Origin: Opitutaceae bacterium EW11
GTDB taxonomy: Bacteria; Verrucomicrobiota; Verrucomicrobiia; Opitutales; Opitutaceae
Length of the DNA: 64,000 bases
Assembly (NCBI GenBank): GCA_003054665.1
Contig: QAYY01000011.1
Span: 656,654-720,653, forward strand
Reading direction: 5' to 3'
The position numbers and the translations under genes were made by a program. Of the stretch, positions 1-64,000 are shown piece after piece (position 1 is the stretch's first letter; every line of letters starts with the position of its first letter). The notes under the pieces are model-generated. The model searched no databases and was not told where the DNA came from. It saw only the letters and a program-made list of their open reading frames with translations.

Positions 1-603
1 CTTGCCGGTCATGACGACGTTGAAATCGACCTCCGCGTCCTTGTCCTCGACGTACGCCAGATCCAGCAATTCGCGTCCACCGAAGAGACCGACGCTCACC
101 GCCGCGACGGAGTCGCTGACGGGATTTTCGGCGAGTTTCTTCTCGTCCATCAGTTTTTGCACCGCGAGTCGGGTGGCGAGGTAGGCGCCGGTGATGGAGG
201 CCGTGCGCGTGCCGCCGTCGGCCTGAAGGACGTCGCAATCGACCCAGAGGGTGTTTTCGCCGAGCTTCTGGAGGTCCACCACGGCACGCAGGGAGCGACC
301 GATGAGCCGTTGGATCTCCACCGTGCGTCCGTCGAGTTTGCCCCGGGAAATGTCGCGCTGTTTGCGATCGAGGGTGCTGTAGGGGAGCATCGAATACTCC
401 GCGGTGAGCCAGCCGCCCTTGACCCCTTGCTGCCGCATCCAGGTGGGCACTTTGGGTTCGATCGTCGCTGCGCAGATCACTCGGGTCAGACCGAAGCTCA
501 CGAGCACCGAGCCGGTGGCGTACGGAGCGATATTGGGTTCGAAGGTGACCGTGCGAAGCTGGTCGGCGCGGCGGCCGTCAGCACGGGTGGGGGCGTTGCT
601 CAT
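1..603 (-). CDS. rph: Ribonuclease PH, 3'-truncated by the window edge
   Basis: RNase PH trims the 3' ends of tRNA precursors by phosphorolysis. Translating from the ATG at 603 gives 201 residues of a protein that is normally about 240 long, so the last ~40 residues lie outside the window; no frameshift is seen. Family motifs are unmistakable: RADGRR near residues 7-12, [14 protein letters not shown] at 64-77, [17 protein letters not shown] at 92-108, and [18 protein letters not shown] at 123-140, which holds the conserved phosphate-binding region. It is the last gene of the minus-strand run that begins with the E1 dehydrogenase, but the 305-base gap to hprK makes shared transcription uncertain. 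Confidence 0.95.
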
Positions 604-645
604 GGGAGAAGAAAGGCGGAAAGGCAGAAGGGCTGGAAGAGGAAA

Positions 646-672
646 AAGGCTGAAGGGCTGAAAGGCTGAAGG
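646..672 (+). repeat. Dispersed repeat, GGGCTGAAAGGCTGAAGG type, copy 1
   Basis: The core GAAGGGCTGAAAGGCTGAAG recurs inverted at 873-908 and again at 2008-2056. It is built of ~7-base units (GGCTGAA). It lies just upstream of rph on the coding (minus) strand side. Confidence 0.75.
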
Positions 673-872
673 TCTGACGGAAGAAAAACGGCTGAGGAGT
701 AGCGGGACGCAAGGGGCGAACCGCATCAGCATGCGCTTAGCAGCCTAGTTCGTGAGAGTATCGCAGCGCACCGCGATGCAAAGTCTGGTTCGGCGATCTG
801 ACGATTTCGCCTGCCTTCCGGCGCGAGATCCAACGGCAGCGCGCCGCCAACGGCTACCGCCGGATTTGTCCT

Positions 873-908
873 CAGCCCTTCAGCCTTTCAGTCCTTCAGC
901 CCTTTGCC
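873..908 (-). repeat. Dispersed repeat, GGGCTGAAAGGCTGAAGG type, copy 2 (inverted)
   Basis: Read on the minus strand this is GGGCTGAAGGACTGAAAGG followed by CTGAAGGGCTG, a close variant of copies 1 and 3. It abuts the stop codon of hprK directly, so it forms the hprK 3' end. Confidence 0.75.
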
Positions 909-1907
909 CTACCCCTGCCGCTCTTCCACGTCGGCCAAGCGGACGACTTTGTCGGGGTTTTCCGCCTGGCGCGTCATGAAGGCGATGAGGCGATCGTTGA
1001 AGTCTTTCGCCGGGTCGTGCCCCATCTTCTTGAGCGCTTGAGTGAGGGCGGCGACTTCGACGAGGCGGGCCATGTCTCGGCCGGGGCGCACGTACAGCAC
1101 GATGTGAGGGATCTTTTTTCCCAGAATCTCGTAGTAGTTCTCCTCAAGGCCGGTGCGCTCTTCGACGACGTCGGGCGTCCATTCGACGAGCGACACCACC
1201 ATGTCGATGCGCTTCTCGACCCGAATGCTCTTAATGCCGAACATCTCCGCGATATTGATGATGCCAATGCCGCGGCACTCCATATAACCGCGGTTGAGCG
1301 GACGCGACGTGGCCATGAGTTCACGTTCGTCGAGAAGCTTGATGACCGTCAGGTCGTCGGAAACGAGGGAGTGTCCGCGCTCGATCAGCGCCAGGGCGCA
1401 CTCGCTCTTGCCGACGCCGCTCGTGCCGCGAAGGAGGACGCCGATGCCTTTGATGTCGAGCGTCGTGGCGTGCTCGGTCGTGGCGGGGGCGAATTCATTG
1501 TCGATGCACAGTGTCGCCAGATTCACGTAGTTCATCGTGATCAGCGGCGTCCGGAAGAGAGGCAGGTTGCGCTCCTCGGCCACGACCAGCATCGGGTGCG
1601 TGGGATTGAAATTGCGGGTCAGGACGAGACAGGGGATCTGCCGATCCGCCATTTCGTTGATGATTTCGATCTGACGCGGCTGAGGCAGCGTTTTCAGGTA
1701 CGTCATCTCGGCCGCCCCGAGGACTTGAATGCGTTTGTTCGCGAAGTATTTGAAAAATCCGGTGAGCGCCAACGACGGGCGGTTGATGCTTCCTTCGCGA
1801 ATGAGCCGGTGCAGGCCTGCCTCGCCCGTGACGAGTTCCATTTTCAGTTTATCGCGGTACGTCTCGTAGAAGTGGGCGATGGTGATGCCCTGAATGGCTT
1901 TCTGCAT
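909..1907 (-). CDS. hprK: HPr kinase/phosphorylase
   Basis: HprK/P phosphorylates and dephosphorylates a serine of the PTS phosphocarrier HPr, tying carbon supply to regulation. The 332 residues show the two-domain layout of the family: an N-terminal domain (about 1-135), then the kinase core with Walker A GTSGVGKS at 161-168, the conserved His at about 146 just before it, and the signature MECRGIGIINI near 208-218. The C-terminal helix region (LTQALKKMGHDPAKDF) is also typical. Length matches the family (~310-340). It sits downstream of the lpt genes, as hprK does near lptB-rpoN-ptsN in proteobacteria, although rpoN, hpf and ptsN are absent here. Enzyme I (ptsI) is encoded 35 kb away; no HPr gene is in the window. 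Confidence 0.96.
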   Translation of the reverse strand: MQKAIQGITIAHFYETYRDKLKMELVTGEAGLHRLIREGSINRPSLALTGFFKYFANKRIQVLGAAEMTYLKTLPQPRQIEIINEMADRQIPCLVLTRNFNPTHPMLVVAEERNLPLFRTPLITMNYVNLATLCIDNEFAPATTEHATTLDIKGIGVLLRGTSGVGKSECALALIERGHSLVSDDLTVIKLLDERELMATSRPLNRGYMECRGIGIINIAEMFGIKSIRVEKRIDMVVSLVEWTPDVVEERTGLEENYYEILGKKIPHIVLYVRPGRDMARLVEVAALTQALKKMGHDPAKDFNDRLIAFMTRQAENPDKVVRLADVEERQG

Positions 1908-2320
1908 GGGCTAACGGCGATGACGGTGAGGAGCGTAGGCAGCAAGAAGCTGCAGGAGGACGCAGGGGATGGGGGAGCTTGGGCAATCCGGCACGGCGCA
2001 TAAAGCCAAAAGCCGGAAGAAGGGCGAAGGGCTGAAAGGCTGAAGGAAAGAGGCAACCCGGGCCGGCGTGCCTACGGGTGGTTCGGCGCGTCCCCGCGAC
2101 GACATGCCCGTAGCCCAAAACCCAACGCTCGGTCGCCTCGGTCACGCATTCGACGGGGGTTGCGCGGCATCGGTGTGAACTGGTTCGGCTGCTCCCTGCG
2201 TTAAGCGCCGTAGGTGCCGGGCGGTGACACGGGCAGCGACCCTGTTCGCGCAGCAGGGACGCGTCGCGCCACTCAAACTCCCAATTCCCCAGCCGTCGCC
2301 CGAGCGGCCGGTGCCCGCAG
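1908..2320. other. Intergenic region lptB-hprK
   Basis: A 413-base GC-rich stretch without a convincing reading frame. It holds repeat copy 3 (2008-2056). No terminator or clear promoter was recognised. Confidence 0.5.
2008..2056 (+). repeat. Dispersed repeat, GGGCTGAAAGGCTGAAGG type, copy 3
   Basis: The segment AAGGGCTGAAAGGCTGAAGG at about 2027-2046 is nearly identical to copy 1 and flanked by purine-rich sequence (GGAAGAAGGGCG, GAAAGAGGC). Together with copies 1 and 2 it brackets hprK. Confidence 0.75.
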
Positions 2321-3109
2321 CTAAAGATTAAAATCTTTGCCGAGGTAATACTCGCGGGCCTGGGGATCGTTGATGAGGAATTCGCTCGTGCCCTCGGTCA
2401 GCACCTTGCCCTGGCGGATAATGTAGGCGCGGTCCACGATGCGCAGGGTCTCGCGAACGTTGTGATCGGTAATCAAGATCCCGATACCGCGTTGCTTGAG
2501 GGCGAGCACCATCTTCTGGACTTCGGCGACCGAGATTGGGTCCACGCCGGCGAACGGCTCGTCCATCAGCAGGAACTTGGGCTGGGTGACGAGTGCGCGG
2601 GCGATTTCGAGTCTGCGGCGCTCGCCGCCGGAGAGGGTGTACGCCTTTTGCTTGGCGACCTGGAGCAGGTTGAGTTCCTCCAGGTGCTGATGCACCCGGG
2701 CCGGCCGGTCGCGGCGGCGGACGCCGATCGTTTCGACGATCGCGAGAATGTTTTCCTCCACCGTCAGGCGTCGAAAAACCGAGGCTTCCTGGGGAAGATA
2801 GCCGATGCCGAGCCGGGCGCGCTCGTGCATTCGGAGATGTGTCGCCTCTTTGCCCTGGACGAAAACCTTGCCGCTGGTGGCGGGGACGAGACCGACGATC
2901 ATGTAGAACGTCGTTGTTTTGCCCGCGCCGTTCGGACCGAGAAGCCCGACGACTTCCCCCGCGCGGACATTGACGTCCACGCCTGCCACGACGGTGCGCT
3001 CACCGTAGGTTTTCACCAAGCCGGCCGTGCGAATCTCGGCTGTCTGCGAGGAGGAGCCCGGCGAGTGCGCGGGAGCCGCGGTAGTGGGAACAGGGGAAGC
3101 GGTGCTCAT
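2321..3109 (-). CDS. lptB: LPS export ABC transporter ATP-binding protein LptB
   Basis: LptB is the cytoplasmic ATPase that powers extraction of lipopolysaccharide from the inner membrane by LptFG-LptC. The 262-residue product has a ~25-residue Ala/Pro/Ser-rich N-terminal extension followed by a full ABC domain: Walker A GPNGAGKT at 58-65, Q-loop Gln at about 107, signature LSGGERRRLEIARAL at 159-173, Walker B LLMDEP at 180-185 and switch His at 216. The LptB-type ending FLINDPQAREYYLGKDF is present. The chosen ATG at 3109 overlaps the lptA stop as ATGA; the frame is open further upstream but that part reads as shadow of lptA. lptF and lptG are not in the window. Confidence 0.96.
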   Translation of the reverse strand: MSTASPVPTTAAPAHSPGSSSQTAEIRTAGLVKTYGERTVVAGVDVNVRAGEVVGLLGPNGAGKTTTFYMIVGLVPATSGKVFVQGKEATHLRMHERARLGIGYLPQEASVFRRLTVEENILAIVETIGVRRRDRPARVHQHLEELNLLQVAKQKAYTLSGGERRRLEIARALVTQPKFLLMDEPFAGVDPISVAEVQKMVLALKQRGIGILITDHNVRETLRIVDRAYIIRQGKVLTEGTSEFLINDPQAREYYLGKDFNL

Positions 3110-3759
3110 TTCGCAGGAGGCAGCGCGGGAGAAACGGGCGCAGGTTGAGCGTTGGGCGTTGCCGGAGCTGCGACGGGTTTCTCCGGCTCGGCTTTCGGAG
3201 CTGGTGTGTTTTTGTCGAAGCCGAGGTCCTTGATCGCGGGGCCCAGCAGCTGAATGTTTTTGCCTCTGACGCGCCGTTCGCCGCGGAGCATTTCGATTTC
3301 GTCGCCGACCCAGGTGACCTCGGAACCATGATCCACCGCCATCGGATCCTCTTTCATCACGATCCGGTTTTCGCGCGGATACACCTCGGCGCGACCGCAA
3401 CTCGCTTCACGATCGCCCTGGACGATGTGAACCTTGCCGGTTGCGAGCAGGAACTTGAACTTCTCGAGGGTCGGGACGGTGGCGGCCTTGTCGCCGATGC
3501 GCGTCGCGGTGATCTCGAGCTTGTCGCAGGTGATCTTGAGGTTCGTTCCGGTGACGACGACGTTGCCAGAAAAGACGCCCATGGTCTCCGTGTCCGTGCT
3601 CCACATCTCCATCTGGTCGCTCCGAATCTGCGTCGATTGCGGCTGGGCGAGCTGGGGCGGGGTGATGAGGTCCTTCGCGGCGTTCTGCGCAAATAGCGGA
3701 ACGAGCGGCGCCGAAGCTAGCAGGACCGCCAGGGCGGCGGCAGATGAGCGGTGAGTCAT
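3106..3759 (-). CDS. lptA: LptA/OstA-domain periplasmic LPS transport protein
   Basis: A 217-residue exported protein with a signal peptide (about 1-24, ending near LFAQ) and an OstA-type domain around 45-170, recognisable in IRSDQMEMWSTDTETMGVF and in GNVVVTGTNLKITCDKLEI, the typical 'modified on a background of a beta-jellyroll' pattern of LptA. The last ~45 residues are Pro/Ala/Lys-rich and probably disordered. LptA forms the periplasmic bridge for lipopolysaccharide. The ATG at 3759 overlaps the lptC stop (ATGA) and its own stop overlaps lptB, so translation is probably coupled. LptA and LptC share a fold, so exact assignment relies on order and size. Confidence 0.82.
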   Translation of the reverse strand: MTHRSSAAALAVLLASAPLVPLFAQNAAKDLITPPQLAQPQSTQIRSDQMEMWSTDTETMGVFSGNVVVTGTNLKITCDKLEITATRIGDKAATVPTLEKFKFLLATGKVHIVQGDREASCGRAEVYPRENRIVMKEDPMAVDHGSEVTWVGDEIEMLRGERRVRGKNIQLLGPAIKDLGFDKNTPAPKAEPEKPVAAPATPNAQPAPVSPALPPAK

Positions 3760-4196
3760 TTCAGAAGGTCTTTGAGCTCGGAACGAAAGATGACCTGAGC
3801 GTCCTTGCGGATCCAAAGCTTGCGAGCGTTGTGGTCGTACAGCCAGTTTTCGCCGGAGACGTCCAGATCGTTGCGAATCAAGCGTACCGGGCCGGGCCCT
3901 TCGACGAGATAATGATTTTGCTCCGGGATGCGGACGGTCGCGCGAGGCGCAAGCAGCGTGGAGTCGAGGGCATTCGTTTCGTCTCCGGCGAAGAGCGAGA
4001 AACGCATTTCCTTCAGATGAATCTCCGTCGGCGAAACCGCGTCGGCTTCTTCACCCTCAAGAAGCGCGGTTCGGAATCCCTCCTGATTGAAGGACGGCAG
4101 CCTGAATCTCCGGACCGGGGTGTTGCCGGGTCCGATTTGAGCATGGAGACCGGCCCAGGCGCAGAGGGCGAAAACGATGAACCTAAGGTGCTTCAC
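3756..4196 (-). CDS. Probable LptC-like periplasmic protein
   Basis: A 146-residue protein with an N-terminal hydrophobic segment (about 4-19, FIVFALCAWAGLHAQ) that serves as signal peptide or anchor, followed by a short beta-rich region. Sequence similarity to LptC is not obvious by eye; the role is inferred from position between kdsC and lptA and from phrases such as EGEEADAVSPTEIHLKEMRF and YDHNARKLWIRKDAQVIF, which resemble the LptC/OstA strand pattern. The start codon is GTG at 4196, overlapping the kdsC stop as GTGA; the downstream stop overlaps lptA. It could also be a lineage-specific second OstA-like protein. Confidence 0.7.
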   Translation of the reverse strand: MKHLRFIVFALCAWAGLHAQIGPGNTPVRRFRLPSFNQEGFRTALLEGEEADAVSPTEIHLKEMRFSLFAGDETNALDSTLLAPRATVRIPEQNHYLVEGPGPVRLIRNDLDVSGENWLYDHNARKLWIRKDAQVIFRSELKDLLK

Positions 4197-4726
4197 GGGA
4201 CGAACGAAAGACCCTTGGCGGAGAGGATATGTTCACACACTTCCCGAACAGCTCCGCGTCCGGCGGGACGCTTGGTGACGTAGTTGGCCGCTGCTACAGC
4301 CGCAGGCATCGCAGTGGCAACACTCACGCCGACGCCTGCCCAGCGGAGGGCGGCTGCGTCGATGTCGTCGTCGCCCATGTAAACGCATTCGTTCGCCTTC
4401 AACCCCAGGCTGCCGGCGAGCTGTTGCAGCGCGACGGCTTTGTCCGTCCGGCCCTGCACGAGATGCGGAATCTTCAACTCTTCCGCCCTCGCGGTGGTTG
4501 CGCCGGAGAGACGGCCGGAAATCCAAGCCACGGCGATTCCGGACTTGTTCAGGCGCACAAGGCCCAAGCCGTCCAGAATCGAGAACGTTTTCGATTCGGT
4601 GCCATCGGACGAGACCTGAATCGTGCCGTCGGTCAGGATTCCGTCGACGTCCATCGCGAACAGACGGATACGTTTCCAGTCGGCCCGGGTGGGCTTGGTT
4701 TTCCGAATGGAGCGGGGCTTCGGCAT
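4193..4726 (-). CDS. kdsC: 3-deoxy-D-manno-octulosonate 8-phosphate phosphatase KdsC
   Basis: KdsC removes phosphate from Kdo-8-phosphate to make Kdo, the inner-core sugar of lipopolysaccharide. The 177-residue protein is a cap-less HAD phosphatase of the right length, with motif I DVDGILTDG at 26-34 (nucleophile Asp), motif II WISGR at 68-72, Lys at about 96 in GRTDKAVAL and motif III GDDDID at 118-123. The C-terminal stretch TKRPAGRGAVREVCEHIL is highly characteristic of KdsC. The ATG at 4726 was chosen because it gives the family length; the frame stays open upstream without similarity. It is followed by lptC with a 4-base overlap, so Kdo making and LPS export are co-transcribed. Confidence 0.95.
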   Translation of the reverse strand: MPKPRSIRKTKPTRADWKRIRLFAMDVDGILTDGTIQVSSDGTESKTFSILDGLGLVRLNKSGIAVAWISGRLSGATTARAEELKIPHLVQGRTDKAVALQQLAGSLGLKANECVYMGDDDIDAAALRWAGVGVSVATAMPAAVAAANYVTKRPAGRGAVREVCEHILSAKGLSFVP

Positions 4727-4803
4727 TGGGTGGAGGTTGGCGGAAACTCGCTGGGGCGGTCTTCGCCGGCTGGGGGCGACGGCGCGGATTGGGAAACAGC
4801 TGC

Positions 4804-6855
4804 TTAGCCCATCCAGTTCGCGATCAGATCGATGATTCTGTCGCGATTCGGCCGGAACGCCAATTCCAGCTCGGGCGCAAACGGCACCGGCAAATCCAGC
4901 GAGCCGATTCGAAGCGGCGGCGCCTCGAGGGCGTAGAAGTCGGACTCGACCAACCGGGATACGAGTTCGGCCCCGAAACCGTGCGTCCGGCGCCCTTCGT
5001 GAATGACGATCAGCCGATGGGTGCGCTGGAGTGAGGCGCGGATCGCATCGAGATTCAGCGGCGAAAGCGCGCGAAGGTCGAAGAGATCGAAGGTCCGTTC
5101 GTATTCGGACGATAGGTACGAACACGCTTCTTCGGCGAGGTGAACCATCTCGCCGTAGGAAACGACTGTGGCGAATTCGCCGACGGCGACGCGCTTCGGC
5201 TGCCAGACCTCGCGGTACGCCGGATCCCAGGTCACCGGGTGTTTGCCGCGGCGGTAGAGGCCCTTGTGCTCGAAAAGCAGCACGGGATTGTTGTCCTCGT
5301 AGGCCGCGAGAATGGCGTTGAAGGCGTCTTGAGGGGTGCTCGGGTACAGGGCCTTGATGCCGGGAAAAGAAAGGAACGCCGACTCCAGTTCCTGCGAGTG
5401 GAACGAGCCGAACGTGAGCCCTCCGCCTGCGGGGAGTCGCAGCACGAACGGCACGGCGGCGCCGGCGCGAAAATGAAACGTCGCCGCGTTCTGTGTGATC
5501 TGCGTGACGGCTTCGGTCGAAAAATCCGCGAACTGAAACTCCTCGATCGGACGATGGCCGTTGAGCGCGAGACCGATCGCGTAACCCGTGCAGGCGCTTT
5601 CAGCCAGCGGCGTGTTCATGACGCGTTTCCGGCCGAAATCCTTGTACAGCGCCTCGGTCACTTTGAAGGCGCCGCCGTAGGTCGCGATATCCTGGCCAAG
5701 AATCAACGACTCGGGTCTCTCCGTGAGAATCTTCCGCAGGCCGCGATTGAGCGCCTGCGCCATCGTGAGTTGTTCCGGCGCCGAAGTTTTCGTAGGTTGA
5801 GAATCGAGCGACGGCACCCACGGAAGCTGCGGAGCGGGCGGAGCGAAGAGATCGTTTTCCATGCCCTCCGGAGTCGGTCGGCCCACGCCGAGGGAAGTCT
5901 GAATGCAGGTCTCGATGAACGGGGCGATCTCGGCCTCCAGTTTCTCGATCTGAGAGGAGAGTCCGAGGTCCAGCAGTTTCTGCCGGAAACGAGGGAGCGG
6001 ATCGCGGGCGAAGAAAGCTTCGCTCTCCCCCGGCTTCAGGTAGTCGCACGTATCGTATGCAGCGTGGCCGCGGAGCCTGAGGGTTTTGGCCTCGATGAGC
6101 ATCGGACGGGAGGTGGCCCGAACGCGGTCAATCGCGGCGGCGAGGGTGCGGGCTGAACCGACGACGTCGGTAGCGTCCATGACGACGCCTTCGATGCCGT
6201 AGCCGGCGGCGCGTTGCACGAGGTCGGAGCCGACGAACTGCTCTTCGGCCGGCGTCGAGTACGCGTAGCCGTTGTTCTCGATGATGAAGAGAACGGGTAC
6301 CGAAAGCAGGGAGGCCAAGTTCAACGACTCATGAATGTCGCCGGTGCTGGAGGCCCCATCGCCGAAAAACGTGAATCCCACCGCAGATTTGCCGAGCCGT
6401 CTCTGGGAGTCGGTCGAACCGACGACGGTCGAGAGCATCTGCCCGAGATGGCTGATCATCGGCAGCGACCGGTTCTTGGGGTCCCCGTGATGGATGTTTC
6501 CCTCGCGAGCTTTCGTCGGGCTGTGGGCGTTGGCGAAATACTGGTTGAGGTGATCGCAAAGGTGATCGCTCCAGATCAGGTGACCGCCGAACCCGCGGTG
6601 CGTAAAGCAAACCACGTCGTTGGTTTTGTCGGCCAGCAGAGCGACCGGCACGATCAGCCCTTCGTTGCCCTGTCCGCCGGTTACGGTGCCTTTGATCAGA
6701 CCCTGGCGAAAGAGGTCGAGGATCCGGTTGTCCGCTGTGCGGGCCAGGAACATCCAGGCGTAGATTCGGAGCAGCGCATCATGCGACGGGCCGGCGAGTT
6801 CGGAGGCGTGCAGCTGCCGCTGAGAGAAGATCGCGGGAGGTTTCGGAAAGGCCAT
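4804..6855 (-). CDS. 2-oxoacid dehydrogenase E1 component, alpha-beta fusion
   Basis: Thiamine-diphosphate dehydrogenase that decarboxylates a 2-oxoacid, probably a branched-chain one, and passes the acyl group to an E2 lipoamide protein. Residues 1-345 are the alpha subunit, with the ThDP motif GDGASS at 165-170 running to NN at 194-195 and the activation-loop region around RGHAAYDTCDYL. Residues 360-683 are the beta subunit (QALNRGLRKILTERPESLILGQD, RPIEEFQFADF, PAGGGLTFG). Normally these are two genes; here they are one 683-residue chain joined by a Pro-rich linker at about 338-362. No E2 or E3 gene is adjacent. The ATG at 6855 follows from where similarity begins. The substrate cannot be told from sequence: 2-oxoisovalerate, pyruvate or acetoin are all possible. 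Confidence 0.88.
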   Translation of the reverse strand: MAFPKPPAIFSQRQLHASELAGPSHDALLRIYAWMFLARTADNRILDLFRQGLIKGTVTGGQGNEGLIVPVALLADKTNDVVCFTHRGFGGHLIWSDHLCDHLNQYFANAHSPTKAREGNIHHGDPKNRSLPMISHLGQMLSTVVGSTDSQRRLGKSAVGFTFFGDGASSTGDIHESLNLASLLSVPVLFIIENNGYAYSTPAEEQFVGSDLVQRAAGYGIEGVVMDATDVVGSARTLAAAIDRVRATSRPMLIEAKTLRLRGHAAYDTCDYLKPGESEAFFARDPLPRFRQKLLDLGLSSQIEKLEAEIAPFIETCIQTSLGVGRPTPEGMENDLFAPPAPQLPWVPSLDSQPTKTSAPEQLTMAQALNRGLRKILTERPESLILGQDIATYGGAFKVTEALYKDFGRKRVMNTPLAESACTGYAIGLALNGHRPIEEFQFADFSTEAVTQITQNAATFHFRAGAAVPFVLRLPAGGGLTFGSFHSQELESAFLSFPGIKALYPSTPQDAFNAILAAYEDNNPVLLFEHKGLYRRGKHPVTWDPAYREVWQPKRVAVGEFATVVSYGEMVHLAEEACSYLSSEYERTFDLFDLRALSPLNLDAIRASLQRTHRLIVIHEGRRTHGFGAELVSRLVESDFYALEAPPLRIGSLDLPVPFAPELELAFRPNRDRIIDLIANWMG

Positions 6856-6956
6856 GAACGGGTCGACGGTGATGGCCCCGGAGGGACGGGGCAAGGGCAG
6901 AAGACGGTCCCATCCGTGGGAGCGCTGGTCAGCGCAGCAGCCGGCACCCGATCGGC

Positions 6957-7808
6957 TCACACGCGCCGGGCTACCCAGAAACGGCATTCGTCGGAAAAAT
7001 CGACGACGGCTCGCGACTCCATGGCAATGTCCCGGCGGAGCATGTCGAACTGCCTTTCCCATCCGGTCGCCGCCAAGTCGGCGAGAATCTCCTCGCGATC
7101 GGGGAGGTGCATGAACGTGCGCCCGGTTGGGTCTTCGAAATACCGGTCGCCGAACTCGACCAGCCGGGGGTCTTGCGTCCCGGAGGCCCAGCGCTCCGCT
7201 TCTTCGCGCCACGCCTGACGCTCTCGAGCGCTCACGTTGCGGTCGTGTGTGGTGAACAGGAACGGCGCTCCGTGTCGGCACACGCGGGCCAGCTGTTGGA
7301 GTGCCGCGCGCCGGTTTGCACGACCGGGAATCTGCATCAGGCCGTTGAACATGAAGAGCGCGCCGTGGAAACGGGGAGGGAAAGGGTCGGACGAGGTTGC
7401 AGGGAGCGCGGGCGTTCCGCCCGCCACCCCAACGGATGTGGCCGGAACGGCCGCGCTCCCAGGGTTCGTCATCGCCTCGTCCAGCTTCGTCGCGTCTGCG
7501 TGGAAAAAATGGATACCGTGCGCACCGCGCTCCTTCGCCAGCGAGCGCGCCTGGTCGAGCAGCTCCTCCGCGAAATCGAATGCCGTGATGTGCCGGAAAC
7601 CCAAATCCCAGAGTCCAATCGTCACCCGGCCCGCGCCGCAGCCCCCCTCGAGAATCTGAGCGTCGCGATCGGGAAAAAAGCGTTCGATCAGGCGGCGCTC
7701 GGACTGCCAGAGCCCAAGAAAATGCGCCGCCCTCGCGTAGTGCACGACCGCGACAGGATCGTTGAAATCCGAGCGAACCGTATCGGAAGTAATTTTTTCA
7801 GGGCCCAC
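6957..7808 (-). CDS. SAM-dependent methyltransferase with an in-frame repeat insertion
   Basis: A class I methyltransferase of 283 residues with motif I ILEGGCGAGR at 52-61, the acidic residue after strand 2 (TAFDFAEELL, about 75-84) and motif FHADATKLDEA at 102-112. The methyl acceptor is unknown. Between motif II and the following strand (residues about 115-139, bases 7392-7466) the protein carries a low-complexity stretch rich in Ala, Pro, Gly and Thr that is encoded by an 18-base inverted repeat; similar proteins would be expected to lack it. The start is GTG at 7808. It is upstream of the E1 gene by about 100 bases and downstream of the RsmB-like gene. Confidence 0.82.
   Translation of the reverse strand: MGPEKITSDTVRSDFNDPVAVVHYARAAHFLGLWQSERRLIERFFPDRDAQILEGGCGAGRVTIGLWDLGFRHITAFDFAEELLDQARSLAKERGAHGIHFFHADATKLDEAMTNPGSAAVPATSVGVAGGTPALPATSSDPFPPRFHGALFMFNGLMQIPGRANRRAALQQLARVCRHGAPFLFTTHDRNVSARERQAWREEAERWASGTQDPRLVEFGDRYFEDPTGRTFMHLPDREEILADLAATGWERQFDMLRRDIAMESRAVVDFSDECRFWVARRV
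7402..7460. repeat. Palindromic REP-like element inside the methyltransferase gene
   Basis: The arm GGGAGCGCGGGCGTTCCG (7402-7419) is complementary to CGGAACGGCCGCGCTCCC (7443-7460) with one mismatch, separated by 23 bases. It is read in frame and adds Ala/Pro/Gly-rich residues to the protein. The 12-base half-site GGAGCGCGGCCG also occurs in the hairpin at 15597-15623. Confidence 0.85.
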
Positions 7809-7938
7809 GAGGCAGACGAACGATGTTCGATGACTTGGGAGAGCCTAGATATAGTAGCCAGACGCCGTTAACCCGGCACTCCGCTGAGCGAAGGTGCGAC
7901 CGGCGATGCTCCCGTCAGTCAATTGGCAATCAGGGGGT

Positions 7939-9186
7939 TCACTTTCTCCGCCACGTGGCGATGAACATGCCGTTCGCGTTTACGTCGTGGGGCCAGATGG
8001 TCAGCTGCGTGTCGGCGTAGGCATCTGTTTCGCCGACGGCGCAGGCGGGGCTTGCCAGCTCCGTCTCGGACTTGCCCGTATCTGGAAACACCGCGGTCGG
8101 CTCGAACTCGGGATGTGCGGCGGTGAAAGCTTGAGCGACTTCGGCCGTTTCGCTTCGGGTCAGGGTGCACACGGAGTACACGAGCCTGCCTCCTGGTTTG
8201 ATCGAACCGCAAACGGCTTCGAGCATGCGCCGCTGCACGTCGGCGAGCTCACGAACGTCTTCCGGTGAACTCGTCCATCGAGCGTGTGGGTTGCGCTGCC
8301 ACGTTCCGAGCCCACTGCACGGAGCATCCAGGAGTATGCCATCGAACTTCGTCTTGGTGGGCAGCTTGGTGGAACCGTCCCAGGTCGTGGCGCGGTAGTT
8401 GTAAATCTTCGCTCGGGCCGTGCGGCGCTTGAGCGACTGCAGGCGGCGCTCCGAACGATCGCTGGCCCAAATCAGTCCTTTGTTGGACATCAGATCCGCG
8501 AGATGAAGAAGCTTCCCTCCTTCGCCGGCACACGCATCCCACCACGTTTGCCCGGGCTGCGGCGCGCATGCATGGCCGACGAGTTGGGACGCAAGATCCT
8601 GGATTTCGAATTCACCGCTGTGGAATTGCGGCGTGAGGAAGAGATCCTGACTTCCCTTGTACCGGAGAGCGGTGAGAGCGGCCGCCGGCGTCGCCTCCGC
8701 GGTTTTGCTCTCGGCGCGCGCGGCTGCCCGGAAGCCGTACTTGGAAGAAATTTCCGGCGGGGGAACCTCGCAGTTTCCCAGCGCGGCGGCGAGCGCAGCG
8801 GTTTTCCCGGGGCGGGCGCGTATCCAGAGCGGTGGTTCTTCCTGGAGCTGACGAAGAGTTTTGGCTGGCCAGTCCACTTCATCGCGCGACCACTGCGGAA
8901 TGGCTCGCGCGGCCAAGGCCTCGGCTTTGACGCTCGCCGGGTTCTTCAGAAACCGTTCGTTCAGCGCGAGAGCCTCGTCCACCTGTTTCTGGGCGGATGT
9001 TTTGTGATCGAGCCACTGCAGCCAGCGAAAGTAGATGAAAACGGCGTGACTGATGGCGCGCTTTTCCCGAGGCCCCAGTCGCGCGGAGGTACCCAGATAG
9101 CGTCGCAACGCCAGATCCGCGGGCAGTTCCCCGGTGATCGAATTGAGCACGCGCGCGGCGTGGTTGAGAATGGACGAGTCGGCCAT
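7939..9186 (-). CDS. RsmB-like (NOL1/NOP2/Sun family) rRNA cytosine-C5 methyltransferase
   Basis: A 415-residue m5C RNA methyltransferase. The C-terminal catalytic domain shows motif I DACAGEGGK at 217-225, motif IV DAPCSGLGTW at 287-296 and motif VI YSVCTLTRSE at 337-346; both catalytic cysteines (290 and 340) are present. The N-terminal ~150 residues resemble the NusB-like RNA-binding domain of RsmB in a reduced form. A second, more canonical RsmB lies at 42742-44070, so this copy probably has another target base or RNA. The ATG at 9186 gives MADSSILNHAARVLNSI, a typical start for this group; longer readings upstream have no similarity. Confidence 0.88.
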   Translation of the reverse strand: MADSSILNHAARVLNSITGELPADLALRRYLGTSARLGPREKRAISHAVFIYFRWLQWLDHKTSAQKQVDEALALNERFLKNPASVKAEALAARAIPQWSRDEVDWPAKTLRQLQEEPPLWIRARPGKTAALAAALGNCEVPPPEISSKYGFRAAARAESKTAEATPAAALTALRYKGSQDLFLTPQFHSGEFEIQDLASQLVGHACAPQPGQTWWDACAGEGGKLLHLADLMSNKGLIWASDRSERRLQSLKRRTARAKIYNYRATTWDGSTKLPTKTKFDGILLDAPCSGLGTWQRNPHARWTSSPEDVRELADVQRRMLEAVCGSIKPGGRLVYSVCTLTRSETAEVAQAFTAAHPEFEPTAVFPDTGKSETELASPACAVGETDAYADTQLTIWPHDVNANGMFIATWRRK

Positions 9187-9449
9187 GGGGTACTGTCGGG
9201 GATGGTGCCGGGCGAGGCAAGCGTGGCGGCGGCCGCGAGCGCGGCGCTCGCGGGGAACTTGGACGTTTGAATTTGGAAGTTGGCCTGCATCGCACGCAGA
9301 GCAGTCGGCTCGCTTCTGCACCGCAGTGCCCAGGCGCCCTCGACGGCGCGCCCCGGACCGGCGCGAACGCCGGCCCCACCGGCGATCCAGGGCTCCGACC
9401 GTTTGACGTCTGATTTCTAGCGTCCGATCTCCGGCCTCTGCGTTCCGTC

Positions 9450-12400
9450 TCAGCCTGCCTTCTTCACCCAGCGGCGCGTTTCCTTCAGCTCGAGGCGTTT
9501 GGTTTCCAACTCCACGCCGGCGACGGCGGGGTGGGAGCGCAGCTCCTGGAAGCGGGCCGCATTCAGCTTCCAGCCGAGCGCGCTGCTTGCCTCGGATACC
9601 GCGGTGATCCGCTTCTCGAATACAAAGCCGATGTTGATCTTGGTATCGCCCACCTGCTTGTTGAGCGTTTCGCGAAGGCGCTCGAGGAACTCGCTCAGCT
9701 TGGGGTGGCGGTGGTGGAGTAGCCAGGTGACGCGCTTGACCGATCCCGAGACGAAGTTGTCGAGCGGATAGCACTCTTTGACGTTGATGCGCGCGCCGTC
9801 CTCGCTGACGAGCACGTTGCCCTGCACCAGAACCAGCGCGTTTTCCGCCAGGTTGTTTCCGTAGGCGGCATAGGCGTCCGCGAACATGTTCAGCTGGATC
9901 GAAGCCCTGCGGGTGGCCAGCGTGAAAGCCGCCCAGGGGCGGTTGTCCTTTTTCGAAAGTTTCTTCGCTATATTGCCTGCTATTCCGCAGAGGCGAAATT
10001 CGGTCCGGTCGTCCTGGGAGAGCAGCTCGTGAACCGGGAAGGTATCGATCGCCTCGGCGAGTCCGGTGTAGGCGTTCATCGGGTGGCCGGAGACATAGAA
10101 GCCGAGCAGCTCCTTCTCGAATTGGAGCTTTTCTGCCGAGGTGAAATCGTCGTCCGCCTCCGGTGCGGCGACGCCGCGCCCGGCCTTGCCGTTGCCGGAG
10201 GTTTTTGTCGGCGCAGGCTCGTCGAGCATGTCGAGCAGGCTGAACTGCCCGGCGGCGCGGTCTCGCGCCTGGGATGCCGCGCCGGCGAGCGCTGCGTCGA
10301 TGCCGTCGAAAAGCTTTTTGCGCGAGGCACCGCTGAAATCGAAGGCGCCTGTTTTCACCAAGTGTTCGAGCACGCGCTTGTTGATCGCGCGCCCGTCGAT
10401 TCGCTTAACGAGATCGTCGAAGTTTCCGTACGGCCCGTTCTTGTCGCGCTCCTCGATGATCTTGGCGGCGGCTTGTTCGCCGACACCCTTCACCGCCGCG
10501 AGACCGAAACGGATCATGCCCGCGCTTCCGGGCTCGGCGGTGGCTCCGTTTGTCGGACCATCAGTGCCGGCGGACGCCGCGGATTTCGCGAGCACGGGGG
10601 TGAACGCCTCTCGGGACTCGTTGATGTCCGGCCCGAGGACTTTCAGTCCCATCGCTTCGCATTCGGCGATGAAGTGCGAAACCTTTTCCGCGTTTCCCAG
10701 CTCGGCGGTCAGCACGGCCGCCATGAACTGCACCGGGTAGTTCGCCTTCAGATACGCAGTCTGATAGGCGACGACCGCGTACGCGGCGGAGTGCGACTTG
10801 TTGAAGCCGTATTGGGCGAACTTGTTGAGCAGGTCGAAGATCTCGTTCGCCTTCTTTTCGTCGATGTTGTGGTGCTTCTTGGCGCCGTCGACGAACTTCA
10901 CGCGCTCTTTCGCCATGGCCTCGGCGTCTTTCTTGCCCATTGCGCGGCGAAGCATGTCGGCGCCGCCGAGCGTGTAGCCGGCGATGACGCGGGCGCATTC
11001 CATCACCTGCTCCTGGTAGACGATGATGCCGTAGGTCTCCTTGAGCACCGGCTCGAGCAGCGGGTGCGGGTAGACGATCGCGTCCGGGTCCTTTTTGCCG
11101 CGGGCGTAGTCCGGGATGAACTGCATCGGGCCCGGCCGATAGAGGGCGGAAATGGCGTTGATGTCGTCGACGTTGGAGATGCCGACGAGCTTCGACGCGT
11201 TCTGCATGCCGCCGGACTCGAGCTGGAAGACGCCGACGGTCTTGCCGATGTTGAGCAGCTCGTAGGTCTTCGGGTCCTCGAGCGAAATCGTCTCGATGTC
11301 GAACTTGGGATCGACGGTGCGGCGCACGTTTTCCACCGCGTCGGAGATGACCGTGAGTGTTTTCAGCCCGAGGAAGTCCATCTTCAACAGGCCGAGCTTC
11401 GTCACCGCGCCCATATCGTACTGCACCGTGACATCGCCTTCCTGGAGCGTCAGCGGGACGAACTCGTCGAGCGGTTTGTCCGTGATGATGATGCCGGCCG
11501 CGTGTTTGCCGGTGTTGCGCACCATGCCTTCGAGAACGAGGGCCTGGTTGACGATCTTCTTCGCGACGGGATTCCGCTCCACCTCGGTGCGCAGCTCGGC
11601 GGACTTCGCGATGGCGTCTTCGAGCGAGATGTTGAGTTCGTCCGGAACCATTTTCGCCAGACGGTCCGCCTCCGCGAAGGGCAGGTTGTGCACCCGTGAG
11701 ACGTCGCGAATCACCATCTTCGCCCCGAGCGTGCCGTACGTGATGATGTTGGCCACGCAGTCGCGCCCGTACTTCTCGCGGACGTAGTTGATGACCTCTT
11801 CACGGCGCCGCATGCAGAAATCGATGTCGAAGTCGGGCGGCGACACGCGCTCGGGATTGAGGAAACGCTCGAAAAGGAGGCCGAACCGAATCGGATCGAT
11901 GTTTGTGATCCCGAGCAGGTACGCGACCATGCAACCGGCGCCCGAGCCGCGCCCCGGGCCGACCGGCACGCCGTGGGATTTGGCCCAATGGATGAAGTCC
12001 CAGACGACGAGGAAGTAGTCGACGAAGCCAGTGACGTTGATGATCGCGAGCTCGTAGCCCATTCGCACCACCAGCATCTCGTCGCGGCTCAGACCCGAGT
12101 AGTCCGGCGCCTTCGGCTTTTCTCCCGCGGGGACGTTGAGCTTCTGTAACCGCTCCTGCACTACCGTGTGGGTGGCGATGTCGGCGTGATCGACGTCGTA
12201 GCGTCGCTTGATTCCCTCGACGCATAGCTGAAGGAGGTACTGGGCCGGGTTGAGCTTGATCTCCGCCGGCATCGGGTACCGGGGGTAACGTTCGCTGCCC
12301 TTGGGGAAGGGGATGGCCAGATCGCACATCTCCGCGACGAGCTGCGTATTGGTCAGCGAATCCGGAAGTTCGTGGAAAAGCGCCGCCATCTCGTCGCGCG

Positions 12401-13157
12401 ACTTGAGATAGAACTGCGTCGTGCTGAAACGCATCCGGTTCTCCTCCTCGATCTTCGCGCCGGTCTGGATGCAGAGCATCGCGTCGTGGGGCCCGGCGTC
12501 TTCGGCACGGACGTAGTGAACGTCGTTCGTGCAGATGACCTTGAGGTTGAATTCCTCCGCGAGCTTGAGCAGGCCGGGGATGATCTTCAGCTGCTCGGGA
12601 ATGCCGTGATCCTGGATTTCGACGAAAAAGTTCTCCCGGCCGAAGATCTCGACGAACCGCGCGGTTGCCTTGCGCGCGTCTTCCCAGCGGTCGTGCAAAA
12701 GATGCTGCGGCACGATTGCGGCGAGGCAGCCGGTGAAGCCGATGAGACCACCCGAGTATTTGGCCAAAGTCTCCCAATCGGCGCGCGGTTTGTAGTAAAA
12801 ACCGACGAGATGGGCATCGGAGACGAGCTTGAGCAGGTTCTGGTAGCCGGTGAGGTTTTTGGCCAGCAGCCCCATGTGGTAGTAGCTCTTTCCGTCTTCC
12901 GCCCGGCCGTTTTTCTCGAGACGGGAGTTCTCCACCAAATAGATCTCACAACCGATCAGCGGCTTGATCTGCTTTGACTTGGCGGCGTTGTAGAACTCTA
13001 TGGCCCCGTACAGGTTGCCGTGGTCCGTGAGGGCCAGCGCTTTCATTCCCAAGCTGGCGGCGCGATCCATCAATCGGTCGATGCGGCAGGCGCCGTCGAG
13101 CAGACTGTAATCGGTGTGGACGTGGAGGTGGACGAAGTTCTTGTCAGCAGACGACAC
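9450..13157 (-). CDS. dnaE: DNA polymerase III subunit alpha
   Basis: The replicative polymerase, 1235 residues. The PHP domain opens the protein (HLHVHTDYSLLDG at about 10-22, TDHGNLYG at 44-51). The palm holds the catalytic Asp motif PDFDIDF at 441-447, preceded by GPGRGSGAG. Finger motifs GKHAAGIII and GVFQLESGGM are present, then the HhH region GVGEQAAAKIIEERDKNG and a C-terminal OB fold (about 1010-1100). It is DnaE1-type, lacking a proofreading exonuclease insert. A Gly/Ala/Thr-rich insertion of roughly 20 residues sits near 858-880. The start is GTG at 13157 with AGGA about nine bases upstream, one of the few clear Shine-Dalgarno-like sites in the window. Divergent from rpsU. Confidence 0.97.
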   Translation of the reverse strand: MSSADKNFVHLHVHTDYSLLDGACRIDRLMDRAASLGMKALALTDHGNLYGAIEFYNAAKSKQIKPLIGCEIYLVENSRLEKNGRAEDGKSYYHMGLLAKNLTGYQNLLKLVSDAHLVGFYYKPRADWETLAKYSGGLIGFTGCLAAIVPQHLLHDRWEDARKATARFVEIFGRENFFVEIQDHGIPEQLKIIPGLLKLAEEFNLKVICTNDVHYVRAEDAGPHDAMLCIQTGAKIEEENRMRFSTTQFYLKSRDEMAALFHELPDSLTNTQLVAEMCDLAIPFPKGSERYPRYPMPAEIKLNPAQYLLQLCVEGIKRRYDVDHADIATHTVVQERLQKLNVPAGEKPKAPDYSGLSRDEMLVVRMGYELAIINVTGFVDYFLVVWDFIHWAKSHGVPVGPGRGSGAGCMVAYLLGITNIDPIRFGLLFERFLNPERVSPPDFDIDFCMRRREEVINYVREKYGRDCVANIITYGTLGAKMVIRDVSRVHNLPFAEADRLAKMVPDELNISLEDAIAKSAELRTEVERNPVAKKIVNQALVLEGMVRNTGKHAAGIIITDKPLDEFVPLTLQEGDVTVQYDMGAVTKLGLLKMDFLGLKTLTVISDAVENVRRTVDPKFDIETISLEDPKTYELLNIGKTVGVFQLESGGMQNASKLVGISNVDDINAISALYRPGPMQFIPDYARGKKDPDAIVYPHPLLEPVLKETYGIIVYQEQVMECARVIAGYTLGGADMLRRAMGKKDAEAMAKERVKFVDGAKKHHNIDEKKANEIFDLLNKFAQYGFNKSHSAAYAVVAYQTAYLKANYPVQFMAAVLTAELGNAEKVSHFIAECEAMGLKVLGPDINESREAFTPVLAKSAASAGTDGPTNGATAEPGSAGMIRFGLAAVKGVGEQAAAKIIEERDKNGPYGNFDDLVKRIDGRAINKRVLEHLVKTGAFDFSGASRKKLFDGIDAALAGAASQARDRAAGQFSLLDMLDEPAPTKTSGNGKAGRGVAAPEADDDFTSAEKLQFEKELLGFYVSGHPMNAYTGLAEAIDTFPVHELLSQDDRTEFRLCGIAGNIAKKLSKKDNRPWAAFTLATRRASIQLNMFADAYAAYGNNLAENALVLVQGNVLVSEDGARINVKECYPLDNFVSGSVKRVTWLLHHRHPKLSEFLERLRETLNKQVGDTKINIGFVFEKRITAVSEASSALGWKLNAARFQELRSHPAVAGVELETKRLELKETRRWVKKAG

Positions 13158-13208
13158 GGTGAATTCCTATACGGTCAAAAGGCGTTTTCTCAAAGGGGCA
13201 AAATACCG

Positions 13209-13239
13209 TTGACGATGCGATTTCAATTTTGCCTAGTAA
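13209..13239 (+). promoter_or_regulatory. Candidate sigma70-type promoter of rpsU
   Basis: TTGACG at 13209-13214 matches the -35 consensus in five of six bases. The best -10 candidates are CCTAGT or TAGTAA at 13232-13239, giving spacers of 17-19 bases; these are weak. Sequence between is AT-rich, unlike its surroundings. Confidence 0.35.
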
Positions 13240-13272
13240 CTCCTTTTTCCGCGTACAAATCCGATCTGCCAC

Positions 13273-13470
13273 ATGTCCATCGAAATCAAGATCCGCAAAA
13301 ACGAGCCGGTTGATCGTGCGCTGCGCCGCATGAAGAAGAAGCTCGATCGCGAGAACATCATCAAGGGTGTTCGCGCGAAGCGCTACTACGAGAAACCGTG
13401 CGAAAAGCGCCGCCGCAAGGAGAAGGTCGCTGCCTTCACGCAGATGCTGCGCCGGCGTTACGAGAGCTAA
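13273..13470 (+). CDS. rpsU: 30S ribosomal protein bS21
   Basis: A 65-residue basic protein of the small subunit platform that helps translation initiation. The family signature EPVDRALRRMKKKLDRENI at 11-29 and the very basic C terminus (EKRRRKEKVAAF...RRRYES) leave little doubt. The gene stands alone between dnaE (divergent) and a strong terminator. There is no Shine-Dalgarno-like stretch before the ATG (upstream bases are ATCCGATCTGCCAC), which is notable because bS21 acts near the anti-Shine-Dalgarno end of 16S rRNA. Confidence 0.96.
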   Translation: MSIEIKIRKNEPVDRALRRMKKKLDRENIIKGVRAKRYYEKPCEKRRRKEKVAAFTQMLRRRYES

Positions 13471-13496
13471 GCTCCGTACGCGTACTGTTCGCAACA

Positions 13497-13540
13497 CGAC
13501 CGCACTCGGCCTCGAGCCGGAGCGCGGTCGTTTTGTTTTT
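13497..13540 (+). terminator. Rho-independent terminator of rpsU
   Basis: The outer stem CGACCGC (13497-13503) pairs with GCGGTCG (13524-13530), an inner stem CTCGGC/GCCGGAG strengthens it, and TTTTGTTTTT follows at 13531-13540. Confidence 0.9.
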
Positions 13541-13704
13541 AGGCTTTTCGCGTCCGTCAGCGGGAGCTTTGCTGCCCGGTGAATCTGTGACCGCGCCGGT
13601 CTTGCGAAACGGGAAGTTCTTCTCCCCGTGTGACGTTCAACTCAGACCGAAGCGGTTCGCCCCCGTCCAGCTTGGGCGGGGCCCCACGCCGCACGACCTT
13701 CTTG

Positions 13705-14676
13705 ATGCCCGAACGACCGATACTCTCGCTTTCCACCTGTTGGTGCTCACCGCGTCATACCGAAGGATATGCGATGGTGAAGGAGATGGCGGCGTTGGGT
13801 TTCTCGCACATCGAGCTCAGTCACGGAGTCCGTATCACGCTGGTTCCGGGGATCCTCAAGGCGCTGGAGGAGGGGATCGTCAAGATCAGTTCGACCCACA
13901 ACTTTTGCCCATTGCCCACGGGCGTGACGCAGGCGGCCCCTAATCTTTTCGAACCGTCGGCCGCCGATCCTCGGGAGCACGACCAGTGGGTTCGGCAGAC
14001 GAAACGGTCGCTCGACTTCGCCGCTCAAGTGAAAGCGCGCGTGCTGGTGCTGCACTTGGGCAGTGTTCGCTTCTTTTGGTCCAACCCGGCGAACAAGCTC
14101 CACGCCTACGTGGATGGCCACCCGGGGATCTCGCTTGGCGACGACAAAAAATACTGCGCGCTGCGGGACAAGGCCCTGGTAAAAATCCTCCGGCGCATGC
14201 CAGCGTACTGGGAGCGCGTGAAAGGCAGCCTCGAGGAGATTCGCGCCTATGCAGTGGAAAAGGGCGTGGCGCTCGGGCTCGAGAACCGCGAGAAGCTGGA
14301 GGAGCTTCCGATCGACGCCGACTTTCCCGAATTGCTGAACGGATTGGGCGTGCCGAATACCGCGGGCTATTGGCACGACACCGGCCATGCGAATCTCAAA
14401 GAGGGCATGGCGATCATCAACCACCGCGAACAACTCACGGCTAACGCGGACAAACTGCTCGGTTTTCACCTGCACGACGTCAGCCACGACGGGCAGGACC
14501 ATCAGCCGATCGGCTCCGGGCGGATCGATTTCAAGATGGTTAGTTCTTTCTGGAAACCGCACCACCTTCTCGTCCTGGAACTCAGCCCCCGCCTCAACGT
14601 GGCGGATGTCCGCACGTCGAAACAGCGCATCGATAGTCTGCTGACGGAGCGCTTCGGCCCCCTTCCCACCAAATGA
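13705..14676 (+). CDS. Sugar phosphate isomerase/epimerase family protein (xylose isomerase-like TIM barrel)
   Basis: A 323-residue protein of the AP-endonuclease-2/xylose-isomerase TIM-barrel superfamily. The start PILSLSTCW...GYAMVKEMAALGFSHIELS is the first beta-alpha unit; later strands carry metal-site patterns STHNFCPL, HLGSVRFFW, LGLENR, GYWHDTGHANLK and FHLHDVSHDG, whose His, Glu and Asp residues usually bind a divalent cation. The substrate is unknown. The ATG at 13705 was preferred over an upstream GTG at 13630 because the barrel begins right after it. Its stop overlaps the start of the TlpA gene (ATGA at 14673-14676), so the two are translationally coupled, an unexplained pairing. 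Confidence 0.8.
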   Translation: MPERPILSLSTCWCSPRHTEGYAMVKEMAALGFSHIELSHGVRITLVPGILKALEEGIVKISSTHNFCPLPTGVTQAAPNLFEPSAADPREHDQWVRQTKRSLDFAAQVKARVLVLHLGSVRFFWSNPANKLHAYVDGHPGISLGDDKKYCALRDKALVKILRRMPAYWERVKGSLEEIRAYAVEKGVALGLENREKLEELPIDADFPELLNGLGVPNTAGYWHDTGHANLKEGMAIINHREQLTANADKLLGFHLHDVSHDGQDHQPIGSGRIDFKMVSSFWKPHHLLVLELSPRLNVADVRTSKQRIDSLLTERFGPLPTK

Positions 14677-15563
14677 AAATCAAGCACTGGGCAATAGTCC
14701 TGTCTTCGGTGAGCGCATTCGCGTTCGCCCGCAGCTTCGCGGCCGACCCGGCCCCCGCTGCGCCCACCTCCACACCCGCACCGGCCGCAGCTCCCGCAGC
14801 TGCGCCTGAGCCTTCTCCCGTTCAGAAGGAGCTGATTGCGCTGGTGACGAAGATCAAGGGCCGTATCCAGGCAGGAGCGAACACCGAGGCGGCCTTGGGC
14901 GAAGACTTGAAGGGCTTCGACGCGATCCTCGCTGCGCACAAATCGGAGAAGACCGACGAGGTCGCTCAGGTGCTGCTCATGAAGGCGCTCCTCTACGTGC
15001 AGGTGTTCCAGGACTTCGACAAAGGCACGGAGCTGCTCAAACAGCTGAAGGCGGATTTCCCGAACACCACACCTGGGGCGCGCGTCGACGACATGCTCCG
15101 CATGCTCGACAAACAGAAACAGTCGCTGGCGATGAAGGCGGCCATGAAACCCGGGGTGGAGTTTCCCGATTTCTCCGAAAAGTCGCTCACCGGCGAGCCG
15201 CTTTCGCTCAAGCAGTTCAAGGGCAAGGTGGTGCTCGTCGATTTCTGGGCAACCTGGTGCGGACCCTGTGTCGCCGAGCTCCCGAACGTCCTCGCTGCGT
15301 ATCAAAAGTACCACAACAAGGGCTTCGAGATCGTCGGCGTGAGCCTCGACCAGAACAAGGATACCCTCGAGAAATTCCTCAAGGAAAAGGGCATGACCTG
15401 GGGACAGTATTTCGACGGCAAGGGCTGGGAGAACGTCCTCGCTCGGAAGTACGGCATTTCGAGCATTCCCGCTACGTTTCTCATCGGCACCGACGGCAAG
15501 ATTGTGGCGAAGGATCTGCGCGGCGAAGCGCTCGAAGCCGAGCTGGCCAAGCTGCTGAAGTAG
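14673..15563 (+). CDS. TlpA-family thiol:disulfide oxidoreductase with N-terminal extension
   Basis: An exported thioredoxin-fold protein of 296 residues. Residues 1-23 are a signal peptide, 24-50 a Pro/Ala-rich linker, 50-155 an alpha-helical region that looks like tetratricopeptide-type helices (AQVLLMKALLYVQVFQDFDKG), and 158-296 the thioredoxin domain with active site WCGPC at 195-199, preceded by KVVLVDFWAT, and the cis-Pro in SSIPATFLIG. In the periplasm such proteins reduce specific disulfides, often for cytochrome c maturation. It overlaps the upstream isomerase gene by 4 bases. Target is not evident; no cytochrome genes are nearby. Confidence 0.9.
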   Translation: MKIKHWAIVLSSVSAFAFARSFAADPAPAAPTSTPAPAAAPAAAPEPSPVQKELIALVTKIKGRIQAGANTEAALGEDLKGFDAILAAHKSEKTDEVAQVLLMKALLYVQVFQDFDKGTELLKQLKADFPNTTPGARVDDMLRMLDKQKQSLAMKAAMKPGVEFPDFSEKSLTGEPLSLKQFKGKVVLVDFWATWCGPCVAELPNVLAAYQKYHNKGFEIVGVSLDQNKDTLEKFLKEKGMTWGQYFDGKGWENVLARKYGISSIPATFLIGTDGKIVAKDLRGEALEAELAKLLK

Positions 15564-15596
15564 ACCTGCGCACGGGAATCGTCCCGGCGTTTTCCT

Positions 15597-15623
15597 GGAG
15601 CGCGGCCGCCAGAGCCGCGCTCC
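15597..15623. repeat. GC-rich hairpin sharing a half-site with the repeat at 7402-7460
   Basis: GGAGCGCGGC (15597-15606) pairs perfectly with GCCGCGCTCC (15614-15623) over a 7-base loop. It lies between the convergent tlpA-like and mutY genes and is followed on the plus strand by TTCCGTTTTC, so it may also end transcription. Confidence 0.75.
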
Positions 15624-15686
15624 TTCCGTTTTCGGAGTTGAGGGAGCCGCTTCGCGCACGGCTCATGCGGCGCCAGCCGCCTCCGG

Positions 15687-16745
15687 TTATTCGCGGGGCG
15701 CCAGCATCTCGCCGATCCAGCGTTTGTGCGGCCCCGAGAGCGTGATCGACGCCAGTTCGTCCAACGGAACCCAATGCAGGCCGTCTTTCTCCTGCTTTAG
15801 GTCCGTATTCAGATCCTGTGCACGAATTGCGTGGATGCTTTCGGTTATCTGATAGCGCGTGATTCCGCGGCGCTTTTCCGCGATCAGCGGAGAGAGGGAA
15901 ACGGTGCTGTCGGTCAGTCCCACGTCCGAAGCGCGCGGCAGTTCGTGAAGATCGGCCAATCGGCGGGCCGAGGACTGCGCTCGATGAAGGAGCAGTTTCT
16001 TGTCTCGGACACACCACACGCGCACCACTGAAACACGCTCCATCTTCTTGGCGGCGAGTTTCGGGAGCGCCTCGGGTTGACCGGTGCGTGCCCCCGCGCA
16101 AAACGCAAAAACGGGACAGACCGTGCAGAGCGGATTGGCCTTCGTGCAAACCGTCGCACCGAGCTCCATCATCGCTTGGTTGTGATCCCCTGGCTCCAGG
16201 GAAGGAACGAGTACCTGCGCGAGCGCCGTGAAGGCCTTCGCCGCGCTCGCCGAATCTCGGAAGCCGGTGTCGTCCGCTGTCAGCCGGGCGAGAATCCTCA
16301 CGACGTTGCCGTCCACGCAGGCGACGGGAGCTCCGAACGCTATGCTCGTGATCGCCGCAGCCGTGTACGGGCCCACTCCCGGCAACTCGCGCCAAGCCTC
16401 TGGAGTCCGAGGAGCGGAGGGCAACGCGGCGATCGCCTTTGCGAGCCGGTGAAGATTGCGAGCGCGAGAGTAGTATCCAAGGCCCTCCCACAGCTTCAGA
16501 ACCTGCGACTCCGGAGCGGCAGCGAGCGCGGCGAAGTCGGGCAGCGCGCGAAGCCATCGATCGAAGTAGGGCAGGACGGTTTTCACCTGCGTCTGCTGCA
16601 GCATCAGCTCGCTCACGACCGTCTTGTACAGCGAGGGCGAGGTGCGCCAGGGCAGCGGACGCTGGTGAACGTGAAACCAGTCGAGCAGCGCCTTCTGGAA
16701 GTCGGATTTGCGGGAAACGAGCGCGTCGGCGGCGGTCTTCGGCAC
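15687..16745 (-). CDS. mutY: A/G-specific adenine DNA glycosylase MutY
   Basis: MutY removes adenine mispaired with 8-oxoguanine. Counted from the proposed GTG start the protein has 352 residues: catalytic Glu 46 in SELMLQQTQV, the helix-hairpin-helix LPGVGPYTAAAI at 121-132, catalytic Asp 145 in CVDGNVVR, and the [4Fe-4S] cluster cysteines 200, 207, 210 and 216 (C-x6-C-x2-C-x5-C). A NUDIX-like 8-oxoG-reading domain follows from about 232. The frame stays open to 16940, past the start of the divergent rnhC gene, but the extra ~65 residues look like coding shadow, so the GTG at 16745 is preferred; the true start is uncertain. Confidence 0.93.
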   Translation of the reverse strand: MPKTAADALVSRKSDFQKALLDWFHVHQRPLPWRTSPSLYKTVVSELMLQQTQVKTVLPYFDRWLRALPDFAALAAAPESQVLKLWEGLGYYSRARNLHRLAKAIAALPSAPRTPEAWRELPGVGPYTAAAITSIAFGAPVACVDGNVVRILARLTADDTGFRDSASAAKAFTALAQVLVPSLEPGDHNQAMMELGATVCTKANPLCTVCPVFAFCAGARTGQPEALPKLAAKKMERVSVVRVWCVRDKKLLLHRAQSSARRLADLHELPRASDVGLTDSTVSLSPLIAEKRRGITRYQITESIHAIRAQDLNTDLKQEKDGLHWVPLDELASITLSGPHKRWIGEMLAPRE

Positions 16746-16890
16746 GCCGCTATTGGCCGTGAAGAGCCCATCGGCGCGCAAGACGAAATCAGCGAGCAGC
16801 GGCGGTTCCGAGCCATCTTGTTCGATGCCGTCAGCCGAGCTTCGACTTTCGCTTTGCGATTTCCGCGGGTTTTTGCGGCCATTCGAGACG

Positions 16891-17901
16891 ATGGCCAAGC
16901 ACCCGTCCGAGGAAGGCGAAAAGCCGAAAAAGCTCTCCACCTACACGATCAAGCTGGACGACGAGCAGATGGATAAGCTCGAGACGATCCTCGAGACCCG
17001 CGGCTGGACGCCTTTCGACGTGCCGTATTCGCGTTTCGCGTTCCGCGGGACCGACTGCAACGTGACTGCCTACGACAAGCGCAAAGTGGTCGTCGTGGCG
17101 GGAAAGGGGACCGAGGAATTCGTCGTGAATACCCTCGAACCGGAGGTCACCAAGGCTCCGCGGCTCGGCTACGACGAGGTGCTGCACCCCGACTGGTTCG
17201 AGTCGCACGCGGGGTTGGACGAGAGCGGCAAGGGCGACTTTTTCGGACCCACGATCACGGCGACGGTGATCGCGGACAAGGCGGCGGTCGAGTCGTGGAT
17301 CAAGGCGGGCGTGAAGGACTCCAAGCGGCTCGTCGACACGCAGATCATCAAGCTCGACAAACTCATTCGAGAAACGCCTGGCGTGGCCGTCGAGGTCTTC
17401 CCGTGGACAATGGCGAAGTACAACGAACTGATGCTGAAGCAGACCGCCAACGTGAATCGTCTGCTCGGCTGGCAACATGCCAAGACGCTCATGCGGGCGC
17501 TGGACCGCAAGTGGGTTCCGTGGGGACTCCTCGACCAGTTCACGGAGCAGCCGCTTGTGCAGCGGGAACTCGCGAAAGGCGGCGTCTCCAACTTCGAGCT
17601 TCGTATGCGGACGAAGGCGGAAGAAGATCCGGTCGTCGCTGCGGCCTCAATTGTCGCTCGCGCCGAATACGTGCGCCAGATGGCGGACCTGTCGAAGGCC
17701 TTCGGCGACAAACTGCAGAAAGGGGCGAGCGCGGCGGTGAAAGAGCAGGGGTTGGAAATCGTCCGCCGCTTCGGGGCGAAGGCTCTGACGAATTTCGCGA
17801 AACTCCACTTTCGAACGGCCTACGAGGTCGTCCAGTCTGCGGGAAAGCTCGACGAGCTTCCGCTTCGTGAACCGAAAGAGCGTGTGGAGTGGGAACGCTG
17901 A
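16891..17901 (+). CDS. rnhC: Ribonuclease HIII
   Basis: RNase HIII cleaves the RNA strand of RNA/DNA hybrids. The 336-residue protein has an N-terminal TBP-like substrate-binding domain (about 14-90, YTIKLDDEQMDKLETIL) and a C-terminal RNase H2-fold domain starting with the signature DESGKGDFFGP at 110-120 (first catalytic Asp and Glu), then KDSKRL and the EDPVVAAASIVARAEYV helix. Having the TBP-like domain distinguishes it from RNase HII. The ATG at 16891 has GAG four bases upstream. It is divergent from mutY, with an unusually small or negative spacing if mutY starts further upstream than proposed. Confidence 0.94.
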   Translation: MAKHPSEEGEKPKKLSTYTIKLDDEQMDKLETILETRGWTPFDVPYSRFAFRGTDCNVTAYDKRKVVVVAGKGTEEFVVNTLEPEVTKAPRLGYDEVLHPDWFESHAGLDESGKGDFFGPTITATVIADKAAVESWIKAGVKDSKRLVDTQIIKLDKLIRETPGVAVEVFPWTMAKYNELMLKQTANVNRLLGWQHAKTLMRALDRKWVPWGLLDQFTEQPLVQRELAKGGVSNFELRMRTKAEEDPVVAAASIVARAEYVRQMADLSKAFGDKLQKGASAAVKEQGLEIVRRFGAKALTNFAKLHFRTAYEVVQSAGKLDELPLREPKERVEWER

Positions 17902-17970
17902 AGCCTCGGCGAACTCGCGCACACTGAGAGAGCCGCGGTTCGCCGCGCCTGGCGAACAGCCTCGGCGAGA

Positions 17971-18510
17971 CTATCGAGTTTTGTCCCCGGCTGCCGCGAC
18001 CGTGGATGGAGCTGTGCCAACCGGGGCGCGCGCTTTCTCGCGGTCCAGCATGCCGCGGAGGTATTGCGTGAAGTCCTCATCTTCCCCCTCAAGCAGGTTC
18101 GGCAGGGCACCGCGGAAATCGGCGCGCCGAAGCCACTCGAGAATGTAGTCCTCCCAGGACTGCCAGAGCCGGCGGGTCTGCTTGTCCATGTCCTCCTCGT
18201 AGACGAGCAGGAAGGCTCGCTCGAAAAGCGAGACGAGGATGCCGAAAATCGCGAGCCGGCGCTCCTTCTGCTCCTCGGAAAGATCGCGCTGGGCGCCCTC
18301 TTGCCGAAGCAGCGACAGATCGGAGTTGTCGAGCACCAGCTTGAGAAACTCGCGGTACTCGTCGGAAAGCCGTTGGAAGATCTCCTCCTCCTCGTTTTTG
18401 CGTTCCTTCCGCTGTTCGATCAGAAAAACGACGATGGCGAACGGCAGACCGACGATGGTCACCACGTAACTGAGGAGCTCGCACCACTCCAAAAACGTCA
18501 GGTTCGTCAT
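17971..18510 (-). CDS. Small single-span membrane protein of unknown function
   Basis: A 179-residue protein with one transmembrane helix near the N terminus (about 12-32, LLSYVVTIVGLPFAIVVFLI), then a highly charged coiled-coil-like cytoplasmic region (EQRKERKNEEEEIFQRLSDEY and onward) with a central hydrophobic helix (LAIFGILVSLFERAFLLVYEED) and a Trp-rich stretch LWQSWEDYILEWL. The pattern resembles bacterial DUF-type proteins with a short N-terminal anchor but no named family could be assigned. ATG at 18510. It stands alone between rnhC (convergent) and surE (same strand, 70 bases upstream), so it could be co-transcribed with surE. Confidence 0.75.
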   Translation of the reverse strand: MTNLTFLEWCELLSYVVTIVGLPFAIVVFLIEQRKERKNEEEEIFQRLSDEYREFLKLVLDNSDLSLLRQEGAQRDLSEEQKERRLAIFGILVSLFERAFLLVYEEDMDKQTRRLWQSWEDYILEWLRRADFRGALPNLLEGEDEDFTQYLRGMLDREKARAPVGTAPSTVAAAGDKTR

Positions 18511-18580
18511 GACGGAAGTCTGGCTGGTTCCGAGGACCGCTCAAGCCGCGGGTTTTTCGCCGATGCGAGACGCCCTGTCG

Positions 18581-19354
18581 TCACGTTCCGAGCTTCGTGT
18601 AGTCGAGCACCGTGTGGCTGATCAGCCCGGAATTGAGCGTCGCGCGATCCGTGCGCGGCGCGGCTCCGGAGATATCGTCGCCCAGCTTGAACACGAAACG
18701 ATGGGTGCCGTCGTCGGCCGCAGGACCGAACAGGCCGGGAATGATGACGCGGGCGGGAATCGTGCGCTCGATCACCGTGTCGGTCCGACACGGATACGGG
18801 AAGTTCAGGTTGTGGACGATGAAGCTCCGGGGATTTGTGGCCTCGAGGAGCTTCGGCACGACCGTCGCCGCGCGCTCCGCCGAATGGCGAAGCGTGACGA
18901 GCAGCTCCGGGTCCGGCGATGCGCCGTGCTGTTTCAGCTGCTCGAAGACCTCGAAGGTCAGATCCTGGGAGAGTGCCGCCGCCGGCAGGCCGTGAACCGC
19001 GCCTTCCCACGCGCCGCCGATGGTGCCGCTGGCGAGAATGAATCCCAGGCTGGCGTTGAGCCCGATATTGATCCCGCTGATCACCGCGTCCGGGCGCTCG
19101 GGCATGAGGTGCGCGATGGCGATGTTCACGCAATCGCTCGGGGTGCCGTCGATCACCCACGTGCGGCAGCCGAGCCCGCGATCCTCCTCGACGGCGTGGA
19201 CCGGGCGGTGCCGCGATTTGGCCGCGCCAATCCAACTCTGCTCCCGTCGCGGCGCCGCGACGAAGATCTGGTGGGGAGTCGCGACCAGGGCGCGCACAAG
19301 TTCGTGAAGGAAGAAGCTCTCGATGCCGTCGTCGTTAGTGACGAGTAGTTTCAT
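18581..19354 (-). CDS. surE: 5'/3'-nucleotidase SurE
   Basis: SurE is a metal-dependent survival nucleotidase acting on nucleoside monophosphates. The 257-residue protein starts with the diagnostic MKLLVTNDDGIES (metal ligands Asp 8 and Asp 9), then Ser 40 in APRREQSWIG and the Asn motif SGINIGLN at 93-100, completing the metal site. TPSDCVNIAI and GTIGGAWEGA are also family-typical. Length is normal. ATG at 19354, preceded by AAGGG very close to the start. Often found with pcm or rpoS in proteobacteria; neither is here. Confidence 0.95.
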   Translation of the reverse strand: MKLLVTNDDGIESFFLHELVRALVATPHQIFVAAPRREQSWIGAAKSRHRPVHAVEEDRGLGCRTWVIDGTPSDCVNIAIAHLMPERPDAVISGINIGLNASLGFILASGTIGGAWEGAVHGLPAAALSQDLTFEVFEQLKQHGASPDPELLVTLRHSAERAATVVPKLLEATNPRSFIVHNLNFPYPCRTDTVIERTIPARVIIPGLFGPAADDGTHRFVFKLGDDISGAAPRTDRATLNSGLISHTVLDYTKLGT

Positions 19355-19465
19355 TTCCCTTCAGCGAACACGGGGCAGCCGCGAAGGCAAAGGAACTTCT
19401 CCCGAGCGGCATGGGCGCTGCCCGTCTGGAATTGCAGCGTCCGGAGCGGCTGGTTCACCAGGCGC

Positions 19466-21040
19466 TCAGGCGGCGATGAGCTTCGATTTGTCCTTCGCAG
19501 GAGCCGGGCGCGTGCGGATGACTTCCGGGGGCTTGGAGGCTTTCGGTTCCGGAGCGGTCTCGTCGGCTGCTTGCGAGGTCTCGCCGTGGTGGAGCGCGGA
19601 GCGACCTTTCACCAACTGAATGAGCGTGCCCACGCTATCGAGCAGCATGGCAGCCTGAGCGTTGAGCTCCTCCGCCGCCGCCGCGGTTTCTTCGGCGCTG
19701 CCGGCGTTTGCCTGAATGACGTGGTCGATTTCCGAAACGGCTTTCCCCACCTGCTCGAGGCCCTGAGCCTGTTCGCTGGATGCGACGGCGATGTGGCTCA
19801 CGACCTGGCCGATGTCGTTGGCGATCGAGACGCTGGACGAGAGAGCGGTGGTGAGTTCCGCGTTGAGCGACTCCGCGTCGCGGATACGGCGGCTGCTTTC
19901 CTCGATCATTTCGGATGTTTCGCGTGCCGAGGTTGCGGAGCGCTGTGCCAGGCTGCGCACCTCGTCGGCGACCACGGCAAATCCCGCGCCGTGCTCGCCG
20001 GCACGAGCGGCTTCCACCGCGGCGTTGAGAGCGAGGATATTCGTCTGGAACGCGATTTCGTCGATCGTCTTGATGATCTGAGAGGTCTTTGCGCTGGCGG
20101 TGACCGCCGACGTGATCGCGGAGCGCATCCGTGCGGCGCGGTCTTCCAGCAACTGGAAATTGGGTTTCGCTTGTTCGGACATCAGCTTCGAGCCATGCGC
20201 GCCGCCTTCGGCGTTATGTTTGGCCTGGCTGTTGATTTCCTCGAGGGCCGCGGCCGTTTCTTCGAGGGATGATGCTTGCTGACTCGAGCCCGCGGCCAGC
20301 GCCTGGCTTGCGGCCGATACCTGGCTGGCCGCGGCTGAAACTTGCGCGGACGCGTCGTTCAGAGTCGTCGCGATCTGTTCGAGGCGGCGCTTGACGCTGC
20401 GGGTGATCAGCCAACCGAAACAGACGGCGATGAGAACGCCGGCCGCCGAAGCGATGAGAACGCCGGCGAGCATCGCGGACACGGATTGGAAGAGAAGGCC
20501 TGCGGAGTTGCTGGCCCCTTGCCGCACCATGTCGGACAGCTTCTTGAGCTCGTCGAGATAGGCGGCGACGAGCGGATCGTATTCAGCACGGGCGCGGGCG
20601 AGGAGTTTCGCGGAAGCCTCCGGGTTTGTTGCCGAGTGGCTGGCCGCGAGAAGTTCGGCCCGCAACGCACGCTGCTTCGCCTGCAGGGCACGGGTATCGT
20701 TGAATCGGGCGCGAATTTCAGGTTCGAGAGGCAGCTTCTCGAAATTGTTCAGGGCCTCCGTGTTAACCTTTGCATTCGCTGCCAGGCGCTCTTCCAGCGC
20801 TTTCATATCCGCCTGGTCGGAGCTCGCGACATGCCGGTAGATGATCGCGCTGTTCTCGGAAGCCAGCCGCTGCACGCCGGTGAGATAGACCAGTGCGGGC
20901 AGATTGCACTCTTCGATCTCGCGAGCCTTGGCCTGGATGGTCATGAGGTGCATGCGAGCGTACACTGCGAGCCCGATCATCAAAATGACGAGTGCAGCGA
21001 AGCCGAAGCCGACGCGTTTTCCGATAGTCCAATCTTTCAT
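19466..21040 (-). CDS. Methyl-accepting chemotaxis protein lacking a recognisable HAMP domain
   Basis: A 524-residue chemoreceptor. The first transmembrane helix is at about 11-29 ([18 protein letters not shown]); the periplasmic four-helix-bundle sensor runs to about 185; the second helix is at about 192-214. The cytoplasmic signalling domain carries the conserved tip [20 protein letters not shown] and [19 protein letters not shown]. After the second helix the chain goes almost directly into the coiled coil rich in Ser/Ala/Gln ([21 protein letters not shown]), leaving no room for a standard ~50-residue HAMP. The C terminus is Pro/Lys-rich without a pentapeptide tether. No che gene is nearby, so it is an orphan receptor. 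Ligand unknown. Confidence 0.92.
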
Positions 21041-21622
21041 GAGTGTGCGATGGGGGATGCCCGGGAAGCTAATCCATGCATCGACGTGAAATTAGGAAAA
21101 CTTGAGCGCTCGGTTGGCCGAACTGCTCGCTGCGGCGGGCCGGGAGAAGGTTCCTTGCAGACGTTTACCTGTTTTTCGAAAAGCAGGTGCTACCTCGGCC
21201 GGCCGTAGCGAACTCGCGGGGGAGTCGTTCCCGAACCGCGGAAGTGATCCGCGGTGACGTAGATGGCCGATCCGTCGCCTTTTGCCGAGAAGCTGGGGAG
21301 CCATTACCGATATGCAGAAGTCCGGTGATGGCCCCCGGGGGATCGGTCGCAATCCGCTGATTGGGTCATGGGCAGGGCATTTGGCCCGTCGGTCGCGACC
21401 CCTTTGGAGGCCGAGCGGATGCTGGGGCGGCTTTGGTAAGCGGCTACGGATCAGATGGAAAAGCAGATATTTCATCTGAAAGTGCGGCCGCTATGTATGA
21501 AGATCGTTCATGAAAAGCTCTCGCAGCATGCAACGGGCTATTGCATGCTGGAGCGCGCGTGGGCCGACTCGGCGAACCCTCAACCCTGCCGCCGGGGCTC
21601 ACGAACAAACCCCGAAACTACC
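21041..21622. other. Hairpin-dense intergenic region between chemoreceptor and FMN glutamate-synthase-like gene
   Basis: No coding frame is convincing in these 582 bases. Five stem-loops or palindromes were found: 21167-21188 (near-perfect 22-base palindrome centred on TTCGAA), 21235-21255 (ACCGCGGA/TCCGCGGT), 21295-21336 (10 pairs GCCATTACCG/CGGTGATGGC plus GGGG/CCCC), 21451-21479 and 21517-21554. The last two lie in the probable leader of the downstream gene. None matched a riboswitch class that could be recognised by eye. Confidence 0.6.
21451..21554 (+). promoter_or_regulatory. Candidate structured leader (two hairpins) of the FMN glutamate-synthase-like gene
   Basis: First hairpin: TCAGATGGAAA (21451-21461) against TTTCATCTGA (21470-21479), ten pairs with one bulge. 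Second: CAGCATGCAA (21524-21533) against TTGCATGCTG (21541-21550), perfect, over a 7-base loop, with outer GCTC/GAGC pairs. It ends 68 bases before the proposed ATG. Function is inferred only from position. Confidence 0.4.
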
Positions 21623-23257
21623 ATGATCGAGTGGAGAAAAAGTAACGACGCGCTTGGCACGAGTAATCGCGGCAATGCGTGCGAATCCGGAATGTGCACC
21701 CTGTGCGACTCCTCCTGTAAGGGGAAATGCGAAACGTGGCTCTCATCCATGCGTGGGCGAGAGGTCCTGTATCCCCGGAAATTTGGGTACATCACCTCCG
21801 GTTCCGGCAACAGCACGGCCGTGGGAGTGGGCTACCATGCCCTCCGAATCCAGGGCTACGCCTTCGGCTGGCAGAACGCCGCCGGTCACCAGGAAGCGGA
21901 TACGTGCATCTTCCCCAATGTCGACATCTCGACGCAGTTCGGGCGGGCGCATCCGGTCAAATGCCGGGTGCCGATCATGACCGGTGCGCTCGGGTCAACC
22001 TTCGTTGCCGCGCGCTATTGGAACTCGTTCGCGATCGGCGCCGCGATCAGCGGTTTCCCGATTGTTGTCGGGGAGAACGTCGTCGGGGTGGATCGAAAAT
22101 CGGTCCTTGAGCGCGGGCGCATCCAGGTATCGCCCGAACTCGACCGGCGCATCGAGGTGTACCTCCGGTACAACGACGGTCACGGCGCGATCATCGTGCA
22201 GATGAACGTCGAGGACAGCCGCAACGGCGTCGCGGAGTATCTGATCAACAAATACGGCGACAAGGTCATCCTGGAGTTGAAGTGGGGACAGGGAGCCAAA
22301 TGCATCGGCGGCGAGATCCAGGTGGAGGACATCGAATACGCGCGCTTCCTCAAGGACCGCGGCTACATCGTCGATCCTGATCCCTACGATCCCTCGATCG
22401 AGGCGGCGTACAAGAGCGGAGCCATCCGACACTTCGCCCGGCACAGCCGGTTGGGCGGCACGGAGTTCTCCTCCGCGGAGCAAGTGCGCGAGGATTTCCT
22501 CAGGGCGATCGCGCATTTCCGGAAGCTTGGGCACAAACGGATCACTCTGAAAACCGGCTCCTACGGGATGGAAGCCCTGGCCCTCGCGATCCGGTGCGCG
22601 ACGGATGCCCAACTCGATCTGCTGACCATCGACGGGTCCGGCGGCGGCACCGGCATGAGCCCGTGGAACATGATGGAGAACTGGGGCGTTCCGTCGCTCC
22701 TGTTGCACAGTCGGGCGTACGAATACGTCAAGATGCTCGCCGATCGCGGGCTGAAGGTGCCGGACCTCGCGTTTGCCGGCGGATTTGCGCGCGAGGATCA
22801 CCTGTTCAAGGCCCTTTGCCTGGGCGCGCCCTTCGTCAAACTGGTCTGCATGGGCCGCGCTCCGATGATTCCCGCGTTCCTCGGCAGCAACATCGAAGGC
22901 GCGCTTCACCCCGAACGCCGTGCCGACGTGAATGGCAACTGGGACGAGCTTCCGCCCACCGTCTCCGCCTACGGCGGTCGGCCGGAGGAGATTTTCGTTT
23001 CCTGGGAAACCGTGGCGAAAAAGGTCGGCAAGGATGAGATGAAAAACATCCCGTTGGGCGCCGTGGCGATGTGCGCTTACGTCGACAAGATCACGTGCGG
23101 CCTCCAGCAGTTCATGGCCGGGGTGCGAAAGCCCAACATCGCAGGGTTGTCCCGGTCCGATCTGATGTCGGCCAATCGCGACACCGCACGGGAAACAGGA
23201 ATCCCGTTCATTACCGACGCGGGGCACGAGAAGGCGCTCGCCATCCTCACGCGGTAG
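21623..23257 (+). CDS. FMN-binding glutamate synthase-like protein with N-terminal cysteine cluster
   Basis: A 544-residue protein related to the central FMN/2-oxoglutarate domain of glutamate synthase. The TIM-barrel part contains TIDGSGGGTGMSPWNMMENW (the counterpart of the GHDGGTG motif), LAFAGGFAREDHLFKALCLGA and ELKWGQGAKC(I)GGEIQ. Ahead of it, residues 20-36 form a cysteine cluster C-x4-C-x2-C-x3-C-x3-C (CESGMCTLCDSSCKGKC), suggesting an iron-sulfur or other metal centre. No glutaminase domain (class II amidotransferase), no GltD small subunit and no structural beta-helix domain are present, so ammonia-dependent or non-GOGAT chemistry is likely. The ATG at 23? of the longer open frame, base 21623, was chosen because the cysteine region begins shortly after; an upstream ATG at 21455 would overlap the leader hairpins. 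Confidence 0.8.
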   Translation: MIEWRKSNDALGTSNRGNACESGMCTLCDSSCKGKCETWLSSMRGREVLYPRKFGYITSGSGNSTAVGVGYHALRIQGYAFGWQNAAGHQEADTCIFPNVDISTQFGRAHPVKCRVPIMTGALGSTFVAARYWNSFAIGAAISGFPIVVGENVVGVDRKSVLERGRIQVSPELDRRIEVYLRYNDGHGAIIVQMNVEDSRNGVAEYLINKYGDKVILELKWGQGAKCIGGEIQVEDIEYARFLKDRGYIVDPDPYDPSIEAAYKSGAIRHFARHSRLGGTEFSSAEQVREDFLRAIAHFRKLGHKRITLKTGSYGMEALALAIRCATDAQLDLLTIDGSGGGTGMSPWNMMENWGVPSLLLHSRAYEYVKMLADRGLKVPDLAFAGGFAREDHLFKALCLGAPFVKLVCMGRAPMIPAFLGSNIEGALHPERRADVNGNWDELPPTVSAYGGRPEEIFVSWETVAKKVGKDEMKNIPLGAVAMCAYVDKITCGLQQFMAGVRKPNIAGLSRSDLMSANRDTARETGIPFITDAGHEKALAILTR

Positions 23258-23280
23258 TCCCGCTGATCGTTTGGTTGTGA

Positions 23281-23314
23281 GCGGATGCCGTGTGGTTGCG
23301 GCATCCGCTTTTTT
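23281..23314 (+). terminator. Rho-independent terminator of the FMN glutamate-synthase-like gene
   Basis: GCGGATGCCG (23281-23290) pairs perfectly with CGGCATCCGC (23299-23308), followed by TTTTTT. Confidence 0.93.
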
Positions 23315-23384
23315 GTCCCGATTCGGCATCGGCTGCCGTGCGGGCATTGCGCGCCCTTCGGCGAAAGCAGTGGGTATCGGGCAC

Positions 23385-23414
23385 AAAAAAGGCGCGCTCC
23401 GCAGAGAGCGCGCC
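23385..23414 (-). terminator. Rho-independent terminator of pnp
   Basis: On the minus strand GGCGCGCTC (23414-23406) pairs with GAGCGCGCC (23399-23391) over six bases, then TTTTTT at 23390-23385. It faces the glutamate-synthase-like terminator, giving two opposed terminators in 130 bases. Confidence 0.93.
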
Positions 23415-23442
23415 TCGAGAGAGACTAAAGAAGGTGAGCGCG

Positions 23443-25629
23443 TTACTGCGCGGCCGGAGCGGCCGGTGCGGCGGGGGCCGCTTCCTGCTGCTGCTTCTGC
23501 TCGAGTTCCTTCATCGCAGCCTTGCGGGAGAGGCGGACCTTTCCGGTCTTCTCATCGATGCCGATGCACTTGACCGTGATTTCGTCGCCGACCTTGCAGA
23601 CATCCTCGGTGCGGCGGACGCGGAAGTCCGCGAGTTCGCTGATGTGCACGAGGCCTTCCTTGCCGGGCAGGCACTCGACGAAGGCGCCGAACTCCTTCGT
23701 GCCCTTGACCACGCCCTTGTAGATCTTGCCGACCTCGATCTGGGCGCCGCCGCCGCAGAGGGCGTCGATTTCCTGGACCGCGCGGTTCATCGAATCCGCG
23801 TTGTTCGAGTAGATGAACACCTTGCCGGAATCGTCTTCCGCGATGTCGATCTGCGCGCCGGTCGTTTCGGTGATGCGGCGGATCGTCTTTCCTCCCGGTC
23901 CGATGAGCAGGCCGATCTTTTCCGGATCGATCTGGATCGTCTGGATGCGGGGAGCGTAGGTGCTGAGGTTCGCGCGCGGGGCGGGCAGCGCACCGATCAT
24001 CTTCTTGAGAATCTCGATGCGAGCGTCACGGGCCTGGTAGATGGCCTTCTTGGCGATCTCGAACGGCAGACCGTTGATCTTCAGGTCGAGCTGGAAGCCG
24101 GTGATGCCGGCGGTCGTGCCCGCGAGCTTGAAGTCCATGTCGCCGAAGTGGTCTTCCTCACCGATGATGTCGGTGATCGTCTTCCACTTGGTGATGCTGC
24201 CGTCGGCCGCGTTTTCGGTGATCAGTCCGCAGGAGATACCCGCGACCGGAGCGATGATCGGGACACCGGCGTCCATCAGGGACAAGCAGCCGCCGCAGAT
24301 CGAAGCCATCGAGGTCGAGCCGTTGGAGGCCATGATCTCGGAGGTCACGCGGATCGAGTACGGGAACACATCCTCCGGCGGAAGCACCGGAACCAGCGAG
24401 CGCTCGGCGAGCGCGCCGTGGCCGATTTCGCGGCGGCCCGGCGAGCCGAAGCGGCCCGTTTCGCCGACGGAGAACGGCGGGAAGTTGTAGTGGAGAATAA
24501 ACGACTTCGACCGGGCGCCGCCGGTGAGGGCGTCGAGGTCCTGCGCCTCCTTGGTCGGCCCAAGGGTGGTGATGACGAGACCCTGGGTGTCGCCGCGCTG
24601 GAAGATCGCGCTGCCGTGGACGCGCGGGAGCACGCCGACTTGGCAATCGATCTTGCGGAGCGAGATTTCGTCGCGGCCGTCGGCTCGGACACCGCGCTCG
24701 ATCACGGTCTGGCGGTAGGCCTTGTACTGGAGGTCTTCGAAAACGATGGCTACGTCGCTGTCGGCGAACTTGCCCTCGCCGAGTTCGGCCAGGAGGGCGG
24801 CTTTCGCCTCTTCCTTTAAGGCCTTCACATTGGCGGCGCGGACCTGCTTCTCCTTGCCGAAGATGGCGTCGACGATCTTGGGGGCGGCGACACGCTCGAT
24901 GATGGCGCGCGCTGCGGGGCTCGCGACGACGAGCGGGAACTGGCGCTTCGGTTTGCCGGCGAGCGCGACGAGTTCCTTGATCGCCTTGATGATCGGCTGA
25001 ATCGATTTGTGGCCAAATTCGAGGGCTTCGATGAAGCGGTCTTCCGGCAGCTGATCGGCCGAGCCTTCAATCATCAGCATGTCCTTCTCATTGCCGACGT
25101 AGATCAGGTCGAGGCGGGACGAGAACATCTGCTCAATCGTCGGGTTGGCGACGAACTGACCGTCGATCTCGGCGACGCGGACACCCGCGATCGGGCCATC
25201 CCACGGGATGTCCGAAATGGCGAGAGCGGCGCTGGCGCCGTTGATCATGGAGATGTCGGACTCGTGCTGCTGATCGGCCGAGAGGAGAAGGCCGATGACC
25301 TGTACTTCATTCAGGAATCCCGCCGGAAAGAGCGGGCGGCAGGGGCGGTCGCATAGGCGGGAGGTCAGGATTTCCTTCTCAGAAGGACGGCCCTCGCGCT
25401 TGAAATAGCCGCCGGGGAAACGGCCGGCAGCCGCATACTTTTCACGGTAATCGACGGTGAGGGGGAAGAAGTCCTGCCCGGGTTTGATGTTTTCCGCGGC
25501 GGTGGCGGAAACGAAGACCGTCGTCTCGCCGACTGTGACAGTGACCGCGCCATTGGCGAGGTGGGCGAGGGAGCCGGTGGCAAAGGTCATGCCCAGCTCG
25601 GGAACGGTAACGGAGTGTTTCTGATTCAT
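23443..25629 (-). CDS. pnp: Polyribonucleotide nucleotidyltransferase (PNPase)
   Basis: PNPase degrades RNA 3' to 5' with phosphate and is a core exoribonuclease of the degradosome. The 728-residue protein has two RNase PH-like domains (first about 10-220 with [21 protein letters not shown]; second about 310-545 with [45 protein letters not shown]), a KH domain (about 555-615, [15 protein letters not shown]) and an S1 domain (about 632-705, [17 protein letters not shown]). The tail is Gln/Ala/Pro-rich. ATG at 25629. It follows rpsO on the same strand, the classic rpsO-pnp order, but a strong terminator-like hairpin separates them. Confidence 0.97.
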
Positions 25630-25940
25630 TTTTCTTTCGGATAACGTGCCTCGTACGGAGAACCTCCCCGCGGCACGCGACGGGGGATTCTAAGATTTCA
25701 GGGTTCGATTATGCGCTTCCCAGGAATGGGGCGCTCACCCGAACCGCGCCATTGGGCGCGCTCAGGCGTGGGTTCTTGTCGGTAACCGACTTTTGCATCC
25801 TCGCTCTGACGCGAGAGATTTCTGTTTGGCGCCGCAGGAGGGGAACTCCCGAGCAGCAATCAGAAATGTCCCGGCCGAGTAACGAGCGTCGTAAAGACCA
25901 CGGGCGACCCGCGGATCGGGTCGCCCGTGTGCGAAAGAGG
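25630..25940. other. rpsO-pnp intergenic region
   Basis: 311 bases without a gene. It contains the rpsO terminator-like hairpin (25899-25929) and, on the minus strand, two short hairpins that would lie in the pnp leader: CTCTCGCG/CGCGAG-like at about 25804-25819 and GTCGGT/ACCGAC at about 25779-25791. PNPase commonly controls its own leader in other bacteria; whether these stems do so here is not known. Confidence 0.5.
25899..25929 (-). terminator. Terminator-like hairpin after rpsO
   Basis: A perfect 13-pair stem CACGGGCGACCCG / CGGGTCGCCCGTG with a 5-base loop, 11 bases past the rpsO stop. On the minus strand it is followed only by GTCTTTAC, so the U-run is weak and read-through into pnp is possible. 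Confidence 0.7.
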
Positions 25941-26204
25941 TTATTTACGGAGATTCAGCTTCTGCAGCAGCTCGTTGTACTTGGGCAGGTTATGCCGTTT
26001 CAAGTAGTCGAGCAGCTTGCGGCGGCGGCTGGCCATCTGAAGCAGGCCGCGGCGGCTGTGGAAGTCCTTGCGATGAGTGCGCAGGTGCTCGGTGAGGTGA
26101 TTGATTCGGGCAGTCAGCAACGCGACTTGGACTTCGGACGAGCCGGTATCCTTATCGTGGGTCTTGTACTCGGAGATGATTTCGGGTTTGGCGATCGTTG
26201 ACAT
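25941..26204 (-). CDS. rpsO: 30S ribosomal protein uS15
   Basis: An 87-residue primary binder of the 16S rRNA central domain. The pattern [36 protein letters not shown] (quoted here in parts: [20 protein letters not shown] and [16 protein letters not shown]) and [20 protein letters not shown] is the full uS15 core. The ATG at 26204 gives MSTIAKPEI; an in-frame ATG at 26225 would add seven unlikely residues. No Shine-Dalgarno-like sequence precedes it. Upstream of pnp as in most bacteria. Confidence 0.97.
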
Positions 26205-26544
26205 GGTTTTGGACTTGAGTTGCACGACTGTAGGGGATCTTTGCAGGTCCCGTGCCGCCCGCTACTTCTGCTTGTAATCGCAGCTCTTGCCGGCGCCACC
26301 GTTCCAATCCGGCGGAGTGCCGGACCAGTCATGGTGGGAGTCCGCAACCGACGGACTACCACTAACGCAAGCGACAGGTATCCCGCATGCTCTGCACCTG
26401 AGCAAGAGTTTTCTTCGGGGAGTTGCAGGACGGGAACGCCGGTGCGGTTGGCGGCCGGAGCGGGCTCCGAACGAGTGCCTGCATGCGCTCTTCGCCGGCC
26501 GGTAGAAAGCGACCGGCAGCTGCTCCGTATTTTGGGCGCCCCGG
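26205..26544. other. Intergenic region dciA-rpsO
   Basis: 340 bases with no supported gene. A short piece near 26262-26330 looks superficially like the anticodon and T arms of a tRNA but has no matching acceptor stem. No terminator was seen after dciA. Confidence 0.45.
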
Positions 26545-26931
26545 TCAGCCTGCCCGCAGATGCAGCTCCCGAATGTGTCCGCAGCCCTGGAGCTTCCGGA
26601 GCTTCTCGACGATCGCCGCTCGGTGGATGAAGAGTTCGTTGCGCACCACGGCATGCGACGTGAGAACGAGCAGGCGGCCGCGCGGATCGATCTGGAGGGG
26701 GTGCGAGTAGGCGGCGTTGGCGCCGCCGACGACCTCTGCCCAGTGCTCGCGCACGGTGTGTTCCGGCGCCTCGCGGCCAATCTGATACTTGTTGAGCAAC
26801 GTCTCCATCAGCGTGCTCAGCGGCTGAGTGGGTCGCCTCCTCGCCGGGCTATCGTCTCTTGGAACCTGCAGAAAATCGGAAATCAGGTCTTCTGCGGCCT
26901 TCGGGAGTCTGGGGGCGTCGTCGTCCGCCAT
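26545..26931 (-). CDS. DUF721/DciA-family protein (probable replicative helicase operator)
   Basis: A 128-residue protein of the DUF721 family, whose members include DciA, the ancestral loader/operator of the DnaB helicase. The typical core is seen at about 35-125: LSTLMETLLNKYQIG, REHWAEVVGGANAAYSHPLQI, GRLLVLTSHAVVRNELFIHR and AIVEKLRKLQGCGHIRELHL, i.e. the KH-like fold with the conserved 'W..vvG' and 'L.v.v.s....qeL' patterns. The ATG at 26931 starts two bases after the stop of the upstream glycosyltransferase gene, so both are in one operon. No dnaC or dnaI homologue is in the window. Confidence 0.82.
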   Translation of the reverse strand: MADDDAPRLPKAAEDLISDFLQVPRDDSPARRRPTQPLSTLMETLLNKYQIGREAPEHTVREHWAEVVGGANAAYSHPLQIDPRGRLLVLTSHAVVRNELFIHRAAIVEKLRKLQGCGHIRELHLRAG

Positions 26932-26933
26932 GG

Positions 26934-27965
26934 CTAGGTCAACACCGGCGCGGGACCGCGCGGCGTCAGCATGGTGCGTATCTCCTGCCAAACGCGGTCA
27001 GGGGTGAGCGAGCGGAGACAGGGGCTGGCTGCAGTGCACGCCTCCTGATCGGGGCTGCAGAGGCATCCCGATGCCCGGAGCCAGCGAGCGTGGGGCGCGA
27101 TCGGGGCCCACTGTTGAATCCGGCTCGGTCCGAAAAGGCTCAATGTGGGAATGCCGAGGCCGGCGGCGAAATGCATGGGACCGGTATCGCCTGAGACGAG
27201 CAGCTGTGCTCGCGCGAGGACGGCTAGATAGAGCCCCAGATCAGCGATAGGCGGCAGCAGGGGCGCGTCGGGCCGCAGTCGCGAGAGTTCTGCGAGGTGC
27301 TCCCGTTCGCGGGCGTGCGGTCCGGCCGCCAGCACGATCCTAAACCCGTCCTGTTGGGCCGAGCGCACGAGCTCCGCCCAGTGCTCAAGGGGCCACTCCT
27401 TGAGAGGCTTGCTCGTGGAAACGTGGGCGACGATCGCGGAATCGGGGAGAATCCGAGCGGCTTCGGCCGCAAAACACGGATCGGGGTGAAGCTCGAGATC
27501 GAGGCTCGAGTCCTGGTTCACGCCCAGCGAGCGAAGCAGATGGATATGCCGACGGCTTTCGTGCCACTCCAGAGGCGCCTCCGGAATGGCGTCGTGATAC
27601 AGCCAGCGGCGTCCAAAAAAACCGCCCGGGGCCCGGAGGCCGAGCCGATGTCGCGCTCCAACGCCGAGGCTCAGGAGCGAGCCTCGGTCGTTTCCGACAA
27701 AATCGACCGAGAGATCAAACCGTTCCCGGCGGAGCGCCCGAATGACGGGCAGCGAATCGCGCAGACGGGCCTTGCCGCGAGTTCGAGGGAACGCCCAGGC
27801 ACGGTCGATCCAGGGCAGAGTTTTCACCAACGGCAGGGCGTCTTCCGCCACGAGCACATGGATTTCGGCGTCCGGCTTATGTTGCCGGAGCGCACGTAGT
27901 GCCGGGATGGCGACGACGACGTCACCCAGGAACTTGAAAACGATGCACAGGATTTTCGGCCGCAT
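26934..27965 (-). CDS. Glycosyltransferase family 9 (heptosyltransferase-like)
   Basis: A 343-residue GT-B glycosyltransferase related to WaaC/WaaF/WaaQ heptosyltransferases, which add heptose to lipopolysaccharide inner core from ADP-heptose. Family traits: the N-terminal MRPKILCIVFKFLGDVVVAIPALRALR, VDFVGNDRGSLLSLGVGA, AHVSTSKPLKEWPLEHWAELV, the nucleotide-binding LLVSGDTGPMHFAAGLGIPTL and LFGPSRIQQWAP. The C terminus has four Cys (CLCSPDQEACTAASPC), also common in the family. The ATG at 27965 begins the first beta strand; upstream readings are not similar to anything. It precedes dciA and follows the MsbA-type exporter, suggesting an envelope cluster. Confidence 0.88.
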   Translation of the reverse strand: MRPKILCIVFKFLGDVVVAIPALRALRQHKPDAEIHVLVAEDALPLVKTLPWIDRAWAFPRTRGKARLRDSLPVIRALRRERFDLSVDFVGNDRGSLLSLGVGARHRLGLRAPGGFFGRRWLYHDAIPEAPLEWHESRRHIHLLRSLGVNQDSSLDLELHPDPCFAAEAARILPDSAIVAHVSTSKPLKEWPLEHWAELVRSAQQDGFRIVLAAGPHAREREHLAELSRLRPDAPLLPPIADLGLYLAVLARAQLLVSGDTGPMHFAAGLGIPTLSLFGPSRIQQWAPIAPHARWLRASGCLCSPDQEACTAASPCLRSLTPDRVWQEIRTMLTPRGPAPVLT

Positions 27966-28032
27966 GCCTGCGATCATTCGACCGTGGAACGCAGGCGGAA
28001 TCGAGGGTTTTTTGCCGGGCCGCGCGGCGCGT

Positions 28033-28062
28033 CCCGGAGAAGTTGGAAGTTGGGATTTGGGA
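28033..28062 (+). repeat. Dispersed repeat CGGAGAAGTTGGAAGTTGGG type, copy 1
   Basis: Shares the 14-mer CGGAGAAGTTGGAA with 28232-28245 (inverted) and 51372-51385. A related, less exact version (TTTGAATTTGGAAGTTGG) is at about 9266-9283. Confidence 0.7.
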
Positions 28063-28217
28063 GTTCGGAAATGCCTGGTCGTCTCGCGAACAAAGAAGGC
28101 ATCGAAGCAGACGGAAATAGCGGGCGAACACTTCACGGACTTTGCCGCGAGATGCAGGAGAGGTCCGCTCTCAAACCGCCCACGCACACTACAACGCCGC
28201 AAGTCCCAAGCCCCGGA

Positions 28218-28250
28218 TATAAACTTCGAAATTCCAACTTCTCCGCGGGC
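28218..28250 (-). repeat. Dispersed repeat CGGAGAAGTTGGAA type, copy 2 (inverted)
   Basis: On the minus strand it reads CGGAGAAGTTGGAATTTCGA, then AGTTTATATCCGGGG. It is near the stop codon of the ABC exporter gene. Confidence 0.7.
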
Positions 28251-28270
28251 CGGGCCGGCCCGTTCTCTGC

Positions 28271-30013
28271 TCAAACCGCCAGCGCTTGGCCGTCGTAGAG
28301 CGTCTTGTACCGCGGACTGCTCGAATAGAGTTCGGCGTGCGGTCCGCTGGCGACGATCTCGCCCTTTTCGAAAACGAGGATGAGCGAGGCGTCCCGGATG
28401 GTGCTGAAACGGTGCGCGATGATCAGAACGGTTTTGCCGACGACCAGGGTCTTCAACGCGCGCTGGATGAAGGCTTCGCTCTCCGAATCGAGCGCGGAGG
28501 TCGCTTCGTCGAGGATCAGAATGGGCGCGTTGCGCAGGAAAGCGCGCGCGAGGGCGATGCGCTGTTTCTGTCCGCCGGAGAGACGCGCGCCGCGTTCGCC
28601 TACGACGGTTTCATAGCCCTGCGGGAATGCCGTGATGAAATCGTGCGCGAAGGCGGCCCGGGCTGCCGCCTGGACCTCGTCGACGCTCGCCTCGGGCCGT
28701 GCGATGAGGAGGTTGTTGAAAATCGTGTCGTTGAAGAGCACCGGGTCCTGCGAAACGATCGCGATGTTGCGGCGAAGGTCCGCCAGCTTCAGGGAGCGGA
28801 GATCGTGGCCGTCCACCGTCGCGCGACCTTCCACCGGATCGAAAAAGCGCGGCACCAGGTTCGCGAACGTGGACTTGCCCGCGCCCGAAGGACCGACGAG
28901 GGCGCAAATCGTGCCGGCGGGAATTGCGATGGAAACGTTGCGCAGCACCGGCTCAGCGGGATCGTAGGCGAACGAGAGGTTCTCGAACGCGATATCGCCC
29001 TTGGCCCGCGGCAGCGGCTTTGCATGGGCGGCGTCGGTGATCGTGACCGGCGCATTCAGCACCTCCTCGAGTCGATCGAGCGCTCCCAGACCTCGCTTCA
29101 TTTCGTTGTTCAGGCTTCCGAGCTTCTTGACGGGCTCGTAGCAGGCGTAGAGGGCCACGATCAAGGCCATGAACGTCTCCATCTCCAGCCGCACCTTGTA
29201 CGCGTAGACGAGCGTGAGGGAGACGCCGACGGTGGAGATGATTTCGATGAGAGGCGTGAGCATCTTCTCGTACTTAACGAACTTCATCTGCACGCGTACG
29301 AGCGTATTGGATACCAGCTCGAAGCGGCGGATCTCCCGCTGCTCGAGGTTGTACGCCCGGACCTCGCGGGTGGCCGAAAGGTTTTCGCTCATGCGGTCGG
29401 TGACCGCGCCCATCTCCGCCTGGATCAATCCGGCGCGGCGAATGAGTTTTTTGCCGATGTACCGGATCGGGAGAACGGTCAGTGGCACCACGGCGAGCGT
29501 GATCAGAACCATGGTGACGCCTCGCTCGTGGTATGCTTGGTACGCGACGTAGCCGATCGCTCCGAGCAGCGTCGCAGGGCTTTTCACGATCTCGTTCGCG
29601 ACCGTCGTGAGTGTGAACTGGAGCTGGTTCGTGTCGGCGAGTCCTCGCGATAGGAGGTCGCCGGTGGTGTTTTTCTGGAAAAACGAAAGCGGCAGGACCT
29701 GCAGTTTTGCGAAATAGTCGTACCGGATGGATTCAAGCACGCGGGTGCCGAGGTACTGAATGAGGTACGAATTGAGGTAACCCGCCAGACCGCGGACGAC
29801 GAACACCGCCGGGAGCCAGAGGGCCAGAAGGAAAAGCTGCCACGTGTTCAGGTCCATCCGGTTCGCGCCGAAGATCTCCGGGAAGACTTTCTTCGCCATC
29901 AGCGGCACGCCGGCGCCGTAAGCGACGCCGTAGATGATCCCGCAGAAGATTGCCGCAGCCAGTGTGCCCCGATGAGGACGGAGGTAGTGGAAGTAGGGGC
30001 GGAAGCGGCGCAT
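28271..30013 (-). CDS. MsbA-type ABC exporter (ATPase and permease fused)
   Basis: A 580-residue half-transporter with six transmembrane helices in the first ~310 residues and an ABC domain after them: Walker A GPSGAGKS at 374-381, Q-loop IVSQDPVLF, signature LSGGQKQRIALARAF, Walker B ILILDEATSALDSES and switch IIAHRFSTI. Closest in type to MsbA, which flips lipid A-core across the inner membrane; a general lipid or drug exporter cannot be excluded. The ATG at 30013 is preferred over a TTG at 30028 that overlaps the oppC stop. It follows oppC on the same strand with essentially no gap, and precedes the family 9 glycosyltransferase, fitting an LPS role. Confidence 0.85.
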   Translation of the reverse strand: MRRFRPYFHYLRPHRGTLAAAIFCGIIYGVAYGAGVPLMAKKVFPEIFGANRMDLNTWQLFLLALWLPAVFVVRGLAGYLNSYLIQYLGTRVLESIRYDYFAKLQVLPLSFFQKNTTGDLLSRGLADTNQLQFTLTTVANEIVKSPATLLGAIGYVAYQAYHERGVTMVLITLAVVPLTVLPIRYIGKKLIRRAGLIQAEMGAVTDRMSENLSATREVRAYNLEQREIRRFELVSNTLVRVQMKFVKYEKMLTPLIEIISTVGVSLTLVYAYKVRLEMETFMALIVALYACYEPVKKLGSLNNEMKRGLGALDRLEEVLNAPVTITDAAHAKPLPRAKGDIAFENLSFAYDPAEPVLRNVSIAIPAGTICALVGPSGAGKSTFANLVPRFFDPVEGRATVDGHDLRSLKLADLRRNIAIVSQDPVLFNDTIFNNLLIARPEASVDEVQAAARAAFAHDFITAFPQGYETVVGERGARLSGGQKQRIALARAFLRNAPILILDEATSALDSESEAFIQRALKTLVVGKTVLIIAHRFSTIRDASLILVFEKGEIVASGPHAELYSSSPRYKTLYDGQALAV

Positions 30014-30024
30014 GCGATCGCCAG

Positions 30025-31098
30025 TCAATCAGCCGAAGAGCGGACGTCCAGCGCATCGCGCAGACCGTCTCCGAGGAAATTCAGGGAGAAGAGCGTCCAC
30101 GAGAACACCACGCCGGGGTAGATGAGGAGCCACGGAAAATCTTCCATCTTCTCCGCGCCTTCCTTGATCAGCACGCCCCAGGAACTCATCGGCGGCTGCA
30201 CGCCGAGACCGAGGAAGCTGAGAAACGCCTCGAGCAGCATGACGGCCGGAATGGTCAGCGTGCTATAGACGATCACGGGCCCCAGCACGTTGGGCAGAAT
30301 GTGCCGGAAAATGATGCGGCGGCTGCCGAAACCGAGCGAGCGGGCGGCCTCGACGTACTCCATGCGTTTCGTGGCCATGACCTGGCTGCGCACGATGCGC
30401 GCCATCGTCAGCCATTCGACTGCGCCGATCGCGACAAACAGCAGGTAGATGTCGCGCCCGAAAAACACCATCAGCAGGATGACGAAAATCGTAAAGGGCA
30501 GGGAGTAGATGATGTCGACGATGCGCATCATCACCGTATCGAGCATTCCGCCGAAGTACCCAGCGACGGCGCCGTAAACGACGCCGATCGTCAACGCGAC
30601 GAACGTGGCGGCGAGGCCGACCCCGAGCGATACCCGGCCGCCGGAGAGGATGCGGACGAAAAGGTCCCGGCCCAAGGTATCCGTACCCAGGATATGACGA
30701 TGGGGCGCCAGCTTGTAGATGCGGGTCCCAAGGGTGACGCTTTCGCCCTTTTGGAGCCGCGCGAAGGCCGCTTCGGCGTCGCCCGTCCGGTCGAATTCTC
30801 GGTCGACCCGGAGGCGCGCCACGTACGACCACGAGAACGGCGCGCTCAGGTCCTCGGGGCGGTAGATGTTGACCAGCTCCGCCATCGGAGGTGAGGCGCG
30901 GAGATCGAGTTGTTGCTCTTCGTAATGGAAGGGCGTGACGAGAGGGCCGAGGAAACACGCCACCGCGATCACGATCAGCGATGCGGCGCCAAAGACCGCG
31001 AGCCGGTTCTTGCGGAGGCGAAGCCAGGCGTCGTGCCAGAGCGAGCTGCCTTTTTCCGCCGCGGCGGACGGCTCCGATGTGGGGAGGGCGACGGGCAT
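30025..31098 (-). CDS. oppC: Oligopeptide ABC transporter permease OppC
   Basis: Inner-membrane permease of a peptide importer, 357 residues. A cytoplasmic N terminus leads into the first helix (about 34-55, LAVFGAASLIVIAVACFLG); a long periplasmic loop (56-150) is typical of OppC, ending in HRHILGTDTLGRDLFVRIL; five further helices follow. The EAA loop that docks on the ATPase is EYVEAARSLGFGSRRIIFRHILPN. Start ATG at 31098. It is one base downstream of oppB. The ATPases OppD and OppF that should bind the EAA loop are not encoded next to it. Confidence 0.93.
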   Translation of the reverse strand: MPVALPTSEPSAAAEKGSSLWHDAWLRLRKNRLAVFGAASLIVIAVACFLGPLVTPFHYEEQQLDLRASPPMAELVNIYRPEDLSAPFSWSYVARLRVDREFDRTGDAEAAFARLQKGESVTLGTRIYKLAPHRHILGTDTLGRDLFVRILSGGRVSLGVGLAATFVALTIGVVYGAVAGYFGGMLDTVMMRIVDIIYSLPFTIFVILLMVFFGRDIYLLFVAIGAVEWLTMARIVRSQVMATKRMEYVEAARSLGFGSRRIIFRHILPNVLGPVIVYSTLTIPAVMLLEAFLSFLGLGVQPPMSSWGVLIKEGAEKMEDFPWLLIYPGVVFSWTLFSLNFLGDGLRDALDVRSSAD

Positions 31099-31099
31099 C

Positions 31100-32020
31100 T
31101 CAGGACTCCAATCGCACTTTGGGGTTCATCCATGCCTGCACGACATCGACGAGCAGGTTGAGGCCCATGATGAGGGCGGCGTACAGAATGACCGTTCCGA
31201 GCAGCAGCGTGTAGTCGCGGTTGAACGCGCTGTCCACGAACGCCCGGCCGAGTCCCGGAATCTGGAAAATCGTCTCGATGACGAACGAGCCCGTCAGAAT
31301 GCCCGCGATGGCCGGCCCCAGGTAAGACACGACCGGCAGGAGTCCGCCGCGAAGGGCGTGCTTGAAGATCACCCGCGCCTCCGATGCCCCCTTGGCTCGA
31401 GCGGTTCGGACGAAATCCTGATGAAGCACCTCGAGCATGCCGCCGCGTGTGAGACGGGCGATCGGGGCGGCGTAGGCGATGCCGAGCACAAGGCAGGGCA
31501 GGACGCGGTCCGACGCGGTGTACCAGCCGGAAGGGCTGAACCACTGGAAGGTGAGAGCGAACACCAGGACGAAGAGCGGCCCGACCACGAACGTCGGGAC
31601 AGAAATGCCGATCATGCCGAACGCCGACGCGACGTAGTCGGCCCAGGTGTTTCGCCGAATGGCGCCGACGATGCCAAGCGGAATGCCTGCGCCCAGGGCG
31701 ACGGCCAGCGACAGGAGGCCGAGTTCGAGAGACACCGGCAGTTTGTCGGCAAGGATCTCGTTGACGGTGCGGTTCGGGTATTTGAACGAAGGCCCGAGTT
31801 CTCCGCGCACCAGGTTTTTCAAGTAGTCTCCGTATTGTTCATACAGCGGCTTGTTGAGTCCGTAGTACGCCTCGAGGCTGGCTTTGATCTCCGGCGACGT
31901 CGCTTTCTCCGAATCGAACGGTCCGCCCGGGACCTTTTTCATCATGAAGAACGTGGCCGTGATGATGACAAAAAGGGCGAGCAGCGATTGCAGCAGACGC
32001 GACGCGAAGAACCGAAGCAT
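31100..32020 (-). CDS. oppB: Oligopeptide ABC transporter permease OppB
   Basis: The partner permease, 306 residues, with the family start MLRFFASRLLQSLLALFVIITATFFMMKKVPGGPF (first part MLRFFASRLLQSLLALFVII is the first helix), the loop YGLNKPLYEQYGDYLKNLV, and the EAA loop QDFVRTARAKGASEARVIFKHALR. Six transmembrane helices are visible. The ATG at 32020 was chosen because all OppB/DppB proteins begin with this helix; the frame remains open upstream. Together with OppC it forms the membrane channel for the substrate delivered by OppA, encoded 124 bases upstream. Confidence 0.93.
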   Translation of the reverse strand: MLRFFASRLLQSLLALFVIITATFFMMKKVPGGPFDSEKATSPEIKASLEAYYGLNKPLYEQYGDYLKNLVRGELGPSFKYPNRTVNEILADKLPVSLELGLLSLAVALGAGIPLGIVGAIRRNTWADYVASAFGMIGISVPTFVVGPLFVLVFALTFQWFSPSGWYTASDRVLPCLVLGIAYAAPIARLTRGGMLEVLHQDFVRTARAKGASEARVIFKHALRGGLLPVVSYLGPAIAGILTGSFVIETIFQIPGLGRAFVDSAFNRDYTLLLGTVILYAALIMGLNLLVDVVQAWMNPKVRLES

Positions 32021-32144
32021 GAGAGGCGGCGATCTTCGGCGCAGCCGGCTCCGGGAGAAAGACAAAAGTCGGCGGAGTCTTCGGGAGAGTCCGGGTCCGG
32101 CCCTCACGATGCGCCCCGCCGACTGCGTCCGCCCCGCCTCTTCG

Positions 32145-33818
32145 CTACTTTTCCAGGTACACCGCCTTGTAGGGATGGTGATCGAGGAGATTGGGGTGCC
32201 AGTTTTTGACGGACGGTCGGATCAGAAAGACGTGCGTGTAGTGGTAGATCGGAATGATCGGGACTTCCTCGAGCAGCAGACTCTCCGCCTTCTTGAACAG
32301 GTCGTTCCGGGAGGCGGGGTCCGTCACGCGCTCCGACTCGAATACGGCCTGATCGTAGCTCCGATTGGACCATCCGGTGTAGTTGTTGCCGTTGTTCGTT
32401 CCGAAGATGGCGAGAAACGACAGAGGATCGACGTAGTCGCCGATCCAGACGGACCGCATGATCTGGAAGTCTCCGGTGCGACGCGACGCCACCATCACCT
32501 TGTACTCCTGGTTCAACAGGCGGACCTCGAGGCCGAGTTCCCGGCGCCACATTTCCTGCACGGCCTCCGCGACGGCGCGATGCGACTCGGAGGGATTCAG
32601 GAGCAGCTCAATGGGCGGAGCGCCTCTGCCGTTCGGGTATCCCGCGGCGACCAGCAGCGCTCGCGCGGCGTTGGGATCGTAGGAAAGCAGAGCGGGCGCG
32701 GTGTAGCCGGCCGTTTGAGGCGGAGTGAATTCGTTGGCCGGAAGCTGGCCGCCCCGCAGGACGTTTTCCACGATCTTCTGCCGGTCGACCGAGAGTGCCA
32801 GCGCCCGGCGCACACGGCGATCGTTGAGGAACGGTCGATTGACGTTGATGCGATAGAATTCCGTGCCGAGGTACGGGTCGATCCGGAGCATCTGGGGATC
32901 GTTGCGGCGGTAAGCGTCGATCTTTGAGGGCGCGAGCGACTCGGTGAGGTGGAGCTGCCCGGCGCGGAATGCGCGCTCTTCCACATCGCGACTCTCGATC
33001 GGGTAGAAATCGATTTCTTTCAACCGTACCGCTCCGGCGTCCCAGTAGGTGGGCGACTTCGAGACGACGATGCGCTGGCCGATCTGCCAGGTTTTCAGGA
33101 CGAACGGCCCGTTGCCGACGAAGCGCCCCGGCCGCGTCCACGCGTTGCCGCGTCTGTCCGTCGGACCGTATTTCTCCACCGTCGGCAGGTGCACCGGCAT
33201 GAACGCGGTGTGCGTGAGCATCGAGAGAAACTGAGGGGTGGGGTGCTCGAGCGTCAGCTTGAGCGTGCGGGTATTGACCGCCTCGATACCAACCTTGCCG
33301 AAGTCGGCCAGTTTCCCCCGGTTGAACGCCTCGGCGTTCTGCAGCACGTAGAGCATCCACGCGTAATCGGCGGCGAGCGAAGGCGTCAGCATGCGCCGAA
33401 ACGACGCGGCAAAATCCTGCGCCGTGACGGGGTCGCCGTTGGACCAGCGGGCGTTTCCTCGGAGGTGGAACGTGTACGTCAGGCCGTCGGACGAGGCGTC
33501 CCAGCTTTCGGCGACTCCGGGCACGGGGTGGAGGTCGACGGGATCTTCGGTGACTAGCCCCTCGAGCAGCGCGATCAACACGTTGTATTCGCTCGAACTG
33601 GTGGCGAGGTGCGGGTCGAGGTCCGGAATCTCCGGCCCGATGCCACGGTGGAGAATCTGCTCACGGTCTCCGAGTGCGACGTTGTTCTCCCGCTGCCAGC
33701 ATCCGGTGATCGCAACCAGGATGGGAAGCAATAGACAAAGGAGTCGCACACCCGCGAACTCCGGATTCCGACGCTCGAGAACGCCGCGCGACTGCGGAAG
33801 AGACACGAAGGGACGCAT
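32145..33818 (-). CDS. oppA: Oligopeptide ABC transporter substrate-binding lipoprotein OppA
   Basis: A 557-residue family 5 solute-binding protein. After a basic N terminus comes a hydrophobic segment and a lipobox ending at ITGC (Cys about 39), so it is probably anchored as a lipoprotein. Family motifs: GIGPEIPDLDPHLATSSSEYN, LVTEDP...PGVAESW, TFHLRGNARWSNGDPVTAQD, GNGPFVLKTW, NVNRPFLNDRRVRRALALSV and IIPIYHYTHVFLI. The ATG at 33818 is preferred to a GTG at 33839. It is first in the oppABC set and probably binds peptides, perhaps cell-wall peptides; dipeptide or nickel specificity cannot be excluded by eye. Confidence 0.92.
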   Translation of the reverse strand: MRPFVSLPQSRGVLERRNPEFAGVRLLCLLLPILVAITGCWQRENNVALGDREQILHRGIGPEIPDLDPHLATSSSEYNVLIALLEGLVTEDPVDLHPVPGVAESWDASSDGLTYTFHLRGNARWSNGDPVTAQDFAASFRRMLTPSLAADYAWMLYVLQNAEAFNRGKLADFGKVGIEAVNTRTLKLTLEHPTPQFLSMLTHTAFMPVHLPTVEKYGPTDRRGNAWTRPGRFVGNGPFVLKTWQIGQRIVVSKSPTYWDAGAVRLKEIDFYPIESRDVEERAFRAGQLHLTESLAPSKIDAYRRNDPQMLRIDPYLGTEFYRINVNRPFLNDRRVRRALALSVDRQKIVENVLRGGQLPANEFTPPQTAGYTAPALLSYDPNAARALLVAAGYPNGRGAPPIELLLNPSESHRAVAEAVQEMWRRELGLEVRLLNQEYKVMVASRRTGDFQIMRSVWIGDYVDPLSFLAIFGTNNGNNYTGWSNRSYDQAVFESERVTDPASRNDLFKKAESLLLEEVPIIPIYHYTHVFLIRPSVKNWHPNLLDHHPYKAVYLEK

Positions 33819-33850
33819 GGAGCCTGGAGTCCTGAGCACGATCTTCCCGG

Positions 33851-34333
33851 CTACCGTTTTTCGATCAGACAGACGGCGTGCGCCGCGATCGCGAGTCCGC
33901 GACCGATATCGTCAGCTCCCTCGTTTGTCGTGGCTTTCACACCCACGGCACCGACGGGAAGTCCGGTGGAGTTCGCCAGCGCGGCTTTCATTTCGGCGAG
34001 GCGGGGAAAGATCTTCGGTTTTTCCGCAATCAACGAGGCATCGATGTTGACCGGCTTGTATCCACGCTCTTCCAGAGCCGCCACGACGCGCCGCAGAAGA
34101 ATCTGGGAGTCGATATTCTTGTAGGCGGGATCGGTGTTGGGGAAGAAGTGGCCGATGTCCGGCAGACCGGCGGCACCGAGGAGCGCATCGCAGATCGCGT
34201 GGGTCAGGCAGTCGGCGTCCGAATGTCCGTCGAGACCGTAATCGACCTCGAAACGAACGCCTCCCAGCACCATCGGCCGCCCTGGGACGATGCGGTGGAT
34301 GTCGTAACCGTGACCGATTCGAAGCGTGGACAT
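33851..34333 (-). CDS. ispF: 2-C-methyl-D-erythritol 2,4-cyclodiphosphate synthase
   Basis: IspF closes the cyclodiphosphate ring in the MEP isoprenoid pathway. The 160-residue protein shows the metal ligands in GHGYDIHR (Asp and His at about 8-10) and LDGHSDADCLTHAICDAL, then FPNTDPAYKNIDS and VKATTNEGADDIGRG near the C terminus; length is exactly that of the family. The ATG at 34333 gives MSTLRIGHGYDIHR; an earlier GTG at 34357 overlaps the ispD stop (GTGA) and may instead be used, which would add eight residues and couple translation to ispD. Confidence 0.96.
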   Translation of the reverse strand: MSTLRIGHGYDIHRIVPGRPMVLGGVRFEVDYGLDGHSDADCLTHAICDALLGAAGLPDIGHFFPNTDPAYKNIDSQILLRRVVAALEERGYKPVNIDASLIAEKPKIFPRLAEMKAALANSTGLPVGAVGVKATTNEGADDIGRGLAIAAHAVCLIEKR

Positions 34334-34353
34334 CGCGGGCGAGTTACTCGACG

Positions 34354-35028
34354 TCACTCCGCGGACTCGAGGAGGTGTTTGAAGTAATCCAGGTCGGCCG
34401 GCGTCGTGAGCTTCGGGTTTGGTTGGAAGTTCTCCAACAGCGCGACGGGGTGCTTGATCGTCTCCACGGCCGCAGCGTCGTCAGTGATGCGGAGATCGCG
34501 GGCGACGACGTTGGCGTAGGCTTTGACGATCAACTCGCGGGAGAAAACCTGCGGCGTCTCCATCGCCCAGAGGCGGGAACGATCGAGCGACTTCAAGTGG
34601 CCGTCGTCGGAGTGGAGTTTGATCGTATCCGTAACGCGGTGCGCGAGCACGACGGCATTTTCTCTCCGAACGATTTTCAGCAACGCCACCAGTTGCTCGG
34701 CGCGAATGAAGGGGCGCGCGCAGTCGTGAATGAAGACGTATTCGATATCCGGAGGGAGCGCCTCGAGGGCGTTGGCCACGGAATGCTGGCGTTCCTTTCC
34801 GCCGCGGACGAAGACCGAGGGTGTCGGGGCGAACGCCGAGAGCTCGGCCAACTGGCGTTGGTCCCGGCAGACGACGGCATAAAAATCGGCGACGCCGCTC
34901 TCGATGAACGCAGCGGCGGAATGGGCGAATATCGGTTTTTCTCCCAGGGGGGCTAATATCTTGTCATCAACGACCCCCTGCATGCGCTGGCCGCTGCCGG
35001 CGGCCAGGAGGATGGCGGCATTTCTCAT
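34354..35028 (-). CDS. ispD: 2-C-methyl-D-erythritol 4-phosphate cytidylyltransferase
   Basis: IspD transfers CMP from CTP to methylerythritol phosphate, the third MEP-pathway step. The 224 residues start with the nucleotide-binding LLAAGSGQRMQG (7-18; the usual Lys follows in DDKILAPLG), then GGKERQHSVANAL, HDCARPFI and RLWAMETPQVF, all conserved. The C-terminal ITDDAAAVE contains the MEP-binding Thr/Asp. ispD and ispF are adjacent, as in many bacteria, while ispE is on the opposite strand about 1 kb away, so three of the MEP genes cluster here. Confidence 0.96.
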   Translation of the reverse strand: MRNAAILLAAGSGQRMQGVVDDKILAPLGEKPIFAHSAAAFIESGVADFYAVVCRDQRQLAELSAFAPTPSVFVRGGKERQHSVANALEALPPDIEYVFIHDCARPFIRAEQLVALLKIVRRENAVVLAHRVTDTIKLHSDDGHLKSLDRSRLWAMETPQVFSRELIVKAYANVVARDLRITDDAAAVETIKHPVALLENFQPNPKLTTPADLDYFKHLLESAE

Positions 35029-35079
35029 GGGATTGGTTTTCTGGAGACGCGGACAAAGAACGAAAGTGCAGAACCGGTC

Positions 35080-35775
35080 CTAGGCGCCGAGTTCGGCGAG
35101 GATGGCGCGCGCGGCGGCGGCGGGATCCTTCGCTTTCAAGATGGGGCGACCGACAACGATGTAGCTCGATCCTGCGCGGGCGGCGTCGGCGGGCGTCATG
35201 ATTCGTTTCTGATCGTCGGAGCCGGCCTCGCCCGCGGGACGAATGCCAGGCGTCACCAGCTTGACCGACGCGGGCAGGCGCTGGCGCAGCAAGCCCACTT
35301 CGAGAGGCGAGCAAACCAAGCCGTTCAATCCGGCCGACACGGCGAGTTCTCCGAGGCGTCCGACCTGCGCTTCCGGTGCGGCGGGAACGCCGATTTCGTT
35401 CAGAGCGGTGCCGTCCATGGAGGTCAACACGGTCACCCCAAGCAGCAGCAATTCCGGCTTCGTCTGCTGCTGCGCCTGCCGGGCGGCCGCCATCATTTCG
35501 CGGCCGCCGAGCGTGTGAAGGGTAAGCATCCCGATGGGAAGCGGAGCGAGGGACTCGACCGCTTTCGCGACTGTATTCGGAATGTCGTGCAGCTTCAGGT
35601 CGAGAAAGACCTGAAAGCCCTCGTCTGCGACCGCTTTCACATAGTCGGGCCCGTAGGCGGTGAACATTTGGAGTCCGATCTTCACCCATCTCAGGGAGCC
35701 GCGGAGTTGCCGGAGGATCGGCGCCGCCTGTTCGCGAGTGGGGACATCGAGGGCGAGTATCAGGTCGCAGGGCAT
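35080..35775 (-). CDS. pyrF: Orotidine 5'-phosphate decarboxylase
   Basis: Last enzyme of UMP synthesis, 231 residues. The active-site string VFLDLKLHDIPNTV holds the catalytic Asp-Lys-Asp set; LILALDVPTREQA at the start, HTLGGREMM, and TPGIRPAGEAGSDDQKR followed by GSSYIVVGRPI close the phosphate-binding site. The ATG at 35775 begins the first barrel strand; the frame extends upstream without similarity. Upstream of ispD with 51 bases between, so possibly the first gene of a pyrF-ispD-ispF unit. Divergent from ispE. Confidence 0.96.
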   Translation of the reverse strand: MPCDLILALDVPTREQAAPILRQLRGSLRWVKIGLQMFTAYGPDYVKAVADEGFQVFLDLKLHDIPNTVAKAVESLAPLPIGMLTLHTLGGREMMAAARQAQQQTKPELLLLGVTVLTSMDGTALNEIGVPAAPEAQVGRLGELAVSAGLNGLVCSPLEVGLLRQRLPASVKLVTPGIRPAGEAGSDDQKRIMTPADAARAGSSYIVVGRPILKAKDPAAAARAILAELGA

Positions 35776-36034
35776 AGGCGAATGACCCCTACGGTGGGAG
35801 CCCAACCGAAGGGGCGCAAGGCGAGAGCGAGCCACGCAGTGCCGCTCGCACGGCCGCCGCTCCGCCCATCAGTCGGAGCGAACTATACGGGGCATTGCCA
35901 GGAGGCGGGACAGCTCGCGGGAGAGCGCCGTGCCTATGTTTCGCCGCGGAGTGAACGCGTGCGTCAAAGTCGTTCGCCCGATTTCACGTTTCCGCTGTGA
36001 TCCGTGGGTGGAAACGTATTTGATAGCGCCGAAC

Positions 36035-36940
36035 GTGAGTGCCCTGACTGTATTCGCTCCCGCCAAGATCAACCTGTTTCTGGCCATCACTGGCCGAAGG
36101 CCGGATGGGTTCCACGACCTCTTGTCCGTTGTCGTGCCGCTTCAGTTTGGCGACCGACTCGAGATCGAGCCGCGCGACGTCCGTGCGTATTCGCTGGAGT
36201 GCGACGCTCCGGGGGTGCCGGTGGATGAGACGAATCTCGTGCTTCGGGCGGCGAAGCTCTTTTCCGAAGCGACCGGAATAGGGAAAGGGTCGCATTTCCG
36301 GCTCCTGAAGCGGGTGCCCGCCGGCGCCGGGCTCGGCGGCGGAAGCAGCGACGGCACGGCGGCTCTTTGCGGGTTGAATCGGCTGGCGGGCTCGCCGCTG
36401 GACCGCGGCGCCCTGCAATCTCTCGCTGCACAGCTCGGCTCCGACTGCGCGCTGTTTCTCGAAGGACGGCCGTGTGTCATGCGAGGGCGGGGCGAACAGA
36501 TCACGCCGCTCGACGAAGATGCTGCGGGGCGATTGAGCGGACGGCGGATACTCGTATTTAAGCCCTCCTTTGGCATTTCCACGGCCTGGGCTTACGGCCA
36601 AATGGCGCAACGCCCCGAGACCTACCTCCGGTTTAGCGACGCTGAAGCTCGACTTAACAGCTGGACACGCTCACCGTCGGCCCCCGCGGAGGAAATCATG
36701 CTGAACAACATGGAGGCGGTGGCATTCAGGAAATTCCGGGCGCTTCCGGCGCTTCGCGATCGGCTGCAGAAAAGCTTCGGTCTCAAGGTCGGCATGAGCG
36801 GCAGCGGCAGTGCCTGTTTCTCGTTGTTGGAGGAAACGACGGACCTCGCTCCGATCACGGCCTGTATCCAGGACGCATGGGGGGCGGATGTTTTCCTGAT
36901 CGAAACACGAATCGGGCAAAACCTTGTTGACCCTAGGTAG
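36035..36940 (+). CDS. ispE: 4-diphosphocytidyl-2-C-methyl-D-erythritol kinase
   Basis: IspE phosphorylates CDP-methylerythritol, the step between IspD and IspF. This GHMP kinase of about 301 residues has the N-terminal APAKINLFLAITGRRPDGFHDL, the ATP-binding motif PAGAGLGGGSSDGTAAL and the C-terminal motif GMSGSGSACFSLL. The start is uncertain: GTG at 36035 gives VSALTVFAPAKIN and the family length, while TTG at 36020 or a much longer reading from 35930 are possible. Between it and ptsI there are only 59 bases. There is an odd gap in base composition just upstream, but no clear promoter. Confidence 0.93.
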   Translation: MSALTVFAPAKINLFLAITGRRPDGFHDLLSVVVPLQFGDRLEIEPRDVRAYSLECDAPGVPVDETNLVLRAAKLFSEATGIGKGSHFRLLKRVPAGAGLGGGSSDGTAALCGLNRLAGSPLDRGALQSLAAQLGSDCALFLEGRPCVMRGRGEQITPLDEDAAGRLSGRRILVFKPSFGISTAWAYGQMAQRPETYLRFSDAEARLNSWTRSPSAPAEEIMLNNMEAVAFRKFRALPALRDRLQKSFGLKVGMSGSGSACFSLLEETTDLAPITACIQDAWGADVFLIETRIGQNLVDPR

Positions 36941-36999
36941 CGCTGGGACGTTATCCTCCGGCTCTGCCGGCGTTCCCCAAACCGGCGAATCGACGTTGA

Positions 37000-38763
37000 A
37001 TGGAATCGCGCGCCAAGACTGAAAACATCATCCACGGAATCTCTGCCTCGCAGGGAATCGCGTACGGGCCGGTGTTTTTGTACATTCAGAGCGACGTCGA
37101 GATTCCGTCGTATCAGGTCGACCCGGACAAGCGGATCGAGGAGATCGCCCGTTTCGATCACGCGCTCCTGGAAACGCGTCAGCAGATCACGAAGATTCAA
37201 AGCGAGGTGGAGAAGAATCTCGGGCCGGACGAGGCGCGGATTTTCGATGCGCACCTTCTGGTTATCGAGGACCAGGCGCTGATATCGGAGACCATCCGGG
37301 AGTTCGAAACGACTTCGAAGAACATCGAGACGTGCTTCAGCAAGGTCTCGCAGCGTTACATCGAGGCCTTTTCCAAAATCGACGACGAGTACCTGCGCGA
37401 GCGGGCAGGAGACATTCGTGACGTTACCCAGCGGGTGTTGCAGAATCTGCTGGGGCAAGCGGGGCAGAATTTGAGCCGGCTGGCGGACAAGCGGATCGTC
37501 GTGGCGAATGACATCACGCCCTCCGACGCGGCGAGCATCGACCGCAGCCAGGCGATCGCGATCGTCACCGATTCCGGAAGCAAGACCAGCCACGCGGTGA
37601 TCGTCGCGCGGTCGATGAAGATTCCCGCCGTGGTGGGCGTCCGCGATCTCTCGAAGCACATCAAGGTCGCCGACTGGCTGCTGGTGGACGGATACGAAGG
37701 CATCGTCATCCTCAATCCCACCGAGCAGACGCTCTTCCGTTACGGGAAAATCCAGCTGCAGAAGAAGAGCTTCGAGCAGCGTCTGATGGAGGCCACCCGG
37801 CTTCCGTCCGTCACGCTTGACGGAAGCCCCGTCGTTCTTCGCGCCAACATCGAGAAGATCGACGAGGCCGGCTTGGTGAAGGAATACCAAGCCGACGGCG
37901 TGGGGCTCTTCCGCACCGAGTTTCTCTATCTCAGCAGCCCGCGGATACCGACGGAAGACGACCAGTACCAATCGTACAAATCGGTCGTCGAGGCGCTCGC
38001 GCCCGCGCCGGTGGTGATCCGCACGCTGGACCTCGGCGGCGACAAGCCCATGGCGAGCAACCCCGAACTCTTCCCGCAGGAGTCGAATCCTTTTCTCGGG
38101 TTCCGGGCGATCCGCTTCTGCCTCGAGTATCGCGACATCTTCAAGGACCAGCTGAGGGCCATTCTCCGAGCGAGCGCGCATGGGCGCGTCCAGCTGATGT
38201 ATCCGATGATCAGCGGCGCCGAGGAATTCGAGCGGGCCAACGCCGTGCTCGAAGAGTGCAAGGACGACCTGCGGAAACGGGGTGTTGCGTTCGACGAGGC
38301 GATCGAAGTCGGCGCGATGATCGAGATTCCGAGCGCGGCGATGACGGCCGACATCCTCGCGCAGAAATGCGATTTCTTCAGCATCGGGACCAACGACCTG
38401 ATCCAGTACATGCTGGCGATCGATCGGATCAACGACCGCATCGCGCACCTATACGAGCCGACGCACCCGGCGGTGCTTCGGGTGCTGAAGCAGATTGTCG
38501 ACGAGGCCCACAAGCAGGGCGTGAAGGTCAGCGTCTGCGGCGAGATGGCTTCCGATCCGGTCTATCTGCCGCTCCTCGTCGGCCTCGGTGTCGACGAACT
38601 CAGCATGACGCCTCCGCTGCTTCCTGCGGTGAAGTATTTCGTTCGCGCCATCCGACTCGAAGAGGCGAAGAAGCTGGCTGAGCAGGCGCTGTCGATGACC
38701 TCGCCGAAGGAGATCTACGCCCTCTTCGACAGTTTCTGCCACGAGCGCGTGAAGGTGGAGTGA
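37000..38763 (+). CDS. ptsI: PTS phosphoenolpyruvate-protein phosphotransferase (enzyme I)
   Basis: Enzyme I takes phosphate from PEP and hands it to HPr. The 587 residues contain the HPr-binding N domain (KTENIIHGISASQGIAYGPVF), phosphorylated His 198 in GSKTSHAVIVARSMKIPAVVG, and the PEP-binding TIM barrel with GVGLFRTEFLYLSS, LDLGGDKP, ANPFLGFRAIRFCLE-type sequence (SNPFLGFRAIRFCLE here), FFSIGTNDLIQYMLAIDR and the Cys of VSVCGEMASD. Everything needed for activity is present. No HPr or enzyme II gene is in the window; HprK is at 909-1907. It may serve a regulatory PTS rather than sugar uptake, which here seems to use a sodium symporter. Confidence 0.97.
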   Translation: MESRAKTENIIHGISASQGIAYGPVFLYIQSDVEIPSYQVDPDKRIEEIARFDHALLETRQQITKIQSEVEKNLGPDEARIFDAHLLVIEDQALISETIREFETTSKNIETCFSKVSQRYIEAFSKIDDEYLRERAGDIRDVTQRVLQNLLGQAGQNLSRLADKRIVVANDITPSDAASIDRSQAIAIVTDSGSKTSHAVIVARSMKIPAVVGVRDLSKHIKVADWLLVDGYEGIVILNPTEQTLFRYGKIQLQKKSFEQRLMEATRLPSVTLDGSPVVLRANIEKIDEAGLVKEYQADGVGLFRTEFLYLSSPRIPTEDDQYQSYKSVVEALAPAPVVIRTLDLGGDKPMASNPELFPQESNPFLGFRAIRFCLEYRDIFKDQLRAILRASAHGRVQLMYPMISGAEEFERANAVLEECKDDLRKRGVAFDEAIEVGAMIEIPSAAMTADILAQKCDFFSIGTNDLIQYMLAIDRINDRIAHLYEPTHPAVLRVLKQIVDEAHKQGVKVSVCGEMASDPVYLPLLVGLGVDELSMTPPLLPAVKYFVRAIRLEEAKKLAEQALSMTSPKEIYALFDSFCHERVKVE

Positions 38764-38798
38764 CCTCGTGGGTTTGCGTCGCTGCGCAGGTGCGTGCG

Positions 38799-38858
38799 TT
38801 CGGACCCTGACGCGGAGACATTCCGCGAGACGTCTCGTAGCAAAGCGTCAGCTCCGAA
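38799..38858. other. Long stem-loop between convergent ptsI and ArsR-methyltransferase genes
   Basis: TTCGGA-CC-CTGACGC (38799-38813) pairs with GCGTCAG-C-TCCGAA (38845-38858), thirteen pairs around a small internal loop; inside, GAGAC (38815-38819) can pair with GTCTC (38832-38836). There is no U-run on either strand. It may be a bidirectional transcript end or a structured RNA element. Confidence 0.5.
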
Positions 38859-38898
38859 CTCGGCCGGCTGGCCGGGCGATCCAGGACCCCAAGACCTG

Positions 38899-39837
38899 TT
38901 ACGAGTCGACCTTGGTACCGTTGGCGAGAAGCGTCTCGAAGTAAGGCTCGGCCGTTTCACGGGAGACCGTGACGACGTCGACTTGTTGGAAACCGGCGCG
39001 CTTGAGGAAGCTGTGGAGTGAGCTTTCCTTGAAGCCCAGCCAAACGTCGCCGTAGAGCTCCCGGGCCTTCTCGAAACCGTGCTCCTTCAAGTCGAGGATG
39101 AGAAGCAGACCGCCGGGGCGCAGGATTCGATACGCCTCGTCCACCGCCCGCTGCGGGTGCATCGCGTGATGCAGCGCCTGGCTGAGGATCGCGAGATCGA
39201 CGGAGCGCTCGGGCAGGGGAACGGCTTCGATGTCGCCCAGTTTGTAGGTCAGGTTGGCCAGGCCATTTTTCGCTGCCAGTTCCGTCCCGACCTCAACCAT
39301 GCGTGGAGAGTTGTCGATGCACCAGACCCGCTCTGCACGGCGCGCGAGCAGTTGCGAAATCATTCCTTCGCCCGCGCCGAGATCCGCGATTGTGATACGC
39401 GGCGCAAGCCGGAGCGCGAGATGCCCGATCGCCTCCCAGGACCGTCCCGGGCAGTAGTTCTTTCCCAGTTTGCCGGCGATCAGGTTGAAATATGCCTCGG
39501 ACTGCAGCCTGCGACGGGCGAGGACGCGGTCGAGATTCTCACGGTCTTCGATCAGTTCGGGCAACTCGGCCACCGACTCGCAGGCCGCCAGGATCAGCGT
39601 GTGCTGGCGCGCGTCGAGCAGCGGTCGCAGGGAGTAAAACGCCTTCTTCCCCTCGCGACGGTCCGTCACCAAGTCGGCCTGACGTAGAAGCGCGAGTTGC
39701 GATGAGATGCGCGACTGTGCCATCCCGAGGATCTCCTGCAGCTCCGCGACGGAAAGCTCTTCGCGGCGGAGGAGTGCGAGAAGACGCACCCGGGTGGGGT
39801 CAGACAACACCTTCAGCGTGTCCCAAGAGGCATTCAA
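38899..39837 (-). CDS. ArsR-family regulator fused to a SAM-dependent methyltransferase
   Basis: A 312-residue fusion. Residues 5-75 are a winged helix of the ArsR/SmtB type (TLKVLSDPTRVRLLALLRRE, ELSVAELQEILGMAQSRISS, LLRQADLVTDRREGKKAFYSL); the usual metal-binding Cys pair ELCVC is replaced by ELSV, so metal sensing is unlikely. Residues 140-300 are a class I methyltransferase (ADLGAGEG at 151-158, CIDNSPRMVE, GDIEAVPLPERSVDLAILSQ). Such fusions are thought to link methyl-group status to transcription; target unknown. The start must be TTG at 39837: an in-frame TAG lies nine bases upstream and the HTH begins at once. It might respond to SAM or SAH. Confidence 0.87.
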   Translation of the reverse strand: MNASWDTLKVLSDPTRVRLLALLRREELSVAELQEILGMAQSRISSQLALLRQADLVTDRREGKKAFYSLRPLLDARQHTLILAACESVAELPELIEDRENLDRVLARRRLQSEAYFNLIAGKLGKNYCPGRSWEAIGHLALRLAPRITIADLGAGEGMISQLLARRAERVWCIDNSPRMVEVGTELAAKNGLANLTYKLGDIEAVPLPERSVDLAILSQALHHAMHPQRAVDEAYRILRPGGLLLILDLKEHGFEKARELYGDVWLGFKESSLHSFLKRAGFQQVDVVTVSRETAEPYFETLLANGTKVDS

Positions 39838-39884
39838 GATGTGCTACCCTGCCGGGAGCCGTCGGACCGGTCAAGCGGGCTGGG

Positions 39885-40523
39885 CTAAGGGGAATGCCGC
39901 AGCCAGGAGGTTGCCGCATCCACGAGTTGATACACGCCGAACACGACGATCACGGCGCCCGCGATAAGGTTGACGACGTGCAGCGTCTTCGCGCCGAGCT
40001 TCCTGCCAAGCCAGCCGGAGCTGAAACTCAGGGTCAGCCACCAAACCGCGGAGCCGAGAAAGATCCCTGTGCCGAGGACGATCGTCGCCAGCGTGCTGAG
40101 CTCGCCCGAACCGACACCGGCGGCGGCGCTGACGAACATCATCCCGACGAAGGTCATCGGGTTCGCGAGCGTGAGGGCGCAGGTGGTGAAATAAGCCCGG
40201 ATGAGCCGGCGCTCGTGGATGGGCTGCTTCGAATCCAGCGGAGGAGAGCTTCGCACCACGTGAACGCCCATTGCGATCAGCACCAGGCCCCCGATGATTT
40301 GGAGCAACGGGGTGTGGTGCTGGACCAGCATCGTCAAGGCCGCCAACCCGAACGCTGCGACCGTGCCGCAGAGCAGATCGGCCGTGGCTGCCCCGAGCCC
40401 GGAGATGAACCCGGCCAGCCGGCCGTCGCGAACCGAACGTCGCATCACGAGCAACGCGATGGGTCCGACCGGCACGGATACGGCAAGTCCGATGGCGATC
40501 CCGCGCTGGAATTGGCTGATCAT
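39885..40523 (-). CDS. LysE-family amino acid exporter
   Basis: A 212-residue inner-membrane protein of the LysE/RhtB translocator family, with about six hydrophobic segments. The N terminus ISQFQRGIAIGLAVSVPVGPIALLVMRRS contains the family motif G...PGP-like (here SVPVGPIALL) and the fourth segment shows CALTLANPMTFVGMMF, matching the conserved NPK/NP region. It probably exports an amino acid or derivative; substrate unknown. The ATG at 40523 is placed just before the first helix. It follows long greA on the same strand but a strong terminator separates them. Confidence 0.88.
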   Translation of the reverse strand: MISQFQRGIAIGLAVSVPVGPIALLVMRRSVRDGRLAGFISGLGAATADLLCGTVAAFGLAALTMLVQHHTPLLQIIGGLVLIAMGVHVVRSSPPLDSKQPIHERRLIRAYFTTCALTLANPMTFVGMMFVSAAAGVGSGELSTLATIVLGTGIFLGSAVWWLTLSFSSGWLGRKLGAKTLHVVNLIAGAVIVVFGVYQLVDAATSWLRHSP

Positions 40524-40540
40524 CGGCGCGGGTGGGAACG

Positions 40541-40575
40541 AAAACACCCGCCGCACAAGACCGTGCAAGCGGGTG
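40541..40575 (-). terminator. Rho-independent terminator of greA
   Basis: On the minus strand CACCCGC-TTGCAC pairs with GTGCGGCGGGTG (40545-40575) around GGTCTT, followed by TTTT at 40544-40541. It lies about 75 bases past the greA stop and overlaps the sequence just before the lysE-like start. Confidence 0.85.
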
Positions 40576-40648
40576 CAAGGGTGGAACGCGTCTTATTCGA
40601 GATCAGCTCACGGTGTGCGTGTGCCGCGACCACGGAAGAAAGAGCGCG

Positions 40649-42499
40649 TTATTTCTGCTGGTCGATGTACCGGGAGATCCCGGTGATCGTGTAGGTCTCT
40701 TCGGAGGCGCCGATTTTCACCTTCACGGTGTCGCCGACCTTCTTCGAAAGAAGAGCGAGGCCCAGCGGCGTCTTGTAGGCGATGATGTGCTGCTCCGGGA
40801 CGCTGTCCCAGGCGCCGAGGATCGAGTAGCGCGCGGCTTTGCCGGTCCCGGCAACCGTCACGTCGACGACGCTGCCGACGCTGACCTGATCGGTGGTGGC
40901 GTCCTTGAAGTCCGTGATCCGGGCGTGGCCGAGGTCGCGCTCGAGATGAGACTTCTGGGCCATCAGCACCTGCTGGTCCTGCTTGGCCATCTTGTATTCG
41001 GAATTCTCCTTCAGGTCGCCGTGTTCGCGGGCGACGGCGATCGCGCGGGAGTTCTCCGGAATCTTCTTGGAAACGATCGTCTCGTACTCCTCGCGCTTGC
41101 GCTCGTAGCTCTCGCGGGAGACGAGCAGCTGCTCTTCCTTGCTCTCCGCGTCGCCGGCGACGAGCGACTGGATCGAGGGGAAAATCTTGATGAAGCGGGC
41201 CAGCAGCGACTTTTTCGTCAGCTCCTCAAAACCCTGATTCAGCATGAGGGTGTTGGCCAGGTCGCGGGCGGTCTCGGGATCCGCGGTCGAAAGCAGATCG
41301 CCGATCAGGTCCGGATCGTCGCTCAGGATTTCTGCGAGCGGAATGCGGCGGGTGCCGGATGCCTGGAGCGCCTCGTAATCGATGGCGAAGAAGATGGCGC
41401 TCAGCAGGCGCGGCGTAATCAGGTCGTTGAGCAGCTTCGCGAATTTCTTCGAGTGCCGGTTCTTGACGATCCAGAGCAGCACCGGAGCGCGGAGGTTCTG
41501 CTCCACCTGCCAGCGCTTCAGCGCGGCAGCGAGTTCCTCGGAGTGACCGTTGTCGACCAGGAAGTTGATGCACTCGGTGGTGAACTTGCCCTGGCTGGTT
41601 TTGAGCAGGGTGAACGCGATGTCCCGGGCTTCGACGGGGTGCGTGTCCTTGATCAGATCCAGGAAACGGCTCTGGAACTGGACGGGGATCTTTTCGGCGA
41701 TCGTCGGCAGTTCACGGACGTTGCTGACGAGATTGGCCTGCGACGGCTCGAAGGTCAGGGGATCGACGCCCGTGATCTTCGCGAGATCGTCGCGGATCGC
41801 GGCGCCGTACAGGCGCTCGGAGGCATCGAGCTGGTTGCTGTCCTTCACCGCCTCGGCGACGGCATTGAGAATGGGGTGGAGGTCCGTCTTGCCCTCGTTG
41901 GTGTCGCTCGCTGCGAGAAGCTCTTCGGCGAGGGCGATGCGGCGGCGGGCGGAACGCGTGTTGTTGAACTGCTCGACGATTTCGTCGACGGCCGAGACAG
42001 GCGTTTCGCGGAGAACGTAGAGTTCGGTCTTCTTGGCCGGGACGGCGACGCGGGGGTCTTTGGCGACCTGCTTCTTCGCACTGGACCACCACTTCTTGAA
42101 CTTATCCTCGCCGAGCACCTGCGCGAGAGTGATCTCGAGGTCGATCGCCGTCGTCGCATTGTTTGGATACGACTGAAGGGCCTCGACGATGAGCTGGGCG
42201 GGGTTCTCTTCGATCAGTTTCTGGATAACGTCAGGCTCGGTCTGTTTGCGGACGAGCAGATGTTTCGGAGGCAGCACATCCATCGTGGTCACGCAGAAGG
42301 CCGGGTCCATCGGGTGGCCGGGCTTGTCCTGGAAATCGATCAGCAACTTCTGAGACGCCTCGTCGTAGCTCTGAATCCTGCCGAAGCCCCAGCTGCGATG
42401 AATCACATAGCTACCGGGCTCCATAGCCTCCAGCTTGGCTTTCGCCCCCTTCAGGGACGGATTCTTGGCGATGAGCGCAGAGACAGCTTCCGAATTCAT
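40649..42499 (-). CDS. greA: Transcription elongation factor GreA with a long N-terminal extension
   Basis: GreA rescues backtracked RNA polymerase by stimulating transcript cleavage. Only the last ~160 of 616 residues match ordinary GreA: the coiled-coil finger (about 455-525) with the acidic tip HGDLKENSEY at 493-502 (Asp 495 and Glu 498 in the cleavage positions) and the FKBP-like domain (VSVGSVVDVTVAGTGKAARY to the end). The first ~450 residues are a separate part: an SH3/KOW-like start GSYVIHRSWGFGRIQSYDEA (29-48), then mostly alpha-helical repeats. An extended GreA of this kind is known from Chlamydiae and Verrucomicrobia; the extension's job is not established. ATG at 42499; no Shine-Dalgarno-like sequence. 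Confidence 0.92.
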   Translation of the reverse strand: MNSEAVSALIAKNPSLKGAKAKLEAMEPGSYVIHRSWGFGRIQSYDEASQKLLIDFQDKPGHPMDPAFCVTTMDVLPPKHLLVRKQTEPDVIQKLIEENPAQLIVEALQSYPNNATTAIDLEITLAQVLGEDKFKKWWSSAKKQVAKDPRVAVPAKKTELYVLRETPVSAVDEIVEQFNNTRSARRRIALAEELLAASDTNEGKTDLHPILNAVAEAVKDSNQLDASERLYGAAIRDDLAKITGVDPLTFEPSQANLVSNVRELPTIAEKIPVQFQSRFLDLIKDTHPVEARDIAFTLLKTSQGKFTTECINFLVDNGHSEELAAALKRWQVEQNLRAPVLLWIVKNRHSKKFAKLLNDLITPRLLSAIFFAIDYEALQASGTRRIPLAEILSDDPDLIGDLLSTADPETARDLANTLMLNQGFEELTKKSLLARFIKIFPSIQSLVAGDAESKEEQLLVSRESYERKREEYETIVSKKIPENSRAIAVAREHGDLKENSEYKMAKQDQQVLMAQKSHLERDLGHARITDFKDATTDQVSVGSVVDVTVAGTGKAARYSILGAWDSVPEQHIIAYKTPLGLALLSKKVGDTVKVKIGASEETYTITGISRYIDQQK

Positions 42500-42741
42500 A
42501 GAATGTGATTTGCGAGTCTGAAGGGATCAAGTTGAGGGCATAGGGACGGGCTATGTCAACCAACCGGTTTGCTGCTGCCCGACAGTGTGTTCGGAAACCG
42601 GCGCACGCGATTCTCGGAGAGAGAGGCTGACGAGTGTCGCTCCGGCCGCGAGCGACGCGCGCCGCCGAGGGCCGCCCTTCCGCGACAGGGAACCGTCCGC
42701 TTCCGTCTTGCAAAAGCCCGCTACGGGCCGAGGTTGGCGCG

Positions 42742-44070
42742 ATGGTGCAAACGCCTCAGAGCGAAACGTCGGCAAGTCCGTGGTCGTCCGCAGTCAAGCT
42801 GCTCTCTCAGTGGCTCGAAGAGGGGACGCGCGTGGATACGCTGCTCGACTCGCTCCCGCGCAGCATCGCCGGTCAGGACCGTGCGCGAGTCCAGAGCCTT
42901 CTTTTCGGTGCGGTGAGGCATTTCGGACGGATCGAGGCGCATCTCCAGAAACTCGTGGCGCGCCCGCCGCGCGCTCGGCTGCGAGCGATTCTGCTGGTTG
43001 CTGGTTTCGAGGTGTTGGAGGGTGGGGACGAGCACCACCTCGCCCGCGTCGTGCACCACGCGGTCGAGCAGGCGAAGACGCTCGCAAGTCCCGCCGAAGC
43101 CCGCCTGGTCAATGCGGTTGCGCGCAAGCTTGGAGCCGCTCTCGCCGCCGAAACGGAGCCGCCCAAACTCGCCCCGGCGGAAACGCTCGCCGCGTACTAC
43201 TCTCATCCGGAATGGCTCGTCCGCCGCTGGCTGGCGCAGTTCGGCGCCGCGCCCGCACGCTCCCTTCTCGAGTGGAATCAACGCCCGGCGGTGGTCTACG
43301 CGCGCTGGCGTCTGGCGGACCGCGAACCCAGCCCGGCCGAGTTGGAGATCCTCGTTTCCACGTCGTGGAAAGGGTACTACGAGTTGAAGCCCGGGCATTG
43401 GGCGGCAGTGACCAAGTTGATCGAAGAAGGCGTGATCTATCTTCAGGACCCCTCGACACGTCTGGCCATCGAGCTCCTGGCGCCCCGGCGCGGAGAAACG
43501 GTCCTCGACGCTTGCGCCGCTCCGGGCGGAAAGAGCGTGGCGATCGCCGATACGCTACTGGCCGGCGGAGCTCCGGCCGCTGGCGAGCTGGCGGGGCGTA
43601 TCGTCTCCGTGGATCTACCCGGACCGCGCACGGATCGGTTGAAAGAGAACCTGGGCCGAGTGCGCGGCGTGGACGTCGCGCTGGTGCAGGGCGACATCTC
43701 GGAGGGCGTCGGCCTCTTCAAATTGCACTCCCTGCCGACACAGTATTCGGCCGTGCTGATCGATGTGCCGTGCTCGAATACCGGCGTCATGCGCCATCGT
43801 GTGGACGTGAAATGGCGGCTGCAGGAAAACGACCTGGCCAAACACGCGCGGCAACAGCTCGCGCTGCTGCGGTCGGCGTCGCGACTCGTCGCGCCGAAAG
43901 GCCGTCTCGTCTACAGCACGTGCAGCCTCGATGCAGACGAAAACGAACGTGTGGTCGACGCCTTCCTCGCGCACTGGAAAGGCGCCTACAAGCTGGCGCA
44001 TTCCATCGTCGCCCGCCCGTGGGAGACGGGACACGACGGCGCGGCCGCATTTCTGCTCGAGCGTGCGTAG
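42742..44070 (+). CDS. rsmB: 16S rRNA m5C methyltransferase RsmB
   Basis: RsmB (Sun/Fmu) methylates C967 of 16S rRNA in E. coli. This 442-residue protein has the NusB-like N-terminal domain (about 13-135, SAVKLLSQWLEEGTRVDTLL, ARVQSLLFGAVRH, RAILLVAGFEVL) and the methyltransferase domain with motif I DACAAPGGK at 256-264, DVPCSNTGV at 341-349 and YSTCSLDADENE at 391-402; both catalytic Cys (344, 394) are present. The ATG at 42742 precedes the NusB fold; the frame is open upstream without similarity. Divergent from greA with about 240 bases between. It is the second Sun-family gene of the window. Confidence 0.94.
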   Translation: MVQTPQSETSASPWSSAVKLLSQWLEEGTRVDTLLDSLPRSIAGQDRARVQSLLFGAVRHFGRIEAHLQKLVARPPRARLRAILLVAGFEVLEGGDEHHLARVVHHAVEQAKTLASPAEARLVNAVARKLGAALAAETEPPKLAPAETLAAYYSHPEWLVRRWLAQFGAAPARSLLEWNQRPAVVYARWRLADREPSPAELEILVSTSWKGYYELKPGHWAAVTKLIEEGVIYLQDPSTRLAIELLAPRRGETVLDACAAPGGKSVAIADTLLAGGAPAAGELAGRIVSVDLPGPRTDRLKENLGRVRGVDVALVQGDISEGVGLFKLHSLPTQYSAVLIDVPCSNTGVMRHRVDVKWRLQENDLAKHARQQLALLRSASRLVAPKGRLVYSTCSLDADENERVVDAFLAHWKGAYKLAHSIVARPWETGHDGAAAFLLERA

Positions 44071-44274
44071 CTTTCCCGTGCCGCCGCTGAGGGGGCACGA
44101 AGTCGTTGGTAGCTGGAGCCTGGACCTTGGGCGCAGCCGGTTGGCTCGGTTTTCCCGAGCATGCGTCGGTTTGATCGCGCGCCAAAGGGAGGGCGCGCAA
44201 CGCCTCCGCGTTCTTTCAGGCAGGCTGCCGGTTTCTGGCCGCCGAGTTTCTGCTTGCGCGCCGCTGTGGCGCGT

Positions 44275-45459
44275 TCACGGCACCAAGTCGAACGTCGGAA
44301 TGACGACGGGCTTCTCTTTGGCTCCGTCGAGGAAGGTGAAAACCACCTCCGGATTGCGGCGGACGAAGGGGTCGAAGCGCTGCAGCGGCCACTTCGCGAT
44401 CGATTCGCCGTTCACGCGTGTGACGAGATCTCCTTCGACGATTCCCGCTTCGTCGGCCGGAGAGCCCGGCACGACACTCACGACTCGCCAGTACGTCGGG
44501 CCTTTGTCGAACGCGAGCCCGCAGCTTTTGCGCGGGGGCATGGCGATCGGATCGGTATTAGCGCGATAGAACGTCACTCGGTTGTGCCCCTGGTCGAAGG
44601 TGACGGCGAATTGGCGGAGGACATCGCCCCCGAGCGCCGACAGTTGATCGGTGAGATCCGCGATCGGTTTATCGAACCGATAGGCGCCGATGGTCAGCGA
44701 CTCGGCGAGGCGGCCGATCTCCTGAAGGCGATTGCCGAGCAGGGTTCCGATCATCGTTCCCGGGCGGGGAAGCGCCGCGAATTCCAGATCCATGCCGAAA
44801 GGGTTGAGTAGAAGCGGACTGTCGCTGCCGGAGTCGATCAGCACGATGATTCGGCGGTTGCCGACCTGGACCGGAATCAGCGGTGTGCGCTGTTCGTTGT
44901 TGAATCCGATGGTGGAGCCCGGAAACGAGCGCGGCTCGTTCGTCCTCCGCATCATCACCAGGCGGCTGCCCGGATAATCGAGGGTGAAAACGGTTTCGCG
45001 GAAAAGAGGAAAACCGAGCACGCCGTCGATCTTCACGCCCAGATGTGCCGAGATTGCGCTCAGATCGCGGATCAGAGCCTGGACGTTTTCGAAGCGCGCA
45101 TCTCCCAATTCGATGCGGCGAATGGTCACCGCGGGCAGGAGCGTCGAATCGCCCGAAGCCGATTTCACGCGCACGGCCGGTGCGTCGAGCGCCGCCTTTT
45201 CCGTGGCGTAGCGCCGGGCGAACTCCGGCGAAACCAGCGTGACGGAGGAACCCGTGTCGACGAGGAAATGCCAGGGGCCATGCTTGTCCCACTTCCCGTC
45301 GACGGTGAAGTGATTGACGACGATGTTTGCCTGCACGGCGACCTCGGGCGCCCCCAGTCGAGTACGACCGGGCTTCAGGTCATGCCGCGTGATGCAGCCG
45401 GCGACCAGGAAGGAAAAAAGAAGTACGGAAAACCACCGAGTGAACGGCAGCCGGGTCAT
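44275..45459 (-). CDS. Lipoprotein retropepsin-like aspartyl protease with PDZ domain
   Basis: A 394-residue probable lipoprotein (signal and lipobox FLVAGC, Cys 22). Two retropepsin-like lobes follow: the first has FLVDTGSSVTLVS with Asp 68, the second VLIDSGSDSPLLL with Asp 209, and each is followed by the flap and Gly-Phe/Gly-Gly patterns of clan AA proteases (GVLGFPLF, LGGDVLRQF). A PDZ domain occupies about 325-390 (GSPADEAGIVEGDLVTRVNGE). The pair of lobes in one chain suggests a pepsin-like monomer. Cleavage targets are unknown. The ATG at 45459 overlaps the MFS gene's stop (ATGA), so they are coupled. Confidence 0.85.
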   Translation of the reverse strand: MTRLPFTRWFSVLLFSFLVAGCITRHDLKPGRTRLGAPEVAVQANIVVNHFTVDGKWDKHGPWHFLVDTGSSVTLVSPEFARRYATEKAALDAPAVRVKSASGDSTLLPAVTIRRIELGDARFENVQALIRDLSAISAHLGVKIDGVLGFPLFRETVFTLDYPGSRLVMMRRTNEPRSFPGSTIGFNNEQRTPLIPVQVGNRRIIVLIDSGSDSPLLLNPFGMDLEFAALPRPGTMIGTLLGNRLQEIGRLAESLTIGAYRFDKPIADLTDQLSALGGDVLRQFAVTFDQGHNRVTFYRANTDPIAMPPRKSCGLAFDKGPTYWRVVSVVPGSPADEAGIVEGDLVTRVNGESIAKWPLQRFDPFVRRNPEVVFTFLDGAKEKPVVIPTFDLVP

Positions 45460-46796
45460 TTTTGCGGTTTTGGCAGCTGAGCGCCGACGAGAAGCGGCGC
45501 GCACATGAGAATGGCTGCGACTATGTACATCCGTTCGCCGTGGTAACGCCAAAAAACGAGCCCGGCCCAGAGTGGCCCAAGCGCGCGCGCCAGAGAGCCG
45601 AGAGAGCGGTAAATCCCGAGCGCACGACCTTGTTCGCCGGCGCCGCTGTAGAGCGACACGAGGGCGGAGAGCCCGACGTTGGCGAAGCCTGAACCGATGC
45701 CGACAAAGGTGAGCGAGATGTACATCGCCCCCGCCGTGTGCGAAAAGGCCAAGCCGGAGAAACCGAGAGCGATCCAGAAGATGCCGGAAAGAGCGCCCGT
45801 CTTTTCGCCGATTCTCGGCATGATTCGCCGCACCAGAAAGCCCTGGGTGAGAATGGAGATCAAACCGATGAATACGAAGATCGATACCAGTTGGTGCTCG
45901 CTGTAGTGAAGGCGTTCGGCCGCGAGAAAACTGATCGTCGCCTCGAACGCGCCGAAGACGATGGCGAAGAGAAAATACGAAAGGTTGGCCCGGCGGGTGG
46001 CGGCGTTGCCGAGCGTGAGCAGGCCGGCGATAGGATTCCGCGTGCGTTCTTGTCCGGCTTCGGCGCGGTGCTCGGGGTTGAGCGTTTCTCTGAAGCGGGC
46101 CGAGATCCAAACCAGGTTCAGGAGCGAAAAGCCAAACGCGACCAGCGCCACGACGGAAAACGGATTAATGCCCCAGCGCGCCCATTCGGGGGAGGGCTCC
46201 ACCGCACCGATGATTCCGCCGATGGCCGGGCCGGTGATAAAACCAAGACCGAAGGCGGCGCCGACGATGCCCATGCCTTTCGCGCGGTTTTCGCGGGTGG
46301 TGACATCGGCCACCGCCGCGGTTGCGACTGAGAGATTCCCGCTCATCGCTCCGCCGAGGACGCGCGAAACGACGAACAGCCAAAACGAGCCGCTAAACGC
46401 CCAGAGGAGATAACTCAGCGCGTTTCCGGCGACCGTCGCGAGGAGCACGGGCCGGCGACCCAGGCGGTCCGAACGCGCGCCCCAGATCGGCGCGAAGAGA
46501 AACTGAAGAAATCCATAGAGTCCGCTGAGCACGCCGCCAAAAAGAGCTGCGACGAAGAGCTGATTGTCGGCGGTCGCAGGTGTGATCGCGTGGATCTGGT
46601 TGAGTATCCAACCCAGCGGGCCACCGGCTCCAGATTCCTGGCCGAGGTAGTACTGCAGCATCCGAGGCGCCAGCGGAAAGGCCACGGAGAACCCGATCAA
46701 GTCGATGTACAGAGTCAGGAAGATGACTCCAAGCGACAGGGGCTTGGCAGGCGGATTGGAGACGTCGGCAGAAGGAGCGGCGGAATGGGAGCGCAC
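45456..46796 (-). CDS. Major facilitator superfamily transporter (Tet/drug:proton type)
   Basis: A 446-residue transporter with twelve hydrophobic segments. The signature between helices 2 and 3 is FAPIWGARSDRLGRRPVLLA, the standard G-x-x-x-D-R-x-G-R-R pattern, and the end of helix 5 has LGFITGPAIGGIIG, a motif C of drug:proton antiporters. Resembles TetA-like or sugar-efflux MFS members; substrate unknown. The start is proposed as GTG at 46796, giving a ~20-residue cytoplasmic lead before helix 1; the frame is open to 46976. It is followed by the aspartyl protease lipoprotein with a 4-base overlap. Confidence 0.87.
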   Translation of the reverse strand: MRSHSAAPSADVSNPPAKPLSLGVIFLTLYIDLIGFSVAFPLAPRMLQYYLGQESGAGGPLGWILNQIHAITPATADNQLFVAALFGGVLSGLYGFLQFLFAPIWGARSDRLGRRPVLLATVAGNALSYLLWAFSGSFWLFVVSRVLGGAMSGNLSVATAAVADVTTRENRAKGMGIVGAAFGLGFITGPAIGGIIGAVEPSPEWARWGINPFSVVALVAFGFSLLNLVWISARFRETLNPEHRAEAGQERTRNPIAGLLTLGNAATRRANLSYFLFAIVFGAFEATISFLAAERLHYSEHQLVSIFVFIGLISILTQGFLVRRIMPRIGEKTGALSGIFWIALGFSGLAFSHTAGAMYISLTFVGIGSGFANVGLSALVSLYSGAGEQGRALGIYRSLGSLARALGPLWAGLVFWRYHGERMYIVAAILMCAPLLVGAQLPKPQK

Positions 46797-47064
46797 GGTG
46801 AAAGGGGCACAGATATGCGTTCGGGCCGGCCCGCCAAGCGGCAAAGCGAGATTCGGCCGCGCCTCTGAGCAGGGCGCGGAGGATCCCGAGTTTGAAAGTG
46901 GGCGTGGGAGCCATCCATGGCGGGGGACCAGCGCGAGCCAAGAACCCCTGGGAGAAGGCGCTTGCCGACTCCGCATTGCGCCCAGGGGCGAGAGGGAGGG
47001 GGACTCGCAGGCAGTCCGATCCGGTCAGCCCACCCTTCCGTCTTCTCCGCGGCGTGCGTCGCGG

Positions 47065-48723
47065 CTACCAACTCGCGATCGCTTCCAGACGTTTTCGGTA
47101 ACGGGCGCCGACTGCCTTGAGCGAGAAACTTTCTTCGACGGTTGCACGAGCGGCGGCGCCGAGGCGTTCACCCAACGCTCGATCTCGGGCCAGACGCTGC
47201 ATCCATTCTGCAGCGTGGTTCACGTCGGCGTCGGCCCAAACCTGCCCTTTTGCGTAGGGACCGTGATTCTGTTGAAGCGTGACGAGCTGGCAGCGAACCG
47301 GAGCTCCATTGGTCTCGTTGAGGTATTCGGCGGTCGCGGACCAGTTGGTCGCGATCACCGGTTTGCCGAGGTACATGGACTCCGCGAGCGCGAAACCAAA
47401 ACCTTCGCTGCGGTGGAGCGAGACGAAACAATCGCAGGCCATTTCGAGGTCGTAGATCCGCGAGCGCGAAAGCGACTCGGCCACCAGTGTGGTTCCCGGC
47501 AGGTCCGCCACCAGCGCGCGGAGCCGGTCTAGATCGTCTTCGTTGCCTGTCACGCCGTGCACCTTCACGACCAAGGCAGCGTCTCCCCGGGCCAGATTTG
47601 AGCGCCGAAACGCCTCGATCACCGCGCGCGGGTTCTTGCGCTCGGTATAGCTGTTCAGGTCGTAGAGAAAGAGAAACAGGTACTTGTCGGTCGGAAGTCC
47701 GAAGCTCGCTCGCAACTCGGCCACGGAGCGGGTGGGGCGGGCGAATTCCACGGCGTGCGGCATCGTGGTCACGGCCAGCGGCGACTTCGGGGCGAGCGCG
47801 TCGCGGACGAAGTCGGACGGACACCAGATTTCGTGAAAATAATCGAAGTACGGCAGCCAGGCGTCGGGAAACTCCGGCAGCTCCCAAGCCCAATAGCCGA
47901 CGTTGTATTTGTTTTCCCGGAACGCCACGCCGTGGTGGGTATCGATGTCGCGACTGGCCGGCGGATCGAGGTGAAACACATTCACCGGATGTGGATTGGT
48001 GTCCTGGACGAACGCGGCGAAGGAGTGATCGCCGAGGCGCGCTTTGCACGGCAGCTTGAGCGGAACCGCCGCAGCAGGGATGCCGGCAGCGTCGGCGGCT
48101 CGCACCATGCAGCGGGCGGATTCGCCGATGCCAAGATCGGCGGTGAGAAACCCGACCACGTTCATCCCGAGACGCGTGTGTTTGCGGGCGAATGCCGGAG
48201 AGTACGGGGCATGGCGGTTGGAGAAGTCGAATACCACGTCGCCATCCATCTCGACGCGGCAAATACGCATCTGTCGGTTCCGATTCTGTTTTCGGAAACG
48301 CTGCAGACTTTCCGACCAGGGCCACTGGGCGGTGAGGCGTCCGAGCCAGGCCAGAAAGTTCGTGTACGCGACGTTGCGCAGCTCGAAACGAATCAGCGCG
48401 CCGGCTCCGGCAATCTCGGGAGGAATATCGATGGCGACATCCCAGGGCTGCGGCCCCGGGATCGCGACCGTCGCGATGTGCTGGTTTCCCAAATACAGAT
48501 CGAGTTCGGGGATGCCCTCTTCGGAACCTCTCACATCCGGGTGGATGCGCGTTTCGCCGCGGACGACGATTTTTTTCAGGTCGGGCAGGGGCGGAAGCTG
48601 GATCCACGCGTCTTCCCTGATCCAGGCGGAACCTTCCGCAAACTCATCGTAGAACAGGCCCGCGGAACGGGTGGCTCGGCGCACGTAAACGCCCTCGCGT
48701 TGGGCATCAGGCTTCAATGGCAT
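47065..48723 (-). CDS. Glycosyltransferase family 4-like protein
   Basis: A 552-residue GT-B glycosyltransferase. The first ~165 residues form a beta-rich domain with no recognised family. The donor-binding half (about 340-540) has the GT4 pattern: LFLFLYDLNSYTERKNPRAVIEAFRR, VVKVHGVTGNEDDLDRL, SLSRSRIYDLEMACDCFVSLHRSEGFGFALAESMYLGKPVI (key acidic E-x7-E in EGFGFALAE) and ATNWSATAEYL. The middle part holds GFLTADLGIGESARCMVRA, typical for cell-wall or EPS glycosyltransferases. Probably builds a surface polysaccharide or glycolipid. ATG at 48723; it is divergent from the next methyltransferase, 204 bases away. Confidence 0.85.
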   Translation of the reverse strand: MPLKPDAQREGVYVRRATRSAGLFYDEFAEGSAWIREDAWIQLPPLPDLKKIVVRGETRIHPDVRGSEEGIPELDLYLGNQHIATVAIPGPQPWDVAIDIPPEIAGAGALIRFELRNVAYTNFLAWLGRLTAQWPWSESLQRFRKQNRNRQMRICRVEMDGDVVFDFSNRHAPYSPAFARKHTRLGMNVVGFLTADLGIGESARCMVRAADAAGIPAAAVPLKLPCKARLGDHSFAAFVQDTNPHPVNVFHLDPPASRDIDTHHGVAFRENKYNVGYWAWELPEFPDAWLPYFDYFHEIWCPSDFVRDALAPKSPLAVTTMPHAVEFARPTRSVAELRASFGLPTDKYLFLFLYDLNSYTERKNPRAVIEAFRRSNLARGDAALVVKVHGVTGNEDDLDRLRALVADLPGTTLVAESLSRSRIYDLEMACDCFVSLHRSEGFGFALAESMYLGKPVIATNWSATAEYLNETNGAPVRCQLVTLQQNHGPYAKGQVWADADVNHAAEWMQRLARDRALGERLGAAARATVEESFSLKAVGARYRKRLEAIASW

Positions 48724-48927
48724 CGTCGAGGATCAAGGGCCGGATGGAAGCCGCCCGATCCGGCGTTGGCAAGTCAGGCTCGCCTGCAACGCGGAGATTG
48801 CCGCGAGGGCGGGCGCGACGGTGCGGAATGCACCGCGGCCCCGACTCCGGTCCCAGGGGACTTCGCCGAGATCACCGTATTTCCGTCTTCCCAACGGCCG
48901 AGTTCTCCACTCCATGTTCTGCGCAGC

Positions 48928-49659
48928 ATGGAGCCCGATGAATACATGAAGCTGGCGGAGGTGGAGGACCGGATGTGGTACTTCCGCTGCCTTCACGGAC
49001 GCATGCGGGACGCCGTGCGACTCGCACTCGGCGCTCGAGATCGCGTGGAGCTTCTCGATGCGGGGTGCGGCACGGGCGGGCTGCTCAAACGGCTCCGATC
49101 CGTCGAGCCGAGCTGGCGCGGTCAAGGCGTCGATCTGGAATTGCTTGCGTGCGAGATCGCCCGGCAGCGGGGAAACGCGGTGACCCAGGGATCGATCACG
49201 GAGCTTCCGTTTACCGACGCTTCCTTCGACGCGATCACGTGCGCCGACGTTTTGTACCACATTTCGGAACACGACGTGGCGCTTCGTGAGTTTCACCGTT
49301 GCCTCAAGCCGGGCGGTGTTCTGGCGGTGAACGTGCCCGCGTATCGCTGGCTCTGGTCGTACCACGACGAGCGTGTCCATTCGAAGCACCGGTTTGTGCG
49401 CGGGGAGGTGCTTTCGCTCCTGCGGCAAGCCGGGTTTGCGCCGGTCACGAGCACCTACTGGAACACCCTGCCGTTCCCGCTGATCGTCGTGCGCCGGAAG
49501 ATTCTCCCGCCCAAGGATGCCGCCAGCGACGTGAAGCTGTATTCACCGGCGATCGAGGCGCTCTTCGATGGATGCATGGCTCTCGAGCGCGGCTGGAACC
49601 GGCTCGGACTTCCGCTGCCGTTCGGTTCGTCCGTATTCGCCGTTGCCCGGAAGCCCTAG
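48928..49659 (+). CDS. SAM-dependent methyltransferase (UbiE/Tam-like)
   Basis: A 243-residue class I methyltransferase with motif I LLDAGCGTGG at 42-51, the acidic end of strand 2 in GQGVDLELL, motif II LPFTDASFDAITCADVLYHI and post-motif CLKPGGVLAVNVPAYRWLWS. The start MEPDEYMKLAEVEDRMWYFRCLH and the phrase WSYHDERVHSKHRF are common in small methyltransferases found beside glycosyltransferases in polysaccharide clusters, which fits its neighbour. The methyl acceptor is not known. The ATG at 48928 is preferred; no Shine-Dalgarno-like sequence was seen. Confidence 0.85.
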   Translation: MEPDEYMKLAEVEDRMWYFRCLHGRMRDAVRLALGARDRVELLDAGCGTGGLLKRLRSVEPSWRGQGVDLELLACEIARQRGNAVTQGSITELPFTDASFDAITCADVLYHISEHDVALREFHRCLKPGGVLAVNVPAYRWLWSYHDERVHSKHRFVRGEVLSLLRQAGFAPVTSTYWNTLPFPLIVVRRKILPPKDAASDVKLYSPAIEALFDGCMALERGWNRLGLPLPFGSSVFAVARKP

Positions 49660-50030
49660 CGCCTGGCCTGTTTTCTTCGGTACGTGACGAGATAGCGCCC
49701 TGAGCCGGGCCCCGAGACGAACTCGGCGGGCCGGACGCCGTTCAGACCATAACACACCCGCAGACGGTCGCCGCGGAGCTGGACGATGGCGGGGATCTCG
49801 CGTCCGGCATTGGTGCCGCGGATACCGCGAAGGGTGAGCATTATCTGGGCGGGCTCGACCGTCACCGAGTAGTCGCCCTCGTCGGACGTCTGTCCACCAA
49901 ACTGCACGCGATAGCGGCCGGATTGGAGACGAAACTCCATTTTGCTCATCGCCATTTCAGGGGCGAGCACGCCTTCGAGTTCGGCGCGGAGCGGTTGCCA
50001 GGTGCCTTCGATTTCGAGTGAAGCTTCCAT
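49656..50030 (-). CDS. TIGR03067-type domain protein of unknown function
   Basis: A 124-residue soluble protein whose layout matches the TIGR03067 family described mostly from planctomycetes: IEGTWQPLRAELEGVLAP at the start, RLQSGRYRVQFGGQTSDEGDYSVTV in the middle, and the ending RGDRLRVCYGLNGVRPAEF followed by GSGRYLVTYRRK. The W near the start and the C-Y with R-P-x-x-F near the end are the family hallmarks. No signal peptide. Its gene begins two bases from the rmuC stop, so they share an operon. It overlaps the 3' end of the convergent methyltransferase gene by four bases. No function is known for the family. Confidence 0.75.
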   Translation of the reverse strand: MEASLEIEGTWQPLRAELEGVLAPEMAMSKMEFRLQSGRYRVQFGGQTSDEGDYSVTVEPAQIMLTLRGIRGTNAGREIPAIVQLRGDRLRVCYGLNGVRPAEFVSGPGSGRYLVTYRRKQARR

Positions 50031-50032
50031 CG

Positions 50033-51349
50033 TTAGTTTTGTTTCGCCACCTCTCGAACACCGGATTCGACGGAGCCCGGAGAGCCGAGATCTTTCGTGC
50101 CCTTGGCGCCAAGCTCGGCGAACTTTCGCGCGCCGGGGAGCAGGCTGGTTTCGAAGGACCCCACGGCGGCGTTGTAGCCCTTCACAGCGGCCTCCAGTCC
50201 GCGCCCGACCTTCTCCAGGTTGTCGGCGAACGTCGTCACGCGATCGTACAGCTGGCGCCCGAGATTGCTGATCTCCTCCGCGTTTTGGGAGACGGCTTCC
50301 TGGCGCCAGCCGTAGGCGGCGGCTTTCAGGAGAGCGATGAGCGTGGTGGGCGTGGCGAGGAGAACCTTTTTGGCGATCGCGCGCTCGAGCAGGGTGCTGT
50401 CGGTCTGCAGGGCGGCGGAGAGAAAGTGATCGCCGGGGACAAAAAGCACGACGAACTCCGGCGCGGGCTGAAACTGCTCCCAGTAGCTCTTCGCCCCAAG
50501 GGCGTCGATATGGCCCCGGATCTTCTGCGCGTGTTCGGCGAGTTTCGCCGCTTGGGCGGCGGTATCCACCGTTTCGATCGCTTCGCGGTACGATTGAACC
50601 GGCGATTTAGCGTCGACCACGATGCGCTGACCTCCGGGAAGCCGCACGACGAGATCGGCTCGGAGCGCCCCGCTGGTCTCCTGCTCGGTAAAATCGCAAT
50701 ACGGCACCATGTCGGCCAACTCCACGACGCGGCGCAACTGAAGCTCTCCCCAGCTGCCAGCATAGCTTGTGGAGCGGAGCGCGGTGGAGAGTTTGGCGGC
50801 TTCGCTTTGGAGCAGCAGCTGGGCGGTGTTGAGCGACTTCAGCTGCTCGGAAAGAGCGCCGTAGGCGTGCTGACGTTTCTCCTCGATCTCGACGATCTTC
50901 CTGTCCACCCGCTCGAGCGATTCTTTCAGCGGCTTCACGAGAGCATCGATCGCCTGCTGGCGGGCGGAGAGATCGCCCTCGGCGCGCGTCTGGAATTGAG
51001 CGAGCGTGCTGCGGGCGAGCTCGAGAAACGCGGCGTTGTTGTTTTTCAACGCATCGGCGGAGAGAGCTTTGAATTCGTTGCTCAGCCGCTCATGCGCCTC
51101 GTTGAGCGCCCTGATCTTTTCCGCGGACGCAGCGCGCTCGGCGGAGAGGCTGGCCTGGGCGGCGGAAAGCTCGGCTTCGGCGCGGGATGCCTGGGAGCGG
51201 GCGGCTTCGAGTTCGGATGAGAGCCGAGCGACGGAGACCTCTGCGCCGCGGAGTCGCTCGTTGGCCACACCCTGGGCCCGCGTGGCATAGAGCCAAGTGA
51301 GCGCGGCAGCCAACGCGGCGGCAGCGATGACGAGAACCGTGGTGAGCAC
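50033..51349 (-). CDS. rmuC: DNA recombination protein RmuC
   Basis: RmuC is a membrane-anchored predicted nuclease that limits recombination at inverted repeats. The 438 residues comprise an N-terminal helix (about 3-21), a long Ala/Glu-rich coiled coil (22-190) and a restriction-endonuclease-like C-terminal domain with GSWGELQLRRVVELADMVPYCDF, RADLVVRLPGGQRIVVDAKSPV (the D...DAK catalytic pattern), FVPGDHFLSAALQ and LATPTTLIALLKAAAYGWRQE, all diagnostic. The start is GTG at 51349. It sits upstream of the TIGR03067 gene with two bases between. Confidence 0.93.
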   Translation of the reverse strand: MLTTVLVIAAAALAAALTWLYATRAQGVANERLRGAEVSVARLSSELEAARSQASRAEAELSAAQASLSAERAASAEKIRALNEAHERLSNEFKALSADALKNNNAAFLELARSTLAQFQTRAEGDLSARQQAIDALVKPLKESLERVDRKIVEIEEKRQHAYGALSEQLKSLNTAQLLLQSEAAKLSTALRSTSYAGSWGELQLRRVVELADMVPYCDFTEQETSGALRADLVVRLPGGQRIVVDAKSPVQSYREAIETVDTAAQAAKLAEHAQKIRGHIDALGAKSYWEQFQPAPEFVVLFVPGDHFLSAALQTDSTLLERAIAKKVLLATPTTLIALLKAAAYGWRQEAVSQNAEEISNLGRQLYDRVTTFADNLEKVGRGLEAAVKGYNAAVGSFETSLLPGARKFAELGAKGTKDLGSPGSVESGVREVAKQN

Positions 51350-51367
51350 GACGTGGAATTAGGAGCG

Positions 51368-51405
51368 GACCCGGAGAAGTTGGAAGTGGGAAATGGGATC
51401 TCGGG
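51368..51405 (+). repeat. Dispersed repeat CGGAGAAGTTGGAA type, copy 3
   Basis: Contains the 14-mer CGGAGAAGTTGGAA at 51372-51385, identical to 28035-28048 and to the inverted 28232-28245. It is in the rmuC-galM gap. Confidence 0.7.
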
Positions 51406-51553
51406 TCCGCCGGCGGCACGGCGACGTGCGAGCCGCCCCGCGGGTGTTGCTTTCCGGGGTGTGGCTGTTCTGGGACCAAGCCAAGAGATGCGGGCGGGAT
51501 TGCCCACGATCCCAGCGACGGTGCTGAGCGGAACGGATCCAATTTCTCAGTGC

Positions 51554-51583
51554 AAAAAAAGGCCGCCGGACATACCGGCGGCC
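51554..51583 (-). terminator. Rho-independent terminator of galM
   Basis: On the minus strand GGCCGCCGG (51583-51575) pairs with CCGGCGGCC (51569-51561) over TATGT, followed by TTTTTTT at 51560-51554. It lies 25 bases past the galM stop. Confidence 0.94.
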
Positions 51584-51607
51584 TCGGGAGAATCAATCAG
51601 TTCGTAT

Positions 51608-52732
51608 TCAGTTCGTGAACTTCATCACCAGCGTGTGGCGATACGTCTGACCCGGGCGGAGAACGGTGCTCGGGAACTCAGGCTTGTTCGGCGCATCCGG
51701 GAAGCCTTCGGTCTCGAGGCACAGCCCGGTGCGGAACTGGTACTTAACGCCCTTCTTGCCGACGTCGGAACCGTCCAGAAAGTTGCCGCTGTAGAACTGG
51801 ATTCCAGGCTGATCCGTCAGCACTTCCATCGTGCGGCCGGAGGACGGATCCTTCAGGATCGCGGCGGTGCGGAGGCCGGTGCCCTTGCGCAGAACCCAGC
51901 AGTGGTCGTAGCCGCCGCCAAACTTGAGGGCCTCGAAGTCGTCGTTCACGTGAGCGCCCACCTTGGTCGGCTTGGTGAAGTCCATGGGGGTTCCATTGAC
52001 CGGATCGATCTTGCCGGTGGGAATCAGACCCTTGTCGGTCGGCAGGTACGAGTCGGCGTTCAACTGCAGTTCGTGATCGAGGATCGTCTTGGTCGGGTCG
52101 CCGGTTAGATTCCAATAGCTGTGATGGGCGAGGTTGACGATCGTCGGCTTGTCCGTGGTGGCATCGACTTCCCAGGTCAGCTCGTTATTGTCCGAGAGCC
52201 AGTAAGTGACATGGGTGGTCAAAGTGCCGGGATAACCTTCTTCGCCATCCTTGGACACGTACGTCAGCTGCACGCCGCGGGCGCCACTTTTGTGCACGGG
52301 CTTGCCGCTCCAGAGCACCTTGTCGAAGCCCTTCACGCCTCCATGGAGATGGCACGGAACGCCGCCGGGGGCGTTGTTCTTGGCGAGCTGGTAAGTCTTC
52401 CCATCGAGGGTGAATTTCCCGTCGGCGATGCGGTTGCCGAAGCGGCCGACCGTCGCGCCGAAGTAGTTCTTGCTGCCGAGCCAACCGGCCAGGTCGTCGT
52501 AGCCGAGCGTGACATCGGCTTTGTTTCCCTTGGCGTCGGGGACGATCACGCCGACGAGGATGGCGCCGTATTCAGTGACTTTGGCCGACATGCCCTTCGA
52601 GTTGGTCATCGTGAAGATCTTCACTTCACGGCCATCGGGCAGTTTGCCGTAGGAGGCGGTTTCGAGATCGGAGGCGTGCATAGTGGTAAACGCGAGCAGG
52701 GATGAAGCTGCCAATGCGAGGAGTTTTTTCAT
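51608..52732 (-). CDS. galM: Galactose mutarotase (aldose 1-epimerase), exported
   Basis: GalM interconverts alpha and beta anomers of galactose and glucose. The 374-residue protein has an N-terminal signal peptide (about 1-20, MKKLLALAASSLLAFTTMHA) and a beta-sandwich enzyme with the catalytic set: His 130 in CHLHGG, His 204 in NLAHHSYWNLTG and Glu 340 in CLETEGFPDAPN. A periplasmic location is suggested, so it may prepare sugar for the symporter encoded just upstream. The ATG at 52732 gives the signal peptide; the frame is open further. The gap to the symporter gene is 166 bases and no promoter was recognised there. Confidence 0.94.
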   Translation of the reverse strand: MKKLLALAASSLLAFTTMHASDLETASYGKLPDGREVKIFTMTNSKGMSAKVTEYGAILVGVIVPDAKGNKADVTLGYDDLAGWLGSKNYFGATVGRFGNRIADGKFTLDGKTYQLAKNNAPGGVPCHLHGGVKGFDKVLWSGKPVHKSGARGVQLTYVSKDGEEGYPGTLTTHVTYWLSDNNELTWEVDATTDKPTIVNLAHHSYWNLTGDPTKTILDHELQLNADSYLPTDKGLIPTGKIDPVNGTPMDFTKPTKVGAHVNDDFEALKFGGGYDHCWVLRKGTGLRTAAILKDPSSGRTMEVLTDQPGIQFYSGNFLDGSDVGKKGVKYQFRTGLCLETEGFPDAPNKPEFPSTVLRPGQTYRHTLVMKFTN

Positions 52733-52898
52733 GGGGAAGGTTCTCAACGTGCCGACCGCCGGCCGCGCACCGTTGTTTTCGGAATCGTTTGGAAAGCCGG
52801 TCGCGGAAGAGGTGCCGCGCCTCCTCCCGAACACGTTTTGAAGGAACTGAAACGATAGCGCCCGCCGGAGCACGGCGGGCGCATCGAGCAAAGCGGTA

Positions 52899-54716
52899 TC
52901 AACCGCGGAAGTACAGGTACGCGCCGACGATCGCGGCGAGGACGAAGAGCGAAGCGACCACGTCGAACGTGTGCCAGCTCTCGCGGGTCGCCTTCTTGTC
53001 TTCCTCCGTCGCGGTGCCGAACGTCAGGCCCTTCAGCTTAACGTAATCCGGCTCGGGCGTCATATAGCTGACGGCCACCATCACGATCGCGGATACGAGG
53101 GTGATGAGGATGGAGAAATACTGGAAGTTGATGTTGTTCACGATCCAGAGGAACGAACCCTGGGTGTAACCGTTTTCGAAGCCGGCGAGCTTCATCGTGA
53201 CCGGGGTGTCGACCAGCATGCGGAAGACGCCGAGGACGAAGCCGGAGATCATGGCCCAGAGACAGCCTTGGGCGTTGAGGCGCTTCCAGAAGACGCCGAA
53301 GAAGAATACCACGAAGATCGGGGGAGCCAGATAGCCCTGCACCGCCTGGAGGTAATCATACAGGCCATGCGCGCCCTTGATCACGGGAATCCATAGGAGC
53401 GCGATGACCACCATCACGCCGGTGGCGATGCGACCCGTGCGCACCAGGTCGGCCTGCGAGGCGCCCGGCTTGAGCTTCTCATAAAGATCGACGGTGAAGA
53501 GGGTCGAGCAGGCGTTGAACACGCCGGCGAGCGAGCCCATCAGCGCGGAGAGCAGTCCCGCCACCACGATGCCGCGAAGGCCGGCGGGCAGGAGGTGTTG
53601 CACCATCAGGGGAAATGCACCCTGCGCCGCGCTCTCGATCAAGTGACCGTCCTGGGTGAACAGCTCCGAGGACAGGCCGACGTTCTTGCCGCTCTTGGCG
53701 AGGGCGAAGCAGATCAGGCCGGGAATGATGAAGAGATAGACGGGGAACAGCTTGAGGAAGGCCGCGAAGATCGAGCCCTGGCGCGCGACCGTCTGGTTCG
53801 GAGCGCCGAGGGCGCGCTGCACGATGTATTGGTCGGTGCACCAGTACCACAGGCCGATGACCGGGGCGCAGATGGCCATGCCCAGCCACGGGAAGTTGCT
53901 GTTGAAATACCAGGCGATCTTGCCCGGTTCCTTCACGGGCGCCCAGGTGCCCTCCATGCCGTGTGGGATGAGCGGCTTCCAGAGATTGAACATCTCGGAA
54001 CCGCAGATGCGCTTCAGTTCACCCCAGCCGCCGAGCTCGTGCAGGCCGTATACGGTGAGCAGCGCCGAACCGATGATAAGGACGACGACCTGAACCGCGT
54101 CGTTGTAGGCCACCGCGCGCATGCCGCCGAGCGCCGTGTACAAGCCGGTGAGCAGGATCACGAGCACCGAACCGATCCAGAAACTGTCGATGTGCAGCGA
54201 GCCCAGGTTGAGGTGCAACTCCGGCATCAACGTTCCGAATACAACGCCGCCGGCGAAAATGCCGACCGCGATTTTTGAAACGACGAACGTGATCAGCGAC
54301 ACGATCGAGAGCACGTAACGCGAGCCCGGGCTGAAGCGGCGCTCCAGAAATTCAGGCATCGTGAACACCAGCGAGCGTGCGTAGAACGGCACGAAGACCC
54401 AGGCGAGCACGAGAAGACACCACGCATGCAATTCGTAGTGCGCCATCGCCACGCCGTCCTTCGCGCCGGAACCGGCGAGACCGACGATGTGTTCGGACCC
54501 GATGTTCGAGGCGAAGATTGATGCGCCGATGACCCACCAGCCTAGATTGCGTCCGGCGAGGAAATAGTCCGCGGCGGTGTTCTTGGATTTTTTGACCACC
54601 CACCAGGCGACGCCCAGCAGGAGGCCGAAGTAGAGCGCGAGCATCAGCCAGTCCACGGCCACGAAGGTCGTGTTTTTGGCCGCGGTCGCGGCAAGGATCG
54701 GGGTCAGGAGGTTCAT
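52899..54716 (-). CDS. Sodium/sugar symporter (SSS family, SGLT-like)
   Basis: A 605-residue sodium:solute symporter with about 14 transmembrane helices. Family features: ADYFLAGRNLGWWVIGASIFASNIGSEHIVGLAGSGA (parts ADYFLAGRNLGWWVIGASIF and SNIGSEHIVGLAGSGA), AYNDAVQVVVLIIGSALLTV, GWYWCTDQYIVQRAL-like sequence (WYWCTDQYIVQRALGA), GLLSALMGSLAGVFNACSTLFTVD and LAPPIFVVFFFGVFW. The pattern SNIGSEH is typical of vSGLT and other hexose carriers. With galM downstream it likely takes up galactose or glucose. ATG at 54716; there is no Shine-Dalgarno-like sequence just before it. Confidence 0.9.
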   Translation of the reverse strand: MNLLTPILAATAAKNTTFVAVDWLMLALYFGLLLGVAWWVVKKSKNTAADYFLAGRNLGWWVIGASIFASNIGSEHIVGLAGSGAKDGVAMAHYELHAWCLLVLAWVFVPFYARSLVFTMPEFLERRFSPGSRYVLSIVSLITFVVSKIAVGIFAGGVVFGTLMPELHLNLGSLHIDSFWIGSVLVILLTGLYTALGGMRAVAYNDAVQVVVLIIGSALLTVYGLHELGGWGELKRICGSEMFNLWKPLIPHGMEGTWAPVKEPGKIAWYFNSNFPWLGMAICAPVIGLWYWCTDQYIVQRALGAPNQTVARQGSIFAAFLKLFPVYLFIIPGLICFALAKSGKNVGLSSELFTQDGHLIESAAQGAFPLMVQHLLPAGLRGIVVAGLLSALMGSLAGVFNACSTLFTVDLYEKLKPGASQADLVRTGRIATGVMVVIALLWIPVIKGAHGLYDYLQAVQGYLAPPIFVVFFFGVFWKRLNAQGCLWAMISGFVLGVFRMLVDTPVTMKLAGFENGYTQGSFLWIVNNINFQYFSILITLVSAIVMVAVSYMTPEPDYVKLKGLTFGTATEEDKKATRESWHTFDVVASLFVLAAIVGAYLYFRG

Positions 54717-55172
54717 AGAGGGTCGGTGTCCTTTACGCTCAACAGATGCTATTGCCGACGCAGGACCTCACGGCACATCGAACCGAATAGGCTTCGCAGA
54801 CCGGAAGGGGAAAACACGCAGGGTAAGCTGCATTCCTGGCGAGTTGCGGCATCGCGGGGTTGTGGTTGCAACCGGATCAAAATCAGAACCGGAGGCGTGG
54901 GGAGTCGAGCGTGGATTAACATTACCGTCAACTTGTGATTCTCAGAGGGATGCAGAATCGCGCGGCGGTCCGGTGAACACCGAATTCCTTGGTGCAAAAC
55001 ACGCCGGTTCCGGTGCGCGGGTTCTGTACTATCGATCGCACTACGTCATGGTCGATTCAGGCGCCGTTTTGCTGAGCCTCCGGCGCAGGCGTTTGGCGCG
55101 CCGATTGAATTCTCGGTAAAAGGGGATTCGGGGTCTTGTGGGGTTTTCGGCTTCCGGATTAGGACGTCAGCC
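54717..55172. other. Intergenic region upstream of the symporter gene
   Basis: 456 bases between the divergent symporter and the exported-protein gene. A 10-base palindrome GGTTGCAACC lies at 54864-54873 and might be an operator, but palindromes of this size occur by chance. No convincing -35/-10 pair was found. Confidence 0.4.
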
Positions 55173-56021
55173 ATGCCAAGCACCCCCTGGGCTATCCCCG
55201 CGCTGAAGTTGTTGCTGGTAACCACGCTATTCGTAGCGACGGGCAGAGCCGCCGAGACCGCGACGATGGACCTTTCCGCTGTGATTCCTCATCTGATACT
55301 AGCGGACGGTCGTACTCTCGAGCAGGTGGAGATCCGGTCGTTCGGTTCAAAGTCCGTCATGGTGCGCCACCGCGACGGCGTGCTGCAGATTCCATACGAC
55401 CAGTTTCCTGCCGAGCTTCGGCCAGCGCTGCTCGCAAAACGCCCTGCGCCGACCACCCCGTCTGCCGCGCGACCAGCGACGGCGCCCGCGCGACAGGCGG
55501 CCACCGCACCTGCTCAGAAGCGGTTGCCCGCAACTTCGTCGAAAACCGCCACTGCCACGGAGACGATCTCGGGCCGCGTCGTCTGGCAGGAGGGCTCGCG
55601 AGCGACTCCTCTGGGCGGCGTCGCCGTCCTGCTTTGCGACGCGCGTACATTCGCCGTTTTCGATCGGGATCGCCGCGGACGCTTCGATGCCGAACACGAG
55701 CAGCTTCGGCGCAAGCTGGCGGGAGAGCCGTCGCTACCGAATCCTTCGAAGGAACAGATTCAGAAGTTCTTCGAGGAGGAATTCCTCTCCTGGGAGAATA
55801 TGCCTCAGCCGCTGGCGGCGGCACAGGCCGACGCGAAGGGGCAGTTTGCGCTGCAGAAGCCCGTGGGCGTTCCGACTCTGCTCTTTATTCGGATCAAGGT
55901 TCAGACCGGAGCCGGCACTGCGGGCCACGTATGGGCGGTCCGCGCAGATTCGCCCTCGGTCCTGATCAGCAACAACAACGCTTACCCAGCGCTCGCGGCC
56001 GAGGTGCCGAGTTTCGAATAG
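55173..56021 (+). CDS. Exported protein of unknown function
   Basis: A 282-residue protein with a signal peptide (about 1-26, cleavage near GRAAE). Residues 40-92 contain a small motif, LILADGRTLEQVEIRSFGSKSVMVRHRDG and onward IPYDQFPAELRPALL, common in secreted verrucomicrobial proteins and resembling an SH3-like 'DGR...V...H..G...P...LP' unit. Residues 93-135 are a Pro/Ala/Thr-rich linker, and the C-terminal part (about 136-270) looks like a beta-rich domain (SGRVVWQEGSRATPLGGVAVLLCD, GQFALQKPVGVPTLLFIRI), possibly carboxypeptidase-regulatory-like. No named family could be assigned. ATG at 55173; it converges with the batD-like gene. Confidence 0.8.
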   Translation: MPSTPWAIPALKLLLVTTLFVATGRAAETATMDLSAVIPHLILADGRTLEQVEIRSFGSKSVMVRHRDGVLQIPYDQFPAELRPALLAKRPAPTTPSAARPATAPARQAATAPAQKRLPATSSKTATATETISGRVVWQEGSRATPLGGVAVLLCDARTFAVFDRDRRGRFDAEHEQLRRKLAGEPSLPNPSKEQIQKFFEEEFLSWENMPQPLAAAQADAKGQFALQKPVGVPTLLFIRIKVQTGAGTAGHVWAVRADSPSVLISNNNAYPALAAEVPSFE

Positions 56022-56055
56022 CGTCGGCTGGCAAGCCCTGCGGCCGGCAGGGGAA

Positions 56056-58581
56056 CTACTTCCAGAGAGGAACGATATCCTCCTGGCGCACCCAGCCCGT
56101 CTGACCGTTCGAGAAAACCAACCGACTCCAGCCGAGGAAGGTCTTGTCGATCACGGCCATGCTCCCGGGTGCAAGAGGCGAGGTCTTCTGAGTCGTGTCC
56201 GCTTCCGTGGGCACCGAACGCAGGATGGATGGCTTCCAGACCACCGCCGCGCCGGCGTCACGGGCTTCTTGATACAGGCCGATGCTCACGGATCCGAGTA
56301 TCGCAACGATCAGCGATATTCCGAGCAGTCCGCTCCCGGCAATCGTCCCGATTCTGCCGAGGTGGCCGTAGCCGACCAGAAGGAAACAAACCAGTCCGAG
56401 CGCCGCCAACGCTGCTGCCCCGACGAGGACACGCTGCCATTCGGCGGGCGAACACAAGCGAGCCATGCTGTGGAAGGGCGACGGGTTCACGAAGCCGCCG
56501 AGGTCTGCTGGAGCGAATCCCGCATGCTCCACCGTCACCGCCAGATTCCATTGCACCGAGGGATCGCGCGGGTGCTGGACAAAGGCGGCAAACGTCTGGG
56601 CCGAGGCTTCTCCCCAGCGGTTCTGTTGCGCGAGAGCCAACCCGAGATTGTAGCGGGAGACCCAGTCGGCAGGGTGCACAGCCACTTCCTTCCGCCATGC
56701 GGTTTCCGCAGCGGAGAAGTCTCCGCGATCATAGGCGTAGCGCGCCGAGTCCGCGGCGTGAAGAGCCGGGATTGCCGCGAGGCAGAACAGCACTGCAGCG
56801 GCAAAGGGGAGCAGGTTCGAGGGGCGGAAAAGCTGTAGCGCGGAGAAGCGCGGAACCGCCTTTTCGTCGAGCGCGCGGCTGGCTCGGTCGGCCCAGTCCG
56901 GCGGCAATGTGCCGCTGGTGCCGTAGAGCGCGCGTTCAGCCTGGATCCAAAGTTCGCCCCAGGCTCCAAGGGCGGACTCCGCCGACTCCGCAAACTGGGA
57001 AGAGACAGGAACCGCCGATGGAATTTTCCACAGAGTGGCCGTGTCGTGTTGCCACTTCTGAATAAGCGCGTGGCTCCTTTGTCGGTCGGAGGTGCTGCGA
57101 ATCTCGGCGACGATCAGCCGCAAACGCTCCTGCGCCTCACGCTGCGGAAGGTTGGGATCGCGGCGTCGCGCCCGGCGGAGGGCAAGTAGCGCCCAGCAGA
57201 GCAGGATGCATGGGACAGGTACCAACAGAGCGATGGCGAACGTGCGGTTGTTCCAGGGCAACAGGGCCTGCTTTGTGCCATTGATCGGATCGACGGGTAT
57301 GGCCTGTGGAGCCGCGGGAGCGGTCGCGGCCGGCGTTGGGCGAGACGGGGCGCCGGTGGATGAGGCCGGCGGAGTCGGAGTCGCACCGGCTGGTGTAGGT
57401 GTCGTCGCAGGGGCTGGAGCGGCGGAAACGGAGACGGTCACCTTGTCCGTGGTCACGGTCTGATATTCGCCCTTCGCAGCGTCGAAATAGGTCCAGTTGA
57501 TCGGACCCAGCGTGTACGTTCCCGGCTGGGTCGGGATGAGCACGACGTCTTCCGCCAGCGAGCCGTCGAACAAAGTTCCTTCCTTGATCGAGCGCCTCGC
57601 CTGGGGCTGCACCACGCGGAAATCGCGGGATACGTCTCGCGAGGGGAGTCCGGAAATGTCGGGCCAGTTTCCGGTGCCGGAAAGTGTGAGTGTCCATGTG
57701 ATCGGCTCGCCGACGGTGGCGCTGGAGGGGACGACCTTGGATTCCAGTTTGAACTGCCCGACGGCGCCGGTAAACGAGCCGGGAGCGGGAGAGGGCAGCG
57801 GCAGCACCCGTACCGTCGGGCGCGTGCTCGTGATCGCGTACTGCTCTAGATTGGGACGGGAGAAAAAGCCGAAGCTGGGCGAGCCGGTCGTGAGGTTCAC
57901 CAGTTGATTCGCCGAGTTCAGCGTAACGTCCCCGGGCGTCTTCAAGAACCCTCGCGTCTTGTAGGTGATGATGATCCTGGGCTCGCCGGCGGTGCTGGTC
58001 TCCGCAACCTCGGGCTTGCTCCATTCTTCCACGGCCAGCGGGGCGGGGTTCCACTCCACGTTGCTCCCGGGCGAGTGGAAATATCGGCGGGCGACGTTCA
58101 GGTTGTAGTGGACATCGAATACTTGGCCGGTCCAGACCTCCTTCGGCATGTCCAGCCGCGACGAGGCAACGCTATCGAGCGATACGCTGCCCTGACCGAC
58201 GGTCGCCTCGCCCACCTCGTAGGTGGCCGGCGCGACTTGGGCACGACCCTTGTTCGTGTTCACCGAGAAAGCGGGAATCGTGACGGTGCTACGCTGAGTC
58301 GCCCTGGCACGGAACGAGACGATCACCGTTTGGGAGATACGGCCGTTGACGATTGACATGTTGCTCGAGCGACCCACCGCCTGAAGCGCCAAGCCGGGCA
58401 CGGCCGGCACGGCGGGATCGTCGCTGGGCTCGCAGCCGTCGTACACCAGCTGCAGTTCGTTGCTCTGGTTGAACGAGAGTGTGCCCGACGGAGGCTCCCA
58501 ATGCACCGTCTGGCTCCAGGCCGTCAGCGCGACGGCTAACAAAGCAACGCAGAGGAGGAGGGTCTGGCGAACGATGCGCAT
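56056..58581 (-). CDS. BatD-type oxygen tolerance protein fused to TPR and SH3-like domains (BatD-BatE)
   Basis: An 841-residue envelope protein. After a signal peptide (about 1-24, ending in AWSQ) come the BatD beta-rich domains with the family phrases IVNGRISQTVIVSFRARAT, KEVWTGQVFDVHYNLN and GNWPDISGLP (periplasmic, about 25-400), a Pro/Ala/Thr-rich linker, a transmembrane helix near 455-475, a cytoplasmic stretch, another helix near 610-628, then TPR-like helices (YDRGDFSAAETAWRKEVAVHPADWVSRYNLGLAL in parts: YDRGDFSAAETAWRKEVAVH), two more helices, and an SH3-type end (VFSNGQTGWVRQEDIVPLW). The latter parts correspond to a separate BatE in other operons. The ATG at 58581 starts five bases after the batB stop; a TTG at 58593 is possible. 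Confidence 0.85.
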   Translation of the reverse strand: MRIVRQTLLLCVALLAVALTAWSQTVHWEPPSGTLSFNQSNELQLVYDGCEPSDDPAVPAVPGLALQAVGRSSNMSIVNGRISQTVIVSFRARATQRSTVTIPAFSVNTNKGRAQVAPATYEVGEATVGQGSVSLDSVASSRLDMPKEVWTGQVFDVHYNLNVARRYFHSPGSNVEWNPAPLAVEEWSKPEVAETSTAGEPRIIITYKTRGFLKTPGDVTLNSANQLVNLTTGSPSFGFFSRPNLEQYAITSTRPTVRVLPLPSPAPGSFTGAVGQFKLESKVVPSSATVGEPITWTLTLSGTGNWPDISGLPSRDVSRDFRVVQPQARRSIKEGTLFDGSLAEDVVLIPTQPGTYTLGPINWTYFDAAKGEYQTVTTDKVTVSVSAAPAPATTPTPAGATPTPPASSTGAPSRPTPAATAPAAPQAIPVDPINGTKQALLPWNNRTFAIALLVPVPCILLCWALLALRRARRRDPNLPQREAQERLRLIVAEIRSTSDRQRSHALIQKWQHDTATLWKIPSAVPVSSQFAESAESALGAWGELWIQAERALYGTSGTLPPDWADRASRALDEKAVPRFSALQLFRPSNLLPFAAAVLFCLAAIPALHAADSARYAYDRGDFSAAETAWRKEVAVHPADWVSRYNLGLALAQQNRWGEASAQTFAAFVQHPRDPSVQWNLAVTVEHAGFAPADLGGFVNPSPFHSMARLCSPAEWQRVLVGAAALAALGLVCFLLVGYGHLGRIGTIAGSGLLGISLIVAILGSVSIGLYQEARDAGAAVVWKPSILRSVPTEADTTQKTSPLAPGSMAVIDKTFLGWSRLVFSNGQTGWVRQEDIVPLWK

Positions 58582-58586
58582 GGTGA

Positions 58587-60461
58587 CTACCAATTCTTGC
58601 CGGTCTTCGCCGGGGTTTCTTTTTCGCCGCGAAGAAGCTGCTGAAGCCGTACAGGCGAATCCTGATTTCGGACCTGCTGGAGCTTTTCGAGCGGCACAAC
58701 CAAGCGGGGATCGGAGGGCATGGTTTCTTTTTCGGGGGAGCCTCCGACCTTCTGGATCTCCGGCGTCGCGCTACTCTTCTGCTGATTCTTCTCCGGTTGA
58801 TTTTTCTTCATGTCGCCGAACGCCGACGGGGCATTTCGCTGCGGCTCCTTTTTGTCCTGCTGGTCTTGCTGCGGCTGCCCCTGTGTTGGCTCGGATTTCG
58901 GCTCGTTGCTTTTCTGGGGCTGGTCCTGTTTCGGCTGCTGCTGAGGCTGGCCACTCTGCTGCTTCTGCTGGGAATCCGACTGGTTCTGCTGATCCTTGTT
59001 TTGGTCTTGGTTCTGCTCCTGCTGTTGTTGCTGCTGTTCCGGCGGGGGTTCGGGCTTCTCGAGGAGTTTCTCCAATTCCGACTGAATCTGCCCCCAATCG
59101 GCAGCATTGGCATCCAGCGACCGGCCTGCTTCCACGGCGGCGAGACCGTCGTGTACCACGCCCTCCACGACAGGTTGCTGCGCCGATTTCATTCTTTGTC
59201 CGTAGGTGACCGTCGTGCGGGCCAATTCGGCGTAGTCGCGCGCGGTCAACTGCTCGCGGCTCGAGAACTGCGCGACCAACTTGCTGAGGGGTTCGGCGGC
59301 GGATGTTTCGGCGGCGGAAAGAGTGCGCGGAGTCGCCAGGACGGCGGCGAATAGGAGCATCAGCGCTGCCGCTACACCAGGGCCGGACTGCGGTTGTGTC
59401 TCCGGCAGAGCACCTGTGCGGGTCCGAAGACGGACGTTGCGCGGGCGGGGACGGACTGGGAATTCGCGCCAGAAGCTTGCCATCAATAGCAGAAGCGCCG
59501 GACCGAGCGCCCACTGGTATCGTTCCACCAGCCGGACACGCCGTTCTTCCCGGAACTGACCTTTGCGTCCCGCCTCGACCGTGGACTGAAGCAGTTGGGC
59601 GAGGTCCACCCAAGAACTCGCGTCGGTGTAAACACCGTGGGTTTTCGACGCCAGCTCCTGGAGCGTGGCGGACTCCAGTCTCGAGAGAACGACCGCCCCG
59701 CGATCGTCTTTCACGTATCCACCAGAGCCATCCGGGATGATCGAGCCCTGGGTGGTGCCGAGGCCGAGACCAATCACGCGGATTCCGCGCTTTGCGAGTT
59801 CGTCCGCCGCCGGTTTCCAATCGTCGTCCGTCGCCTCGCCGTCGCTGAGCACGATCAGGAACCGATCGGCGGCTCCGCTGGAACCAAAGGCGCTGAGCGC
59901 CGTGTCGACGAGCGATCGGTAGTTGGTCCCGCCTTCGGGCAAATAGTCGGGCGTCAAGGCGGGCAGAAACTCGTTGAGGATCTCGTAATCGCTGCTCAGC
60001 GGACTCTGGAGAAACGCGGTTCCGGAAAAGACGATCAAGCCGACGCGTTCGCCTGAGAGGCGTTCGAGCAAACTCGTGACGAGCAATCTCGCGCGCTCGA
60101 GCCGTGAGGGCCGAACGTCGGTTGCGAGCATGCTGCGGGAGAGATCGAGCGCGATGACGATCTCCCGCGCCTGGTCGAAAACAGGCTCGTCGAGTTGTCC
60201 CCACTGCGGCCGGGCCAGCGCCACGACGAAGAGCAGGGAACCGAAAATCAGACGCCATCTGAAACGAGCGGTGTTGCCCGCAGCCGGCTCGTGCTCCCCG
60301 CGATCGCTTTCCAGCACCAGATCCCGGATACCGGCTTCGGCACGAAGGATTTTCGGATGCTTGAGGCTCAGTGCCTCCCGACGATGACGGCGCAGCTCCA
60401 GCACCGCGAGGAGCAGTGGGATGAGCATCAACCAGAAAACGTGGGGCCAGTGAAACGTCAT
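58587..60461 (-). CDS. BatB-like von Willebrand factor A protein with BatC-like glutamine-rich tail
   Basis: A 624-residue membrane protein. Two N-terminal helices (about 8-20 and 70-83) flank a loop, then a VWA domain with MIDAS motif DLSRS at 106-110, the Thr in PEGGTNYRSL and the Asp in VLSDGEATDDD. A third helix lies near 325. A second half, with its own hydrophobic segment (ALMLLFAAVLA, about 375) and a short TPR-like region, corresponds to BatC; it ends in a region of Gln/Asn/Asp/Lys repeats (about 480-580) of extreme bias. Overlaps batA by 4 bases (ATGA). Part of the Bat complex, whose biochemical role is unresolved. Confidence 0.88.
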   Translation of the reverse strand: MTFHWPHVFWLMLIPLLLAVLELRRHRREALSLKHPKILRAEAGIRDLVLESDRGEHEPAAGNTARFRWRLIFGSLLFVVALARPQWGQLDEPVFDQAREIVIALDLSRSMLATDVRPSRLERARLLVTSLLERLSGERVGLIVFSGTAFLQSPLSSDYEILNEFLPALTPDYLPEGGTNYRSLVDTALSAFGSSGAADRFLIVLSDGEATDDDWKPAADELAKRGIRVIGLGLGTTQGSIIPDGSGGYVKDDRGAVVLSRLESATLQELASKTHGVYTDASSWVDLAQLLQSTVEAGRKGQFREERRVRLVERYQWALGPALLLLMASFWREFPVRPRPRNVRLRTRTGALPETQPQSGPGVAAALMLLFAAVLATPRTLSAAETSAAEPLSKLVAQFSSREQLTARDYAELARTTVTYGQRMKSAQQPVVEGVVHDGLAAVEAGRSLDANAADWGQIQSELEKLLEKPEPPPEQQQQQQEQNQDQNKDQQNQSDSQQKQQSGQPQQQPKQDQPQKSNEPKSEPTQGQPQQDQQDKKEPQRNAPSAFGDMKKNQPEKNQQKSSATPEIQKVGGSPEKETMPSDPRLVVPLEKLQQVRNQDSPVRLQQLLRGEKETPAKTGKNW

Positions 60462-61561
60462 GCGGTGGGCGTGCGGCCGGACGCGGGAAGCGGCGGGGGC
60501 TCGAAGGGAAGGCGGACAGTTCGGAGACGGACGCGCCGCGACGTCAACGCACCGAGCAACACCAACACCGCTCCGACCGAAGCGGGCCAGTAGAAGAGTT
60601 CAGTCGTGATGAGGTAGGACTTGGCCTCGAATTCGATTTTCTGCGCGCGGTCGATCGCCTTGAACGCTTGTTCGACTGTATCGACGTCGTCCGCACGGTA
60701 GAACCTTCCTCCCGTCGTGTTCGCGATTTGGCGAAGCGTCGCCTGGTCGAGATCCGATGGCCGCTGGGTTGTACCCAAACGTTCACCGGTCCGCTCGTCG
60801 AACCGCGGGAACGGCACCCACCCATCCTTGCCCGCGCCGATGGTGTAGACCGGTATGCTTCGGGACTTCGCGATTTCCGCGGCTTGGAGCGGAGTGAGGG
60901 CGCCCCGGTTGTTCGCGCCGTCGGTGAGTAGGATGATAAATGCGCCTTTGCGCCGGCTGCCTTCCTCGTGTTTGGCCTGTTCGAGCCGGGTGAGCGCGAT
61001 GCCCAAACCGTCCCCGATTGCGGTGCCGTCCTCGATCAAACCAATCTTGAGACGCTCGGTTTGGCGGGAGAGCCACTCGTGGTCGAACGTCAGCGGAGCG
61101 AGCGTGTAGGCGCGGCCGGAAAACACCACGATGCCGATCCTATCGTTGCGCCGATCATTGATGAACGACTGGATCACGGGCTTGATCGCCTGCAGGCGGT
61201 TGATCCTGTGCCCGGACCTCTCGTAATCCTCCGATAACATCGAACCGGAAAGGTCGATGGCGAGAATCAGGTCGTAACCCTGGGAGCGGACCTGCCGCTT
61301 GTCTTCCACGCGTTGGGGGCGGGCGAGACCGGCGATGATCAAGGCGAGCCCGAGACTGGCGATCACTTCGGGCGCCCGGGAAACGTTTGCCAGAGACGGA
61401 CGGTGCCACGCAGCGGCGAAGGGAACGAGCAACACCGGGACGCGGCGCCGCCCGCGCGCCCAGAACGCCAGCGGGATCAACAAAAGCGCGAGCAGCCACA
61501 GCGGATGCGCCAGCCGGTAGTCGGCCCAGAGCGGAAGCGGCGTGGAGAGCAACGCGTTCAT
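60458..61561 (-). CDS. BatA-like von Willebrand factor A membrane protein
   Basis: A 367-residue protein with the 'aerotolerance regulator' N-terminal domain (HPLWLLALLLIPLAFWARGRRR), a helix at about 66-80, a VWA domain with MIDAS DLSGS at 103-107, EDGTAIGDGLGIALTRL (MIDAS Thr) and LLTDGANNRGALTP (Asp), and a C-terminal helix near 330-345 that ends in a basic tail. The VWA domain is in the periplasm in models of this family and probably binds a partner through a divalent metal. It overlaps batB at one end (ATGA) and DUF58 at the other (ATGA), so all are coupled. Confidence 0.93.
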   Translation of the reverse strand: MNALLSTPLPLWADYRLAHPLWLLALLLIPLAFWARGRRRVPVLLVPFAAAWHRPSLANVSRAPEVIASLGLALIIAGLARPQRVEDKRQVRSQGYDLILAIDLSGSMLSEDYERSGHRINRLQAIKPVIQSFINDRRNDRIGIVVFSGRAYTLAPLTFDHEWLSRQTERLKIGLIEDGTAIGDGLGIALTRLEQAKHEEGSRRKGAFIILLTDGANNRGALTPLQAAEIAKSRSIPVYTIGAGKDGWVPFPRFDERTGERLGTTQRPSDLDQATLRQIANTTGGRFYRADDVDTVEQAFKAIDRAQKIEFEAKSYLITTELFYWPASVGAVLVLLGALTSRRVRLRTVRLPFEPPPLPASGRTPTA

Positions 61562-62481
61562 CGGGCGGCGCGCGCCGTCATGCGTGCGTGGAAAAACCGG
61601 ACCAGTGCATCGAGGCGGTTTTCTTCCGTCGTCACGGTCATCCGGCTAAGCGGGTCGGGGAAAAGCGTGCGCCAAGCCGCGTCGCGAGACTCGCGCCATT
61701 GGGCGTGGGCGGCGCGTTGGGCCGGCGAACCGTCGAGCGTGACGAGGCGACCGCTCAGCGGATCGTAGGCGGCGAAGCTTTCACCGGCTGGCAATTGCCG
61801 GTCCCACGGATCGTCCACGCGGAATCCCATCGTCTGATAGCGCTTTTGCAGGACGGGCCACCCCTCGGGCGTTTGGCGCGGGGGAAAATCGCCCAGCCAG
61901 AGCAACACGCTGTGTTTGGGAGCGGCGCGCGAGAGCAGGCGCCACGGGATCGTGATGCTCGCCGACTGTTGCGCGTCCGCCAAGTGGAGATCGGGCGCGG
62001 GAGAACTCAGCAGGCTGGCCGCAAGATGGAGGATCTTGCCGCGACCCCGGACCGGCTCGCGAAAAACGGCGCCGGTCGGACTCGCGTGGACGAAGCCGAC
62101 GCGGTCGCGATTGACCGCTCCGAGCAGCATGACGAGCCCGCCGAGTTCGAGCAGCGCCTCGCGCTTCGATTGCGCGGCGGAGCCGAACTGGAGCGACGGC
62201 GAGTCCTCGAAAATGACGAGCAGCGTGACCTCGCGCTCCTCGACGAACTTCTTGCGGTACGCCTCGCCGAGCCGGGCGGTGACGTTCCAGTCGATGTCGC
62301 GGACGTCGTCGCCGAACTCGTATTTCACCACTTGATCGAACTCCATGCCCCGGCCGCGAAACGCCGAACGGTATTCGCCGCTGAGCACGTTTTCCACCGC
62401 ATGGCGCACGCGCCACTCCAGCTGCCGGAGCAGCGGAATGGCCGACGTGGCGGGCCGGGGAGCGGTAGTGCTGGTGGGCAT
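61558..62481 (-). CDS. DUF58 domain-containing protein
   Basis: A 307-residue soluble protein of the DUF58 family, always next to moxR in such operons. The core motif FRGRGMEFDQVVKYEFGDDVRDIDWNVTARLG (in parts: FRGRGMEFDQVVKYEFGDD, RDIDWNVTARLG) is present at about 41-72, followed by VEEREVTLLVIFEDSPSL, a VWA-like fold start with a changed MIDAS (EDSPS). It is thought to mediate between the MoxR AAA+ ATPase and the Bat VWA proteins; its activity is unknown. Overlaps batA by 4 bases. The upstream moxR stop is 83 bases away. Confidence 0.93.
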   Translation of the reverse strand: MPTSTTAPRPATSAIPLLRQLEWRVRHAVENVLSGEYRSAFRGRGMEFDQVVKYEFGDDVRDIDWNVTARLGEAYRKKFVEEREVTLLVIFEDSPSLQFGSAAQSKREALLELGGLVMLLGAVNRDRVGFVHASPTGAVFREPVRGRGKILHLAASLLSSPAPDLHLADAQQSASITIPWRLLSRAAPKHSVLLWLGDFPPRQTPEGWPVLQKRYQTMGFRVDDPWDRQLPAGESFAAYDPLSGRLVTLDGSPAQRAAHAQWRESRDAAWRTLFPDPLSRMTVTTEENRLDALVRFFHARMTARAAR

Positions 62482-62564
62482 ACGAATGGAGTCAGCGGTT
62501 CCTGCGCGAACGTGGCGGCAGGGAGCCGGTCTCGGCAGGAACGGAAGCCTGCGAGCCGTTCATC

Positions 62565-63539
62565 TCAAACCGTCGGAACGGGAGTTTTTTCGAGTACGCG
62601 ACCGATGAGCACATCCGGCGTGATTTCCTCCGCCTCGGCTTCGTAGGTGAGCCCGATGCGATGGCGAAGCACGTCGGGAGCGATATCCTGGATGAGTGCC
62701 GGGCTGACGAAGTCCTGACCGCGCAACCAGGCGAGGGCCCGGCCGGCTTGGAAGAGGGCGAGCGAAGCGCGAGGCGAAGCGCCGAAAGTCAGGTAGCGCG
62801 TGCCCGGCTGGAGCTGCTGGCGCGGGTCGGCCGCCATGGCGCGCGTCGCGCGGACGAGCGCCAGGATGTACGCCTGGAGCGCGGGAGCAACGTGGACCTT
62901 GTCGACCTCGGTGCGCAACGAGAGGAGCTCCTCACCGGAGGAGACGGGCGCCAGTGTCGGCTGCTGGGTGACCTGCCCCCAGCGCTGCATCATCTGTGTC
63001 TCCTCGTCGGCGCTCGGATAATCGACCAGCAGCTTGAAAAGGAAGCGGTCCGTCTGCGCCTCAGGCAGCGGGTAGGTTCCTTCCTGCTCGACCGGATTTT
63101 GCGTGGCCATGACGAAGAACGGCTTCGGCAGGGGGTGAGTGTGCCCACCGATCGTGACCTGGCGCTCCTGCATGGCTTCGAGGAGCGCGCTCTGGACCTT
63201 GGCGGGCGCACGGTTGATTTCGTCGGAAAGGACGAGGTTGGCGAAGATTGGTCCCAGGTGCGGCGAGAACTCTCCCGATTTCGGTTGGAAGATCATCGTA
63301 CCGACGACGTCGCTCGGCAGAAGGTCGGGAGTGAACTGGATACGCTCGAACTGAACGCCGAGCGCTGTGCCCAGAGAGCGGACCAGCAGGGTCTTCGCCA
63401 AGCCCGGCATGCCCTCGAGGAGGACGTGGCCGTTGGCGAGGAGAGCGACAAGGAGCCGCTCTACGACGGCATCCTGGCCTATGACGGCTTTGCCAATTTC
63501 ATCGCGGAGTTTCTGGGACCAGGAGGGACCGTTGATCAT
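62565..63539 (-). CDS. MoxR-family AAA+ ATPase
   Basis: A 324-residue AAA+ ATPase, chaperone-like, with the MoxR signature. Motifs: Walker A GMPGLAKT at 43-50, FTPDLLPSDVVGT, Walker B LVLSDEINRAP at 101-111, sensor 1 in VMATQNPVEQEGTYPLPEAQTDRF, and sensor 2 in GASPRASLAL. First gene of the moxR-DUF58-batA-batB-batD cluster, the usual order. The ATG at 63539 gives MINGPSWSQKLRDEIGKAVIGQ; the frame is open to 63638 but the extra residues are not conserved. Probably activates the Bat VWA proteins. The next gene upstream (63626, plus strand) is divergent. Confidence 0.94.
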   Translation of the reverse strand: MINGPSWSQKLRDEIGKAVIGQDAVVERLLVALLANGHVLLEGMPGLAKTLLVRSLGTALGVQFERIQFTPDLLPSDVVGTMIFQPKSGEFSPHLGPIFANLVLSDEINRAPAKVQSALLEAMQERQVTIGGHTHPLPKPFFVMATQNPVEQEGTYPLPEAQTDRFLFKLLVDYPSADEETQMMQRWGQVTQQPTLAPVSSGEELLSLRTEVDKVHVAPALQAYILALVRATRAMAADPRQQLQPGTRYLTFGASPRASLALFQAGRALAWLRGQDFVSPALIQDIAPDVLRHRIGLTYEAEAEEITPDVLIGRVLEKTPVPTV

Positions 63540-63625
63540 GAAGGACGAGTTAAACTTCCAGAAAGTGAGACCGAGATTTGACTCGGGGGTGGGGCAAGAG
63601 TTTCGCTGAGAACAAGGCGAGCAAT

Positions 63626-64000
63626 ATGGATTTACCAACTCAAATCCAAACGCGCCTCGATGCCCTCGGGATTCTCGTAGCGGACGTAGAGGAGCGTTTC
63701 GTCCGCGGTTCTGGCCCGGGCGGACAAAAAATCAACAAAACCTCGTCGACCGTGGTGCTGCGGCACCGGCCGACGCAGCTGGAGGTGCGCGTGCAGCGCG
63801 AGCGCTCGCAGGCGGCAAATCGCGAACTTGCGTGGGAAGAACTCTGCGACCGCCTTGCCGAGCGCGCTCGCGAGCAGGTGGCCGCGCAAAAGCACGCCCG
63901 GGAAAAAGCCCGGCGGAGGAGCCGGACGAAATCCCGCGCCCAGAAGGCACGGATGGTCGCCGACAAACGCAGGCGCGGCGATCTCAAGACGCACCGCGGA
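63626..64000 (+). CDS. Peptide chain release factor-like protein (RF-1 domain), 3'-truncated
   Basis: Reading from the ATG at 63626 gives 125 residues that run off the window edge. The GGQ motif GSGPGGQKINKTSSTVVLRH at 28-47 is the peptidyl-tRNA hydrolysis loop of class I release factors, but the codon-recognition domains are missing, and the rest (ERSQAANRELAWEELCDRL, then a very basic helix ending KARMVADKRRRG) matches the stand-alone RF-1-domain proteins such as ArfB or the C12orf65-type. These rescue stalled ribosomes. Which of the two subgroups it is cannot be decided without the C terminus. Confidence 0.88.
   Translation, partial: MDLPTQIQTRLDALGILVADVEERFVRGSGPGGQKINKTSSTVVLRHRPTQLEVRVQRERSQAANRELAWEELCDRLAERAREQVAAQKHAREKARRRSRTKSRAQKARMVADKRRRGDLKTHRG

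Follow-up and report, generated by a model that had tools for sequence, protein, structure and literature searches.

A palindromic unit that would be translated in frame within a methyltransferase gene of Opitutaceae bacterium EW11 is very probably a REPIN-like, non-autonomous element, which entered the gene and has been retained because it is in frame and lies in a flexible loop. A REPIN consists of an inverted pair of REPs and a spacer and is linked to a RAYT (REP-associated tyrosine transposase), and the best-known REPINs are mainly extragenic. The element resembles them in its inverted REP pair, its spacer, and its RAYT linkage, but differs from them by its intragenic site. It lies in a stretch of 64,000 nucleotides, referred to here as the window, and the features are as follows.

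6957-7808, minus strand: SAM-dependent methyltransferase gene hosting the insert (open reading frame of 283 aa, GTG start).
7398-7464, no strand assigned: REPIN-like element, an inverted hairpin pair of ~65 bp (from covariance model, orthologues, and pLDDT).
7402-7424, plus strand: REP half-element, arm 1, foot plus hairpin GCGGGCG-TTC-CGCCCGC (1 mismatch to the half-element consensus).
7425-7437, no strand assigned: 13-base spacer separating the REP arms (positions between the arms).
7438-7460, minus strand: REP half-element, arm 2, the arm-1 consensus on the opposite strand (2 mismatches).

The inverted repeat named in the first-pass annotation (7402-7419 and 7443-7460) was re-read in the sequence, and both its letters and its coordinates are correct. 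Like a REPIN, the element consists of two inverted REP hairpins separated by a short spacer. A covariance model built from nine copies, with the window copy among the nine founders, matches the window at 7400-7464 on the plus strand (80.5 bits) and at 7398-7462 on the minus strand (61.4 bits); both hairpins align to the model, the minus-strand alignment with one non-standard pair. Folded as a single strand, 7398-7464 is far more stable than its shuffled versions (z = -5.5 for DNA and -5.4 for RNA; 0/200 shuffles equally stable). Between the arms there is a compensating G-C to C-G swap, GCGG[G]CG...CG[C]CCGC versus GCGG[C]CG...CG[G]CC(G/A)C, which preserves each local hairpin and introduces a mismatch in the long stem. 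From the sequences, such a pattern would be expected if the recognition unit is the individual REP hairpin. The foot of the EW11 copies is mostly G[GA]AG, as against GT[AG]G in the GTAG superfamily; it is GTAG in the copies of two relatives (G015 and G044) and GTGG in a helicase-gene copy of another (G062).

The host gene was identified by Pfam as Methyltransf_25 (45.2 bits, cut-off 27), and its top Foldseek matches are SAM methyltransferases. Matches to it occur in 25 of 29 genomes, EW11 itself counted. The frame 6957-7808 on the minus strand runs open across the element, as had been proposed, and reads it as residues P116-A137 (PGSAAVPATSVGVAGGTPALPA; ~115-137). The insertion is into the METHYLTRANSFERASE, within a loop that runs from the HADAT strand to the FxGALFMFNG strand and whose length and composition vary strongly from one orthologue to the next. 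The insert residues of EW11 were seen in none of 24 other aligned orthologues, and when the covariance model was run on 80 methyltransferase loci (retained from 118) it found no match within the gene, the sole match, in L185, being outside it. Because the host loop is hypervariable, no exact empty site could be read. In the AlphaFold model of the methyltransferase (31 sequences; mean pLDDT 75.4), pLDDT is below 50 at residues 1-23, 118-139, and 218-221. The second of these stretches is the insert, flanked by helices 106-114/116-119 and strand 149-152; in the predicted protein the insert is in a low-confidence loop.

The same loop holds other palindromes in other genomes. A perfect palindrome with a stem of at least 9 is present in 22 of 80 orthologues, compared with 2 of 1,200 windows from the same gene and 12 of 1,600 shuffled loops. 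The core is TAWTA in 19 of the 22, and the stems covary between genomes (TGTCACGTAATACGTGACA, TGTCATCTATTAGATGACA, AGTAACCTATTAGGTTACT, etc.). Of 61 genomes, 34 contain the pattern TGTCANNTAWTANNTGACA, with as many as 75 sites, and the control gave 0 matches; the EW11 genome has no match to it. Together with its covarying variants, TGTCANNTAWTANNTGACA forms a second, unrelated family of short palindromes that lies in frame in the methyltransferase loop (L115-L194). No RAYT linkage of the TAWTA-core palindrome (stem >= 8) was found at the RAYT loci examined, and a literature search for this palindrome found no relevant report.

A loop of an HrpB-like helicase behaves likewise. From 34 loci, one of which was unparsable and one too short, 32 loops were scored with EW11 included, and 11 have stems of at least 9 (0/480 windows and 4/480 shuffles do so). 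Five of these loops (L336, L338, L344, L357, and L371), from different genera, carry different palindromes with arms of 14-23 bp. One of the eleven palindromes, also among these five, is a copy of the window family, in G062, with 22-bp arms, which the genome-wide search with the covariance model recovered as well; the other ten differ from it. We read the recurrence as survivorship, in which permissive loops are struck repeatedly; target preference may be a cause of it.

Such recurrence, in both enzymes, is what would favor an alternative in which the palindrome is kept for a function of the mRNA hairpin, in translational pausing or RNA stability, beyond mere tolerance by the protein. This alternative is nevertheless unlikely, as many orthologues have no long palindrome, some long loops have none, each genus has palindromes of its own, and the type most often met in the methyltransferase loop is scattered over genomes in the manner of a mobile repeat. 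The REPIN-like reading is strengthened by the distribution of the element's own family.

When the EW11 genome was searched at the DNA level with the element, 43 matches were obtained at E <= 10, and 8 or more of them span most of the element. With the covariance model, the 6.4-Mb genome gave 69 rows over both strands, that is, at least 32 distinct places at E <= 0.1, a lower bound, as 150 of 7,534 first-look candidates were scored. Many dispersed copies within one genome are, again, what a REPIN has. Under stricter filters, the model was run on 61 genomes from this bacterial family, EW11 among them; 27 have matches at E <= 0.01, the richest with 83 rows, and 34 have none. Several of the compared genomes are drafts. 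Repeat-rich relatives are G003 (65 rows), G015 (48), and G044 (63). The first-pass annotation had also placed a half-site of the repeat at 15597-15623. This was not borne out: the region scores only 9.1 bits (E 4.9), and it was rejected as a family member, being a separate, terminator-like structure in which a self-contained 10-bp hairpin is followed by a T-rich tail. Elsewhere in the window, the model matches 51468-51517 with 20.1 bits (E 0.018 for the window), and this may be a short and degenerate relative of the element.

Four of the 32 EW11 copies are in frame within identified protein genes. The coding state around the copies was called by a codon-usage score trained on the window, and by this score 2 copies lie in one open coding frame and 5 in the same frame with a stop, 4 have the same strand and another frame on their two sides, 4 have differing strands, 12 were called coding on a single side, and 5 gave no call. 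The two open in-frame copies are in an ImuB-like gene (L043) and an HrpB-like helicase gene (L050), hosts that are backed by Pfam (IMS, 47.2 bits, and HA2_C, 30.6 bits, respectively). The methyltransferase copy and the one in the RAYT belong to the 12 with a coding call on a single side, and homology was used to place them. In a non-random sample of 42 high-scoring copies from the genomes of seven relatives, 9 are in frame and open, 3 are in frame with a stop, 9 have the same strand and another frame, 8 have differing strands, 12 have coding on one side only, and 1 gave no call. The leading arm is translated as (G/S)-S-(A/T)... in 11 of 13 in-frame copies, the exceptions being L294 and L275. 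Against an expectation of one third per frame, this bias has a binomial probability of ~2e-4, a value that is slightly weakened by a stop in one alternative frame of L289 and L304, and by L275 being perhaps no real gene.

A RAYT, which the REP-like reading of the first-pass annotation calls for, is present in EW11. Pfam Y1_Tnp matches two genes of the genome. One of them, at C3:188,235-188,897 (L114 3236-3898), scores 84.5 bits with NF047646 (REP_Tyr_transpos; cut-off 80) and 27.8 bits with Y1_Tnp (cut-off 23), and has the HuH and Tyr motifs. One copy of the repeat lies upstream, 215 bases before the matched domain (36.5 bits), and another is inside the gene, in frame between the HuH and Tyr motifs (L010 1675-1733, 75.1 bits). 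The covariance model found no copy downstream of this RAYT.

From the listed matches, 44 RAYTs in 17 genomes were examined, a choice that favored genomes rich in the repeat and matches with a late start in the profile. Of these, 10 have model matches on both sides, or inside and on one side or more; a single weak match accompanies 2, and 32 have none. The repeat is on both sides of the RAYT in eight relatives and on both sides as well as inside in G001. An internal REP in frame is present in 2 of the 10 flanked RAYTs (L010 1675-1733 and G001 L225 1491-1556). Several of the flanking matches are weak (18-31 bits). Flanked RAYTs cluster on the tree (3 changes versus a shuffled mean of 9.1, with 0/500 shuffles as low), and they occupy more than one clade. 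No flanked RAYT was found among those examined in the repeat-rich G003 (4 of 7 matches), G015 (1 of 3), and G044 (2 of 6), and our confidence in the REPIN reading is slightly lowered because of it. In G003, a RAYT fragment at C1:4968674 is directly beside a repeat copy at 4968600-4968665.

This linkage bears on another possible origin, in which the element would not be a REPIN linked to a RAYT but would be a MITE belonging to a classical (DDE) insertion sequence or would be related to the Rickettsia palindromic elements. Inverted repeats are common to all of these, and insertion in frame is shared with the Rickettsia elements, which were set beside the EW11 element by description only and are alike in their in-frame translation and different in host; to our knowledge they have no RAYT linkage. 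Such an origin is improbable, since each arm of the EW11 element is itself a hairpin and there are 10 genomes in which the family flanks RAYTs. That a low-complexity Ala/Pro/Gly loop simply expanded locally and became palindromic by chance would suit a loop so variable in length and composition, but it is hardly credible for a unit whose like, with both arms conserved, is found at so many places, genic and non-genic. The proposal of a protein-tolerated, REP-like unit is thus supported by the orthologues that are without the insert, by the number of copies, and by the RAYT-linked family.

Based on these observations, the REPIN-like element could have come into the gene in the following manner. 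A cognate RAYT, an HuH-Y1 single-strand nuclease, would recognize each REP by its foot and hairpin and would copy or move the dimer as single-stranded DNA, probably during replication. The dimer would have entered after the strand that ends in HADAT and before the strand FHGALFMFNG. Most intragenic insertions would be lost, and the survivors would be those of frame-preserving length, which mostly read the arm as Gly-Ser-Ala-Gly-Val-Pro-Pro-Ala, a run of small and neutral residues, and not as the Arg-rich alternatives. Movement driven by the RAYT, translation of the insert, and retained activity of the enzyme are inferred.

In several long open reading frames around the RAYTs of this family, parts of a host enzyme lie on both sides of the transposase. 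These embedded RAYTs were drawn from the best-listed RAYT matches, and the set of chimeras is therefore a lower bound. Chimeras with isochorismate synthase occur in three genera, with the RAYT in the same linker: L262 249-2648 (G005, 800 aa), L263 283-2454 (G034, 724 aa), and L403 1862-3982 (G069, 707 aa). All three score 309-316 bits as isochorismate synthase (TIGR00543, cut-off 225), and L262 and L263 match Pfam Chorismate_bind together with Y1_Tnp. In the chimeras, 256-322 residues separate the two host parts; in the 21 of 28 orthologues that could be parsed by motif, the separation is 22-30 residues in 17 and 42-59 residues in 4. Two of these four longer linkers carry palindromes, with arms of 20 and 14 bp (in the genera of G001 and G055), and the other two have 8- and 7-bp arms, no longer than the arms in short linkers. 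No second isochorismate synthase was found in G005 and G034 among the matches listed, where the other chorismate-part matches are 33-34% identical.

Chimeras with a two-domain creatininase are present in two species of one genus, L231 (G002, 731 aa) and L240 (G060, 744 aa), with Creatininase scores of 277 and 275 bits, respectively, and with Y1_Tnp in both. The RAYT-free creatininase has both halves in one frame, for example of 574 aa in G004 and 550 aa in G055. When the chimeras of G002 and G060 are compared, the sole gap, the N-terminal end aside, is of three codons in the first REP linker, and dN/dS is 0.27 for the N-terminal host part, 0.14 for the RAYT, and 0.17 for the C-terminal host part.

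Alanyl-tRNA synthetase (AlaRS) chimeras were found in three genera as two complete frames and one that is cut by a contig end, with the RAYT and REP-like linkers after the catalytic part. The complete ones are L402 2344-5784 (G037, 1,147 aa, alaS 773 bits) and L404 2218-5598 (G063, 1,127 aa, 795 bits), against a cut-off of 457; the cut one, L408 1947-4136 (G002), has an odd low-complexity start and an alaS score of 343 bits, below that cut-off. In a solved AlaRS chain the matched parts are contiguous (one ends at 427 and the next resumes at 418); in L402 the gap is more than 200 residues. The REP-like linkers of L402 and L404 appear, by eye, to be of another family. On the RAYT tree, which was made without L402 and L404, the RAYT of G002 is on a long separate branch. 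A further frame, L407 333-3104 (G045, 924 aa), joins an adenosine-deaminase-like part, a RAYT, and extra REP-like peptides in frame. Its deaminase score is 131.6 bits, below the cut-off of 216.6, and its N part presumably resembles a CRISPR-associated deaminase.

The RAYT parts of the scanned chimeras score 65.9-79.5 bits with NF047646 by hmmscan (cut-off 80), some being over the cut-off by genome search, and the HuH and Tyr motifs are present in all 8 embedded RAYTs checked. A search of eight loci with Rfam for an intron that could splice out the embedded RAYTs gave 0 matches at the gathering score (known families).

Other long frames were considered separately. A host fusion was rejected for L400, L401, L405, L406, L249, L475, L476, and L477, in which we read the upstream part as an Arg-rich, wrong-frame translation. 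The frame of L474 is 200 aa, and a length of 548 aa belongs to an overlapping match. In L473 2340-4736, a RAYT is at the end of a 799-aa frame, the first part of which may be a restriction-type DNA methylase, and in L256/L478 a RAYT is joined to DUF1638.

The chimeras suggest, with a probability that we consider somewhat better than even, that in this bacterial family reading frames are the home of the REP systems, of the transposase as well as of the short REPINs. The hosts would be made with the RAYT looped out of a permissive linker, an intein-like niche without splicing, and imprecise loss would break a gene that the cell needs. Translation of the RAYT chimeras is suggested by their reading frames.

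REPs in frame are themselves not new. The first-pass annotation considered in-frame elements uncommon, but the available text of Di Nocera et al. 2013 (PMC3733652) already describes them, as GTAG-type REPs and REP dimers inside ORFs, in Opitutus terrae and others, with O. terrae having the most intragenic GTAG repeats; the foot of the EW11 copies is mostly G[GA]AG. The first-pass call was correct, and the event, an in-frame REP dimer, is of a kind already known. The portion of that paper available to us also cites the Rickettsia palindromic elements as palindromes translated in frame inside proteins, and it does not mention whole RAYT genes inside other ORFs. In the accessible part of Quentin et al. 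2018 (PMC6006769), TnpAREP/RAYT subclass 2.4 is described as having REPs that flank the transposase and others inserted in its own frame, as a rule between the HuH and Y motifs, and the EW11 RAYT is alike. The same part of that paper states that a few over-long proteins were discarded as 'gene fusions or annotation errors', whereas here host-enzyme domains flank the RAYT in several long ORFs. An open-access literature search found no report of recurrent other palindromes in the same methyltransferase and HrpB-like loops, and none of whole RAYTs in frame inside AlaRS, isochorismate synthase, creatininase, or adenosine-deaminase-like genes.

An odd palindrome in a single gene thus becomes a test case for the reshaping of proteins by mobile repeats. 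The loops of two conserved enzymes are refilled by palindromes of different kinds, and in three genera a whole transposase sits in the linker of a further enzyme. The part worth following is the transposase genes that lie in frame inside enzyme genes. For annotation there is a warning, as what looks like a long 'fusion' transposase in such a genome can be a host enzyme. Should the chimeras be produced as active enzymes, some RAYTs may persist by being locked inside genes that the cell needs, and such a niche, if true, would help explain the persistence of vertically inherited RAYTs.
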